From Mortierella sp. BCC40632 (lineage: Eukaryota; Mortierellomycota; Mortierellomycetes; Mortierellales; Mortierellaceae): DNA of 64,000 nt. Under the pieces are notes generated by a model. That model had not been told where the DNA came from, did not search any database, and saw only the letters and a program-made list of their open reading frames with translations. A program made the translations under genes and the position numbers. The stretch lies in contig WAEK01000010.1 of assembly GCA_011634665.1 (NCBI GenBank), positions 826,001 to 890,000 on the forward strand. Direction: 5' to 3'. Shown in pieces: positions 1 to 64,000 of this stretch. How positions within the stretch are numbered: position 1 is the first letter of the stretch; every line of letters begins with the position of its first letter.

Positions 1-720
1 TCTGAAACATTGAACTTCGCCATGCCTTTTGCCTTCGCCCTTGTGCCACCCTACTCCCTACCTTGCCTCTCTCCACTCCTGCCCGATCACAAATCGACCA
101 CCAAAATGTCCTCTTCCACCAGAGAGCAGTGATCACGTCGGCTACTCTTGACCCAGGGAAAGCAATCGGTTCAGCCCATTGCTCCCAGGTTCATTCTCAA
201 GAAGGAAGCAAGGAATCAACAATCATCAACCAGCCTATGTCCTCCCAATTCGCTTCTCATTGTGTGCACATGCTCCTGCACCTCTGCTAGACAACAATTC
301 TCTGCTCATTGGCCATAGACTCTGATTCAACATCCCCATGGACCTCAAACAGACAAAAGGAGAGCCAATAGTTCAGGCAGGAGGATCCAACCATTTTAGG
401 ACTCGATGAAGAACAAATGAATGACCAAGAGATCGTTCGACTCTACACAGCATCTCAGGCCTAATTCTAGAAGTTCGAGAGTCTTCCTCGGAGACTCTCA
501 GCGGCCTGATGGCACAAGATGCGAGTACCCAACACTTGAAAGAGCTCACTCTCTTGATTCTTACATACCCACATCACAAAGTCCATTCAATCAGCCTTTG
601 CTATTCTTCATTCAATGCTGAAATTTACCTCTACATCAATCTAGCTCAGGAATGGTAATGATTTGAGGCTCTCGTAGTGCATTGAAGATGACATGGAACC
701 GCTTGGCTAGCACAAAGGCA
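1..720. other. Flank 3' of truncated channel copy, no gene seen
   Basis: No open frame here resembles a known protein. The last 60-70 bases (about 655-720) resemble the 3' flanks of the other channel copies, so they are probably 3' UTR of the truncated copy next door. The rest is unassigned. Confidence 0.4.
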
Positions 721-1821
721 TCAGTTGTTGTTGAGACTTTGACCTTGCTGCATTTGCTGCAAGGCTGCAAGGATGGTCTGCGTGTCTTGCTTCAAATCCA
801 ACATCTTAGACTCGAGTCTGGCAGTTTCATCTTGTGTCTTCTCAGCATCAACGCCTTGATCCGGAATATCTCTCTCCTGATTCTGGTCTATTCTCTGTGT
901 CTGGTTGTCGCCCTCTTGTTCTCGACTCTCGTGCTCACGTTGCTTTTGATCGTCATCAAAGATAATCTCTTCGTCCTTCTTGGAGATCCTTCGCCAGTAC
1001 TGCTTCACTTGGTAAGGACTTGCTGAGTAATAGATCGTCTGAGGGAACCAGTCGAAGGTCTCGCGGAATCTTTTTTTTTTTTTTTTCCAAATTTCATTAG
1101 GATTGTTGAATGTTAGACCACTCTTCTCGACTCTACTCTTCTCTCTCAGCCAACAAGACTCGAGATGTCAATGGGACTTGAATCACTTACCAGGGATATG
1201 ATACGACATATTCTCAGCACTCTCGACATACCGGAGTCTGTTCTCGAGCCATACTTGACGCCAAGAGTCGTCAGCCTTGACAAAGGCACTGTTGATCAGG
1301 GCTGTCATAGAGCAATGTCGTCGTCAAAGCCTGTTAGTCAACTGCCTCAGAGCATACCCCACTTGAAAGTAATCAGGAACCACTAGACACAACAACATTG
1401 AGTTTGCTCCGCACACCCACATTAACTTACCTATCAACACATTGAGCATCAGGATGGACGAGAATGTAAAGAAGACCGCCATCATCAACAGGAGTGGGCC
1501 GTTGTTGTACGATCCTCTGGCCTCTCCTTCGCCATCCACATACATATCACTGTTCAGAGGGTCATACCGGCCTCCCTATACTCAGGAACACGAGCCATGG
1601 TTAGAAGAGAGAGCAATGGTGGAACTCGATTTGATCCGCCAACAGAGAATAGAGAGTATTGTCATTTCAATCTATTTGACAGGATACTGGAGTCTTACCA
1701 TCATCAGGTACACAGTACTGACATCTCCAAGGAAGTTATCCATGGACCTGGCACCGGCTGGTCCCTCTGAGTCATCCACACTACCGGTCTCGAGATTGTT
1801 GAGAGGGGGGTTCAAAGCCAT
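721..1821 (-). pseudogene. Truncated 'pore-only' channel copy A
   Basis: Four exons match the last four exons of the full channels: 1821-1699 (starts MALNPPLNNL and runs to the pore segment STVYLMM), 1575-1431 (GGRYDPL and the S6 helix ending NVLIG), 1301-1191 (the conserved post-S6 segment with NRLRYVESAENMSYHIP) and 1069-721 (coiled-coil tail). The N-terminal domain, propeller and helices S1-S5 are absent; an ATG stands where the pore exon diverges from the full copies. Splice sites and phases hold up to the last junction. There the acceptor is followed by ATTCCGC where paralogues have GCTTCCGC or GGTTCCGC, one base fewer, so the tail frame is lost. It is the least damaged pore-only copy, either a recent pseudogene or one spliced in an unseen way. 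Confidence 0.65.
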
Positions 1822-2460
1822 GATACTTCCTGGAGAGGAGATGGTGAAACTAAAGGAAGGGTGTAGAATGAAGCTCCTTTATCTAAATATACTCTAGCAG
1901 ATCCCTCCCCGAGAAATACAGCATCGCCTTTTCTCGGAGCTTTTTTTTTTTTTTTTTTTTTTTTAATTTCTTCACGAGCATTTACTAAGAGGAATGCAGG
2001 AAATCCTGGTGTTCCAAGGATTACAGACTCTTCCTTCCTCATATCTCGCTGCTCATACTGTGCCCCTTGCAAAGATTATGACCCCGCTTGCTTCTTGATT
2101 AAAAGCAACATCCATCAATTTAATGGATCACCAATATGCAGGGAGTGCTTTAGACCAGAACAACTCATTCTCTTCATGAATTGATCAAGAACAAAACGCC
2201 CGATCTATCTCCATTCGGTTCCATATGAGTCAGTTCCTTTGCCGAACCCAAGTCTCTTTCTAAGAGACTCTTATCAACTTGGCAATGCAAAATATGAAAT
2301 GACACCTCATGGCAGAGAACTCTTTTTGTTTAGACACATCTTTTGTCATTTCAGCACTCATGGGCCTTTTTATTATTTTTATTAATTATTATTTTTTTTG
2401 ACTCTGATCCTGGAGCTCCAATAGTGCTTTGCGGATGATATGAACATCAAGCCTTTTCAG
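1822..2460. repeat. Recurrent array spacer, copy 1
   Basis: This block lies between a pore-only copy and the 3' end of a full-length copy. Related blocks occupy the same position at about 26060-26640, 41715-42280 and 51220-51840. Shared landmarks are a motif close to AGATATGAAATGACA and a stretch like GAACAACAAAACACC. It contains a poly-T run of about 24 near 1941. No coding potential is apparent. Confidence 0.6.
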
Positions 2461-2640
2461 TGCTAGGAACTCTGGCCTTGGGGCTACCGCAAAGCTACAA
2501 GAATAGTATGTATATCTCGTTTGACATTCAAGATCTCACTCTTGAGCAATATCTTTGCAATTTTTCAAAGTCGACATTCAAATTGGATGTTTCTCTGTTT
2601 TTCTGCTGGTCTGTAATCTACAACTTTCTTCTCGATCTTA
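2460..2640 (-). pseudogene. Remnant of a full channel copy, last exon only
   Basis: On the minus strand, short frames align with the end of the coiled-coil exon of the full channels (a SNLNVDFEKLQRY-like segment beside the SDLGIDVERSQERY of CH3), with stops and small shifts. Homology ends near 2640, where unrelated sequence begins. This marks the left break of the array. Confidence 0.5.
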
Positions 2641-2742
2641 TTGCAGCATGCCTCTTTCAGAACATTGCGTTAATGGTCTTTACTTGTCAAGTTCATTGCG
2701 AGATCGTACGACGCAAAAGGGATCCGAGAACCCAAAATGCTC

Positions 2743-3105
2743 ATAAAATGAGGCGCGGAAGGATAATATTAACGCAGCCAGGGACTGGAGCTGGATATTT
2801 TCTGACGCTCAAACGAAGGCTTGAATTCAACCCTTTAGGCTACGTATCATTCCGTGGACTGGTGAGGTCTGAAACGCAATGCCTTCCAAGCGAGTGGATC
2901 GAATGGATGCAAGCTATGAAGGCCAGTACTTTCGAGCAAGTCCGAAGAAGAGCTTTAGCGGCCCCAGTCATGACTTTTCACGATGCCTACAATTTCTACA
3001 AGGTCAGGACTATTGATCATCCCGAGCTGGGAATTTCTGGAGTTTCACAACAGGACGTGCACGGTGAACATCAACCAGTATCGCTTTTTTCAAGAGCAAG
3101 AGAGT
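2743..3105 (+). CDS. Unassigned exon, weak NDUFAF2/Mimitin-like look
   Basis: An open frame of about 120 codons from an ATG at 2743 ends at a good donor (GTATGT at 3106). The product has a GAGYF segment, then KRRLEF and LPSEWIEWMQ. These are spaced roughly like the GNxYFE, RRxVEY and IPxEWxxWL signature of the complex I assembly factor NDUFAF2 (Mimitin) family, but identity is too low to be sure. A poly-T tract and a possible acceptor follow near 3203, with no convincing second exon. The open frame continues upstream into the dead channel stump, so the first exon may be missing. It may be a chance frame. Confidence 0.25.
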
Positions 3106-3399
3106 ATGTAGGTATGTTTTCTACTGTATTGTTTGCTGTTTGATGTCGTACTTACATTTTTTTTTTTTTTTTTTTGGTTTGTTGCATCTTCTATGACACC
3201 CCAAGCACATTACAACAAAGACGTCTGCGTTGACTTCATCTCTTCAAGATGCCTTGCTCGCAAAAAAAAAAAAAAACGTCGGCTGGATAAAATTTCAAGT
3301 TTTTTATCGGTAGGCGAACAACTCACTAATGGTTCGTTAGCACTTTACCTTACTACTATGCTTAGTCACAGCGCCAAATGCAACAGGGGCTGACCTTGC

Positions 3400-4650
3400 T
3401 AGTGGACCCCATGGACGGCTTGAAGCGAACCAAACAACAGATGCATTGAGTGGTTCGTGCTCAGATTGCGAAAGCTATGGACTTCTGCTCCAATAGTGGG
3501 GACCCACCCCCCGACACCCAGGCACCCCTCCCCCATTTGTAGAACTGAAGGTCGTCTACCATAAGCGTCATGCCACAGATTCAGAGGCGAAACGCAAGAA
3601 GAGAAATCGAAGGAAGGCACCTAGTGGAGAGTCGAAAGCCGCCATGCACAAGGCCAACACAGAGAGCCGAATACACCGATACAAGTTGCTGGACAAAAAG
3701 TATTTCTAGTAGCTGAAATCGGGTCGGGCGGTGGAGACTGTAGTCCGTGAAGCAAGTCTGCGACCTGCAGTCACCATCAGGCACCTACCCAAGCCTATTC
3801 TGGCGTGTTCGACTTACTTGAAGTTAATGAACTATTTACCATTGGCTCTAACAGCATCTGCTCATATGTGATCGACGTATCTTGTAGAACTAAAAAAGCT
3901 CCCTTTGAAGTTGACGAGTGGAATGAGGTGTAGTGTAGCAAACACGACTGGCTGATCTTCCTTTTCTCCCCCTTGGGCCTCTTCAAAAAAGGGTGTCCCT
4001 CTGATCCTCCAATAAAGGACATATTTTTTCCTCTCTTTTTTCTTGATCTGCTAGTGAATACTCGCTGTCTGGCTCCTCGGGAGCGATCCTGTGGCTAGAT
4101 ACCTGCCAGTATTCCTGTCTTATTTTGAGAAATATAGGATGGCAGTTCAACCCGAGGAACCAGCTCGCAGACGATGTGGCAGGAAGCTCGATCTAATCTG
4201 CCGAGATGAGCAACTCTTCACGACTGGATCGTGATTGAGAGAATGCGACACTGGGATCCCCAATCGACCAAACTTTCGAAAGAGATTGGTGCGATGTGCT
4301 ACGTGAAATGGTAACGATCGCGCATAATAGGATGTTTGAGCTCTCGACTGTCATTCGACGGTCATTTGTTTTTCTTCGGAGGTTACACCGGTGGTAAGAG
4401 AGAATTCTCTCGGATGCCGTGAACGTGCTTGTTGAGTGTTACTTATCGAACGGAAATGAACTCTGATCTCATTTTGTAGCCCTACTAGAACCCTGTAACT
4501 GTCTTAAAGAAACGAGTTATCGAACGAGCATCCCGTTCGTTGAGAAACATTATCTAAAAAACCTGCTCTGTCTTCAGACCTATACCGATGTAACCGCTGT
4601 ACCGTCTATTAGACACGGATTTCGGTTTCTTTCAGCTTCTTCCAGCGACA
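3400..4650. other. No gene recognised
   Basis: Only short frames are present. The direction of the neighbouring Gag fragment suggests that about 4160-4650 could be a leader or terminal repeat of the same retroelement. No matching downstream copy is visible in the window. Confidence 0.3.
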
Positions 4651-4737
4651 GAGAGTTCTTTGTGCATCAGAATGCGCGTGCTCGCCTCCACAACACAGAA
4701 CAAGACTATTTGTGAACTGTTTGTCCCACTTTTCCTT

Positions 4738-5455
4738 CAGTGGCACAATTCTCGAGCGGCTTCAAAAATCCCGACGCTCAACTTGCCAAGATCCAGTGCG
4801 ATATCGCCCACCTCACGCGCCCTCTCGACCACCTTTTACACACGGTCGCAACCGCAAAAGACATCCCAACAGAGATTGAGAGATTACTGGTTCACCGGTA
4901 GCATGCGAGGACGGTTGTCGGCATTATCAAAGAAAGTCATGGCAACTCTCATGGAGAACATGCATAAAGAGAAGGGCATCGCTAGCAACGATACCAACAA
5001 CTACATTGTCGACCCACACAAACTGGATGAAGAGATTAAAACAGCCAGAGCACTCGCTGCCCCTTTCGCCCCACCCAAGCAGGATCAACGTAACGCTTAC
5101 CCGAACAAGAATAAAACGGGAAAGCAGAACAACTTCCGTTCCCGTGGCAATCAGTACAAGAACAACAACTCCGAAAAACGTGAGTTCAACAACCGCAAGT
5201 ACAACCGCGAGGACAGTGAGGACGACAGCGATCGCGGTAAGCAGTATTTTCACCGCAACAAAGGAAAAGAACCCTGGGGGGACAGCCGACGACGAGGACG
5301 CAGCAACAGCAGGAAACCGACCAATCGACAGTAGGAGGTCGCATTCATCGACATGCGTCCGCCTGGCGGCAACTTTCGCTAGATCACCATTATCGGGAAT
5401 GTGTCGCGTTTCACAGTCATTGTGGGATTGGATGAACCTGCGATAGCAGGTGACA
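4738..5455 (+). mobile_element. Decayed retroelement fragment: Gag plus start of reverse transcriptase
   Basis: Three frames read on from one another. From 4738 an open segment contains LAKIQCDIAHLTRPLDHLL, a Gag-like N-terminus, and stops near 4900. In a shifted frame from about 4880 it continues with MRGRLSALSKKV and a very basic Asn/Arg/Lys-rich tail ending in a TAG at 5332-5334. In the -1 frame, overlapping that stop, reading continues with QSTVGGRIHRHASAWRQL, which resembles the conserved N-terminal block of DIRS/Ty3-type reverse transcriptases, then stops near 5424. The catalytic part of the RT, the integrase or recombinase and the terminal repeats are missing, so this is a truncated dead copy. 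Confidence 0.5.
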
Positions 5456-5520
5456 CCTAATCCCATGTAAGAAGCATACAAAAGTATGCTGAGCAAAGGT
5501 GTCCGTCCACCCAACCTCCG

Positions 5521-5521
5521 C

Positions 5522-5548
<27 letters not shown>
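5521..5548. repeat. Poly-A tract
   Basis: About 28 uninterrupted A residues lie directly downstream of the Gag/RT fragment. This could be a retrotransposition tail, but equally long homopolymers occur all over the window. Confidence 0.6.
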
Positions 5549-5552
<4 letters not shown>

Positions 5553-5599
5553 TCCAAACGACCAAAGAGGAAAGAGGCCACGAAGACGATGAAAGAAGT

Positions 5600-6024
5600 C
5601 TTACGTCCATTATCCGAACAAGCGACCCCCTTTCGTGTCCCACCCACGCCACCCTATTTCTCTCTCTCGTAGAAGAAAGATGAAGTAGGCAGGGCACCCA
5701 GGCAAGAGCAGTATTTATTTAGTCTTGGGGAACCAAGACGACAAAGGAAGTCTTGGCTTCATTATCCGAGACTGCGACCCTATACTGTCCCACCCTCTCC
5801 ACCCTTTTGCCTTAGTATTTATGGAGTCGCGAAAGAAAGATGAAGAGTCCAGAGATAGCCAAGTGAGGTATTTCTAGCTAGATTTTCTCTATTTTATTTG
5901 TATCTCGAGTGGAATTAAAGAAAGAAGGATTACACAATAGGGTCGCAGTCTCGGATAATGAAGCCAAGACTTCCTTTGTCGTCTTGGTTCCCCATTATCC
6001 GAACAAGCGACCCCTTTCCTGTCC
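5600..6024. repeat. Three direct copies of an 80-90 bp motif
   Basis: The core ATTATCCGA followed by a GCGACCC-type stretch, TGTCCCACCC and, further on, AAAGATGA appears near 5610, 5761 and 5994. The three copies share most bases but have separate substitutions. The middle and third copies are joined to the long inverted repeat described separately. Confidence 0.6.
5727..5993. repeat. Perfect 57-bp inverted repeat with 153-bp spacer
   Basis: Bases 5727-5783 are the exact reverse complement of 5937-5993. The arms begin with GGGGAACCAAGACGAC on the left. A transcript would form a 57-bp stem with a loop of about 153 nt. Perfect arms imply recent origin or gene conversion. The structure resembles a foldback MITE, although no target duplication was found. 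Confidence 0.8.
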
Positions 6025-6159
6025 CACCCACACCACCCTACTTCACTTATCAAAAAAGAAAGATGAGGTAGAGAGGTACCAGGGACAGGGAATTTATTTA
6101 GTGTTAGTTCTGGAGACTCGCGAAGTAAAGAAGAAAGGTTACACAGGAAAGGGGTCGCT
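6006..6159. repeat. Second short inverted repeat of the same family
   Basis: Bases 6006-6022 are the exact reverse complement of 6143-6159 (17 bp, starting AGCGACCCCTTTCC). It abuts the 57-bp inverted repeat, so two foldback units lie side by side. Confidence 0.65.
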
Positions 6160-6179
6160 GTTCAGTGAAGGATAGTATA

Positions 6180-7560
6180 CTATCGGGTACCCGCTACAGC
6201 AGGCTGCCGTTTTATTTGGCGAAGCCAAGATATCAATAAAAACAACTTCTATGTAGTTTCGTTATCTTTAGGTATCTTCACACTAGGTTTTCGTCGAAAG
6301 AGTAGCATTGCATTAAAGCCCTGAGCTCCCTTTGAGTATATTTCCTCTCAGTTTTTGCTTTTGTCGAGAAGCCTCCGTGGACTTTGCTTGGCTGCAGATG
6401 CATATCTTCCAATAGCTTCGACGTCTTTGCAGTCTTGCTGGCACTTCCACTTTATATCATTATTGCAGTCTTTACCAACGCAATACCCAACGTTGCCTTC
6501 TCATCGCACCCTTCCATGTTCAATTGGCTGTTCAACCAAGATCGTCGCAGGTCGTGCTCTTTGCTTTCCTCGTACTCTGCCAGCTGCGACCGACAACACC
6601 ACGCCTTCAGCTGACTCGAGGCGTGTAGAGTATCATTACACCGTTATGCACTCTCCAGCGCTGACACCTCACGCCTCCAAGGAAACATGGCCCACCTCTT
6701 GTTGCTCTAAAACCAAGAGGAGGAATAGCCTCAGATAGGTAGCCTCTCTGCAAGTCGAGTTCAAGTCGTCAGCTAGTACATACTTTGAAGGGTTGAAGAA
6801 AGGTGCGACCGCCTCCATCAACGTCTTCTATAACGAATGAACTTGGATCTACATGAGAGACTTCAGTAGGTAAAGCTAAGCAAACGAAAGACAGGAGGAG
6901 TAGAGCCATTTCTACAGTAGCGATGGGTATTGACAAATAGGGAAAAGTGACAAGTACGCCGTTCCTCATCCCCACCGCCGATGGTGTACAAATGCCTCAC
7001 GTTTTCTGTTCTCTCAGCCCTGCAAACCACTATGCAACTCCCAGATGGTCGTGTCCTCCATTTGCTCAACGTAGCACAGATTGCATCAAGGCAGGTTGAA
7101 CGACGTCTGTTAACCACGCTACAGCTAAAGGAGTCCGTCCCAGCTAACATGACTTGACACACGCACCAAATGAGATTTGCAGTTCATCACTCTAGTGCAG
7201 ACAAGTCGCGACCTGAACCCAGAGTAACTATCCGTCATGCACTCTTCTCCTCGCTTGACGTGGCACGACAGCATTACGGTAGATTGAATGCAGATGGCAT
7301 TGTGACAGATTGAATGGCATCCGTTGACCACGCTACAGCTAAAAGAGGCCCATCGTAGCTAACATGACAAGACATGTTCTGGCACTCAAGATCACGTACT
7401 TGTCGCCTTTGAGTGTGATGGTAATAGGGACCAGACATGAAAGAGCAAACAGTATGGATGATTGAGAGTGACAGGGAGGGATGAGAGGGACCAAAGAAGT
7501 GGTGTGGCAGAGAGTGAGGGGGCGGGGATGGGGCAAACACGACACAATGAAAGATTAGAG
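6180..7560. other. No gene recognised; contains a dispersed direct repeat
   Basis: Several frames of 65-150 codons occur but none resembles a known family, and none is joined to another by convincing splice sites. A repeated block of about 50 bp lies at 7112-7160 and 7325-7375 and is listed separately. Confidence 0.35.
7112..7375. repeat. Pair of imperfect direct repeats
   Basis: About 50 bp with the core CCACGCTACAGCTAAA and AGCTAACATGAC occurs at about 7112-7160 and again at 7325-7375. The flanking 40 bp upstream also share GATTG/GCAGxTTGAA-like elements. Function unknown. Confidence 0.55.
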
Positions 7561-7616
7561 TAATGGGGGGAACGTTTTTTTCTCTGATGGGGATACACTT
7601 GTGGATGGGGAGAAAA

Positions 7617-7685
7617 GAAAGAGTAGATGGGATGGGGATGGGGATGGATGGGATGGGATGGGATGGGATGAGATGGGATGGAAAG
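7617..7685. repeat. Imperfect (GGGAT/GGAT)n minisatellite
   Basis: Variable GGGAT and GGGGAT units run for about 70 bp. Open frames across it, such as Met-Gly-Trp-Asp strings, are artefacts of the repeat. Confidence 0.85.
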
Positions 7686-7749
7686 AAAGAGAGGAGGAGG
7701 AAATGGGAGGTGCTGGAGGTGCTGGGGATGAGGAACACGCTGGAAGAGA

Positions 7750-7766
7750 GGTGTGTTGTGTGTGTG

Positions 7767-7817
<51 letters not shown>
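7750..7817. repeat. (GT)n microsatellite
   Basis: About 30 GT units run almost without interruption, followed by a poly-A run at about 7850-7865. Confidence 0.9.
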
Positions 7818-8439
7818 ATGAGAGTGGACTGAGGACGATGACCAAATTAAAAAAAAAAAAAAAAATTTTCACGCACCCCACACCACACCAAATCAGCATG
7901 GTCCCTTCTTCTCTCTACTCCCCACTGCAATACCTCTGTCTATGTAATCCAAAGAATATACATGTTAAACTATGCTGCAGTCGACCTGCCCTGCATGTTT
8001 TCAGGGACAGGGACAGGAAAAATTAACAAAAACGCGTCCATCCTCCTGCTCAACCCTCCTCCTCATCCTAGCACCACTCGAGTCTTGGCAGCAGCCCTTT
8101 GATTCACATTCAAAGAGTATGGCCACAGCGCACGCAGCAGCCAAACAACAGACACATCAACATGTTCTGGACAGCATGCCTACACAGAGAAGCACCCTCT
8201 CCGTTTGCCTCATACTGACAGCCAACCTCTCTCTCCCTCTCCTCTCCCATAGTGAAAGACACAAGGAACTGTTTCCAATACATGCGAGGACAGCTTTGCC
8301 TTAGAGCTAGTCATCGTACACTCTTTTGCAACCAAAACCTCTTCAACACTCTGAATCTTTTTTTCGACACTCAGCAACACCATCCTGTCAAAGGTTCCTT
8401 CGCCACACTGTTAGCGCTTCTGCCTTCAAAATACTTGGG

Positions 8440-8780
8440 GCAAAAGAAACTTTGTCAAATCTGGCAAATCGTCAAACATAACCTGAACCAAGCGGACTAG
8501 CCTGATGTCCATTTACTCATTATGTTCTTCCCAACATCAACAAGGAGCCTGCTTCTGATTTCCATGACGCCTCTGGCTGGCATAAAATCAAGCTGTTCGT
8601 TGATTCAGAGGAAGATATCAAAACACCTCCCGCTAGTACTCTCCGACTCCACTTCAATGCTATTATGCTTGCCTGCAAAACCCATACACCAAAGTACTAC
8701 ACAGCAGCTGTCATTCAAGGACCTTGGAGATCTATGACATCCATTTTGACCGACAGGCTATGAGTTTTCGGAGAACTCCT
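8440..8780 (+). repeat. Decayed dispersed repeat with former coding sequence, copy 1
   Basis: A frame from about 8530 reads PNINKEPASDFHDASGWHKI and continues for about 70 codons to a stop near 8757. The same nucleotide block, more degraded, lies at about 24343-24610. Both have a stop just upstream of the open part, so neither is a whole gene. The protein family was not recognised. The Fanzor element is inserted at the right edge of this copy. Confidence 0.5.
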
Positions 8781-8781
8781 A

Positions 8782-8794
8782 TCCCTTAAACCGT
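8782..8794 (+). repeat. Left terminal inverted repeat of Fanzor element
   Basis: TCCCTTAAACCGT, preceded by TA. It is the exact inverse of the right end. The adjoining GTAAGGTTTA partly inverts the terminal TTAAACC, giving a small local palindrome. Confidence 0.85.
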
Positions 8795-8990
8795 AAGGTT
8801 TAATAGGCAAATTTGCCAGTCAAAAAATGGGAGTGAAAGAGTGAAAGAGAGGGTTAGCATCCACTTTGGTTATGTTTGAGTTGGCCTGGCTTGCTTCTCC
8901 GTGGATTGCTCATGAATTGCTCATGAATTGCTTACCAATACGGGATAATTATTGTCGAGCTCCACACTCGACTTGGGAAGCAGAGCGCTC
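8795..8990 (-). ncRNA. Candidate guide (omega) RNA region 3' of the Fanzor gene
   Basis: Fanzor guide RNAs are known to derive from the 3' end of the locus and run to the element end. This 196-bp stretch fits that position, between the stop codon and the left TIR. It holds a perfect 6-bp hairpin with a 7-nt loop (8954-8972, GTCGAG/CTCGAC) and a tandem ATTGCTCATGA repeat near 8917-8938. The RNA itself is inferred; there is no expression evidence. Confidence 0.35.
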
Positions 8991-10818
8991 CTAGTTGGTT
9001 ATCCGGCGCAAGAACCATGGCCATTCCATCTTGGACAACCAGTGGTGTACCGCCATTGCCATGTTGTGAGCCCCATTGACATCACGATCACGGCTTGTAT
9101 CATGCTGGACCCCTCCTCCTGCCTTGCATACAAGGTTTCTTTTCATCTCCTCTGTTTTCAAACCACAGAGGCAGCATCGTTGCGAAGTCTTGAACTCGTC
9201 AACCAGGCAGACTATGATTCCCATCCCTTGTGCCTGTCATCCACAAATAAAACGATTAAATCGTTAGCTACTCTCCTCACTTTGGTCTACACAATTGCTC
9301 ATATTAATATTCATTACCATCTGGCACAGCCTCTCCAACACAACGTATGTCCCACTCGTTCCACCGTTCAATGGTTTGAATACTCCATCCCCAATCGCGA
9401 GGATAACCTGTCGCTTCGATGGTAAACTGGGCTTAGGCAGAGGCTCTTTCATATCTTCTGCAGGTTCGAGATTGGCAATGCTGACTGCTGTCCGCAAAAT
9501 ATGCGAGAGTCGCTGGTCGATCTCTGCAGCATGTTCTTGTTGTTTTCGAAACTTGAGCGTCTTGTACGCCATCGATCCATAGAAAGATCCAAGCGATCTG
9601 TCCGCATTGAGCTTCGACAGGACATGATCTTCCGTGCTCTTGGAGAGCTGTTTCAGTCGAGTCTCCTCAGTAGCCTCACCTCCAGGGTCGCCAATCGTTA
9701 CTGGGACTATCGTTTGCTCTACTGCATTGATCCCGTCTGTCTTCTTGGCGAGTTGCATTAGGTGTCTCATCCCCTGTGTGTGCCAGTTGTATGTCCCTCT
9801 GGAAAGGTGGTGGTTGGAAGCTTGGTTGGGTCGTGCACTGTCAACGATCACTGCTGTGACAAGCTCCGCTATCCCTGGGTCAACCCCAATCACCACGTAG
9901 CTATCGCCAACAAGCTGTAAAACAGTCTCTTTGTTCGCAAAGAGCTCTGTCGCATACCGGATAGTGGTTCGACCTACGTTCAGAGGATGAGCACTCGCGT
10001 TGGCTGCCTCGGCTTTGATCTTGGGCCTTTGAAACTTTTCAGTCTTTGGATCTAGAGGACGGTACGCAAGCAGCCGCAACTGATATCCGTCCGTTACCAT
10101 CGTCCCTCGCAAGCAGTATTTCTGCTGTGGAGAAATCGCTGCTGGCATGCTTTCTTTCTCGATCTGGCAACTTTTGGTTTTCTTCAGAATTGCAATCCTC
10201 TCCTTTGTCATCTCGACAAATTGAGTCTTTAGTTGACCATATCGTCTCTTGGCTTCACTCTCGTCGCCCTGAGCTACTGCCGTCGAGCTTTCTGCTCTTT
10301 TTCGCCCTGGCAATCTCTGGGCTGCCTCCTCGAGCTCCTCTTCCGCCATTGCAAAAGAGTCGAAAAGACTCGGAACTTGAGACGATGAGGGCCTCCCAAC
10401 ACAGGTAGTCTTGTCGTAATTGCTTCTTTGTCTCCCACCGACAAAAAGCCTGTAGTAGATCTCGCCTGGATGATTGGATGCCTTCGAAGATCCCTCTCTC
10501 TGGGAGCTGACTCCTAACAGGTCCTTGATTATTCCTTGTTCCACTTTGTGCTCCAAATCCTGTCGAAAAATAGCGCGGACAAAATACTGTTCAGAAATGG
10601 TGAGAAATGACGTTGACTCTTTTGCAGTAGGAGCTAGTTCTAGTCGGTCCTTGATGGGCAGCTGGAAGTTGAGGACTGTGAAGACCTCGGCCTGGCTGAA
10701 CGCCTCTGATATTCCTTTTTCCTCTACTGCTGCCAGCATGGCTGCTCCCTCTGTCGATTGTGCCCATCCTGGGTTCAGCCGACGCACCTAGAATATTATG
10801 TTGAGTTAACAACTATTT

Positions 10819-10861
<43 letters not shown>

Positions 10862-13279
10862 ATGAACAACTTACTCGTTTGATCAACTCGGGGACAAACT
10901 CGACAAACGTTTTGCACAACATACTGTACAGATTCCGGCCAGAACTCTCAAAAAAACACTGTGGTACTTGTCCTTGTAGGTGCGACTGGAGCCGATCTCG
11001 TTGTTGTTTGAAATTGGGGCCTGCACTCTTTGCAAAGTCGTCTACTACCTCCCTGGCTAGACTCATGCCAACAGTCCCTCGCTTTGTTCTGTCTTCATAG
11101 TATAGCAGCATTAAGAGCTGGCGGCAAAAATCCTCCGTATCTAGGATCTGTAACTTTTTTCTGCCATCCTCTTGACTCCCATTCACAGAGTACATGGCTG
11201 CAACAGTCTTGGCAGCAAACCACCGTACGATGTACAGTCCAATTTTTGTCGCCTCCGAGTGGCATTTGGCGAGTGCTAGCACCGTGTCGGCAATATACTT
11301 GGCAGCTCCACTGCGCTCCTCTTTGGTTTTTGAAGGCAACCTCTCCTCCAAAACTGACGCTACTCGCCACAGAATCAGCTCGCGCTTCTGGGTAATACAG
11401 TCAGAAGTTGAGTCCAATGCTTGGTCAATTAGATTGCCAGGCGATACTCTGTTGGATGATCCTGTTCCCATTACGCTTCCTGTTCCTAGAGCCGTTTGAA
11501 CTGCAAGCCTTGATGCCTTTGCTCTCGCCAGCTTTTTGCATTGTCGTTTCGGTGGAGGATCTGGTGGTGCGTTTGCCTTTTTTGCTTCACTTGCTGATGC
11601 TCCTCTCTTGATACCTTGCCTACATTTGGATCAATCGAAAAAATATCAGTTCTCGCATCCTTTATTTTTTAATTACATCAATCCAACCTGCAAAGTCGCA
11701 TACACCTTGCCTTTTGAGAATCTGCTTGTCAGAGTCGAGTCGTTCGCCCACAGGGCACTCTTGTTGTTGTATTTTCAACCCCTTGGCCTTGTCTTTTGTG
11801 TGCTCGATGTTCCCTTGGGCCGTCTCGCCAGCAACACTTGGGTCGGAAACCTCCTCATCCTCTTCCTCATCGTGAGATCTTGGGAAATTTTCGATTAACC
11901 CCATACCTCGAGGTTGAACAAGCTTCAAACTCGGCTTTGTTTGTCCCTTGACCAGTCGTTTCGTAGATCCAGGTCCACGCCATGTCGGCCCAGCGTCTTC
12001 ATTTCGCTGTTCATCAGCAAGCAAAAATGAAAAGGGCGCTCTAGGCAATGGTTCTAAACCTAGATGACATTTTTAAAAGAAAAAAAAAATATTTTACAAG
12101 TACCATTAGATATAAATCCCTGCAGCGTCGTAGGACTAAGGAGTCAAGTATCGAAAAAAAAAAAACTCAGTCTTACTTCGTGCTTTTAGACTTTTCTTGC
12201 CTAATCTGAAAGTTGAGTCTGGAAAGCTCCTCGGGGAATCTCTTTGCGGCAGCCAAGACTAGGTCCAACAGGCTGCTTGTCTCGGAAGGCGTGGCTGGGA
12301 GCTTGAGAGGCGTCTCTTCCGCGTCGAGAAAGATCTTGGCCGCGGCATCAAATTTATGCGGATCTGCATCGTGGCTAGTCGTGTATCCCGCCAGCAGCGC
12401 ACGTGCAGTCCTTTGGCCTGCTGGTGAGCGGTTCCACAGCTTCACAGGAATATTCTGGTTCTTATTGATACCAAATCCTTTGAGGTTGTTACAGTAATCA
12501 TTCCCTGAGGTAATGGCCATCGTCTGCCATACCCCAAAGTCAGGAACCCCTAGTTTCTCTAGGGCGTGGTCGTCGATTGTATAAAGATAGAATGTAGACC
12601 TGTTGTTGTAGCCTTGCCTGAGTACATGGACGTTAGGGATGAACAGCATGTCACTATCAGTGGTCGCGACATAGATCCGTTGGCTGCTCTCCATTGCTTC
12701 GTGTCTAATACAGTTGTCGGCCTCGCCAGAGCAGACGTGAGCATGACGACCAAGAGCAACAAGGTCTTTGGCAAGCCTGTGCCGTGTGTCCATGCTGATC
12801 TCCATTGCACCTCTCCAGGACACCATCATCCTCTTGAACGCCCGGAGTAGGCGTCGGCGCAAGTTGCGCGCCGAGCGAAGGCCGCCTTCCGGGTACTCTT
12901 GTCCAGGCTGGATTGCCGCATTGAATGCGGACAGTGAGCTGGAGCACTGGTGACGGCTATCCTCCTCTCTCTTGGAGCGATATTTCCGGGCGACGGCCTT
13001 TTCGCTGGTGGGGAGTCCGTCGATGTGAATAATCGCATCCTTTGAAAAAACGATATCCAGCTTCTTATTGAGCGCCTTGGCGACCCAACCTGGTTCTTTG
13101 TCTGGCTTCTTGCCTCTTGAAGACGAGCGTGGTGTGTGGAACCAAAATAGAATGGCAAGGATGTAGTGAAAAAACAAGGAGAAGAGGTCGATATGAACAG
13201 ACGGGAACTCTTTCGGATCTACAGAAGATCGTGGGACGCCTGCGTCCGTAACTTTTTTCCAGGCCTGTTTAACTCCCAT
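8991..13279 (-). CDS. XPG/FEN1-like nuclease fused to Fanzor (TnpB-like) RNA-guided nuclease
   Basis: Six exons join in phase: 13279-12177, 12135-12104, 12059-11706, 11614-10875, 10787-9318 and 9233-8991, giving about 1313 residues. The start ATG has a good context (TGACCATGG). Residues 1-271 form an XPG/FEN1 flap nuclease domain: MGVKQAWKK, D31, D87 in HIDG, E186 and D188 in SGEAD, D208 and D210 in TTDSD, D261 in SGNDY, all seven metal-binding acids at FEN1-like spacing. Residues about 280-960 contain no domain I recognise. The C-terminus is Fanzor: TDGYQLRLL, RuvC-I D1046 in GVDPG, AIGDGVF, E1246 in VDEFKTS, a CxxC half of a zinc ribbon, and RuvC-III D1284 in RDVNGA. The other half of the ribbon looks degenerate. 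The product is probably nuclear, cutting DNA under guidance of an RNA, as known for Fanzors; the role of the flap nuclease is unknown. The two shortest introns (41 and 44 bp) are the least certain joins. Confidence 0.75.
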
Positions 13280-13827
13280 GGTCAGAAGTGAATAAAAGTG
13301 AACTTTCGAATGTGTGAGGAAAAGTGCCAGAGAAGTGGATAGAAAGTCGATTACCCTGTAACGAAAAAAACGAAAAAAGAAAAAAGATAAAAGATAAATA
13401 AAAAGATAAAAAAAAGGACGTCGGGAGCTCGAAGTATCAAAGCCAAATTCCGCCCCATCCACTCTCTTGCACTCTCTTACGCATCAGTGTCTATCCCGTG
13501 CTTTAGCGATTCATCAGATACCTCCATCAAAAAAAGTCGTTTGTCCTCTCTCTTTATTAACGGCGACTCTTCAGCCATAGCAAGCAAAGCGAGCGACGGC
13601 TGTTAGCACGGACCACAGGTGTGATCTCAGATGGATGAGTAGACCCATTGGTTCCATGATGGTGCATTCTACCTAATGCCGGCTCGATTCTGATGGTAGA
13701 TGTCAGCACATAGTTTGATCTGCTAGTTTCTGACCAAAGAGAAGGGGGGTTGTGGTTTAAAAGACTTTCGAGAAAAAGGCTGGAAACCTCCAAAATTTCT
13801 AAGCTAGATGGCATTTTTGCCTGTCTA
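13280..13827. other. 5' region of Fanzor element
   Basis: This should hold the promoter and leader of the fusion gene. An 85-codon minus-strand frame at 13557-13814 has no recognised homologue and no clear splice link to the main gene. No TATA box is convincing. Confidence 0.4.
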
Positions 13828-13840
13828 ACGGTTTAAGGGA
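13828..13840 (-). repeat. Right terminal inverted repeat of Fanzor element
   Basis: ACGGTTTAAGGGA followed by TA. It pairs exactly with the left end at 8782-8794. Confidence 0.85.
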
Positions 13841-13842
13841 TA

Positions 13843-14244
13843 CAACATCTCTAGCAACTATAGTAAGACAGTAGCAGGACTAACAACAGTACCAGGTAAT
13901 CTCATCATCAAAACCACTTGCCATTGTGACGAGTTCTAAGGATACCAAATTCTACATGATACAGTGAAAGAGGGGGGAGGGGGGATTATCTGCCAAGTTT
14001 GATACGAGTTCTAAGGATTGATTACTCAAGTCAAAGAACAAGACGGGAGATGGCTACATACCTCGGCGCACAGGAAGGCTCTAGATCGCTGGCGGCAATC
14101 TATCGAGTTGGTGTCTGAGGGGGCATTGGCAGGAGGTTTGTCGACGTCGGATTCGGCATTCCACCTCCTAGGACACCTTGCAATACGGGTACCAAGACAT
14201 GAACATAAACCAGGCTCGTGAGACGCTCAAAGCGAAAATAAGGA

Positions 14245-14323
<79 letters not shown>

Positions 14324-14560
14324 AAGATGATAGAGATTGGTGACGACTACCGTTGCCATTATCATGATCGTATTAATTTTTCTCATTGGAATCTTCTATA
14401 GATGTTCGCAGTAATGGCGCTTCATTTCTCTTTCGGAATGAGTACGCGGTTCACTAAGGATGATAGAATTATATGCGAGTGCTCACCGGTGCGTGAGGAA
14501 GACTACAAAAACTAGCTAGAGCTAACGTGTTGGTTTTGTAATGTATTTTCTTCATTACTC
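13843..14560. other. Intergenic, no gene; contains (GA)n
   Basis: No coding frame was recognised. A (GA)n tract of about 33 units lies at 14254-14319. Confidence 0.5.
14254..14319. repeat. (GA)n microsatellite
   Basis: Uninterrupted GA dinucleotides for about 65 bp. Confidence 0.95.
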
Positions 14561-14677
14561 GGCTCGAGAAGTCTTGCAGTATTGTTGGTGTGATATGACC
14601 GACTCAGCTCAGAAGCTAGGCTCTGACCCAGGTTGTTGCAAGGCTGCATAAATGATTTGCATATTTCGCTTGAAATC
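14560..14677 (-). pseudogene. Channel copy B remnant, tail exon part 1
   Basis: This stretch (GACTCAGCTC, AGAAGCTAGG, GTTGCAAGGCTGCA) matches the end of the coiled-coil exon of the channel family, closest to the copy at 24900-25000. It is cut at the left end of the Harbinger element, and homology resumes on the other side at 17961. Confidence 0.6.
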
Positions 14678-14834
14678 TAATCAGGGGTTTCAAACCTGAG
14701 GTTTTTTCATGTTATTTTCAAATGCGCAGTTCTCAAATAACCGTTTATTTGGCCTCACAAAAGTGTATTTGCGAATGCGCCATCCCTGGAGGTCGTTTTT
14801 GGCAAATAAATTTCCCATTTGTCAACTCTCCCTC

Positions 14835-14873
<39 letters not shown>

Positions 14874-14918
14874 GTACACCTCCTTCTCTTTCTCACACAT
14901 ACACATCGTCAAATCACA

Positions 14919-16202
14919 ATGCCCTTCAAGTCTAGTCGCCAGGAAACTCTCGCTGATATGGATCTCCTTGTAACTCTTTGTTGGCTGAATGATGATGACG
15001 AGCTTGCTCTAGAGGCGGCCGAGGTGTCACATTTGATATCGTCCTACCGATACATTCACCGAGGCCCAAAGCGATGTCGGGTCTCATATTACTTTTCTAC
15101 AGAGTTTTCTGAGCAGTCTGATAAAGACTTTCGTGCAATGTTCAGGACAACGAAGGAGGGCTTTCGGGGTGTCTTGGATCTCATCAAAGCCAATCCGATT
15201 TTTTTTAACAATTCGACATGTCCTCAAGCCGACCCTGCTATTCAACTTGCGGTTACTCTGGCAAGACTTGGAGGCTATGGAAATGCCGGAAGTGTTTCCA
15301 AAATCCAATCTCATTTTCAACTTGGGGCTGGGTCTGTTAATGTCTTCACCAAACGTGTGATCACGGCGCTCCTTGATGTACATGCGGATTGGATTTCGTG
15401 GCCGAACCGTAGTCGTCGAACAGAGATAGGACACGTCATGCGTGAAGAAGGCTTCCCTGGATGTGTCGGTTTCATCGACGGGACAACAATCAGTTTATCC
15501 CAAAAACCAGCTCGCGATGGCGAGGTATACTACGATAGAAAAAAACGGTAAGCGCATGTAACAGGCTTCGAAACAACACTTTGGTGATTGACAACTTACC
15601 TACTCGAGTAAATCAGATATTCTGTTACCATGCAGGTTGTCTGTGATGTTGACAAACGGATAATAGGCTACCATGTTGGCTACCCTGGATCATGCGCTGA
15701 CTCCACAGTGTTCAAGAAGATGGCGCTTTACAAAAATCCGAAATCTTACTTCTCACCAGGAGAGTATCTCCTTGCTGATTCTGCGTACGCTGTGTCCCAT
15801 GCATGCATCCCACCGTACAAAGCACCTGCCGCGAACTTGCCAGAGAATGCCAACTTCAATTACTGCCATTCCAAGTCTCGGGTCCGAGTCGAGCATTGTA
15901 TTGGCATCCTCAAGTCTCGCTGGTTCTCATTAAGGGAGATAAGGCAACAGCTGCGATCAAAGAAAGAGATGAACATTGCCACAAGTTGGGTTGCGGCATG
16001 TTGTATTCTTCACAACATGCTGGCAAACCTCGGTGACGCTTGGTCAGACATGTATTTGTCCGAAGGGGATGAAGTCGAACAGATGCCTCCAGACAGCACG
16101 TCTATTGCAGCAGCTGTGACCTTTCGAGAGACTTTGAAAAAGGTTACCATTGAAACAAATTTAAATCGAGGAGTTCTACCCATTGGCCAGAAATCCTTTT
16201 AG
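14919..16202 (+). CDS. PIF/Harbinger transposase (DDE_Tnp_4)
   Basis: Two exons, 14919-15547 and 15617-16202, joined by a 69-bp GT-AG intron inside the codon after DRKK, encode 404 residues. It catalyses cut-and-paste transposition in the nucleus. Visible hallmarks are GFIDGTTI (first catalytic Asp), YPGSCADSTVF, LLADSAYAV (second Asp) and RVRVEHCIGILKSRWF (Glu), followed by CCILHNML, all in the expected order and at full family length. There are no stops or frameshifts, so it may be active. The start chosen is the ATG at 14919, just after a long poly-T tract; an ATG further up would only add homopolymer-derived Phe. Its 3' end overlaps the convergent accessory gene by 27 bp. Confidence 0.9.
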
Positions 16203-17742
16203 ATAATCTATCAGCTCTTTGGTTTTCTCAATATCTTGCCCTTGTTTCAAAACCTGTCCCACGAGCTCGTATTTGAGCTTCTTTTCCTCCAATGCAAGTC
16301 TCTTCTCTTCTAATTCAAACTTCTTATCCTCGTTCTTCGTTTGATGTTCATACTTTTTCTCTTCCAATGCAATCTTTCTCTCCTCGCCTTCCGCATCTCG
16401 TTCATGCTTCTTTTCTTCCAGCGCCAATCTCTTTTCCTCGATCTCCGCTTGTTGTTTGGTAACCGAGTGAATCTTTTCGGCCCTGTCATACTCAAACTTA
16501 AGCTTTGCCTTTTCAGTCTCGCTCCTCATCTTCTCTGAAGATTCCATCGCCTCTAGTTTCTTGACTTCTAGTGCTTCTAGCTCTATTGTAAGCTTTGTCA
16601 GTGAAAGGTTGAATGTGCGTGAATATCCAATACCACAAAAGATCTAGAGCAACTTACTCTCTGACCTAAGCGCATTCGACTCGAGAATAGCTGAGGCAAC
16701 GGTAGATCTCTGAGACAGGGAATTGGACGAGCCAAGACTTGGAGGTTTCTTTCGTCCATTATTGCTTTTCTTTTGCTTCTTAGTAGCCCTTTGACTGGCA
16801 ATTTGATTCTGCAACTGAGATGGTGGAGGATCATCAAGAACCTCTAAGTCGATATCCGGATTGAGATCTAGCGCTGCAGGCTCTTCCACATCATTGGCAG
16901 GTAGTGCATTGGCCGTGTGCTCTTCTACATCAAGGTTCTCCACATGTGCCGTCCACTCCTCCACAAAACTATATTCATCCTCCTCATCTGCATCCTGAAT
17001 GAGACGTCGCTCCTTGTAGCGGACAATAGAACGGCTCGAGCCTTGGTTTTCTAGATCTTGGGGTTCGTTCTCATCGTCGCGATCGCTGTTCTCAGCAGCA
17101 CTAGTCTCTGAAACGTGACTCGAAATATCTTCATCGGACAGATGGTAGTGGGAGCTGGTGTCATCCAGCCGGGGCACTTGGGTAAAGGAGTCAACCTCGT
17201 CCAAAGGCGTAACATCAGCTCGCATTCCGAATGACTTGTCCATTCTCTCGAAGCATAGGCAGTTTTTTTCGAGCTTACTAAAGATTCCTCTCAATTCCTC
17301 TCAATTGATCTTCAGTTGTGACTCCAAATCCTGTTGTCTTGGACAGTTCCTTCCATTTTTTGTACACCCTTCGGTGTCGCTCAAATCGTTCCTTGAGGGA
17401 TCTTCCATTGAGGTTTAGTCGTCCTTTATTCTTTTTGTTGATGACCGTGGCCAAGGTGTCGTAAGCCTTATTAGAAGTCCGAAGTGGCAGGCCGATGGTG
17501 GTCTGTTGTGCTCCATAGACAGAAATAAAATTAGGCTTGTGCTCGAGCCAGTTAAGGATAGCCTCCAGCTCATCTCTATTCAACCGTGCTTTGCTCTTTG
17601 AAGCCTGTCTATCCACCTTTCGCTTGGTGTTGCTGTTAGAAGGGAGTGGGGAAGTTGCTGAAGGAGACTCATTGGCTTCGCTGGATGGTAGTGTTGCAGT
17701 GTTAGTCGATGCAGTGTTAGTCGATGCAGTGGTCTCATTCAT
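16176..17742 (-). pseudogene. Harbinger accessory DNA-binding protein gene, frameshifted
   Basis: Exon blocks run 17742-16658 (interrupted) and 16582-16176, with an intron at 16583-16657. The N-terminus is Ser/Thr-rich with a KRKVDRQ basic patch. Then comes a trihelix/Myb-like region (LNRDELEAILNWLEHKP to FERHRRVYKKW), an acidic middle, and a long charged coiled coil with repeated EEKRLALEEKK segments. Harbinger elements usually encode such a partner that helps the transposase bind DNA and enter the nucleus. A 10-bp tandem duplication (ATTCCTCTCA twice on the plus strand, 17284-17303) shifts the frame. Removing one unit on paper would restore DQLRGIFSKLEKN, so the copy looks recently disabled. 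Confidence 0.7.
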
Positions 17743-17960
17743 TGCAGATTAGCTGAGGAGAGGAAATGAGGATGGAGTGTGAGCAAGAAAGCGAATAGGG
17801 GTGGGAAAACGAGAGGGAGAGTGAAATAACCCACTGGTCATTTCAAATACGCAGGTTTGAAACGTCGCATTTCGAAATAAACTTTGTGCATTTGCATCTG
17901 ACGAAATCTACAAACGGATGTTATTTGAAAAATTCAAGGACCAGGTTTGAAACCCCCTAA

Positions 17961-20935
17961 TGTCCTCCTTGAACGCACTGATCTGGAGCTCTTGTCGATC
18001 GAGCTGTTCTAAAAGAGCCAGCTGACTTCCATCTTTGACGGGGCTCATAGTTTTACCCGTAGTCTTTACTTTTGAAGCCAGCGGTTCAGGTGAGCCATGT
18101 CGGTCGCCTTGGAGGAAAGAGTGTCTTGACCATTGTTAAGTAAGACTTCTTCTTCCCTTTCAGCGACTCTTCTCCAGTACAGCCTCATTTCGTAAGGAGT
18201 TGCTGTGAAATATATCATCTCGGGGAGCTAGTCAAATGTCTCACGAGAGCCTTTTTTTTTTTTTTTTTTTTTTTTTTTCAGGTTTGGTTGGGGCCGCTGA
18301 AGGTTTTCTCACTCTTCTCGGTTCTACTCATCCCCTCCTCCAATAGGACTCTGGGTATCACTTACCAGGGATGTGGTATGACATGTTCTCGAGCCACACC
18401 TGTCGTCAAGAGTCGTCAGCCTTGACAAAGGCACTGTTGATCAGAGCTATCGTAAGACAAAAGACACAGCCATCAGGGTCTATTAGTCACCTATCCCGGC
18501 CTGATGCATAGTCTGCTAAGTCACCACTTAGAACCAAAGACCGCAACAACAAAGAGTTTACTCTACACATCCACATGGACTCACCAATCAACAGATTGAG
18601 CGTCAGGATCGACAAGAATGTAAATAAGCAACAAGAGCGGTCCCTTCTTGTATGATCCTTTAGCACCTCCTATGCCATCTTCGAACATGTCGCTGGTCAG
18701 GGGATCGTACCGCCCTCCCTACAATCAGTAATGACAGTTGTGGTTAGAGACTAAGAGAGTTGCTAGTAAATGAATTTGATCCGACTACGAAAAGTAAACA
18801 GCATTGTCACTTCAGCCCTATGCACAGGTGTCAAGATCTCACCTTCATCAGGTACTCATTACTGATGGCTCCAATAAAGTTCTCCAGGAGATTAATGCCA
18901 TCTGGTCCACCTTTAACACTCACACCGCCATGCACAATATGAACAATGGCGATGGTGGAGAAGAGCATGCTGGCTGCAAGCACCATGAAGAACACCTTGA
19001 TCTCTTGAAGGATTCCAAACACAATCGTGATGTAATTGCACACCGTCTAGCTCACTCAGAGCTCAGCCGGCTATGAGGATGTGTTGTGAGACTGTTTAGC
19101 GACCATAACATATTCATGATGTTTGCCGATTTGCCGCTCAGCTACCTTTTGTTACCTTGCCGTTCTCCGATACACTTACCAGGTGGAGGAACACAAACAC
19201 AAAACTTTAAGTAAAGTCAGATGTCACGGGGCTTGCGGATCTTGGTTCACATTGTTGAAACCCTGATGGATACTCGTGGCGAGAGGGTAGGAGTAAGTGA
19301 CTAGATCGAGTATGTTGTAAGGAGATCTAACACATTGAAGTGAACTGAGCCTTCAGGTTAGGCTATCTCAGTTCGCAATGCACAACATGCAACTGCCGTC
19401 GCACAAGGAATACAGTGGCAAACATACCGGAACTACAGAGATCAGAACCTCTGGACAACCAATGGCTTCTGTCTGAGACATTTTGTCCCTTTCCTGAGAT
19501 CAACAGCTTCGTTCTTGAGATCCACCGACTCATCCTTTTTGTATCCCTTCCATAAGCGCCGCTCTTCTCTTTCACCTCCTCTCTCTCCTTCTTTCCTTCT
19601 TCTTTTCCTCTTCATTTTCTTCCTTTCCTCCTCCTTGGTCTCTGTGTAAAGATGATATCAACATTCTCGCCATTGAAGAAACTCGAGTCAAAGGAATGCG
19701 CACGAGAGGAAAGCGATTGCTGAGAATACTCCAAGGAATGGGCCACCCTCTTTCTTAGCGTAGACCTACATTAGAGTATCACTTAAAATGGGGAGAGAGT
19801 ACACGCACTGTGCCGCAAATCGAACCATCCACACAGCATACACGGATGAGCTCCCAGAAGTAGAAGAATCCCAACAAATGTTAGAACAGTTGGGCCTCTC
19901 TAACGTTCCAACTGTGCTCTCAACTCATGAGACATGAGCTGACATCCGACTTCAACACATATCACTTGTACTGGATCGCAGCTTCCATGACTGGATTTTC
20001 AAGGATATCAAGGCCGTAGAAACGAGGTCGAATATAACCATGACTGAAAGGGTTCATGGTGAACGGGGTGCTGTGGTAGAGAGCCTGTATCTATGTTGTC
20101 TTCTGGGGTGAGTAGTGAAATGGAAATTCGTTACATGAAGCATGTGCCAATGGAGCAAAGGACCAGAGGAGATTGATATGGGCAACAAACACATCATCTC
20201 TAAAGTCGTCGTTGATTGGATCAGGCTCTTTATTGGAGCTCCGTAGTTAGGGATTGGATTCTGGCACTCGTAAATCTGCCGATCATCCGAAGTCTAGAAC
20301 CAACAGAGCGCTGGAGGGTGCACAATCTTGTGATTGTCGGGAATGAAATCTCGCTTATAGTTTAGGAGTAGGCAAACCCTCTTGTGATCCGGAGTGCTAG
20401 ATCAGGGTGCCTAGACGTGAGGTCATCCATGTATTCGAGCAAGCGCACAATGCAAGGTGATTTTTCTGGGCAGTCTCACCCTGTTGAAACAGTACTTGGT
20501 GAGGATGTGAGCAATCCTGAGTGCTTCCGGATTAGTCTTGACCCTGTCAAGAATGATCCCCACAAGGTTGGACCCTTTTGGGTGGGCTCTCAAAGAGATC
20601 TGACAGTTTAAGTTTTGTTTGAGCTTTCTAGAAATGGTTTCTCTAGGATCTGCTCAAATCTGTAGCTCTGGGTGTTACTTTGCTGTATGGTCGCAAGTAG
20701 TTGACGAGCTTTGGATAAAGTGAGGATTGAAGTGACACACCTGCAGCAAATGCAGACAGTCGATAGTGCAGCAAACTGCAGTCAATTCAGTGACGAAAAC
20801 AAGGACGCAGTGAGATAAGTTGACCAGTGTATTTGGAGCTAGCTCGACGGGCCAATGTTGTTGGTAACGATGAAGGATGGGGATTGTGACTTCATACAGA
20901 TAGCGAAAGAACATGAGTGAATTGAGAATTTTTTT
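17961..20935 (-). pseudogene. Channel copy B, decayed C-terminal two thirds
   Basis: Homology to the full channels runs through the tail exon (to about 18255), the post-S6 exon (18370-18450), S6 (18590-18720), the S4-S5 and pore exon (18840-19070, still largely open with MVLAASMLFSTIAIVHIVHG), the S3 exon (19185-19330), the S1-S2 exon (19430-19860) and part of the large propeller exon (19950-20935). Stops and small indels are scattered throughout. The 5' remainder of the large exon is missing, and the GTPase locus occupies the gap. N-terminal exon remnants resume at about 23090. Confidence 0.75.
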
Positions 20936-21756
20936 AACTTCTGAGATGCCCTCCTACTTCGCCATTTCGTTTTCTGTGTTTATCGGTTACCAATTAAAAG
21001 TACACTTTTGGTTTGTCAATTTCGATATTCTGACCGTGGTCCCACAAAGGATTCGGGATACCTGACGTCTAATTAGTCGAACGTACCTTGACACTGTCCC
21101 TTTGTCTCACTGATTTCCTAAATGCCACCTTGCTATGTTGCCTCACTAGTGTGGTTCTATCGTGCTGATAGCTTTGATGTCGAGTTAATGGCATCAAAGG
21201 CGGAATGTGAGGGTGAGGGCAGAGGCGAAGGTGAAGGCGACTTCCATTTGTGCGTACAAATATTTAATTGATCTGTCTCCCACTCTCACCCAAAGGGTTG
21301 TAACGAGTCTCCATCTCTTCTGTCCTTGAAACTACAAGATCAAATCTCCATCTCCACCTTCCTTGGAATCACAAGGATGAATCTTAATCCCCCATTTCTC
21401 GACTCCACGTCTCAATCATGAATATTAATCGAGCCATTTTTTGTTAACAAAAGGACATGTCAACCTTCCTCTCTTTCCTTGTAAACATAAGGACAGCCTC
21501 TTTCACTTCGTGATCATAGACATAGCAATGCACCACAACATAGTACAACACAGCATGGCACAAAACACGTCTATCATCCGATTTGCCTGACCGCGGACAC
21601 ATCCTTGCTTGCGATTGGTTCACTTCAAGGAAAGAAAAAGCTGTTTTAGATTTGTCAACATTGTGTGTTGATTACACCGAGCCTGCATGTTGCATGTCAT
21701 GACTTCCTGTATCTCTACTCTTGGCCTTAGGCCTGTTTATCTGCGATAAAAACCCT
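20936..21756. other. Intergenic 5' of GTPase gene
   Basis: No gene is seen. The stretch contains short GAGGGTGAGGGC-like direct repeats near 21208-21240 and leads into the GTPase promoter. Confidence 0.4.
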
Positions 21757-21763
21757 TATATAG
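21757..21763 (+). promoter_or_regulatory. TATA box of GTPase gene
   Basis: TATATAG lies about 145 bp upstream of the ATG at 21901, a plausible core promoter for a transcript starting near 21790. It is the clearest TATA element in the window. Confidence 0.5.
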
Positions 21764-21900
21764 CTCAGTCGAGGCATTTCACGAACATTAATTCTCAGCG
21801 CCACTTTCCTTTCATCCTTTGGAGCATTTTACATCTATTCACCTGTGCCCCAGTCCTACACAATTCTCTTATATCAGCCCTATTAATATAGCAGGTTACA

Positions 21901-22893
21901 ATGACCAAGTAGGTGTACTCTACCCTGGGTTCCTGGTGGCCACCAATATCAAAGCGCCGATTAAAAATACCTAGAAGCAGCAGCATAACACTTGACCTCA
22001 CCAATGTAAAATACATTAATAGAAAACCAAGCCCAGATCTCCCTCCTGCCTACACCTGCAATGCACAGAGCAACAAAGTCGCATTGATGTTCATTGGCAA
22101 TTCGGGAGCGGGCAAGAGCACACTGCTTTCTCAACTTGGCGGAGACTTCGAAGCAGGTGTGGCCTTTATGGAGGGACTCACCACGGAAGTTCAAGAGCAG
22201 GTGGTCACTCTGGATGGGAGAGAGGTGATATTGATTGACGTACCTGGGTTATTTGAGTTTGATGACGAGCGGACAAAGATGAATGCCTCGAAGCTTACGG
22301 AGGCCCTAAAGAAAGGCTACAACTATAAGTTGTATTTCATTTTGTCAGCCTCGAACCGCGGTCCCAGTAATCCGGAGTTGCTGATGATGTCCATTGTCAA
22401 CGATTGCGTCCGACAAGCAGGCGATGCCAAGATCACCTTCCGAGTGATTGTAAACCAAATCCAGGACCAAAAAACTTATAACCTGTACGATCAACACATT
22501 GCACAGGACAATTTCCAAAGCCTATTTGGAAAGTTGAACATAAAGGGGTATTCTTTCGACATCGCCATTTCCTCTGTCCTTTTATTGCGATTTGATGAGG
22601 AAGCAATCAAACGCAAGAAACTGAAGCATACGATCATATCTGACATCAGACAGCATGAGGAGGCGAAAGTGACACTCGTCAAAGACATCACCGTTACCAA
22701 TAGTGATCTGACGGCGTTTGATGCAGCTGTGCTCGCACTGATGTCTCCACTTATCCTGGCTGGAGGAGTGGTAGGGGTGGCAGTCGGCTTGGTCGGCACC
22801 GTGGTCGGTGGAGCGGGATACGGAATATACCATGGAACAAAGTACGCTACAAAGGGCATCAAAAAGCTCATCAAACCAAAGAAAGGGAAATAG
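21901..22893 (+). CDS. P-loop GTPase (AIG1/Toc34-like G domain) with hydrophobic C-terminal hairpin
   Basis: My model has an eight-base first exon (21901-21908), a 114-bp intron with a GTAGGT donor and an AATAG acceptor, and exon 22023-22893, giving 292 residues that start MTKKPSPDLPPAY. Reading straight from the ATG at 21913 would give 326 residues. Walker A is GNSGAGKST (28-36), and the switch-II motif is DVPG (75-78). The usual NKxD is replaced by NQIQ near 147, so base specificity may be altered. A Gly/Val-rich stretch at about 240-275, followed by a Lys-rich end, looks like a membrane-inserting hairpin. The family acts at membranes and in host-defence-like processes in other eukaryotes; the role here is unknown. 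It sits in the gap of a dead channel gene, and the frame is clean. Confidence 0.7.
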
Positions 22894-23089
22894 TATTTCG
22901 CACGAGATTTTCATATCGACGGACTTGATTAAATGTATGGGACAAAAGGAGAGTTTTACCTAATTCAAATCTTTCAATTCAAAAAAGTCCTTTTGTTGGC
23001 AGGTATCTTGTTTTGAATACCTTGCTTTGGATGAAATGTACAAAGTGGTAGATCTGTTGTTGCTGCCTTTTATTATATTTTTTATTTTT
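22894..23089. other. 3' flank of GTPase gene
   Basis: No coding frame is seen. AATTAAATG- and T-rich stretches would fit a 3' UTR. Confidence 0.4.
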
Positions 23090-23420
23090 TTTTACGAAAG
23101 ACAGTCTAGGCAAGTCCTGCTCCCCTGTTAGATTATTGGTGGAGTCATAGGTACTGACAATAGACAAACTATCTTCTCATGAACTTCTTACCATCTTGTT
23201 GACGTTCAAGTGGTCCATCCTCTCAATCTCTCTATCAGGCAAAAAGCTTATCACTATAGTAGAGCTTTACGGGCAGTAACAAAGTCTCCTTTCTTTTTGC
23301 TTCAAGCTATTGATGTATGATTCTGTGATCTTTAGTTCTGTGCGGATAAAAATATGAAGACATGCAGTGCATATTCGAGATCATCTCTGACATTCCTCAG
23401 GTATCGTCCTCCCAAGTCGA
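23090..23420 (-). pseudogene. Channel copy B, N-terminal exon remnants
   Basis: Sequence aligns with the short N-terminal exons and introns of CH1-CH3 (exon 5 near 23095, exon 4 near 23185-23300, exon 3 near 23400), including the conserved TTAGTTCTGTG intron motif near 23331. It is interrupted by substitutions that destroy splice sites. With the block at 17961-20935 it frames the GTPase gene. Confidence 0.6.
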
Positions 23421-23778
23421 CCAACATATCGAGAAACTTGAAACCAAAGTCAAGCTGATGCGAAAAGAGCTCGCCTAAAAGGAAGTGATTTGGTCCTCAG
23501 CGGAACTACAATATGGGTTACTATCGAAACCCAAGCGCAAGCATGATTCTTAGGGTCACCAATAAGTAGAAGGCACGGATGAGAACAAGATGGTGTCTTT
23601 GGAGAGAACAGCGCTGCGAAAAGATGCATATCGTGCTCTTCAGCAGGCAAGGGTCGAAGTGTGAGTTTCAGAAAAAGGCAGACACTCCACGAGATCAAAG
23701 TCTATGTCAAGCCCTCTATCATAAGTGGAGTTGGCTCATTGTGTACGTGGTGCAAAGGACAGGAGGAGAATGCTTCCT

Positions 23779-23811
<33 letters not shown>

Positions 23812-23870
23812 GGGTGGATCAGCGGCAGGGCCCTGGAGTTGGTAATCGGATCAAAGGATGGGCAAGGAGA
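23420..23870 (+). other. Fragmentary coiled-coil-like frame and poly-T
   Basis: One plus frame reads VDQHIEKLETKVKLMRKELA and later ENKMVSLERTALRKDAY, separated by stops. It could be a decayed retroelement or gene piece, but the family was not recognised. A poly-T run of about 28 lies near 23783-23811. Confidence 0.3.
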
Positions 23871-23876
23871 GGAGGA

Positions 23877-24344
23877 GGATGGATGGATGGATGGAAGGAA
23901 TGACTAAGGGAGTGAAGGAGTGGGATGGAGAGTGTCTAAACAGGCGCAGTGAATCCCTTTGCTTTGCTTGGCTGGAAGAAGACACCGCACAATACTCTCT
24001 CTCTCACTCCTTCTTGTCACCCCACGCACTAAGCAGGAAGAGACGATGCACAGCATTGCATCTTCTCCTTTCCCTCTCTTTTTCTCACGATCCCTCATTC
24101 ATCCTTCTCTTTTCTTTCTTTCTTTCTTCCTTCCTTCCTTCCTTCCTTTCCTTCCTTTCCTTCTCCTCTTCACTCTCGTCTCTTCCTCAACCACCTCTTC
24201 TAATACCTCTGCCATCTTTTCACCTTTGCTCACCATGCAACAGGTGACTCTCAAAGTAGATTCCTTTTCAGCATCCATCCATCCATCCATCCATCCATCC
24301 ATCCATCCATCCATCCATCCATCCATCCATCCATCCATCCATCA
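23877..24344. repeat. Cluster of simple repeats, GGAT, CTTT/CCTT and CATC
   Basis: (GGAT)n lies at about 23877-23895, T/C-rich CTTT/CCTT units at about 24100-24170, and (CATC)n at 24272-24342. The long Met-Asp-Gly-Trp and Ile-His-Pro-Ser frames over the last block are repeat artefacts. Confidence 0.9.
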
Positions 24345-24820
24345 AACAGAACCAGAACCAAGCAGACTAACTTGATGTTCACAACAAGGGGCCTGCCTGA
24401 TTTCCATGACGCCTCTAGCCGGCATAGAGTCAAGCTGCTCGTAGGATCAGGGAAATGTACTAAAACATTTTCTGCCTTTTCTCTCTGACTCCATGCAACG
24501 ATCATACTTTTTTGCAAAGTATATTACACCATAGCACTACACAGCGGTTGTCATTCATAGGCCTTGGAGACCTATGACATTCACCTTGATCGACAGGTTA
24601 TGAGTCAATGGAGAGCCTGGATAGATCCAAGGCCCCCATCCGCCATGCATTTTTATATGGCTCGCCCCATTAATTACAAGGATGGGCCGAACATGGTCGA
24701 CTGTGACCTTGCCACACCATCCAGCAAAGACACAGCAGTGGCACAATATGTGTCGACAGGTGAAGGGGTTCGGCCTCAGTGGCACGAGTCAGCAAGATCC
24801 CTTTTACTACTGAAATAGTG
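24343..24820 (+). repeat. Decayed dispersed repeat with former coding sequence, copy 2
   Basis: The block matches 8440-8780 (GATTTCCATGACGCCTCTxG, CACTACACAGCxG, CTTGGAGACCTATGACAT) with several frameshifts. Downstream of the shared part an 84-codon frame (24564-24818) starts METYDIHLDRQVMSQW and ends in a stop. No known family was recognised. Confidence 0.45.
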
Positions 24821-24889
24821 CTGTCAACCAAACTCTACAGTAGTTCGTCATAGTTGGGGTCGTGCTTCTCAAGCTGTTTGTACGAGTGG

Positions 24890-26060
24890 GAAGAAGGATG
24901 ATCCTGTAGATCGGACTAGCTCAGCTCCTCAGAAGTTAGGACCCTGACCCTGGAGCTGCTGCAAGGCTGCAAGAATGGTTTGTATATTTCCGCTTGATAT
25001 CTGACATATCCTTCTTGAGTACAACGATCTAGAGCTCTTGTCGGGCGAGCTGCTCTACAAGAACCTGTTAACCTTCACCCTGTAAGAGACTCGTCGCAAC
25101 AGCTGTAGCCCCGGGCTCATGAAGCTAGTGGTTCAGGTAAGGCCACTTTTGGAGAGTTGTCGGTTGACTCGGAGGAACGAGTGTCTTGGTCATCGTCAAA
25201 GAGGACCTCTTCATCCTTCTTGGTGACTCCTCGGTTGTGCTGCTTCACTTGGTATGGAGTTGCTGTGTAATAGATTGTTAGAATGAACCGGTTGAAGATC
25301 TCGCGAATGCCTTTTTCAGGATATACAGGGACCATATTGGAGATATTGGATGACTAGTCATTAGCACTCTTGAAGGATCGCCGTCTCTCTACAATTAAAG
25401 CAGCGATACCAATGGGATACGAACTACTTTCCAGGGATATGATGCAACATGTTCTTGACACTCTCAACATATCAAAGTCTGCTCTCGAGCCACACCTGAC
25501 GCTAAGAGTCGTCAGCCTTGACTAAGGCGCTGTTGAGAGCTATCGTGGGACTAAGCCATAGTCATTGGGTTTTATTAGTCAGTTCGACTGGTGGTTTGTT
25601 AGGATACCATCCAGGGCTACTGAACAAAGCAACGCTGAGATTGATTCACATTGCTCTATCGACTCACCAATCAACGCGTTGAGTATTAGGACCGACGAGA
25701 ATGTAAAGAAGACCACCATCACCGACAAAAGAGACCCATTCTTGGACGATCCCTCAGTATCTCCTACATCATTCTCGTACATGTCGTTGTTCAGGGAATC
25801 GTGCCGCCCTCCCTACATTCAGGAATGCAAGTTGTATTAAGCAGATGAGGGTGTTGCTAGCCAATGGGTTTGATCCGCCTACAGGAGACGAGCAGTATTA
25901 TCACATCAGTCCTGAGCACAGGTGTCAGGGTCATGCCATAGTCAGGAATACCGTGCTGATAGCTCCAAGAAAGTCATCCAGGAATTTAGCACCGGCTAGC
26001 CCTTCTACGCCATTCACACTGTTGGCATCGAAATTGCCGAGGTGATTCAAAGCCATGATA
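24890..26060 (-). pseudogene. Truncated 'pore-only' channel copy C
   Basis: Remnants of the tail exon (about 24890-25320, with IYYTATPYQVKQ), post-S6 exon (25430-25540), S6 exon (25665-25820, with LLSVMVVFFTFSSVLILNALIG) and pore exon (25945-26055) lie in order. Frames are interrupted in the tail. The upstream end coincides with that of copies A, D and F, just before the recurrent spacer. Probably dead. Confidence 0.6.
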
Positions 26061-26640
26061 CCTACTGAGGAGGAAAATATGAAGCAAAAATAAGGATGGA
26101 GAATGAAGCTTCTTTAAATACACTCTTGAAAGTCTCTCCTCGTACAAATCCGCGCCTCCTACTTCTTTCCAAGTTTTTTGTTTTCAAAGCTCTTTATCAA
26201 GAAGGATGTAGACTCTTTATTTTCCATGAACTACAGATTCCTCCCTCCTCATCTCCCACTGCTCATGCTCAACCCTAAGCAAGGGCATTGCCTCCCCTCC
26301 CCCGCTTCTTGATTACAGCGGGCAATCTATCAATCTATTTGGATCATGAGTATGCAGGGAATGCTATAGACCAGAACGACTCATCCTCTTTAGAACTCGA
26401 CCGAGAACAACAAAACACCTAATAGATCACCATTCAGTTCCATACAAGTCAACTCCTTTGCTGAGCCCAAACTATCTTCCCAGAGAGCTCCTCCCAACTT
26501 GACAATGCAAGATATGAAATGACATCGCTTGGCAGGACACTCTCTTTATTTTAAAACATCTTTTGTTATTCAACATGAAGGTTGCTGTCACAGCGCTCAT
26601 GGGTTATTTTAGTCTCTAGTTCTGAGGCTCCTGCAGCGCT
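26060..26640. repeat. Recurrent array spacer, copy 2
   Basis: Same position and landmarks as the spacer at 1822-2460, between pore-only copy C and the 3' end of CH1. Confidence 0.6.
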
Positions 26641-26658
26641 TTGTGGATGGTATGAGCA

Positions 26659-29600
26659 TCAAGCCTCTCGGATGCTAGACTTCTGACTTTGGGACTGTTG
26701 CAAAACTGCAAGTATAGCACGGACATCCTGTTTGACATCCGAGATCTCGTCTTTGATATCCAAGATCTCAGCCTTAAGTTCGACATACCGTGCATGTGAC
26801 TTTTCAATATCATCGTTCAAATCGGATGTTGTTTTCCTTTGCTGCTGGTCTGTTATATGCATCTTATTGCTACCGTCATCCCGCTCTCCACTTTTGCCCT
26901 CGTACTGACTCCTGACGAACAATAAATCTTCCTTGAGGGTATTAATCTGAAGCTCTTGTCGAGCAAGCTGCTGTTCTTGTCGGGTGAGCTGGTCCACAAG
27001 AGTCTGCTGGCCCCAGTCCTGCAAAGAGCTTTTAGCCACACCTGTCGTCTCAGTGTCTGGAGTCAACGGTGCTGACGAGGTATCTTTTGGTATGGTGTTG
27101 ACCGACTCTGAGGAAAGAGAATTCTGATCATCATCAAAGAGAACCTCCTCGTCCTTCTTGGTAATTCTTCGCTCGTACTGCTTCACTTGGTATGGAGTAG
27201 CTGTGTAGTAGATCATCTGGGGAAACCAGTCGAAAGTGTCGCGGAAGCCTTTTTTTCAAAGCCGCAAGGGTGGCAATGGAGATATTGGATAGCAGACTAG
27301 GCATTAGCACTCTAGAATTTTTTTTTTTAGCAAATAAACCAGCGATGCCAGTGAGTTTGGGAGCATTTACCAGGGATGTGGTACGACATGTTCTCGGCAT
27401 TCTCGACATATCGGAGTCTGTTCTCGAGCCACACCTGTCGCCAAGAATCGTCAGCCTTGACAAAGGCACTGTTGATCAAAGCTGTCGTAGGACAGTGTTG
27501 TCACCAAATTCTGTTAGTCAACACCCTCAGAGTAAAGTCCACATAAACACAATCAGGAACTACTAGACACAACAACGGTGAGTTTGCTCCGCACATTCAC
27601 GTAGACTCACCAATCAACACATTGAGCATCAGGATCGACGAGAATGTAAAGAATACCATCACCATCAACAGGAGTGACTTGTTCTTGTATGATCCACTTT
27701 TATCCCCAATGCCAACCTCTGACATGTCGTCGTTCAGAGGATCGTATCGCCCTCCCTTCATCCAGGAATGCGAGTTGTGGTTAGAAATAGAAAGTGTTGC
27801 TAGACAGTGAGTTTGATCCGCCTACAGAATTCGAACAGTATTATCACCTCAGTCCCGAGTACACATATCAGGATCTTACCATCATCAGATACACAGTGCT
27901 GATCGCTCCAAGAAAGTCTTCCGGGAGGTGAACACCATCTAATCCTTCTTTACCATCCACACCGCCATGCACAATATGAACAATGGCAATGGTGAAGAAG
28001 AGCATGCTGGCTGCAAGTACCATGAAGAATACCTTGATCTCTTGAAGGATCCCAAACACAATCGTGATGTACTTGCACACCGTCTCGCTTACTCGGAGCT
28101 CAGCTAGCTATGAGAGCGTGTTGAGTAAGCCTGATTAATGGTTTTGGTCAAAGCATTTTCATGACACTGACTAAATCACTGCTCAGTTGCCTCTTGTCGA
28201 CCCTGCTGTTCTCTGATACACGTACCAAGTGGAGGAACACAAACACAACACTGAAACTAAAGTCTGATGTCACAGCTTCTGGATCTTGATTCACAATGTT
28301 GACAATCTGATGGATACTCGTGGCGAGAGGGTAGGAGTAGGTGACCAGATCCAGTATGTTGTAAGGAGATCTAACACATCAAAGCAAATTGAGCTCTCAG
28401 ATTAGGCTATCACAGTCCACAATGCACGGTAAATGGCTACGATCCACAAGTATTTCAATGTCAAACATACCGAAAATACAGAGACCGAGACCTCTGATCA
28501 TCCAATGGGTTCTTCCTGATTCTCTCCTGTCTCTTTCCTGAAATCAACAGCTTCACTCCTGAGATCCACCGACCTATCCTTCTTGCAATCCCCTCATTAC
28601 CGCTATCCTCCTCCTCGTCTTCCTCCTCCTCCTTGGTCTCTGAAGAGAGATAATACCGACATTCTCGCCATTGAAGGAACTCAAGCCAGAGGAATACACA
28701 TGAGAGGAAAGCGATTGCTGAGAACATTCCGAGAAGAAGACCGGTCTCCTCCTTGGAGTAGACTTGCATTAGAGCTCCACTCACAATGAGGAGAGAATAC
28801 ACACACTGTGTCCCAAATCGAACCATCCACACGGCATACACAAATGAGTTCCTGAAAGTGAGTAGATCACAGCAAATGTCATTAAAACTGAACATCCCGA
28901 CTTAGTCCTCAATCTTTAGGCTTGCATCTAGTTTCAATACATACCACTTGTACTGGATCACGGCTTCCATGGCTGGATTGTCAAGGATATCGAGATTGTA
29001 GAAGCGAGGTCGAATGTAAACATGGCTGAAAGGGTTCACGGTGAACAGGATGCTGTGGTAGAGAGCCTGAATCCATGTTGTCTTCTGAGGTGAGTAGTGA
29101 AGGGGAAATTCGTTACATGAAGCATGTACCAATGGAACGAACGACCAGAGAAGATTGACAGGAGCAACAAATACATCCTCTATGAATGTACTGTTGAGTG
29201 GATCAGGCTCTTCATTGGAGCCGTGTAGTTGAAGGATCAGATTCTTGCACTCATAGATCTTTCTGTCATCTGAAGTCCAGAACCAACGGAGCGTTGGAGG
29301 GTGCACAATCTTGTGATTGTCGATAATAAACTTTCGATCATGGCTTCGAATATACGCAAATCCTCTTGTGATCCGGAGTGCTAGATCAGGGTGTCTGGCT
29401 GTGAGGTCATCCATGCATTCAAGCAAGTACAGGATGTAGGTGATATCGTTAGACACTTTTGCCTTGTTGAGACAGTATTTGATTAGGGTGTGAGTGGTCC
29501 TGAGTACTGCTGGATCTGTCTTGGCAGTGTTGAGAATGATTCCCACAGGGTTGGACCCTTTTGAGTAGGCTCTCAAAGGGATCCACCTGTTTCGATTCTT

Positions 29601-32600
29601 GTTGGAGCTTTCTTGTAATAACTTCTCCAGGATGTGCTCTATTCTGTCCCTATTGTACCTTTTCAAGAGGCTACAGAGTGTTGACATCAAGGACCCTGAG
29701 TCACCACTAGGAGTATGATAGTAATTAACAAAAGAGCCAAGATACTTGACCACAGCAACTGACTTTTCATCAATCTCCGTTTTTTGTAAAGGTATAAGAT
29801 CGATCAGGTCCTCAAAAACTACTCTTCCATCCAATGACGCCCATGATTTTCCCTCACAGAGTTGGACTACTCTCTTATCTTTAGTGAGAGTAGGATAACC
29901 TCCGTGGGGGCAGGTATTCAATTCGGCTCTTCGCATGATAGGTGTTCTCTGGTGAAACAGAAGCTCGAGTTCTTCTTGTGACGACTGTGGAAGTCTCCAG
30001 GCCGAGAATCGTACAGAACTGTAGTCGTCTTCCACCATTATGATCTGAGAACCCCGCTCCAACAAATACGATTTAGATGATTCCCACAAATACTCTCGCG
30101 ATTTGCCGTCTGTGAATCGGATTAACACTGACATCTTCATATATGGCAAGTTCTCAATCGCCTGGACCTCAACTGTTCCTCCAGGATAGGATATCTCTGT
30201 TCCATACTTGATCTCAGGAACCTTAGAAAGATCCGATGCACAGTGTGGAGTACACTGCGTCTTGAACTTGACATCCGATATCACATCCTCCAGGAAAGAT
30301 ACCTCGATGGTTGGACCGTTGTGATGAGCCACCACAGTCGACTTGACATTGGTTCCATCCCACGTTGATCCAGTCTTGATATCTCGCATAACGATACTTG
30401 AAGGTATCTGTGGCACGATAAAATGCTTGAGTTGAGCTAGATTTCTCAAATCACCGACAAACCAGTTGATCGACGACCCATTGGAACCGGTGCACACCAT
30501 TCTCCTGTCTCCCTCGAGAAACCCCTCCCACCTCTCAGACCCCTTATGTGACAACAGAAGAGCTCCAGATGTTGTCGAATACAATAGCTGAGTCTTCTCA
30601 GTGATAACTGCCAAAGTGTTTCCAGTTGATGAGAGGTGGAGATTCCTGATCTCACTAGTGACGGTGATATCAGTCTGGTACTTTGGAATACTAGTATCCA
30701 GGCTCCAGATTGAGACTTGGTAAGGTGACACTATCAATGCGAGAATCCCTCCTGCTAATGCGAATGTAAATTGCTCAAGAACGCCAATATAAAAGTATCG
30801 CATGAGAGGAACACGGTAGAGCATCTCCCATTGGTTTGTTGTCTTGTACACACCAACTTCCTGTAGATCACCAGCAACGAGTCTCTCGGAGTCGTCATCC
30901 CATTGGGAGGTGGAGATATAGGTGAACATAGCTTTCCCATTGAACGACTGTAGCTTGGAGCATTGGCTGTGGCGATTTGATATTTGGAGTGGCCGTGACA
31001 TCTCTTGATCCTGAGGCTGTTGTAGATTTGTATTCCTGGAGTGTTCAAATACAAAGATCCTTCTCGCCATTAAATCGATCGCATTGTAAACAACAATCTG
31101 AGATCCATCCCATGACAGCAATAGATCGCAACTCCATAAGCCGGAGACACTATCAAACTCAGTGTACGCCCTGGATACCGCGTTTGGAAACGGATAGGTG
31201 ACTCTAGAGATAGTCTCTGATAGTCCTAGCTCCCATAGGTCGAGGAACCACCTGTATCGAGCTTGTGAGAGGGTTGCAGCATGTGAGCCTGACGCTGAAA
31301 TCGCTAATTTCATAATCGACACTGGTTTCTGTACGTCACTAGAGTTGTCATTGATGTTGTACTGAATGTTGAATGCCCTCCTTGGGGACGGTATCTGAGG
31401 AAGGATACAGTCTATCATCGTATTATTGAATCAATCCATTTCTGTTTAGAGACCTGTGTAATTTATCTAGATTTGACCTTCTCATAGTACCAACAAACGT
31501 ACCAAACGAGCTCACACTTGGCAGACTCTCGCTGAACTCTGCATAACAGACCAACGGAGATCCTGTGTTTGATCCATCCTTTCGATGTACTTTAATACCG
31601 AAATCCGGCTCGGATTGACATCGGAGCAGCACTCTAACAAACGAGGTCTCTCCTATCAACAGCGAGCATCGCAGGACAAAACAGTGAGGAGCAGAATATA
31701 GTTAGGCCACAAATAAGTGTTACGAGTATCATCCCAGAGACTCTACACTACTCACCTGCTTCTTGAGGGTGGTCTAGATTGATCTCCTACTCAGAGAACA
31801 CAATCTTGTTAGATGGTTGGTGAAAATATGGTATTGACCAAAGACAGACTACCTTATCATGAACACCTTACCATCTTATCAATGTACAGGCAGTCAATCC
31901 CCTCAGCCTCTCTGTCGATCATGAAGCATACTATTAGATAGTAAAGCTCCCAGCGCTGTAGCTGAGTCTCCTCCTTTTTGGCTATAAGCTATTAATGAAT
32001 GATTTGTGATCCATTAGTTCTGTGTGGACAAAAAAAAAGAGATAAAGTGCATTTTCGAGGTCATCTCTGAAATACCCTAGAGAATGTCTTCACAAGTCGT
32101 ATCGGCTCTGAGTAGCTCCTACAGTATCCGGATTAAGAGAAGTATGTCTGGTGTGAGTAGTAGCCTAATTCAAATAAGGATAAATCCATCAATGAAGCGA
32201 TACTCACTTGCTTGATCCTTCAAAAAAGGATCCATCAACGTTCTGCGGTAGTGAGAAAAATAGCCGCGTAGTCTTGTAGTCTTGAGAGATTGGTCAGTAT
32301 ACCTATCATGGCTCCTGGAGAGTGGAGATCGGATATGAGGGCTCAATTGCAGAGGAGACGTCGTCACATACCAGGAATGCCATTCTCAAGATCACTCTTC
32401 ATCTGAGTCTCATATTCCTCGATGGATGTGAACGGTGCTGTCCTTGTGCTTTCGTCAGTGGTTTGACCTGGTTGTGGACTGCTGGTTGATGTTGAATCAC
32501 TACGAGATTCATAGTCCTCGGCCTCTGAGTTTTCTGCACCGTTTCCTTCTTGGGTGTCCAACTGAGTGGTTGTGGAAAAGTCATCAAAAGGCCCTTGCAC

Positions 32601-32891
32601 AGGGTGTGTGTTTGAAGTGTCACCCGTGTCGATCGTGGCTGGTGTATTGACATCTAGACCCTCAACCCCGACATCTCTACTACTGCCACTCTGTTCGAGA
32701 GCTCCACCATTTGGCTTAAATCCACTTTGCTGGTTGGTCGACTGGTCGAGGTAGCCACTGGTGCTTGGATCATAGTGAGAACTGCTGTCACAGGTCTCCA
32801 AACTCTCGGTCGACTCCAGGGGCTGTTCGGAAGTGACAGTGACGGCGGTGTATTCTGGCTTGGAGAGTGTTGAGAGAGGAATTGCACTCAT
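26659..32891 (-). CDS. CH1: WD40-like propeller plus TRP-like ion channel, intact
   Basis: Thirteen exons join in phase (1666 residues): 32891-32372, 32280-32208, a 43-bp exon near 32139-32097, 31988-31872, a 31-bp exon near 31786-31756, 31652-31503, 31411-28945, 28851-28471, 28370-28226, 28107-27880, 27755-27611, 27481-27371 and 27248-26659. The Ser/Thr-rich N-terminus looks disordered. The giant exon carries repeating beta-strand units (ISASGSHAATLS, LAVITEKTQLLYS) typical of WD40-like propellers, then a helical pre-channel segment ending NPAMEAVIQYKW. Later exons give S1-S6: VYSLLIVSGALM, FLSCVFLWLEF, the S5 helix FFMVLAASMLFF, pore helix EDFLGAISTVYLMM, and S6 ending NVLIALIN, as in TRP channels. 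A Gln/Leu coiled coil follows. It is probably a membrane cation channel that assembles as a tetramer; the ligand is unknown. Confidence 0.8.
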
Positions 32892-33621
32892 GGTACTTCC
32901 GTCGGGAGGTCAAGAAGAAGTAATGTAGAAAGGAGGAAGCCAAAGATGAAGATGATGGTGGAGGAGCAAATTTTGTTTCTGCCCTTTGTCAGGTACCACG
33001 ACCACTTGGTAAAGCTGTACCTTCGCCCTTTCAACCAAACAATCCCCCTCCCCCCCCCTTTTTTTTTCTGATCACAGGAATCAGCTGCAGGAGTGTCCAG
33101 GACAAGGACCAATGTTGAGGGTCCTCCTCCACCGCCGAAACCACAGTTGTTCTGTCCAATCTCCAGCTTCATTCCCTGAGAAATGCTTCAAGGACGACCA
33201 ACAGAATGAGTTTTCTAGCTCCTGTGTCCCTCTCTCTCCCCACTTGCATTTGCTCTTCCTCACTCTTTGCTCGAAACCAACGTGCTCCCTACTCAAACCT
33301 CCAACCCATCACTCTGGCTCCTGGAAGAAGAGGAGATCTAAAAGCCAAAAAGAACTCGCAAACCATTCAGCTCGTCAGGTGACTCGACACGACTTGATTT
33401 CCTAGTTGACCCTGACCCTCCAACAAGGACTCTCTCTCTCTTCTCTCTCTCCAACTTGGCGACACAGAGTACAGTTTACTGGCACTTGCTGGATGAACCC
33501 ATTCATCAAATAGACACACACACAAGCGTTTAATGAGCATGGTGCCTCTTCACATAACATGGAGGGCCTCAGCTGTACCATCAACTCAACTCAACTCGAT
33601 GTTCTCACAACAGTCTATGGA
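32892..33621. promoter_or_regulatory. Conserved 5' flank of CH1
   Basis: About 500 bp (33060-33600) is strongly conserved 5' of CH1, CH2 (40110-40590) and CH3 (48950-49540). It includes a CAGGAATCA-CTGCAGGAGTG stretch, a Ser/Leu-coding-like CT-rich block and GACTCGAC. Such conservation outside exons suggests promoter and leader, although simple co-duplication explains it equally well. Frames inside it are not supported as genes. Confidence 0.45.
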
Positions 33622-34167
33622 TTAGTTTTTCTGACTCTGGAGGTCTTTCAGGATCTCAAGAAGGGCACGGATGTCTTCATGCTTGAGTTCGACATCTCCT
33701 GTCTGTGGCCTTTCAGCACCGACACTCATATTGGATCTTTCTCCGCATGAATGTGAATGCAGCTCCTCGTCTCTCTCGCTCTTCTCAGTCAAATTGTTTC
33801 CTGGCAAACGAAGCAGAGCACTAATTTGACTTTCTTGCCGAGCAAGCTGACTTTCTTGTCGAGCAAGCTGACTTTCTAGTCGAGCAAGTTGCTGCTCTTG
33901 TCGGGTGAGCTGGTCCACAAAAGTCTGTTGGACTTCGTTCTGCATAGCACTCTTTGTCACTGCTGTGGCCTCGGTGTTTGGAGTCAAAGACGCTGACGAG
34001 GTGTCTTTTGATGTGGTGTTGGCTGACTCTGAGGAAAGAGAATTCTGATCATCGTCAAAGAGAACCTCCTCGTCCTTCTTGGTAATTCTTCGCTCGTACT
34101 GCTTCACTTGGTATGGAGTAGCTGTGTAGTAGATCATCTGAGGAAACCAATCGAATGTGTCGCGGAA

Positions 34168-34217
<50 letters not shown>

Positions 34218-37200
34218 CCGCAAGGGTGGTAATGGAGATATTGGATGACAGACTAGGCGTTAGCACTCGAGAGAACTTTTTTTTTTTTTTTTTTTTTTTT
34301 TTTAGCAAATATACCAGCGATGCCAATGAGTTTATGAGCATTTACCAGGTATGTGGTACGACATGTTCTCGGCACTCTCAACATACCGAAGTCTGTTCTC
34401 GAGCCACACCTGTCGCCAAGAGTCGTCAGCCTTGACAAAGGCACTGTTGATCAGAGCTATCATAGGACAGTATTGTCACCAAAGCGTGTTAGTCAACAGC
34501 CTCAGCATAGTCCACATGAACACAATCAGGAACTACTAGACACAACAACGGTGAGTTTGCTCCGCACATTCACACCAACTCACCAATCAACACATTGAGC
34601 ATCAGGATCGACGAGAATGTAAAGAATACCATCACCATCAACAGGAGTGACTTGTTCTTGTATGATCCACTTTTATCCCCAATGCCAACCTCTGACATGT
34701 CGTCGTTCAGAGGATCGTATCGCCCTCCCTACATCCAGGAATACAATTAGTGGATAGAGGTTGAGAGCGCTGTTATACAATAGGTTTGGTCCGCATACAG
34801 AAATCGAACATCATTATCACTTTAGTACTATGCACAAATGTCAGGATTTTACCATCATCAGGTACACAGTGCTGATCGCTCCAAGAAAGTCTTCCGGGAG
34901 GTGAACACCATCTAATCCTCCTTTACCTCCTACACCGCCATGCACAATATGAACAATGGCAATAGTGAAGAAGAGCATGCTGGCTGCAAGTACCATGAAG
35001 AACACCTTGATCTCTTGAAGGATCCCAAACACAATCGTGATGTACTTGCACACCGTCTCGCTTACTCGGAGCTCAGCTAGCTATGAGAGTGCGTTGAACG
35101 GAGCTGTTTAGTAGTTTGGTAAAAGCACATCGATGGTTCTGATTGAATTACTGCTCAGCTGCCTCTTGTCGACCCTGCTGTTCTCTGATACACGTACCAA
35201 GTGGAGGAACACAAACACAACACTGAAACTAAAGTCTGATGTCACAGCTTCTGGATCTTGATTCACAATGTTGACAATCTGATGGATACTCGTGGCGAGA
35301 GGGTAGGAGTAGGTGACCAGATCCAGTATGTTGTAAGGAGATCTAACACATTAAAGCGAGTTGGGCTCTCAGGTTAGGCTACTGCAGTTCACAATACACA
35401 TGCAGGTACCACCTCACAGGGATTTCAGTGTCAAACATACCGAAAATACATAGACCGAGACCTCCGGAGACCCCCCTGTCCCTTTCCTAATATCAACAAC
35501 TTCGCTCCTGAGATCCGCTGACCTATCCTTGCAATCATTCCATAACCAATGCTCTTCTCCTTCTTTCCTCCTTCATTTTTCTTCTTCTCCTCATTGGCCC
35601 CTGAGTATATAAAATACCGACATTCTCGCCATTGAAGGAACTCGAGCCAGAGGAATACACATGAGAGGAAAGCGATTGCTGAGAACACTCCGAGGAGAAG
35701 GCCGGTCTCCTTGGAGTAGACTTGCATTAGAGCTCCACTCACAATGAGGAGAGAATACACACACTGTGTCGCAAATCGAACCATCCACACGGCATACACA
35801 AATGAGTTCCTAGAAGTGAATGAATCTCCACAATTATCAGTACAACTGGTTTCCTCTGACATTCCAACTGTGCTCTCAAATCATGCGATAAGGGATGGCA
35901 TCCGATATCAACACATACCACTTGTATTGGATCACAGCTTCGATGGATGGATTGTCAAGGATATCGAGACTGTAGAAATGAGGCCGAATGTAAACATGGC
36001 TGAAAGGGTTCATGCTAAACAGGATGCTGTGGTAGAAAGCCTGTTTCCACGTTGTCTTCTGGGGTGAGTATGGAATTGGAAATTCGTTACATAGAGTTTG
36101 CGATGATGGAGCAAATGACCAGAGGAGATTGACAGGAGCAACAAACACATCTTCTATGAATGTACTGTTGAGTGGATCGGGCTTTTCATTGTTGGCATGC
36201 ATTTGAAGGATCGGATTCTTGCACTCATAGATCTTCCGGCCAATCGAAGTCCAGAACCGACGAAGTGTTGGAGAGTGTACAATCTTGTGATTGTCGATAA
36301 TGAAATTTCGGTCATAGCATTGAAAATAGGCAAATTCTCTTGTGATCCGGAGTGCTAAATCATAGTGTCTAGCCTTGAGGTCATCCATGCATTCAAGCAA
36401 GTACAGAACGTAGGTGATATTGTTAGACACCTTCGCCTGTTCGAAACTGTACTTGATTAGGATATGAGCGATTCTGAGTGCCGTTGGATAAGTCTTTGCT
36501 TTGTCAAGAATGATTCCCACAGGATTAGACCCTTTTGAGTAGGCTCTCAATGGGACCCAACGGTTTCGATCCTTGTTGGAGTTTTCTTGTAATAGTTTTT
36601 CCAGAATATTCTCAACTTCGTCAACATTGAATATCTTTAAGTACCTACAGAGTGTTGACATCAAGGACTCTGAGTGGTCACTAGGCGATTCATAGTAATT
36701 GACAAAAGTGTCCAGATACTTGAGCGTCGCAACTGACACTTCATTACTCCTAATCTTTTCATTAGATAAAAGATAGAACAAGTCCTCAAAAGGTACTCTT
36801 CCATCCAATGATTCCCATGATTTCTCCTGACAGAGCTGGACCACTTTCTCATTGGTAGTAAAGGTAGGGTAACCTCCATGAGAACAGATACTCAGCTTGG
36901 CTCCTTGTCCTAAGCCAGGGGTCTTCTGGGAAACAAGAAGTTTGAGTTTCTCTCTTGATGACTGTGGAAGTCTCCAGGTCGAGAAGCTCTCAGAGCCAGG
37001 ATAGTCTATCACCACCATGAGCTGAGAATCCCTCTCCAAGAAGTAGAGTCTAGAAGATATCCACCAATATTCTCGTGATTTGCCATCAATGAATCGGACT
37101 CGCACTGCAATCTTCTTAAATTGGTAGATTCCAGCAACCTGGATCTCGATTGTTCCTCTAATTCCTGTCGCATGGGCCTCGATTGTTCCTCCAGGGTATG

Positions 37201-39916
37201 ATATCTCTGTTCCATACGTGATCTGAGGAACCTCAGAGAGATCTGACGCACAGCGTGGAGTGCATTGGGTTTTGAGCTTGAAATCTGCCATCAGATCCTC
37301 TATGAACGATACTTCGAAGCTTGAACCGTGGGAGCTAGCCACCAGAGTTGACTTGACATTTGCTCCGTCCCACTATACTCCGGTCTTGATGTCTTGTATT
37401 GTCATTTTTGAATTTAACCGTGGCCCGACATACCGTTTGGGTTGGGAAGGATTCCTCGTATCAGAAATAAACAAACTAAAAGACAACCCATCGTAAATAG
37501 CGCACAAGATTCCCCTATCCCCTTCGAGAAACCATTGCCACCGTTCAGACCATCCAAGGAACAGCAGAAGAGTCCCAGATGTCGTCGAATACAGGAGTTG
37601 AGTCTTCTGAGTGACAATAGCCAAGGTACTTCCCGTTGATGAGAGGAAGAGACTCGTGATCTTACTAATGCTAGATAGATCAATTTGGTATTTCGGAGCC
37701 CCAGTGGCAAGATCCCAGATTGAAACGTGGTAGTCTGACACCATCAATGCGAAAATCCCTCCTGATGCCGCGAATGTAGTCCATTCAGGAGTGATAAAAG
37801 AGTAGTATCGCAATACAGGAATGTGGTAGAGCATTTCCCACGGATCTGTGGTCTTGTACACACTGAACCCTTGTCGATCACAGGCTACAAATCTCTCAGA
37901 GTCGTCGTCCCATTGAGGACTCGAAAGATAGGTGAACATGGCATCTCCAATGAACGACTGTAACTTGGAGCATTGACCGATACGACTTGATGTTTGGAGC
38001 GGCTGAGACATCTCCTGATCCTGCAGTTGTTGTAGATAGGCATTCGTAGAGTATTCGAAAATAAAGGTCCCTTTCAGACGTGGCAGCTTTCTCCTGTATA
38101 CAACAATCTGAGATCCATTCCATGACAACGATAGATCGTAATTCAAAAATTGTTCGGGGTCATCATCGCACTCATTGTATGCTCTGGATACCGTATTTGG
38201 GAATGGGTATGTGACTCTGGAGGTGGTCTCTGATAGTCCTAGCTCCCAGAGATCGAGGAACCACCTGTTTCGAATCCGTGAGAGGGTTGCAGCATAAGAT
38301 CCTGATGCTGAAATCGCTAATCTCTCAATTGTTGCTGGTTTTTGAATATCGCTCGAATTGTCACAGGTTTTGTGCTGAATGTTGAATGCTCTCCTTGGTG
38401 ATGGCATCTGAGGAAGGATGCAGTCTATAATCGTATTATTGGTTCAACTCATTTTTGTTAAGAGAAATGTGCAAACTCTATCTGGATTTTACCTTCTCAC
38501 AGTGCCAAGGGGCTTACCAAATGAGTCCGCACTTGGTGGACTCTCGCTGAACTCTGCATAACAGACCAGCAGAGATCCGATGTTTGAACTGCCATTTCGA
38601 TCAACTTGAATGTTGAAATCTGGCCCAGATTGGAATCGCAGTAGCACCCTAATAAACAAGCCCTCTCCTATAAACAACGAGTATTGTAGGACAATGCAGA
38701 GAGGAGCAAAATGTAGTTAGGCTACAGTTGAGTGTGTGAGCATCATCTCAGAGACTCCACTCTATTTACCTGCTTCTGAAAGACGGTCTAGATTGATCTC
38801 CTACTCAGAGGACAACATCCCTGTTAGATGGTTGGTGGAAACATAGGCTTCGGCCACAAACAGACTACATTCTCGCAAATACCTTACCATCCAATTGATA
38901 CACAAGTGGTCAATCCCTTCAACCTTTCTGTCAAGCATGAAACATATTACTAGAAAGTGTGACCTCCCAGACAGTAACAAAAGCTCCCCATCTTTACCTC
39001 GAAACTATCAATGTACGGTTCCGTGATCCTTTAGTTCTGTGAGGATAGAAATGTGAAGTAGTGCAGTGCATACTCGAGATCAGCTCTGACGTACCCAAGA
39101 TCTTGTCTCCAAAATTCGTATCGGCTCTGAGTAGCTCCTACAATGTCGGATTGAGGGAGTTATGGTTAGTGTAAGTGGTGGTCCAAAAGATAAGGACCAC
39201 TCCATTAATGAAGCGATACTCACTTGCTTGTTCCTTCAAATAAAGATCCATCACTGTTCTGCGGTAGCGAAAAAAATAGTCGTGTGGTCTTGTAGTCTTG
39301 AGAGATTGGTCAGTATATCTATCATGGCTCCTGGGGAGTGGAGCTCGGACATGAGGGCTCAATTGCAGAGGAGACGTCGTCACATACCAGGAATGCCATT
39401 CTCAAGATCTCTCTTCATCTGAGTCTCGTATTCCTCCATGGATGTGAACGGTGCCATCCTTGTCCTTTCGTCAGTGGTTTGACTTGGTTGTGGACCGCTG
39501 GTTGATTTTGAATCACTACGAGATTCATGGTCCTCAGTCTCCAAGTTTTCCACACCGCTTCCCTCTTGGAAGTCCAACTGAGTGGTTGTGGAAAAGTCGA
39601 GAGAAGGCCCTTGCACAGGGTCTGCGTTTGAAGTGTCTTCTGTGTCTCCCGTGTCGGCCATAGCTGGTTTACTGACATCTAGACCTTCGATTTCAATGTC
39701 TCCACTATTGCCACTCTGTGTGGAAGTTCCGTCGTTCGCTATATTCTCACTTTGTTGTTTGGTCGACAGGTCGAGGTAACCTCTGGTGCTTGGAGCATGA
39801 CGAGTACTGCTGTCACAGGCCTCCAGAATCTCGGCTGGATCCAGAGGGTGTTCGGAGGGGACAGTGACCACGGTAGCTTCTGGCCTGGAGAGTGTCAAAA
39901 GAGGATTTTCAGTCAT
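33622..39916 (-). pseudogene. CH2: full-length channel paralogue with one in-frame stop
   Basis: Thirteen exons match CH1 one to one, and all junction phases agree: 39916-39388, 39296-39224, 39137-39095, 39004-38888, 38800-38770, 38667-38518, 38424-35919, 35809-35441, 35342-35198, 35080-34853, 34728-34584, 34456-34346 and 34169-33622. The nominal length is 1664 codons. The only lesion is a TAG at 37373-37375 (codon 665) inside the propeller exon, between KTGV and WDGANVKS, where CH1 and CH3 have Thr. Everything downstream is still open, so the lesion is young, is read through, or is a sequencing error. The tail has three LARQESQ-type repeats in the coiled coil. The last intron holds two very long poly-T tracts. 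Confidence 0.75.
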
Positions 39917-40590
39917 GGTACTTTCTGATGGAGGTCAACAAGAAGTAATGTAGAAAGGATGAAGCCAAAGGTCAAGATGGAGCTTGAGCGAATTCAATTC
40001 TCTTTTTCTTCATTTTGTTAAGGCGCTACGACCACAGTGGCAAAGCTGCACCTTCGCCTATGTCCTGCCAAACGAAATCTACGTCTTTACTCTCCTTTTT
40101 TTGTCTGATCACAGGAATCAGCTGCAGGAGTGTCCAGGACAAGGACCAATATTGAGGCTCCTCTTCTACTGTCGAAACCATGGGTGTTCTGCCCTTTCTC
40201 CAGCTTTACCCCCAGAGAAATGCTTCAAGAGCGATCAACAGAATGAGTTTTCTACTTCCTGTGTTCTCTCTCTTCACTTGCATTTGCTCTTCACTCTTTG
40301 CTGGACACCAATGTTGTTACTCTACGCAAACCTCAAGCCAAGAGAACTCGCCTCGACACGTGACTCGACCGACTCATTTCCTTAGTTGACCCCGACCCTC
40401 TAACAAGGAATCTCTCCCTCCAACTTGGTGACTCTGAGTGCATTTTACTCGTCCTGGACGAACCTACTCATGCTTCAAATGCACACTCAAGCAAGCATTT
40501 AATGAACGTCTTTCTTTTCACACAACATGGAGGGCCTCGGCTGCGCCATTAGCTCAACTCAACTCGGTGTTCTGTCAAAAGTCTATGGAT
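39917..40590. promoter_or_regulatory. Conserved 5' flank of CH2
   Basis: Related to the flanks of CH1 and CH3, with shared blocks TCTGATCACAGGAATCAGC and GAGTGTCCAGGACAAG near 40107-40145. No separate gene was recognised. Confidence 0.4.
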
Positions 40591-41715
40591 TTTTTGATTC
40601 TAGAGTTCTCTCAGGACCTCAAGCGCGACATGGATCTCTTGCTTGAGCTCAACTAGTTTGGTAAATGGATTTTCTTGTCTAGCAAGCTGAGTTTACTGTC
40701 AGGTAGGCTACTCCGCAAGGGCATGTTGGCTCTCGTCCTGTAAAGAACTCTTAGTCACAATTGCAGTCTCGGTGTTTGGGGCCAACGGTGCTGATGAGGC
40801 GTCATTTGGTGTGGCGTCGGCCAACTTTGAGTAAAGAGTTTTCTGCTCATCGTCAAAGAAAACTTCTTCGTATTTCTTAGCGGTTCTTGGTAGGGTGTTT
40901 CTGTAATATAGACCATCCGGGGAAGCCAATCGAAGGCCTCTTGTAAGCCTTTTCTCATAGTACAAAAGGATTGCATTGGAAATACTGAATGCCAACCCAG
41001 TCATTAGTGCTCTCGAACCGCCACCAACTCCCGACAAATAAGCAAACGATGCCTATAGGATTTGGGCTACTCATCGGGGATTTGATACGACATATTCTCG
41101 TTACAGTCGACATACCGAAATCCACTCTTGGACTACAGCTGTTGCCAAGAGTCATCAGACTCGAAAAAGGCACTGTTGATCGAGGTTAATGCGTGATGAA
41201 GACTCAGTCATTAGGGCTATTCAGTCAATCGATTCGATGTATAGTACCAACTGGGTTTCTATCAAGAACTATTAAACAGGTAGAAAAGACTATGATCCGC
41301 ACATCCACACCGACTCCTCTATCAACATTTCGAACATCAAAATAGATGAGAATACAAACTACACCATCGATAATACAAGAGAAACTCCATTCTTGTATGA
41401 TGCCTCAGTATTTCCTTCACCATATTCGCATATGTCTTTGACTAGAAGGACATTCCGCCCTCTCTATAGCCAGTAACACGGCTCGTGATTAGAAGTGGAG
41501 GCATTGCTGGGTCAGGAATTTGATCCGCCTACGGAAACGGACAGTATTATCACTCCAGTCCTTAGCAAAAGCGTTAGGGTCTTATCATCATCAGGAACGC
41601 AGTGCTGAAAGCTCTAAGAATGTCACCCAGGAACTTGGAACCGGCTGGTCTCTCTGAGCCATTCCCGCCATTGGCGTTGAGATTGTCGAGAGGGGATTTC
41701 AACACCATGATACCT
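40590..41715 (-). pseudogene. Truncated 'pore-only' channel copy D
   Basis: Degraded tail exon (about 40590-40950), post-S6 exon (41080-41185), S6 exon (41310-41465) and pore exon (41590-41710) follow in order. The pore exon again begins with an ATG frame (MVLKSPLDNL, like MALNPPL of copy A). Multiple stops and a lost donor after the pore segment make it a pseudogene. Confidence 0.6.
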
Positions 41716-42280
41716 CCTGAGGAGGAGGAGATAAAGCAAGAGTTGGGACGGAGAGTGAGGCCTCTTTAGATCTACTCTAGTAAGTCCCTCCTCAAACAAA
41801 ACTGCGCCTCCTACTTCTCTCTGAATTTATTATATCTATAGAGACATTTACCAAGAAAAATACAGACGTTCCTTATGTTCTATGGATTACAGATTCCTTC
41901 TTCTTCATCCCCCACTGCTCATGCTCAACCCCTTGCAAATACATTGTTCCCCTTGCCTCTTTATTAAAGGGGTAGTTCATCAATCTATATAGGTACAAGC
42001 ATGTAGGAATGCTGCAGACCAGAACGACTCATTCTCTCCAAGACTCGACCGAGAATAACAAAACGACTAATTTATTACCATTCAGTTCCATTTGAGCCAA
42101 CTCCTTTGCTAAACTTAGGGTTTTGCCCTAGGAGGCTCTTATCGACTTGGAGCACTCTTTTCAATTAAGCGCACATTTTTGTTTTTCAACACAAAGATCG
42201 TCGTTACAGCGCTCATGGGTTAATTTAGTTGCCAGTTTTGAAGCTCCTGTAGCGCTTTGTGGATGGCATGAGCATCAAGC
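41715..42280. repeat. Recurrent array spacer, copy 3
   Basis: It lies between pore-only copy D and the 3' end of CH3 and shares landmarks with the spacers at 1822, 26060 and 51220. Confidence 0.6.
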
Positions 42281-44324
42281 TTCTCCAATGATGCTATGGT
42301 CTCTGGCCTTGGAGCTGTTGCAAGGCTGCAAGAACGGCATGGATATCTCGTTTGATATCCGAGATCTCGGCCTTGAGTTCGACATATCGTTCTTGCGACC
42401 TTTCAACATCAATACCCAAATCGGATGTCTCTATACTTTTATGCTGGTAAGCTCTCTGCAACTTTCTGTCGTCGTCATCCCGCTCTCTATCGTTGCTCTC
42501 GTACTGACTCCTGACGAACAATAAATCTTCCTTGAGGGTGTTGATCTGAAGCTCTTGTCGAACAAGCCTATCGTCTTGTCGGGTGAGCAGAGTCTCTTGT
42601 TTGGAGAGTAGATCTTCTTGTCGAGCAAGCTGCTGCTCTTGTCGGATGAGTTGGTCCACAAGAGCCCGCTGGCTCTCGTCCTGCAAAGAACTCTTAGTCA
42701 CAGCTGTTGTCTCGGTGTTTGGATCTAAAGATGCTGACGAGGTGTCTTTTGGTGTGGTGTTGGCCGACTCTGAGGAAAGAGTATTCTGATCGTCATCAAA
42801 GAGAACCTCCTCGTCTTTCTTGGTAATTCTTCGCTCGTACTGCTTCACTTGATATGGAGTAGCTGTGTAGTAGATCATCTGAGGAAACCAATCAAATGTG
42901 TCGCGGAAGCCTTTTTTCAAAGCCGCAAGGGTGGCAATGGAGACATTGGATGATGAACTAGGCATTAGCACCCGAGAACTACTATTTTTTTTTTTTTTTT
43001 TTTTTTTAGCAAATAAACCAGCGATGCCAATGAGTTAAGGAGCATTTACCAGGGATGTGGTACGACATGTTCTCGGCACTCTCGACATATCGGAGTCTGT
43101 TCTCGAGCCACACTTGTCGCCAAGAGTCATCAGCCTTGACAAACGCACTGTTGATCAGAGCTGTCACAGAACAATGTTGTCACCAATGCGTGTTAGTCAA
43201 CTACCTCAGAGCATAATCCACTTGAACACAATCAAGAACTACTAGACACAACAACGGCGAGTTTTCTTTGCACACCCACACCAACTCACCAATCAACACA
43301 TTGAGCATCAGGATCGACGAGAATGTAAAGAATACCATCACCATCAACAGGAGTGACTTGTTCTTGTATGATCCACTTTTATCCCCAATGCTAAGCTCTG
43401 ACATGTCGTTGTTCAGAGGATCGTATCGTCCTCCCTATATTCAGGAATACGAGCTATGGTTAGAGGTCGAATGTTGCTAGACAATGGGTTGATCCGCACA
43501 CAGAAATCGAACATCATTCTCATTTCAGTATTGAGCGCACATGTCATGATCTTACCATCATCAGGTACACAGTGCTGATGGCTCCAAGAAAGTCTTCCGG
43601 GAGACGAACGCCATCTAATCCTTCTTTGCCATCCACACCGCCATGTACAATATGAACAATGGCAATAGTGAAGAAGAGCATGCTGGCTGCAAGTACCATG
43701 AAGAACACCTTGATCTCTTGAAGGATCCCAAACACAATGGTGATGTACTTGCACACCGTCTCGCTCACTCGGAGCTCAGCTAACTATGAGAGTGCGTTGA
43801 ACGGAGCTGTTTAGTAGTTTGGCAAAAGCACACCCATGGTTCTGATTGAATTACTGCTCAGCTGTCTCTTGCCGACCCTGTTGTTCTCTGATACACGTAC
43901 CAAGTGGAGGAACACAAACACAACACTGAAACTAAAATCTGAAGTCACAGCTTCTGTATCTTGATTCACAATGTTGACAATCTGATGGATACTCGTGGCG
44001 AGAGGGTAGGAGTAAGTGACCAGATCCAGTATGTTGTAAGGAGATCTAACGCATCAAAGCGAATTGGGCTCTCAGATTATGCTATCACAGTTCACAATGC
44101 ACGGTAAATGGCTACGATCCACAAGTATTCCAATGTCAAACATACCGAAAATACAGAGACCGAGACCTCTGAACATCCAATGGGTTCTTCCTGATTCTCT
44201 CCTGTCTCTTTCCTGAAATCAACAGCTTCACTCCTGAGATCCATCGACCTATCCTTCTTGCAATCCTGTCATTACCGGTATCGTTCTCCTTCTCTTCCTC
44301 TTCCTCCTCTTCCTCTTCCTCCTC

Positions 44325-44476
44325 TTCCTCTCCCTCCTCCTCCTCCTCCTCCTCCTCCTCCTCCTCCTCCTCCTCCTCCTCCTCCTCCTCCTCCTCCCTC
44401 CTCCTCCTCCTCCTCCTCCTCCTCCTCCTCCTCCTCCTCCTCCTCCTCCTCCTCCTCCTCCTCCTCCTCCTCCTCC
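44325..44476. repeat. Expanded (CTC)n/(GAG)n trinucleotide tract in CH3 exon 8
   Basis: About 150 bp of nearly pure CTC units with single-base interruptions near 44331 and 44396. The corresponding place in CH1 has only a short mixed Glu/Asp run, so the expansion is specific to this copy. Confidence 0.95.
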
Positions 44477-46126
44477 TTAGTCTCTGAGTAGAGATAATAC
44501 CGACATTCTCGCCATTGAAGGAACTCAAGCCAGAGGAATACACATGAGAGGAAAGCGATTGCTGAGAACACTCCGAGGAGAAGGCCAGTCTCCTTCTTAG
44601 AGTAAACCTGCATTAGAGCTCCACTCACAATGAGGAGAGAATACACACACTGTGTCCCAAATCGAACCATCCACACGGCATACACAAATGAGTTCCTAGA
44701 AGTGAGTAGATCACAGCAAATGTCAGTACAACTGGGCCTCTCAAACATCTCAACTTAGTCCTCAATCTTTAGGCTTGCATCTAGTTTCAATACATACCAC
44801 TTGTACTGGATCACGGCTTCCATGGCTGGATTGTCAAGGATATCGAGATTGTAGAAATGAGGCCGAATATAAACATGGCTGAAAGGGTTCACGGTGAACA
44901 GGATGCTGTGGTAGAGAGCCTGAATCCATGTTGTCTTCTGGGATGAGTAGTAAAGCGGAAATTCGTTGCATGAAGTATGTGCCAATGGAACAAACGACCA
45001 GAGGAGGTTGACAGGAGCAACAAACACGTCTTCTATGAATGTACTGTTGATTCGATCAGGCTCTTCATTGGACCCGTGTAGTTGAAGGATCGGATTCTTG
45101 CACTCATAGATCTTTCTGTCATCCGAAGTCCAGAGCCAACGGAGCGTTGGAGGGTGCACAATCTTGTGGTTGCCGACAATAAACTTTCGGTCGTGGTATT
45201 GAATATACGCAAATCCTCTTGTGATCCGGAGTGCTAGATCAGGGTGTCTGGCCGTGAGGTCATCCATGCATTCAAGCAAGTACAAGATGTAGGTGATATC
45301 GTTAGACACTTTTGCCTTGTTGAGACAGTACTTGATTAGGGTGTGAGCGATCCTGAGTAATGCTGGATCGGTCTTGGCAGTGTTGAGAATGATCTCCACA
45401 GGGTTGGACCCTTTTGAGTAGGCTCTCAAAGGGATCCAACTGTTTCGATTCTTGTTGGAGTTTTCTTGTAATAACTTCTCCAGGATTAGCTCTGTTCTGT
45501 CGCTATTGTTAATTTCCAAGAGCTTACAGAGTGTTGATATCAAGGACTCTGAGTCGCCACTATGAGTATGATAGTAATTAACAAAAGAACCAAGATACTT
45601 GACCACAGCAGCCGACATTTTATCAATCCCCCTTTTTTTTAAAGGTATAAGACCGATCAGGTCCTCAAAAGGTACTCTTCCATCCAATGACGCCCATGAT
45701 CTTCCCTCACAGAGCCGGACCACTTTCTTATTGTTAGTGAGAGTAGGATAACCTCCGTGAGGGCAGGTATTCAATTTGGATCCCCACTCGATAGGTGTTC
45801 TCTGGTAAAACAAAAGCTCGAGTTCTTCTTGTGACGACTGTGGAAGTCTCCAGGCCGATAATCGTACAAAACGGACTTGTTCTTCCACCATTATGATCTG
45901 AGAACCTCTCTCCAAGAAATATGACTTATATGATTCCCACAAATACTTTCGTGATTTGCCGTCTGTGAATCGGATTAGCACTGACATCTTATATGTCAAG
46001 TACTCAATCACCTGGATCTCGACTGTTCCTCCAGGATAGGATATCTCTGTTCCATACTTGATCTCAGGAACCTTAGAAAGATCCGATGCACAGTGTGGAG
46101 TACACTGCGTCTTGAACTTGACATCC

Positions 46127-46186
46127 GATATCACATCCGATATCACATCCGATATCACATCCGATATCACATCCGATATCACATCC
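46127..46186. repeat. 12-bp coding minisatellite (ISDV)5 in CH3
   Basis: Five tandem 12-bp units (TCCGATATCACA phase) add four extra Ile-Ser-Asp-Val repeats relative to CH1, all in frame. Confidence 0.9.
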
Positions 46187-48791
46187 TCTAGGAAAGATAC
46201 TTCGATGGTTGAGCCTTTGTGATGAGCCACCGCAGTCGATTTGACATTGGTTCCATCCCACGTTAATCCAGTCTTGATATCTCGCATAGTGATCCTTGAA
46301 GGTACCTTTGACCCAACATGCCACTTGAGTTGGGATAGATTTCTCAAATCACCGACAAGCCAGTTGGTCGACGACCTATTAAGACTGATGCTCACCATTC
46401 TCCTGTCTCCTTCGAGAAACCCCTGCCATCTCTCAGATCCCTTATGTGACAGCAGAAGAGCTCCAGATGTTGTTGAATACAATAGCTGAGTCTCGTCAGT
46501 GATAACTGCTAAAGTGTTTCCAGTCGATGAGAGGTGGAGATTCCTGATCTTGCTAGTGACTGTGATATTAGTCTGGTACTTTGGAATACTAGAGTCCAGG
46601 TCCCAGATTGAGACTTGGTAAGGCGACATCTTCAATGCAAGAATCCCTCCTGCTGCTGCGAATGTAAATTCCCCAAGAACTTCAACAGAAAAGTATCGCC
46701 TTAGAGGAATATGATAGAGCATCTCCCATTGGTTTGTTGTCTTGTACACATTGACTCCCTGTGGATCACAGGCAAGGAATCTCTCGGAGTCGTCACTCCA
46801 TTGGGAAGTGGAGAGATAGGTGAACATAGCTTTCCCCTGGAACAACTGTAGCTTGGAGCATTGACTGTGGCGATTTGATAATTGTAGTGATTGTGACATC
46901 TCTTGGTCTTGAGGCTGTTGTAGACTTGTATTCCTGGAGTGTTTAAATACAAAGACCCTTCTCGCCATTAAATCGATCGCATTGTAAACAACAATCTGAG
47001 ATCCATCCCATGACAGCAATAGATCGCAACTCCATAAGCCGGAGACACTATCAAACTCAGTGTACGCCCTGGATACCGCGTTTGGAAACGGATAGGTGAC
47101 TCTAGAGATAGTCTCTGATAGTCCTAGCTCCCATAGGTCGAGGAACCACTTTTTTCGAACTCGTGAGAGTGTTGCAGCATGTGATCCTGATGCTGAAATC
47201 GCTACTTTCTCAATTGTCACTGGTTTCTGTACGTCATTAGAGTTGTCATTGATGTTGTGCTGAATGTTGAATGCTCTCCTTGGGGACGGTATCTGAGGAA
47301 GGATACAGTCTATCATCGTATTATTGAATCAATCCATTTCTGTTTAGAGACCTGTGTAATTTATCTAGATTTGATCTTCTAACAGTACCAACAAACCTAC
47401 CAAACGAGCTCACACTTGGCGGACTCTCGCTGAACTCTGCATAACAGACCAACGGAGATCTTGTGTTTGATCCATCCTTTCGATGTACTTCAATACCGAA
47501 ATCCGGCTCGGATTGCCATCGGAGCAGCACTCGAACAAACGAAGTCTCTCCTATCAGCAACAAGCATCGCGGGACAAAACAGTGAGGAGCAGAATATAGT
47601 TAGGCCACAATTGAGTGTTATGAGTATCATCCCAGAGACTCTACGCTACTCACCTGCTTCTCGAAGATGGTCTGGATTGATCTCCTACTCAGAGAACACA
47701 CTCCTGTTAGATGGTGGTGAAAATATGGTATTGACCAAAGACAAACTACCTTATCATGAACACCTTACCATACTGTTTATGTACAGGCAGTCAATCCCCT
47801 CAGCCTCTCTGTCGATCATGAAGCATACTACTAGATAGTAGGGCTCCAGGCGCTGTAGCTGATTCTCCTCATATTTGGATATAAGCTATTAATGTATGAT
47901 TTTTGATCCATTAGTTCTGTGTGGACGGATAAAAGAAGAGATAAAGTACATTTTCGAGATTATCTCTGACATACTAGAGAGAGAGTCTTCTCAAGTCGTA
48001 TCGGCTCTGAGTAGCTCCTACAGTACCCAGATTAAGAGAAGTATGTCTGGTGTGAGTGGTAATCCAATTCAAATAAGGATCACTCCATCAATGAAGCAAT
48101 ACTCACTCGCTTGATCCTTCAAAAAAAGTTCCAACAATGCTCTGCGATAGCGAAAAAAATAGCCGTGTGGTACTGTAGTCTTGAGAGATCGGTCAGTATA
48201 CCTATCATGGCTCCTGGAGAGTGGAGATCTGACATGAGGGCTCAACTGCAGAGGAGACGTAGTCAACATACCAGGAATGCCATTCTCAAGATCTCTCTTC
48301 ATCTGAGTCTCGTATTCCTCGATGGATGTGAACGGTGCCGTCCTTGTGCTTTCGTCAGTGGTCTGAGCTAGTTGTGGACTGCTGCTTGATGTTGAATCTC
48401 GTAGTGATTCCCTCTCCGAGTTTTCTGCATCGTTTCCTTCTTGGAAGTCCAACTGAGTGGTTGTAGAAAAGTCGTAAGTGGGCTCTTGTTTAGGGTCTGC
48501 GTTTGAAGTGTCACCCGTGTCGATCGTAGTTGGTTTATTGACATCCAAACCCTCAGCCCTGACATCTCTACTACTGCCAATCTGACTGGGTGCTCCACCA
48601 TTTGGCTTAAACCCATTTTGCTGGCTGGTCGACTGGTCGAGGTAGCCACTGGTGCTTGGATCATGGCGAGAACTGTTGTCACAGGTCTCCAAACTCTCGG
48701 TCGACTCCAGTGGCTGTTCGAGAGTGATAGTGACGGCGATATATTCTGGCTTGGAGAGTGATGAGAGTGTTGAGAGAGGAATTGCAGTCAT

Positions 48792-49540
48792 GGTACTTCC
48801 TGAAGAAGAAGTAATGTAGAAAGGAGGGAGCCAAAGGTGAAGATGGTGGAGGAGCAGATTCTGTTTCTTCCATTTGTCAGGTACCACGACCACTATGGCA
48901 AAGCTGCTCCTTCGCCTTTGTACCACCAAACGAAACCTCTATCATTTTTCTTTTCTGACCACAGGAATCAACTGCAGGAGTGTCCAGGACAAGTACCATT
49001 GTTGAGGGTCCTCCTCCACCACCGAAACCACATGGGTGTTCTGTCCAATCTCCAGCTCCATTCCCTGAGAAATGCTTCAAGAACGATCAACAGAATGAGT
49101 TTTCTAGCTCCTGTGTCTCTCTCTCTCTCCTCACTTGCATTTGCTCCTCCTCACTCTTTGCTCGACACCAACGTGCTCCCTACTCAAACCTCCAACCCAG
49201 CAAGCTGGCTCCTGAAGGAAGAGGAGATCTAAAGCCAAAAAAGAAACTCGCAAACCATTCAGTTCGACAGGTGACTCGACGCGACTCGATTCCTTAGTTG
49301 ATCCTGACCCTCCGACAAGGACTCTCTCTCTCCCTCTCTCTCCAACTTGGCGACACAGAGTAGAGTTTACTGGCACCTGCTGGATGAACCCATTCATCAA
49401 ATAGACACACACACACACAAGCGTTTAATGAGCGTGGTGCCTCTTCACACAACATGGAGGGTCCCCAGCTGTACCATCAATTCAGCTCAACTCGATGTTC
49501 TGACAACAGCCTATGGATTAGTTTTTCTGACAACAGTCTA
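48792..49540. promoter_or_regulatory. Conserved 5' flank of CH3
   Basis: Highly similar to 33000-33600 upstream of CH1. It contains the same CAGGAATCAxCTGCAGGAG block and the CAAATAGACACACACACA stretch. It probably holds the promoter; no gene was recognised. Confidence 0.45.
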
Positions 49541-49743
49541 TGGATTAGTTTTTCTGACTCTGAAGTTCTTTCAGGATCTCAAGAAGGGCACGGATGTCTT
49601 CTTGCTTAAGTTCGACATCTCCTGTCAATGCTGACCTTTCAGTACCAACGCTCATGTTTGGTCTTTCTACGCCTGGGTTTGAACGCTGGTCTTATTTCTG
49701 AGGCTTCTTATCTCCGTCGTTCTGCTTACAGTCTTTTTGCTTG

Positions 49744-49774
<31 letters not shown>

Positions 49775-50165
49775 CTCGAGTTGCTTCTGCTGATGAACGA
49801 TATGTCTTCTTTGAGGGCTCCGATCTAGGGCTCCAGGTTCACGAGTAGATTTTCTTGTCGAGCAAGCCGAGTTTCTTGTCTGGTAAAATGCTCCACAAGG
49901 GCATGTTGACTCTTGTCCTACGAAGACCTCTTGGTTACAACCGTCACCTCAGTGTTTAGGACCAATGGTGTTGATGAGGCATCTTTTGTGGCATCGGCCG
50001 GCTCTGAGGAAAGAGATTTCTGATCATCGCCAAAGAGAACCCCCCTCATCCTTCTTGACAACTCTTCGCAGGTACTGCTTCACTTGGTATGGTGTCGTTG
50101 TATAATAGATCATCTGAGGAAACCAGTCGAAGGTCTCGCGGAAACTTTTTCTCATAACCCCCAAG
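49540..50165 (-). pseudogene. Channel tail-exon fragment, copy E
   Basis: Only the last exon remains, from the FxxTFDWFPQMIYYTTTPYQ-like start near 50150 to the coiled-coil end near 49550, interrupted by a poly-T run (about 49744-49772) and stops. Upstream exons are missing; another tail remnant (copy F) begins directly after. Confidence 0.55.
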
Positions 50166-50289
50166 GCTTTCATTAAAGATATTGGATGTCAGCCTAGTCA
50201 CTAGTGCTGCTCTCGACAAATAAAAGAGTGTCCTTCTCCACACGCTTGGCTGTACAGCTCTGACCAGCACGCCGCTAACCGTGCCTCCA

Positions 50290-51220
50290 CCTTTCTCATA
50301 CTATACATATTCAGCTGCATGCTTCTTAAATACTCTGAGGGTAGAGTCTTCTGATCATCGTCAAAGAAAACTTTCTCATATTTCCTGGCAGCTCTTAGTA
50401 TGGAGTCGCTGTAAAATAAACCATCCGGAGGATCCAATTGATGGTCTCGCAGAAGCTTTTTCTCATACTATATAAGGATTGCATTGGAGATATTGGATAT
50501 CAACCCAGTCATTAGTGCTTTTGAACTACCGCCTACTCTCGACAAATAAACAACTGATGCCTATATGATTTGGACCACCCATTCTGGATTTGATATGAAA
50601 TGTTCTCGATACTATCAACATACCAGAATCCATTCTCGAACTACAGCTGCTGCTAAGGGTCGTTAGCCTCGACAAAGGCACTGTTGATTGAGGCTATTGC
50701 ATGATGAAGACTCAGTCGTCAGGACTATACAGTCGATCGATTCGACGTATTGTACCAGCTGGGTCTCTGTCCAGAATTACTAAACAGGTAGAAGGGTGTT
50801 TTGCTCCGCATTTCCACATCGACTCATCGATCAACATTTTAGGCATCAGTAGATGAGAACGTGAACTACACCGTTGCTATTGAAGGAGAACCCACATTCT
50901 TGTACGATCCCTCAGAATCTTCTTTGCCATTCTCGAACATTTCTTTGTTTAGGGAGCCATTCTGCCATCCCTTTAGCCAGGAGCATGGTTCGTGATTAGA
51001 AGGGGAATTATTGCTGGATCAGGGATTTTGATCTGCCTACAGAAAATAGACAGCATTATCACTCCAGTCCTGAGCGAAAGTGTCAGTGTCTTGAAATCCT
51101 CAAGAACACGGTACTGATAGCTCCAAGAAAGTCATACAGGAACTTGGCATCGGCTAGTCCCTCTAAATCATTCACATCGCTGGTATTGAGATCGTCGAGA
51201 GGGGGATTCAAAGCCATGAT
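50290..51220 (-). pseudogene. Truncated 'pore-only' channel copy F
   Basis: Tail exon start (about 50330-50470), post-S6 exon (50585-50700), S6 exon (50810-50975) and pore exon (51090-51218) are present. The pore exon begins with an ATG frame MALNPPLDDLNTSDV, nearly the same as copy A, but the donor after STVFL is lost and later exons carry stops. Confidence 0.6.
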
Positions 51221-51840
51221 GCTTCCTGAGAAGAAGTTGAGGAAAAGTAAGTATGGAGAATAAAGCTTCTCCAAGTCTACTCTAGCAGGCTCCTTCTCTT
51301 ACAAAACAGCGCCTCCCCTAATCTCTGATTTTTTTTTCTTTTTTTTTTGCTCTCACAGGAACGTTTTCCAAGAAGGGGTGCAGACCTTCTTTACACTCCA
51401 TAGATTACAGGCTCCTCCTTCATTTCCCCCTGCTCTATACTCAACCTCTTGCGAAGGCATTATCTCCCCTAATGTTCCTCAACTAAAGAGGGTAATCCAT
51501 CAATCTATCTGGATCATAAGCCTGCAGGGAATACTATAGACCATTAGGACTCATCCTTTTCAGGACTCGGCTGAGAACAACAAAACACCCAATAGATCCC
51601 CATTATGTTCCATACGAGTCAGACTTCTTTGCTAAACTCAAGATCTCTCCCTATGAAGCTCTTCCCAACTTGGTAGTGCAAGATATGAAATGACAATACT
51701 TGGCGGGGCACTGTTTTCAACTAGACATGCCTTTTGCCATTCATCACAAATACTGTAGTTTTAGCACCCATGGATTATTTTAATCTCTAGTTCTGAGGCT
51801 CTTATGGTGCTGTGTAGGTGGTATGAACATCAAACCTCCC
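51220..51840. repeat. Recurrent array spacer, copy 4
   Basis: It separates pore-only copy F from the 3' end of CH4 and has the same landmarks as the other three spacers, including AGATATGAAATGACA near 51680. Confidence 0.6.
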
Positions 51841-51847
51841 AATGATG

Positions 51848-54800
51848 CTAAGATCTCTGACCTTGAAGTTGTTGCAGGGCTGCAAGAATGGCATGGATAT
51901 CTCGTTTGATATCCAAGATCTCTGCCTTGAGTTCCACATATCCTTCCTGTGACTTTTCAACATCAACATTCACATCAGATGTTTCTCTGCTTTGCGACTG
52001 GTCAGTTTTCTGCCGTGTCTTGTCGCTATCCGTCTGTTCTCCATCTTCATGACCAAGCTGCTTCTTGAGAGACAACACTTCTTCCCTGAGAGTACTAATC
52101 TGGAGCCCTTGCTGAGCAAGCTGTTCCACAGCCGTTGATTGACCCGCATTTGGCAAAAGACTCTTTGTAGTGACCATAGAGCCAGTGTTGGAAGGGCTAA
52201 AAGCTGCCGACAAAGTGTCCATTGGTGCAGTGTTAACCGGTTCGGAGGAAATAATGGTTTGGTCGTCATCAAAAATAATCTCTTCGTCCTTTTTGGCAAC
52301 TCTCCGCCAGTACTGCTTCACTTGATAAGGGGTCGCTGTGTAATGGATCATCTCAGGGAACCAGTCGAATGTCTCGCGGAACCCTTTTTTTTTCGGATTA
52401 CATTGGGATTGTTGAAGGTTAGACCCATCTTCCTGACTCTACCTCTCCCTTTCAAAAAAAAAAAAAAAAAAAAAAAAAAAAGACTCGGAATGTCCATAGT
52501 ATCTGCATAAACTTACCAGGGATATGGTATGACATGTTCTCAGCACTTTCGACATACCGAAGTCGGTTCTGGAGCCATACCTGACGCCACGAGTCATCGG
52601 CCTTGACAAAGGCAACGTTGATCAGCGCTATTTTTTTTTTTTTTTTTTTTTGGCCAAATTCATCCATGTCCATCAAACAAAAGACTTAGTCATCCACTCG
52701 TGCAAACTCTGTATTCGATAAAAGTAACCACGGCAACAGAAAACAAAATGTCTTGGCCTGGATAGGCAGGCAATAGCTTGGACTTACCAATTAGCACATT
52801 AAGCATCAGGATCGAGGAGAATGTAAAGTATACCATAAGCATCACCAAGAGTGCTCCATTCTTGTATGAGGCCTGGGTATCTCCATCACCATTCGTGAAC
52901 ATGTCGTCTGCCAGAGGATCATACCGACCTCCCTAAAAATTGAGTACGCAAATGGGGGTGGGGAAAGGAAGTTCCAAAATGTGGATGGTCAGGATAAAAA
53001 AGAAAGAAAGAAAGAAAGGGAAAGAGAGAAATAGACTTTTTTTTCTTCCCCACCCTTCCCCCACCCTGCCATTTCAACAACAACAAAAGCTGATCTTTTC
53101 ACTTACCATGACTAGATATGCTGTCGTGATGGCTCCAAAGAAATCCTTTGGGAAATTGACATTAGGTGCATCCCAAGCATGGCTGCCAACACCGTAAAGA
53201 ACATGTAGGATGGCGACCGTAAAAAAGAGCACCACCCCTGCAAAGACCATAAAGAATACTTGAATCTCTCGCAGGATTCCGAGAACGATCGTAATGTACT
53301 TGCAGACCACCTCACTTACTCGAAGTTCTGCCAGCTAAGGATTGGATGCGTAAAACAAATTAGTTGGTTAGATATGACTGGAGCTTTGAAGAAGGCTCAT
53401 GCTCCAGACTATTTTTTTCTTTTTCTTTTTTTTCGATCTCCCTCTCGTCTTCCTCCATCCTTTACCAAATGCAATAGGACCAAGATGACGCAGAAACTAT
53501 AGTCAACTGTCCATCCCGATTCTTTGGCGAGAACAATGTTGACAATCTGATGAATACTTGTGGCCATTGGATAGAGGTATGCGATCAAATCAAGGACGTT
53601 GTATGGTGACCTGAGATACCGAGACCGTACACTCTTTGCGTCCAATAAACCCCTATCGAGTTGCTCCCTCGCATGCACACCCGATGCTGACACCGTGGGC
53701 TCAATCTTCGTCAAAGTTGTCGGAACTCGGTACCGGCCTTCTCGCCACTGAAGAAACTCCAACCACAAAAAGAGACAGGACAGGATCACAATCATGACAA
53801 ACACCCAAAGAAGCGAGTCGGGTGCGCCATAGACTTGTAGCATGGCAGCAACAAGAATGAGCACATAGTAGACACACTGGAAAATGAACCGAATCATCCA
53901 GAACCGGAAAACATATGAGTTCCTAGAAAGAAAGAGAGAAAAGGTTTATCATCCAGTTAGCTTTTTACTTTTTTTGTTTGTTTGTTTGTTCAGACAGTCC
54001 CATGGATGATGCCTAGCCATGATTTGTTAAATCTCTTGCTCAGCTTACCATTTGTACTGGATGATGGCTTCAATAGCCGGATTATCCAGAATCTCCAAAC
54101 TAAAAGACCTTGGTTGGACATACACATGACTAAAAGGATTCATATTGAAAAGAATCATCTGGAAAAAAATCCTCACCCAGGAGGTCGACTGTTTCGATCG
54201 AACCAAAGGAAACTCTTTGACAAGACCCTGATCACCATGAGGTGAAAAAGACCAAAGAAGATGAACCGGTGCCACATAGATATCTTCTGTAAAATGAGGA
54301 TTCAATGGATCCTTTTGGTTCTCGCCTGGATAACTGGTTTGAAGAATTGGGTTCCGACATTCGTAAATCTTGGGCTCCTCAGTGACCCAGGGCCATTGAA
54401 ACGTTGGTGCGTGCACAATCTTGTGATGGTCCACAATAAACTCTCGATCGTGACATGGAATATACGCAAAAGCCCTCGTCGCCCGAAGTCCAACATCCGC
54501 ATATCGGATGACAATGCTTTCCAGATACTGACAAACCCACAACAGATAGGTAATGTCCTCCTCACTTCTAGCCTTTTTCATACAATAGTCAATGAGAATA
54601 CGAATCATATCCAGCGCCACCGGGTTGGTCTGTGCCTTCTCCAACAGGATCCCGATCGGATTGGATCCCTCACGGTAGGCCTTCAAAGGAACCCAATGAG
54701 TACCTGAACGAGTCTGGAGCAACTTTAGCAAAATCTCTTTGAACCTGACAGGGTCTGTCAAACTCCAGCTAGAACATATCTTGGTCATGACAGAGATCGA

Positions 54801-57551
54801 TGGATTCTCTGGATGAGGGTGTTTGTTGATGTGTGTATGTAGGTAACGGATGATGGCATCGGCCACCTCTGGGCTATGCTCATTAAACGGTCCAACCTGC
54901 GAGGGAATTGTATCCAAGAGCAATTGAGCATTCGAATCCGAGAAAGCTTGTTCTGTTGATAAGCGAGTACAACGGCTTCCATGCCTCAGGTCCAAGGTTC
55001 GTCCATGAACACAAGAATGGATCGACATCATGCCCTCAATCCTCTCCAACATCCAATGCAACAAAAGCTCAGGCTCTTCCCCACTCGACCGAGGAAGTTT
55101 CCAGATCGAACAATGTGCGCCATAGCCATATCTTGAGACCGTCAAAAGCCAAGATTGTGGTCGTACAAAATACGCGTTCTCAGCCATCAATTGGACTTGT
55201 TTGGTCGTTTCACCAGAACCACCGAATGTAATGTCGACCAAGATCACTTTTGGATGTCTGCCCATCATTTTTATCTTGTAGGTTGTCTCCTGAAAGGACT
55301 CTTCGATCGAATCCTCAATTGGTAGCAGCCTTTGCATTTTAGAATAAAGTGCACATGCCGAGACACAAGAGGGTTCACCAGAGCCATCGGTACTTCGTGT
55401 AACTTCCTCCACATTAGAGATATCCAGGATCGATCCATGCTTGGCAGCGACAATGGTTGAATCTGGGAGGAGACCATCCTGAGTAGCCCTGGGGTAGATG
55501 TCTTGTACAATCGACTCGTCGTTCGATGCTAGATGAGTCCCTCTCCTGTGCAAAAGGTGACTCGAATCCAGAATGGAAAGCAATGGACCGGATTTGTTTG
55601 TATGCATTCCATAGATGCTGGCTCCTTTTTCGAGGAACCCATCGCAATCAAGGTGTGAAATGTTTGACCGTTGAAGAAGGCCACCCGTCAGCGTCGAGTA
55701 GATGAACAGGACATCCTTGGTAGCAATGGCAATCCGGGTCGCATCTGAGGTAAAAAAGTAGTGCTCAATCCTGTGGGTTGTAGGGATGCAAAATCGACAT
55801 TCTCCAGACTCGTTATTCCAAACAGAAAGTTGATGTGGCGACTGCTTCCATGCAATGAGTCCTCTTGTGGCCGATGCCACGAGACATTTGGCTACTTCAA
55901 AGTCCAGGGTCGGTGAGATAGGGATGCAGTATTGTAACTCCCATCGGAAATAGGTTTTGTACACTTTGAGACTCATTCCATCGCATGTAAGGAACCTCTC
56001 AGATTGTTCACTCCAACTGTTGGTTCCTTCTGTGAACTTGGCATATCCTTTGAAGCCATTAAACATGTCGGCAAAGAGTTCTGCATCCCAAGGGCGGAGT
56101 GTAGGACCCGGGAGCGCTTCTTGATAGACAAAAGAACTGAACCCTGGCTCGGATGAGAACTCATTCCCATACACAATGATCTTGGACCCATTCTGTGATA
56201 TCGAGAGCGACGCGCCATAGTGACATTTGTTCCAGCTGTTGAGGACGAGGTGCGCCTTTGGGGGCGATGGCCTGGATGGATACACACTTTCAAGTCCCGA
56301 CTCTTTGGGCTTTAGATCCCACACGTCAAGATGAAGTTTGGTTTCTGTAGAAGAAAGTGTCACTGCGAGTTGTCCATCTGCCGTAATCTCGAACCGACGA
56401 ATAATAGCCGGAGCCCGCTCCGAATACTCGTTCTCACTGTCGCTGTGCCAAACGTTGAGAGACGTGCTTGGGAGAGGCTGTTCAGGAAGAATACAATCTA
56501 TTTGGGTTATCTAAGCTCTGGTGAGTTGCTCATTTCAAAGGGCATGCTCATCTTTGTCATCTCATTTACTCCTCCCCCCCTCCCTTTGAAGCTCAACAGT
56601 ATTGCCTAACGTTACCATACGAGCCTTTCGCAAAGGCCTGTCTACTGAATTGGACATAACAAAGCTGAACAGAACCCAGGCTCTGGATCGTTTTCTGGTG
56701 AAGGTGGATATAGAACATTTGACCATAGACCTGTGTTCTTAAGAGAACGCGAACAAACACCTTTTGTCCTATTAGGGAGGAGAGGCATGAGAAGAAGAAC
56801 GATCGATGTTAAGAGAAAGAAAGCAAAAAAGCATGCGTTCTTTTGATTGATCTTTTGGATTGAGCTCATGACCCTTCTTACCTTCTTTTACAAATTGCTC
56901 TAGATCAAAATACTGTGAAGCATTCGAGGGTTAGTCTTCAGATACAATCAAGTCATTTACCTGCCAAGTCTCGCGACAATCATCCAACATGCTCATCATA
57001 CCTGGCCTCTGATCTCAATGTGTCGAATCCCCTTTGTCTCCTCGTCTACAAGGAAACACAGGACCATGTAGTAGAGCTGAGTGCTATTCACAATGGCAGT
57101 TCTCCCAATGTCAAACTATTTAAAAGTAAACCCTCTTTTCTTTTTTTAGTCCTGAGGTGAAGAGGAGGTGAGAGTGTTCATCTGGCGAATGCCGAATGAC
57201 TGACCCAAGCATCAATCACATCCAAGCAATAAGAAAAAGATACCCACCCTTTGAGGGTCTCTTTCACAGAGTCGAACAGGGCTTGTATAGTTCCTGTCAA
57301 GAATTTGTACCGAGAGAGAAGTACAGGGTTTATAATCGGGGAGGGGAGGGGAGGGTGGAGGGCACGAGGTAGCACTCACGAGAAACAATAGGCGCAGAAT
57401 AGAGTCTCTCCCCTCTCTCTCTCTCCTTTTTTTTTTTACCTTGTTGCTCCTCGATAGTACAGATCGCCATCCATGTCTTTGCTCTCCTCAAAGAAGAATC
57501 TTGCACCTATGCCGGTGAATTAGGTGTTAAGCAGGCAATACTTCTTTCTCT

Positions 57552-57594
<43 letters not shown>

Positions 57595-58608
57595 TTCTTT
57601 TTCTCGACATACCATGCTCACTACCAGAACTAAGGTTCTCTTTCATTCGAAGCTCATAGTCCTCAATCGACTCGAATGCGTAGTCTTCCTTGGGAGCAGT
57701 TGCCACCTCCTCTTCTCTCATCCTTGGGTCAGATTTAGGAACAGAGGGAACCAATGACGAAAGGACTATAAAAGAAGTAGGTCTCTAGGATTGAGAATGA
57801 AAAGAAAAGTAAGAAAAGGTCCAAAAAAGGAAGAGTGATAAGTGACCAAGGCACAGCAGTAACCAAAAGACTCATTCTTCTTCATCGACTATAGGAAAGG
57901 GGGGAACTCTCTCTTTCTCTCTCTCTCTCATTTGGTGGACACACTTACAGTGACTCCTTGGACAAGACGCTGTCTAGAGTGAGAGACTCGCTCTTCTAGG
58001 TCTTTCTTCTTGTTCCCCTCGTCCAAAACAACAGCACTCGCGCCATAAGTCGTCGATGACGAGGATGCACCATGCACTTGATGTGGAACCCCATACACAT
58101 AAGTGCCCACGTACTCTAAGCTGGGTGCTAAAAAAAAAAAAAAAAAAAGCCGTCGTCATTTGTCATTTGTCATTTGTCAAAGGGTCCTCTTGTCATGACT
58201 AGCCACAGAAGGAAAGTGAGTGAGCTAGTAAACTTTACATTGACAGTCTTGGACAGGAGATGGATGGTACTCTGTTGTGGATAGCGTGGCCATCTGCACG
58301 GGCTGCTGGCAAATAGGATACATTGAATGTACAAAAGCAGGCTGCTGGTAACTAGGATATGTTGGATATACAACAGCAGGCTGCTGGTAGCCAGGATTTG
58401 TTGGATGTTCAACAGCAGCCTGAACAGGCAGGACCGTTACTGGATGCTCGTCTTCATTACAGACTAAGGGCATGAGATAACATGGCTGTGGCACCGGGTC
58501 ATCCATCTCGTCGTCGGCAACACAGGGGTTGAGCAGTGATAGAAGAGAGAGAGAGGGAGAGGGGGAAGAAGGGGTGAATAAGCGATGGAGTTGATGATGA
58601 TTGACCAA
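51848..58608 (-). CDS. CH4: divergent WD40-like propeller plus TRP-like channel, intact
   Basis: Fourteen exons join in phase to 1685 residues: 58608-58239, 58127-57949, 57784-57613, 57506-57440, 57293-57248, 57115-57002, 56912-56882, 56768-56616, 56497-54049, 53922-53466, 53334-53107, 52932-52788, 52627-52517 and 52383-51848. The N-terminus is Pro/Tyr/Gln-rich with repeated YPxYQQPA-like units and spans three exons where CH1-CH3 have one. S1-S2 and S3 lie in a single exon, without the intron of the other copies. Later parts align with CH1 throughout (for example NYTSPVRL beside SYSEPIRL, and STAYLVM in the pore). The pre-channel segment and the NVLIALIN S6 end are conserved. Clean frames across 6.8 kb argue that it works. 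Its divergence suggests the oldest copy, perhaps the founder. The start ATG is the least certain point. Confidence 0.78.
57549..57592. repeat. (CT)n tract in a CH4 intron
   Basis: About 20 CT units lie in the intron between the third and fourth exons of CH4. Confidence 0.9.
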
Positions 58609-59424
58609 GATTCAGAGCCGAGGAGGATTCCTTCTCATTCATCCTTCTGCTCTTCTCTCCCCTCAAAGGGGGATGATTCTCATGAGCTTGCCCATGCTCT
58701 CTTTCTTTGCCTCAGCAATGTCGACATCTTTTTTTAAAAAAAAAAAAAAAAAAAAATGCTCCGAGAGCCTGCACTGCCCCTTGGTCCGTTGTCTAGATTG
58801 GGCCGAGCCCCTCTCTTCCTTCCTTTCTAGATCTCCATGTGCCGAGGCTCTTTCTGTCCTCTATCGCACGACTCTCCAAAAGAAGAAAAAGAAAAAAGGG
58901 TTCCTTATACATATTTTTTTTATTATTACTACTATTAGGTACCATGAGTACCATTACTATACAACTATGAAGCGGAGACGAACGCAAGGCTTGGAAGAGT
59001 AGAAGGCCTGTCTGCTCGAACCACTAGCACTGGGGGAAAAAAAAGAAAAAAAAAAACAAAAACTATTATACAGAATAAAAAAAAAAAAAAAAAGAAAGCG
59101 AACTAGAGAATATAAAATGACACCACCCCTTTTGTCCTGTGGGGAATTTGAAGAAGCATAAGAAGCAGAAGCAGAAGCAACAAAGCAAAAGCAGAAGCAA
59201 CATCAGCAATGGCTCGAGAGTGACGCACAACATGGCAGGAATGCATTGCTTGTCTGCAGGAGAGCGAAGGGGTGCGTGCATACACGTTCGTGCGCGCTTG
59301 CTTGCGTGTTCGTGCGTGGATGCGTCAGGGAGGAGAGAAGGAAAGAAGAATGGAAGAAAAGGAAGAAAAGGAAGAAAGAACGAACAAATGGAAATAAAGA
59401 AAGAAAGCCTTGAGCTCCATTCCT
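58609..59424. other. Intergenic between CH4 and NMNAT gene
   Basis: Poly-A runs (58736-58756, 59080-59094) and AG-rich stretches; no gene recognised. It holds the promoter of CH4 and the 3' UTR of the nucleotide transferase gene, both on the minus strand. Confidence 0.4.
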
Positions 59425-60530
59425 TCACTGCCAGCACACATCCAACCCCCTGCTTCGACGGTGTTCCTGCAACCGTTCCGTGACGCGAGGATGGAGCAGT
59501 CCGTCGCAACTTTGTTGAGTCGACAGCAGATTCCTGATCCTTGTCGACGAAATATCCTCAGACTCGGTCTGGCTTCTTGCAGGCAGCCACCAGATGTTAT
59601 TCCGACTTGCCTCACACCATTCGTATCCATAGGATTGTTCCAGTCGCTTAAACACTCGCTGTTTGGCTGTCAAGACCAATGGGCGTGGCTGTTGTGACGC
59701 TGACAGCGCTGCTGTCGTCGCCTCGGCCAAGGCTAGAGCTGCTGAAGAGGCCGAGGGCGTCAGAGACAAGGATGTGGTGGAGGAAGAGGCAGTGGACGAG
59801 ACAGAGGTGCCCAGCAGCTCTTCCTCATCACTCTCCTCGACCTGGTTCGAGACAGGAACCATGATCGACCCGCCCGTGTTCGTCAAGAGGATCGACCGAC
59901 GGTTTGACGAAGGAGGGCCCAGAGGCCGGTCCACAACAACAATCCCGTTTGTCAACTTGCGTGCTCCTGTCCGTAGTACAAAATCTGCTCCACAAAGGTA
60001 GACGACTCGGATGTTGAAGGGATTTGTCGATTCCAGTGACCCTGATCGTTGTGGAACGGCCGAATCCATGACCTCTTGTGTCTGTGCCTGCATCTGCATC
60101 TGTGATCCCTGTTGCTGCAAGTATGTACCACTGTCACCCTTGACACCGCCCTGTGCTGCCCAAAGGGCCTCCATCTTTTCTTTCAACATTGACTGGCAGC
60201 GCTCTTGAAGGTGTTGCTGCAGTCGCGACGTGACCTTGTGATAATCAAAGAATCGGTCCTGAGTCGACTCCCAAGCATCAACATCAATCCAGTCCGAGTC
60301 GGCTGTCTGAAGTCGGCAGAGCTCCAATCGTTCCTGAGAGTTGAGGACCATTTCCTCGCCCTTGAGCTTTTCGCCAACATAGAGGTCATGGCTAGGTGAG
60401 AGATAGCCTCCCAAGATAATGGCTGAAGTCGATCCACCTTCGCTTCCGTTTTCCCAGTCTCCTTGCTCCATCCTTTGCTTGGCAGCCTCGAGCATTTCGG
60501 TGTGCTGAAGGTGGATTGGACAGAATGAGC
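59425..60530 (-). CDS. NMA1: Nicotinamide-nucleotide adenylyltransferase (NMNAT), 3' exon
   Basis: An exon of 368 codons opens at an acceptor (TTTGATAG, then GCTCATTC), so the first residues lie on an unseen upstream exon. The enzyme joins NMN or nicotinate mononucleotide to ATP, making NAD precursors. Motifs in order: GSFCPIHLQH (nucleotide-binding (H/T)xxH signature), GGYLSPSHD, ERLELCRLQ with SDWIDVDAWE, YLCGADFV and, near the end, ISSTRIRNLL. A long low-complexity Gln/Ser/Thr/Ala insert (about residues 140-290 of the exon) between the two catalytic halves makes it larger than usual family members. The symbol is by family resemblance to yeast; orthology between NMA1 and NMA2 cannot be told. 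No frame damage. Confidence 0.8.
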
Positions 60531-61315
60531 CTATCAAAGTTATAGATAAAGTAAAGCGTTAGTTGATATCCAAGTGCCTATCGATGGATGAAGAGAAGGG
60601 GGATTGGAGGAGAGGGGGTTGGGGGTTGGCGCAGCACATGCGCTTCTTGTCCTCTCTGTCTCTCTCTCTTTCTTTTTTTCTTTCTTTCTTTCTTTCTCTC
60701 TCCCTTTTCTCTCTCTCTCTCTCTCTCTTCTTTCTCTCTCTCTCTCTCCAAGGCAATGAGACAGCCCAAATGCATTCCGTCATTGCCTTGTCCTGCACCT
60801 GATATCAATTGATAACTGTTTGCAGAACGGATATGGGAGGGAGAGAGAGAGAGAGAGAGAGAGTAGGAGATAGGAGAGAGAGCAGGGGAGAAGGAGGAAA
60901 AAAGAGAAAGAGGAAGGACAAGGAGGAGGACGAGGAGGACGAGGGAGGAGAAGGAGGAAGGGAGAAAGTAGGGGTAAGGCTTGTCTGGGGTCGATGCGAT
61001 GGGTATCAGGAGCAATTGTGCATGCAGGCCTTGGAGGCCGTGGTCTGCAAGTCGTCCTTGGCAATTGTTGGGTTCCTTTTTGGCTGCATCTGTCCGTCGC
61101 ATGTCGGTCGCATGTTGGTTCGTGGATGTGATGATATATTTCCACGAACCATGTCCGTCCGTGAGCTGTGGATGAGTCGATGGGGTCGATGGTCCATTGT
61201 CCGTGGACGCCTTTGTGCCTGCGCCTCTGTCTGTGTCTGCTTTGTTGCATGTGTGTTCGTGTTCATCGATGGAGATGCCGATGTTTGTGCCAATGTGTGT
61301 GTGCGCTTTAGTAGG

Positions 61316-61348
<33 letters not shown>

Positions 61349-61794
61349 CGGGGGACCCTTGGACAATGATGATGCATCGTCCCAGAAAAAAAAAAAAAAA
61401 GACTCGGTTTGTTGTTCCTGTGGGGAAAAAAAAAAAAAAAAGTGTGTGTGTGTGTGTATAGGGGGGCAGGAGTAGAAGGGATAACTTCGACCTTATTTTT
61501 GTGGAGCAGACCAGATCAGGCCAGCCAGCCAACCAGTCCCACGAAAAAAAAAAAAAAAAGCCCAAAAGGTTGTTTGATGCGTGTGAGCATATACAAAAAG
61601 TCGGATCCCACTACCCCATCAAACGGACCGGACCCGTTCCATCCTGTTGGTCACAAGACACACAGGGCAAAAAAAAAAAATCCTATCTTTTTTTTTTTTT
61701 TTTTTTTTTTTTTTGTGTCCAGGAACAGGAACAAGAAGAGGCGAATGCAAAAAAGTACTATATGTGTTATGTGTGTCCCTCTGTACCTCTTGTA

Positions 61795-61827
<33 letters not shown>

Positions 61828-62470
61828 GCACGCCCTTGTTCAACCAACCGTGCCTTTTTTTTTTCTCTCTCTTTCTTTTTTTGGCCCCTCTTTTGTGGCA
61901 AGTGTTGTGTGCAGCCACATCAGGTCTGTAAGGAGAGAGGCGTAGTCTGGGTGCAGGGGTTCGCGTGTCCGTGTAAAGTCCGAGCTCCAATCCAAACTCA
62001 ATCCCGAACCCAAGCAAAGTGTGGAGGAAGAGAAAAGATAGAAAAGAAAAAAAAATATAAGAGACGAAGGGGCTACAAGGGGAGGCAGAACTGTGGGGAC
62101 ACAACATGGTATTTGTTTGATATTTTTTTTTTTTTTTTTTGTTTTCAAATGGAAAAACCCCCAAGGCAACCCCCCCCCCCCCCACTCTCCACCCCCGCCT
62201 TAAAAGTGTGGGTTGATGATGTTGTACCACTGCCGTGGTCATGACATGCATGAGTTGTGTGTGTATGTGTGCAAGGACAAGGAGGAAGTATGGGTGTTGT
62301 GTGCGTACATGCATCGAAGCAATATTGAATACAATAATATTGTACAAAGTAAGCTGTGGCCAAGAACATGGAAGTGTCTGTCATTGCAGCCCTTTTCTTC
62401 CTCTTCCTCTTCCTCCTTCTTCCCCTTCCCCTCCCCCATCCTCATCATCATTGTGTCGTGCACAAAGAGC

Positions 62471-62501
<31 letters not shown>

Positions 62502-63661
62502 GCTGTGAGCTCTTAGGAGAAAGAGGCGTTGTCGTGACAGTACCTGTTTGGTCACACTCCACAATACACACACAAACACAAAGGCACAGACTTTGGCCTT
62601 GGCTCAGGCGCATACATGTCCAATCCATCCGTCCATCCGCCCATCCGCCATTGCGGCTACCACATTCCAAGCAAATGGAACTAGCAGTAGCTGGTGCACT
62701 TTTTTTTTTTTCTTTTTTTCTCTTGTGCCTGTGTGAAGCCTTTTCTTCTCTTTCTCTCTCTTTCTTTTTTTTCCTTGCCCATGTGGCTGCATCGTGATCA
62801 ACGCAACAGAGGAGAGGGGGAGGTGTGGGATGGGAAAGGACCGAGTCGAAGGACCTGATTCGATCAATAGCATCAAGGTCAGTGCAGTAGCAAAGAGACA
62901 TCTCTCGATCCAACGTCTTTTGAGTGTGTGTGAGAGAGAGAAAGTACACACGCGCAGCCAATTGACTGAACAGAAGGACCAACAGGGGAGAGAGAGAGAG
63001 AGAGAGACCCAATTGAGGAAAAAAAAAAAAAAAAAAAAAGAGAGGAACAGAGAAAGAAGGAAAGAAAGGGGCAAGGGAAAAGAAGAGGTGTCTTGACCTG
63101 GTGTTGACCACGGAGATCCGAATCAAAGAAGGCATGCAGAGAGCAAAAAAAAAAAAAAAAAAAAAAAAAAGACAGAGATAGAGAGAGAGAGACTAGAGGT
63201 GCAGAGATACAACAGGGTCCAGGTTTTTTTTTTTTTTTCCATGCTCTCTTCTCCTCTCTGCAATGCACTGTTGATCGAGGCAAAATGGTAGGGGGGAAGA
63301 GGGGGGCAGGGGGAGAGTGGATGCAGCAGAAAAGTGGTGTTGCGGAAAGTCGCAGTTGCCTCCACCACCTCCTCCTCCTCCTCTTTTCTTTTCTTTTCAC
63401 CCCGAACTGATTCACGCCTGCAAACACACACTCGCTCGCTATCGGATCGAGACTCCCTTTTTTTTTTTTTCCCTCCCTTACAACTCTGTCCCCGTCCACC
63501 CTTTCTCCGCCTCGTGCTCAGCTAAGCACAAAGGGCGGGTGTACTTTTTGGCAATCTGCCGATTGGACTGAACAACAAAGAAAGCCCGTGACATCCTCTC
63601 ACCACGGAAAATAAAAAGGGCTACACGGGTTCAAGGGGAGTTTTGGCTGGAATAGAATACG

Positions 63662-63694
<33 letters not shown>

Positions 63695-64000
63695 CGAGTG
63701 CCAAAAGATAATATGCAACAAAAGTAGAAAAAAGGCTGGACCGACTGAATGGCAGACGAACAGATAGGCAGGGGTGCATCTCGGGGTCAAGTAGCATTGA
63801 GAGGAAAGCCTACGTCGACAGACATTTCCAACCCCTCGGAAATCCTCATTCTCTTTTGTAGGCAAAAAAGAGACTGGCTCCAGTCAAAAGGAAAAATAAA
63901 GAAGAAAAAAAAAGAAAAAGAAAAAGAAAAAAGAAAATGAAGAGATCCTGTCTGTCCTGTATCCTGAATACACACTAAGAGTAGAATGGCGTGTCGAAAG
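60531..64000. other. Low-complexity 3.5 kb, upstream of NMNAT exon; no gene found
   Basis: The stretch is dominated by simple sequence: CT/CTTT tracts (60655-60750), (GA)n (60840-60864), homopolymers (poly-A at 61317-61347, 61386-61400, 63020-63039, 63147-63170 and 63662-63692; poly-T at 61689-61714 and 62123-62140; poly-C at 62169-62183) and an (AGC)n run (62475-62502). The missing first exon of the NMNAT gene should be here or beyond, but I could not identify it. Frames here are rich in Lys, Phe, Ser or Leu and look like repeat artefacts. Confidence 0.5.
62475..62502. repeat. (AGC)n microsatellite
   Basis: About nine AGC units. Confidence 0.9.

Follow-up and report, generated by a model that had tools for sequence, protein, structure and literature searches.

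To our knowledge the function of Fanzors for the transposons that carry them is unsettled; a Fanzor survey has reportedly been made by Jiang et al. (2023, Science Advances). Fanzor1 proteins are carried by DNA transposons and have known fungal hosts (PMC10711439, PMC3627910, PMC11423790, in the sections available). Most are 600–700 aa long and relatively conserved in layout (available sections of PMC11423790), and one criterion for the group is a rearranged glutamate at −6 from the first CxxC, with RD further on (available sections of PMC10711439). A fused 5'-nuclease is absent from the available sections of Bao and Jurka, Saito, Yoon and Xu; among the accessory proteins of P and piggyBac elements, however, Bao and Jurka cite DEDDh nucleases (PMC3627910, same proviso).

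The window – the whole 64,000-nucleotide stretch of Mortierella sp. BCC40632 analysed here – holds on its minus strand, between 8991 and 13279, six exons that join in phase to encode 1318 aa, the only stop being the terminal one (intron 3 being ambiguous). A joining of this kind, into about 1313 residues, had been proposed from the letters alone, and the present model upholds it. The product is very probably a protein of about 1300 aa, predicted to carry a FEN1/EXO1/XPG-type 5'-nuclease at its N-terminus and a Fanzor at its C-terminus. It differs from Fanzor1 proteins in its length (~1318 aa) and in the N-terminal 5'-nuclease. The best explanation overall, to which we assign a probability of roughly 0.55, is a transposon-borne dual nuclease in which the Fanzor would cut and the 5'-nuclease would process the ends. 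The parts of the gene are:

12177–13279, minus strand: exon 1, XPG/FEN1-type 5'-nuclease domain (predicted), aa 1–367, with D31, D87, K94, R101, E186, D188, D208, D210 and D261
12136–12176, minus strand: intron 1, 41 bp, GT..AG, containing the stop that ends exon 1 if unspliced
12104–12135, minus strand: exon 2, 32 nt
12060–12103, minus strand: intron 2, 44 bp, GT..AG
11706–12059, minus strand: exon 3, linker joining the two nuclease halves
11603–11705, minus strand: intron 3, boundaries provisional
10875–11602, minus strand: exon 4, N-terminal part of the Fanzor half
10788–10874, minus strand: intron 4, GTAAGT..CTAG
9291–10787, minus strand: exon 5, Fanzor half including the RuvC-I DPG (D1042)
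9234–9290, minus strand: intron 5, GTAGAC..ACAG
8991–9233, minus strand: exon 6, with E1251 (rearranged glutamate), zinc ribbon, RuvC-III D1289 and TNB domain (PF07282)

Both halves recur, in the same order and on one strand, in 20 co-linear copies belonging to three families (A, B and C), and co-linearity is thus beyond chance. An XPG-like match lies within 5 kb upstream of 31 of the 48 listed TNB loci against 0.17 expected, a count in which family members are not independent. Two of these links (C1:558958 and C7:2774957) are cases of a Fanzor invaded by a B element; the 29 that stand without them still exclude a chance neighbourhood. The TNB loci, gathered with one profile, number at least 48, whereas the XPG list pools four queries; neighbouring fragments were merged by hand, and short matches covering only about residues 262–296 of the L034 query were left out of the count. 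No XPG was detected upstream of 17 of the 48 listed TNB loci, and no Fanzor-like match lies downstream of at least five XPG matches that are fragmentary and akin to the families (C9:939864, C17:260290, C5:994869, C5:254402 and C2:2903850).

The copies bear on the exon structure. Introns 1 and 2, the 41-bp and 44-bp introns claimed earlier, both run from GT to AG and are hard to make out in the aligned family B copies; the splice ends of intron 4 are similar among aligned A and B copies, and family C has an intron at the matching place. The boundaries of intron 3 are not fixed by the sequence: the range scanned contains 29 phase-keeping GT-AG pairs, giving 1277–1329 aa, the acceptor that looks most natural (ATGTAG, with its end at window position 11620) lies outside these 29 pairs, and three aligned family B copies have no GT at the donor.

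That the second half is a Fanzor is borne out by three features. Exon 6 matches PF07282 (TNB) at E 9.9e-9, with 35.7 bits against a cut-off of 26.3; the RuvC-I motif DPG is present as D1042-P-G; and the rearranged RuvC-II glutamate stands in E1251-FKTSQR-C1258, six residues ahead of the first CxxC and followed by RD. The half thus resembles the Fanzor1 proteins SpuFz1, GtFz1 and PpFz1 in its DPG at RuvC-I, the glutamate at −6 from the first CxxC and the RD, and may share their zinc ribbon. A regular expression for the rearranged glutamate finds it in the window copy and in C4. In the window the zinc ribbon has three of its four cysteines (1258, 1261 and 1274) and a histidine nearby, the fourth cysteine being missing; in the family C copy the set of four is complete. 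The sequence-only reading named a RuvC triad of D1046, E1246 and D1284: the D, E and D are there, at D1042 (DPG), E1251 and D1289, an offset that we take to reflect splice choices. NCBIfam gave exon 6 only TnpB matches below cut-off (guided_TnpB at 2.1e-9, 37.1 bits against 100), and the predicted model of exon 5, at pLDDT 34.5, is too poor to use for the fold.

For the first half, the seven acids that had been listed as marks of an XPG/FEN1 nuclease (D31, D87, E186, D188, D208, D210 and D261) are all found, and with K94 and R101 they are invariant over five divergent groups at identities down to 21%. The AlphaFold model of exon 1, of moderate confidence (mean pLDDT 62.1, pTM 0.59), has a FEN1/EXO1/XPG fold. 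Predicted fold and invariant active-site residues together support a FEN1/EXO1/XPG-type 5'-nuclease with putative activity, as first proposed; the metal-ligand role of the acids, the catalytic role of K94 and R101 and the numbering are presumed from FEN1. The predicted fold, the seven acids and the K and R that follow the second acid by 7 and 14 residues are shared with the FEN1/EXO1/XPG(Rad2)/GEN1 superfamily, from which the window half differs in being part of a transposon protein.

Sequence divergence in this half is large: identity is 21–30% with more distant genomic relatives and 10–18% with solved superfamily members among the structure-search matches listed at E≤0.001. Profile searches, suggested earlier as a check on the joined protein, succeeded in the Fanzor half, where PF07282 exceeds its cut-off, and failed in exon 1, for which Pfam gives nothing at E≤1. 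Among relatives of the XPG half, L032 matches XPG_I_2 (E 4.9e-4) and L085 matches XPG_I (E 0.033) and XPG_N (E 0.06), all below cut-off, and two Fanzor-less XPG-like loci exceed the XPG_I cut-off. L085 also matches the N-terminal part of the poxvirus G5/FEN1-like family (PF04599; E 3.3e-4, below cut-off), which is fused to an RNA-guided nuclease in nothing seen here. The best PDB match of the XPG profile is Exo1, at E 0.26; PF00867 has six matches in the genome, none within the window, and PF12813 has two, none at XPG–Fanzor loci.

The gene lies within a mobile element, whose features are:

8780–13842, minus strand: whole mobile element, 5063 bp, ends TATCCCTTAAACCG...; the gene runs right to left
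13825–13842, minus strand: left (5') terminal inverted repeat, TATCCCTTAAACCGTTAG
8780–8797, minus strand: right (3') terminal inverted repeat, ...CTTACGGTTTAAGGGATA in gene orientation
13810–13821, no strand assigned: left subterminal palindrome-like sequence, GGCAAAAATGCC
8806–8817, no strand assigned: right subterminal palindrome, GGCAAATTTGCC
8780–8990, minus strand: 3' UTR as far as the end of the element, a candidate scaffold for guide RNA; hairpins at 8954–8972 and 8786–8803

Family A copies align up to the ends and have unrelated flanks beyond them: defined ends and several copies with unrelated flanks mark the Fanzor as carried by a DNA transposon. The end pattern, allowing up to two mismatches, has 44 matches genome-wide against one for a reversed control, and the right subterminal palindrome is kept in 12 of 13 aligned right ends from families A and B (C5 is one base off). 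TA stands at the start or end of all seven family A right ends and of four of the six left ends shown, the other two being truncated or altered. An empty-site search with the joined flanks of the C7 copy returned only C7 and its duplicate C1. The window element encodes no transposase itself: the dual-nuclease gene, the sole long gene recognised there, fills most of the 5.06 kb, the remaining ORFs inside the element reach at most 158 aa, and the ORFs of exons 1, 4, 5 and 6 do not match the PF13843 transposase. Its terminal repeats differ at one or two of 18 bases from those of a 2.06-kb element (C18:869400-871458) that encodes DDE_Tnp_1_7 (PF13843), a family that we take to be piggyBac-type (Pfam's own line reads 'Transposase IS4'). 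The C18 transposase reads as two ORFs, so that this copy may be inactive. The window element is thus like piggyBac-type transposons in its near-identical terminal repeats and unlike them in lacking both a transposase and a TTAA adjoining its ends. Because the ends are so nearly identical, a piggyBac-type transposase probably moves the element in trans.

The same likeness of ends favours an unlikely but not negligible alternative, for which the DEDDh accessory nucleases of P and piggyBac elements would be a precedent (PMC3627910, available sections): the 5'-nuclease may serve transposition, its substrates being the flaps, hairpins or gaps of piggyBac-type ends instead of Fanzor cuts, and the Fanzor may mainly direct it to the element or to the donor site. 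XPG-like domains, however, precede Fanzors also at loci for which a search for these ends gave none, so that the nuclease is linked more closely to the Fanzor than to any one transposase.

Under the preferred reading of a dual nuclease that cuts and then processes ends, a single mRNA would yield a protein with both activities. Once the element has been excised, the Fanzor half, guided by RNA from the element's 3' end and flank, would cut the site left empty; flaps at that cut would be trimmed, or its 5' ends resected, by the tethered 5'-nuclease; and repair would be pushed towards recombination with an element-bearing copy, by which the element would be copied (homing). We put forward the end-processing role itself only tentatively, and the roles suggested earlier for a flap nuclease – processing the cut strand, trimming guide RNA, helping in copying – are speculation.

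Within the candidate guide-RNA region, pairing of the hairpin at 8954–8972 is kept in families A and B, with one compensatory change from C-G to U-A; the overall fold of the region is not significant (z −1.39), and it has no Rfam match at gathering score. It is improbable that the 5'-nuclease trims this RNA, or an RNA-DNA hybrid, instead of DNA ends: a second nuclease would be needless if TnpB-type proteins process their own RNA, and none of Foldseek's 42 matches at E≤0.001 is an exoribonuclease.

Could the two halves be adjacent genes, XPG-like and Fanzor, that travel together in one element and give separate proteins? Such an arrangement would fit the 29 of 70 XPG-like loci that have no Fanzor downstream, the in-frame ATG within exon 4, the uncertainty of intron 3, and the middle region, which has no significant similarity between families A and C. 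Against it, exons are in phase in the window copy and in family C (30% identical), where the XPG and middle parts join across an intron of different size. Provided that splicing uses the second of the tandem pair of GTAAG donors, the indels at the donor of exon 1 cancel out in C17, C5 and C19; in C9, a broken copy, they do not. The linker exon, moreover, is under purifying selection, with dN/dS of 0.18 against C17, 0.32 against C5 and 0.31 against the B-family C3 (no usable value against C27). In-phase exons, selected linker, cancelling indels and the in-phase join in family C together argue strongly, though short of proof, for one gene encoding both halves, as the sequence-only reading had it; separate proteins are thus quite improbable.

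Over longer divergence both halves, like the linker, are under purifying selection. Exon 4 has a dN/dS of 0.20 against the B copies C15 and C7. Other pairs give weak or opposite values: in exon 4, 0.99 between the window and C17 and 2.5 between the window and C5 (on nine differences); in the XPG half, 0.52 for C17–C5 and 0.40 for C4–C20. Dead coding is rejected for the family over longer divergence, although the individual copies are nearly all broken: nearly all of the 15 other A and B copies have frame changes, stops or gaps inside exons, the best of them (C17) has an out-of-frame stretch in exon 4, and of the three family C copies followed through the middle exon, two (C4 and C9) are frameshifted there. 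That the XPG half is a DNA-binding module whose cutting has been lost is very improbable: its strong sequence drift and the missing Pfam match at E≤1 would suit such a loss, whereas the invariance of the seven acids, K94 and R101 over five groups does not.

Beyond the genome, the joined protein matched nothing at E≤0.001, whether over its whole length or with words from aa 1–370 only, among the roughly 8000 protein-database candidates sharing most words in each case. The XPG profile found one database match, P0001, a hypothetical protein (partial) from Lunasporangiospora selenospora (Mortierellaceae) with 69% identity across 48% of the query. Viral contigs gave 39 pattern-matching stretches and no confirmed relative. 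In the open-access library searched, no paper combined 'Fanzor' with 'XPG' or 'Fanzor' with 'Mortierella'; for TnpB with flap endonuclease, PMC12719977 was unrelated in its available sections, and broader searches gave nothing relevant among the matches listed.

It is conceivable, if still doubtful, that these loci represent an ancient and widespread mortierellomycete class of self-contained enzymes, in which each Fanzor has a FEN1/EXO1-type 5'-nuclease as its permanent fusion partner. Such a class would occur across several transposon families, and selection would maintain it because the coupling of cutting to end processing drives copying of the element. If the fusion is true, the joining of a Fanzor to a flap-trimming or resecting enzyme would point to break repair as part of a Fanzor's job, a role testable with two sets of active-site mutants, and would offer a model from nature for programmable nucleases able to influence how their own cuts are repaired. 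One programmable enzyme would then both cut and trim the ends, in an arrangement that recurs many times in the genome.

Joining six minus-strand exons in phase, as the sequence-only reading had proposed, gives a protein of 1318 aa whose sole stop is terminal; the 41-bp and 44-bp introns that it had called (introns 1 and 2) both carry GT..AG ends. The gene lies within an element in the following setting.

8780-13842: element, with the gene read right to left and the 3' end near 8780
8991-13279, minus strand: predicted single gene for an XPG/FEN1-type 5'-nuclease (first half) fused to a Fanzor (second half)
14919-16202, plus strand: Harbinger-type transposase adjoining the element (PF13359 DDE_Tnp_4, 3.4e-29 for 15612-16199)
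16176-17748, minus strand (opposite to that transposase): ORFs

Related copies, named here by contig, form families A (including the window copy), B and C. Splice ends of introns 4 and 5 are alike in aligned A and B copies, and family C is also interrupted by an intron at the intron 4 position. Intron 3 has ambiguous boundaries, with 29 GT-AG choices that preserve the phase (products of 1277-1329 aa), and the GT at the window's donor is missing from aligned B copies.

The in-phase exons, together with three further features of the sequences, support a single gene. The first is the dN/dS (Nei-Gojobori throughout) of the linker, exon 3: 0.18 (window-C17), 0.32 (window-C5) and 0.31 (window-C3, family B; values from B copies include neutral change because these copies have decayed), with no usable value for window-C27. 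The second is the exon 1 donor, where in C17, C5 and C19 a one-base loss is offset by a four-base gain, provided that splicing takes the second donor of a tandem GTAAG pair; the indels in the broken copy C9 do not cancel. The third is family C (30% identical), in which the XPG and middle parts are in phase across a 245-bp intron. The C20 copy of this family reads open as far as intron 4, and C4 and C9 are frameshifted in the middle exon. In that exon the C4 copy (L032/L067) has a T run differing in length from that of its three sisters and is out of frame beyond it; the break in C9 is separate and upstream of that run. A separate start for the Fanzor may nevertheless lie inside exon 4.

For the XPG half, dN/dS is 0.24 (window-C17), 0.27 (window-C5), 0.16 (window-C27) and 0.15 (C17-C27), and higher in two pairs (0.52, C17-C5; 0.40, C4-C20); window-C4 is saturated. 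Exon 5 of the Fanzor half gives 0.13 against C17, 0.10 against C5 (part) and 0.18 against C3, the C4 comparison again being saturated. Exon 4 gives 0.20 against each of B copies C15 and C7; the comparison with C5, based on 9 differences, gives 2.5, and that with C17, which has a stretch out of frame, gives 0.99.

The claimed Fanzor identity of the C-terminus is borne out: DPG, E six residues before the first CxxC, and RD match the signature published by Yoon et al. (PMC10711439), and exon 6 scores 35.7 bits for the TNB domain, above Pfam's cut-off of 26.3. Against structures, a profile built from exon 6 together with five related sequences matched TranC/TnpB (best E 1.9e-8), and SpuFz1, PpFz1 and GtFz1 at E 0.10-0.18 only. 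The zinc ribbon of the window copy is missing one cysteine. Most Fanzor1 proteins measure 600-700 aa, and their layout varies relatively little (PMC11423790). Searches of the open-access literature, a scope outside which most subscription papers fall, found no paper mentioning both Fanzor and XPG or both Fanzor and Mortierella. The one relative with a species name comes from Lunasporangiospora selenospora (Mortierellaceae), which makes a mortierellomycete host probable.

Across the 49.9-Mb assembly, in which the window occupies C10:826001-890000, both halves occur in 20 copies (7 in family A, counting the window copy, 9 in B and 4 in C), with consistent order and strand in all 20. In at least five places a fragmentary XPG match akin to these families is not followed by a Fanzor (C9:939864, C17:260290, C5:994869, C5:254402, C2:2903850). 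Of the 48 TNB loci listed, 31 have an XPG-like match on their own strand no more than 5 kb upstream, against 0.17 expected under uniform placement, members of one family not being independent; none lies on the opposite strand and three lie downstream. Spacing is 2.5-3.3 kb in 28 of the 31 pairs. Two links (C1:558958, C7:2774957) represent a Fanzor with an inserted B element, leaving 29. Since 12/19 further Fanzor-like loci are also linked, and 41/70 XPG-like loci have a Fanzor-like locus downstream (absent in 29/70), the arrangement is common, not universal.

The B copies at C7:2775447-2782581 and C1:551399-558581 share both flanks, with a TNB match 0.3-0.4 kb past their right ends; this suggests that a B element inserted into another Fanzor and that a duplication followed. 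The XPG-like gene L034 (C27:227181-228068) has the full set of seven acids, and the sequence seen downstream of it contains no Fanzor; its residues 262-296 or so (the last 24-35) match many scattered short loci, as if the ORF end ran into a dispersed repeat.

The alignment of family A copies stops sharply at both ends (8780 and 13842), where TA is present, and the flanks beyond are unrelated. With up to two mismatches allowed, the 18-base end pattern has 44 occurrences genome-wide, against 1 for a reversed control. Between one such pair of ends, with one and two mismatches, lies a 2.06-kb element on C18 that encodes in two ORFs (4.4e-37 and 1.3e-18) a PF13843 transposase, PF13843 being the piggyBac transposase family. 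Two geneless 88-bp miniature elements (L073, C12:1433204-1433291; L074, C17:1030642-1030729) have nearly the same terminal repeats. The five B elements with both ends found measure about 7.1 kb; the C27 copy has some 2 kb extra upstream of the XPG half, and its element holds a 306-aa ORF (L069 776-1696, minus strand) without a Pfam match.

Indications of a candidate guide RNA from the 3' end are thin: one hairpin, with a single compensatory pair, is common to families A and B, the overall fold has z -1.39 (19 of 200 shuffles fold as well), and an Rfam search of the region gave no match. The analysis shows the architecture, the residues, the predicted fold of the XPG half and the element ends; we infer that the Fanzor half would cut, guided by RNA from the element's 3' end, that the 5'-nuclease would then trim or resect, and that the element would be copied by repair. 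Bacterial TnpB is described as cutting the vacated site, recombination then restoring the element (PMC11870625); by analogy, the XPG-Fanzor protein may act likewise.
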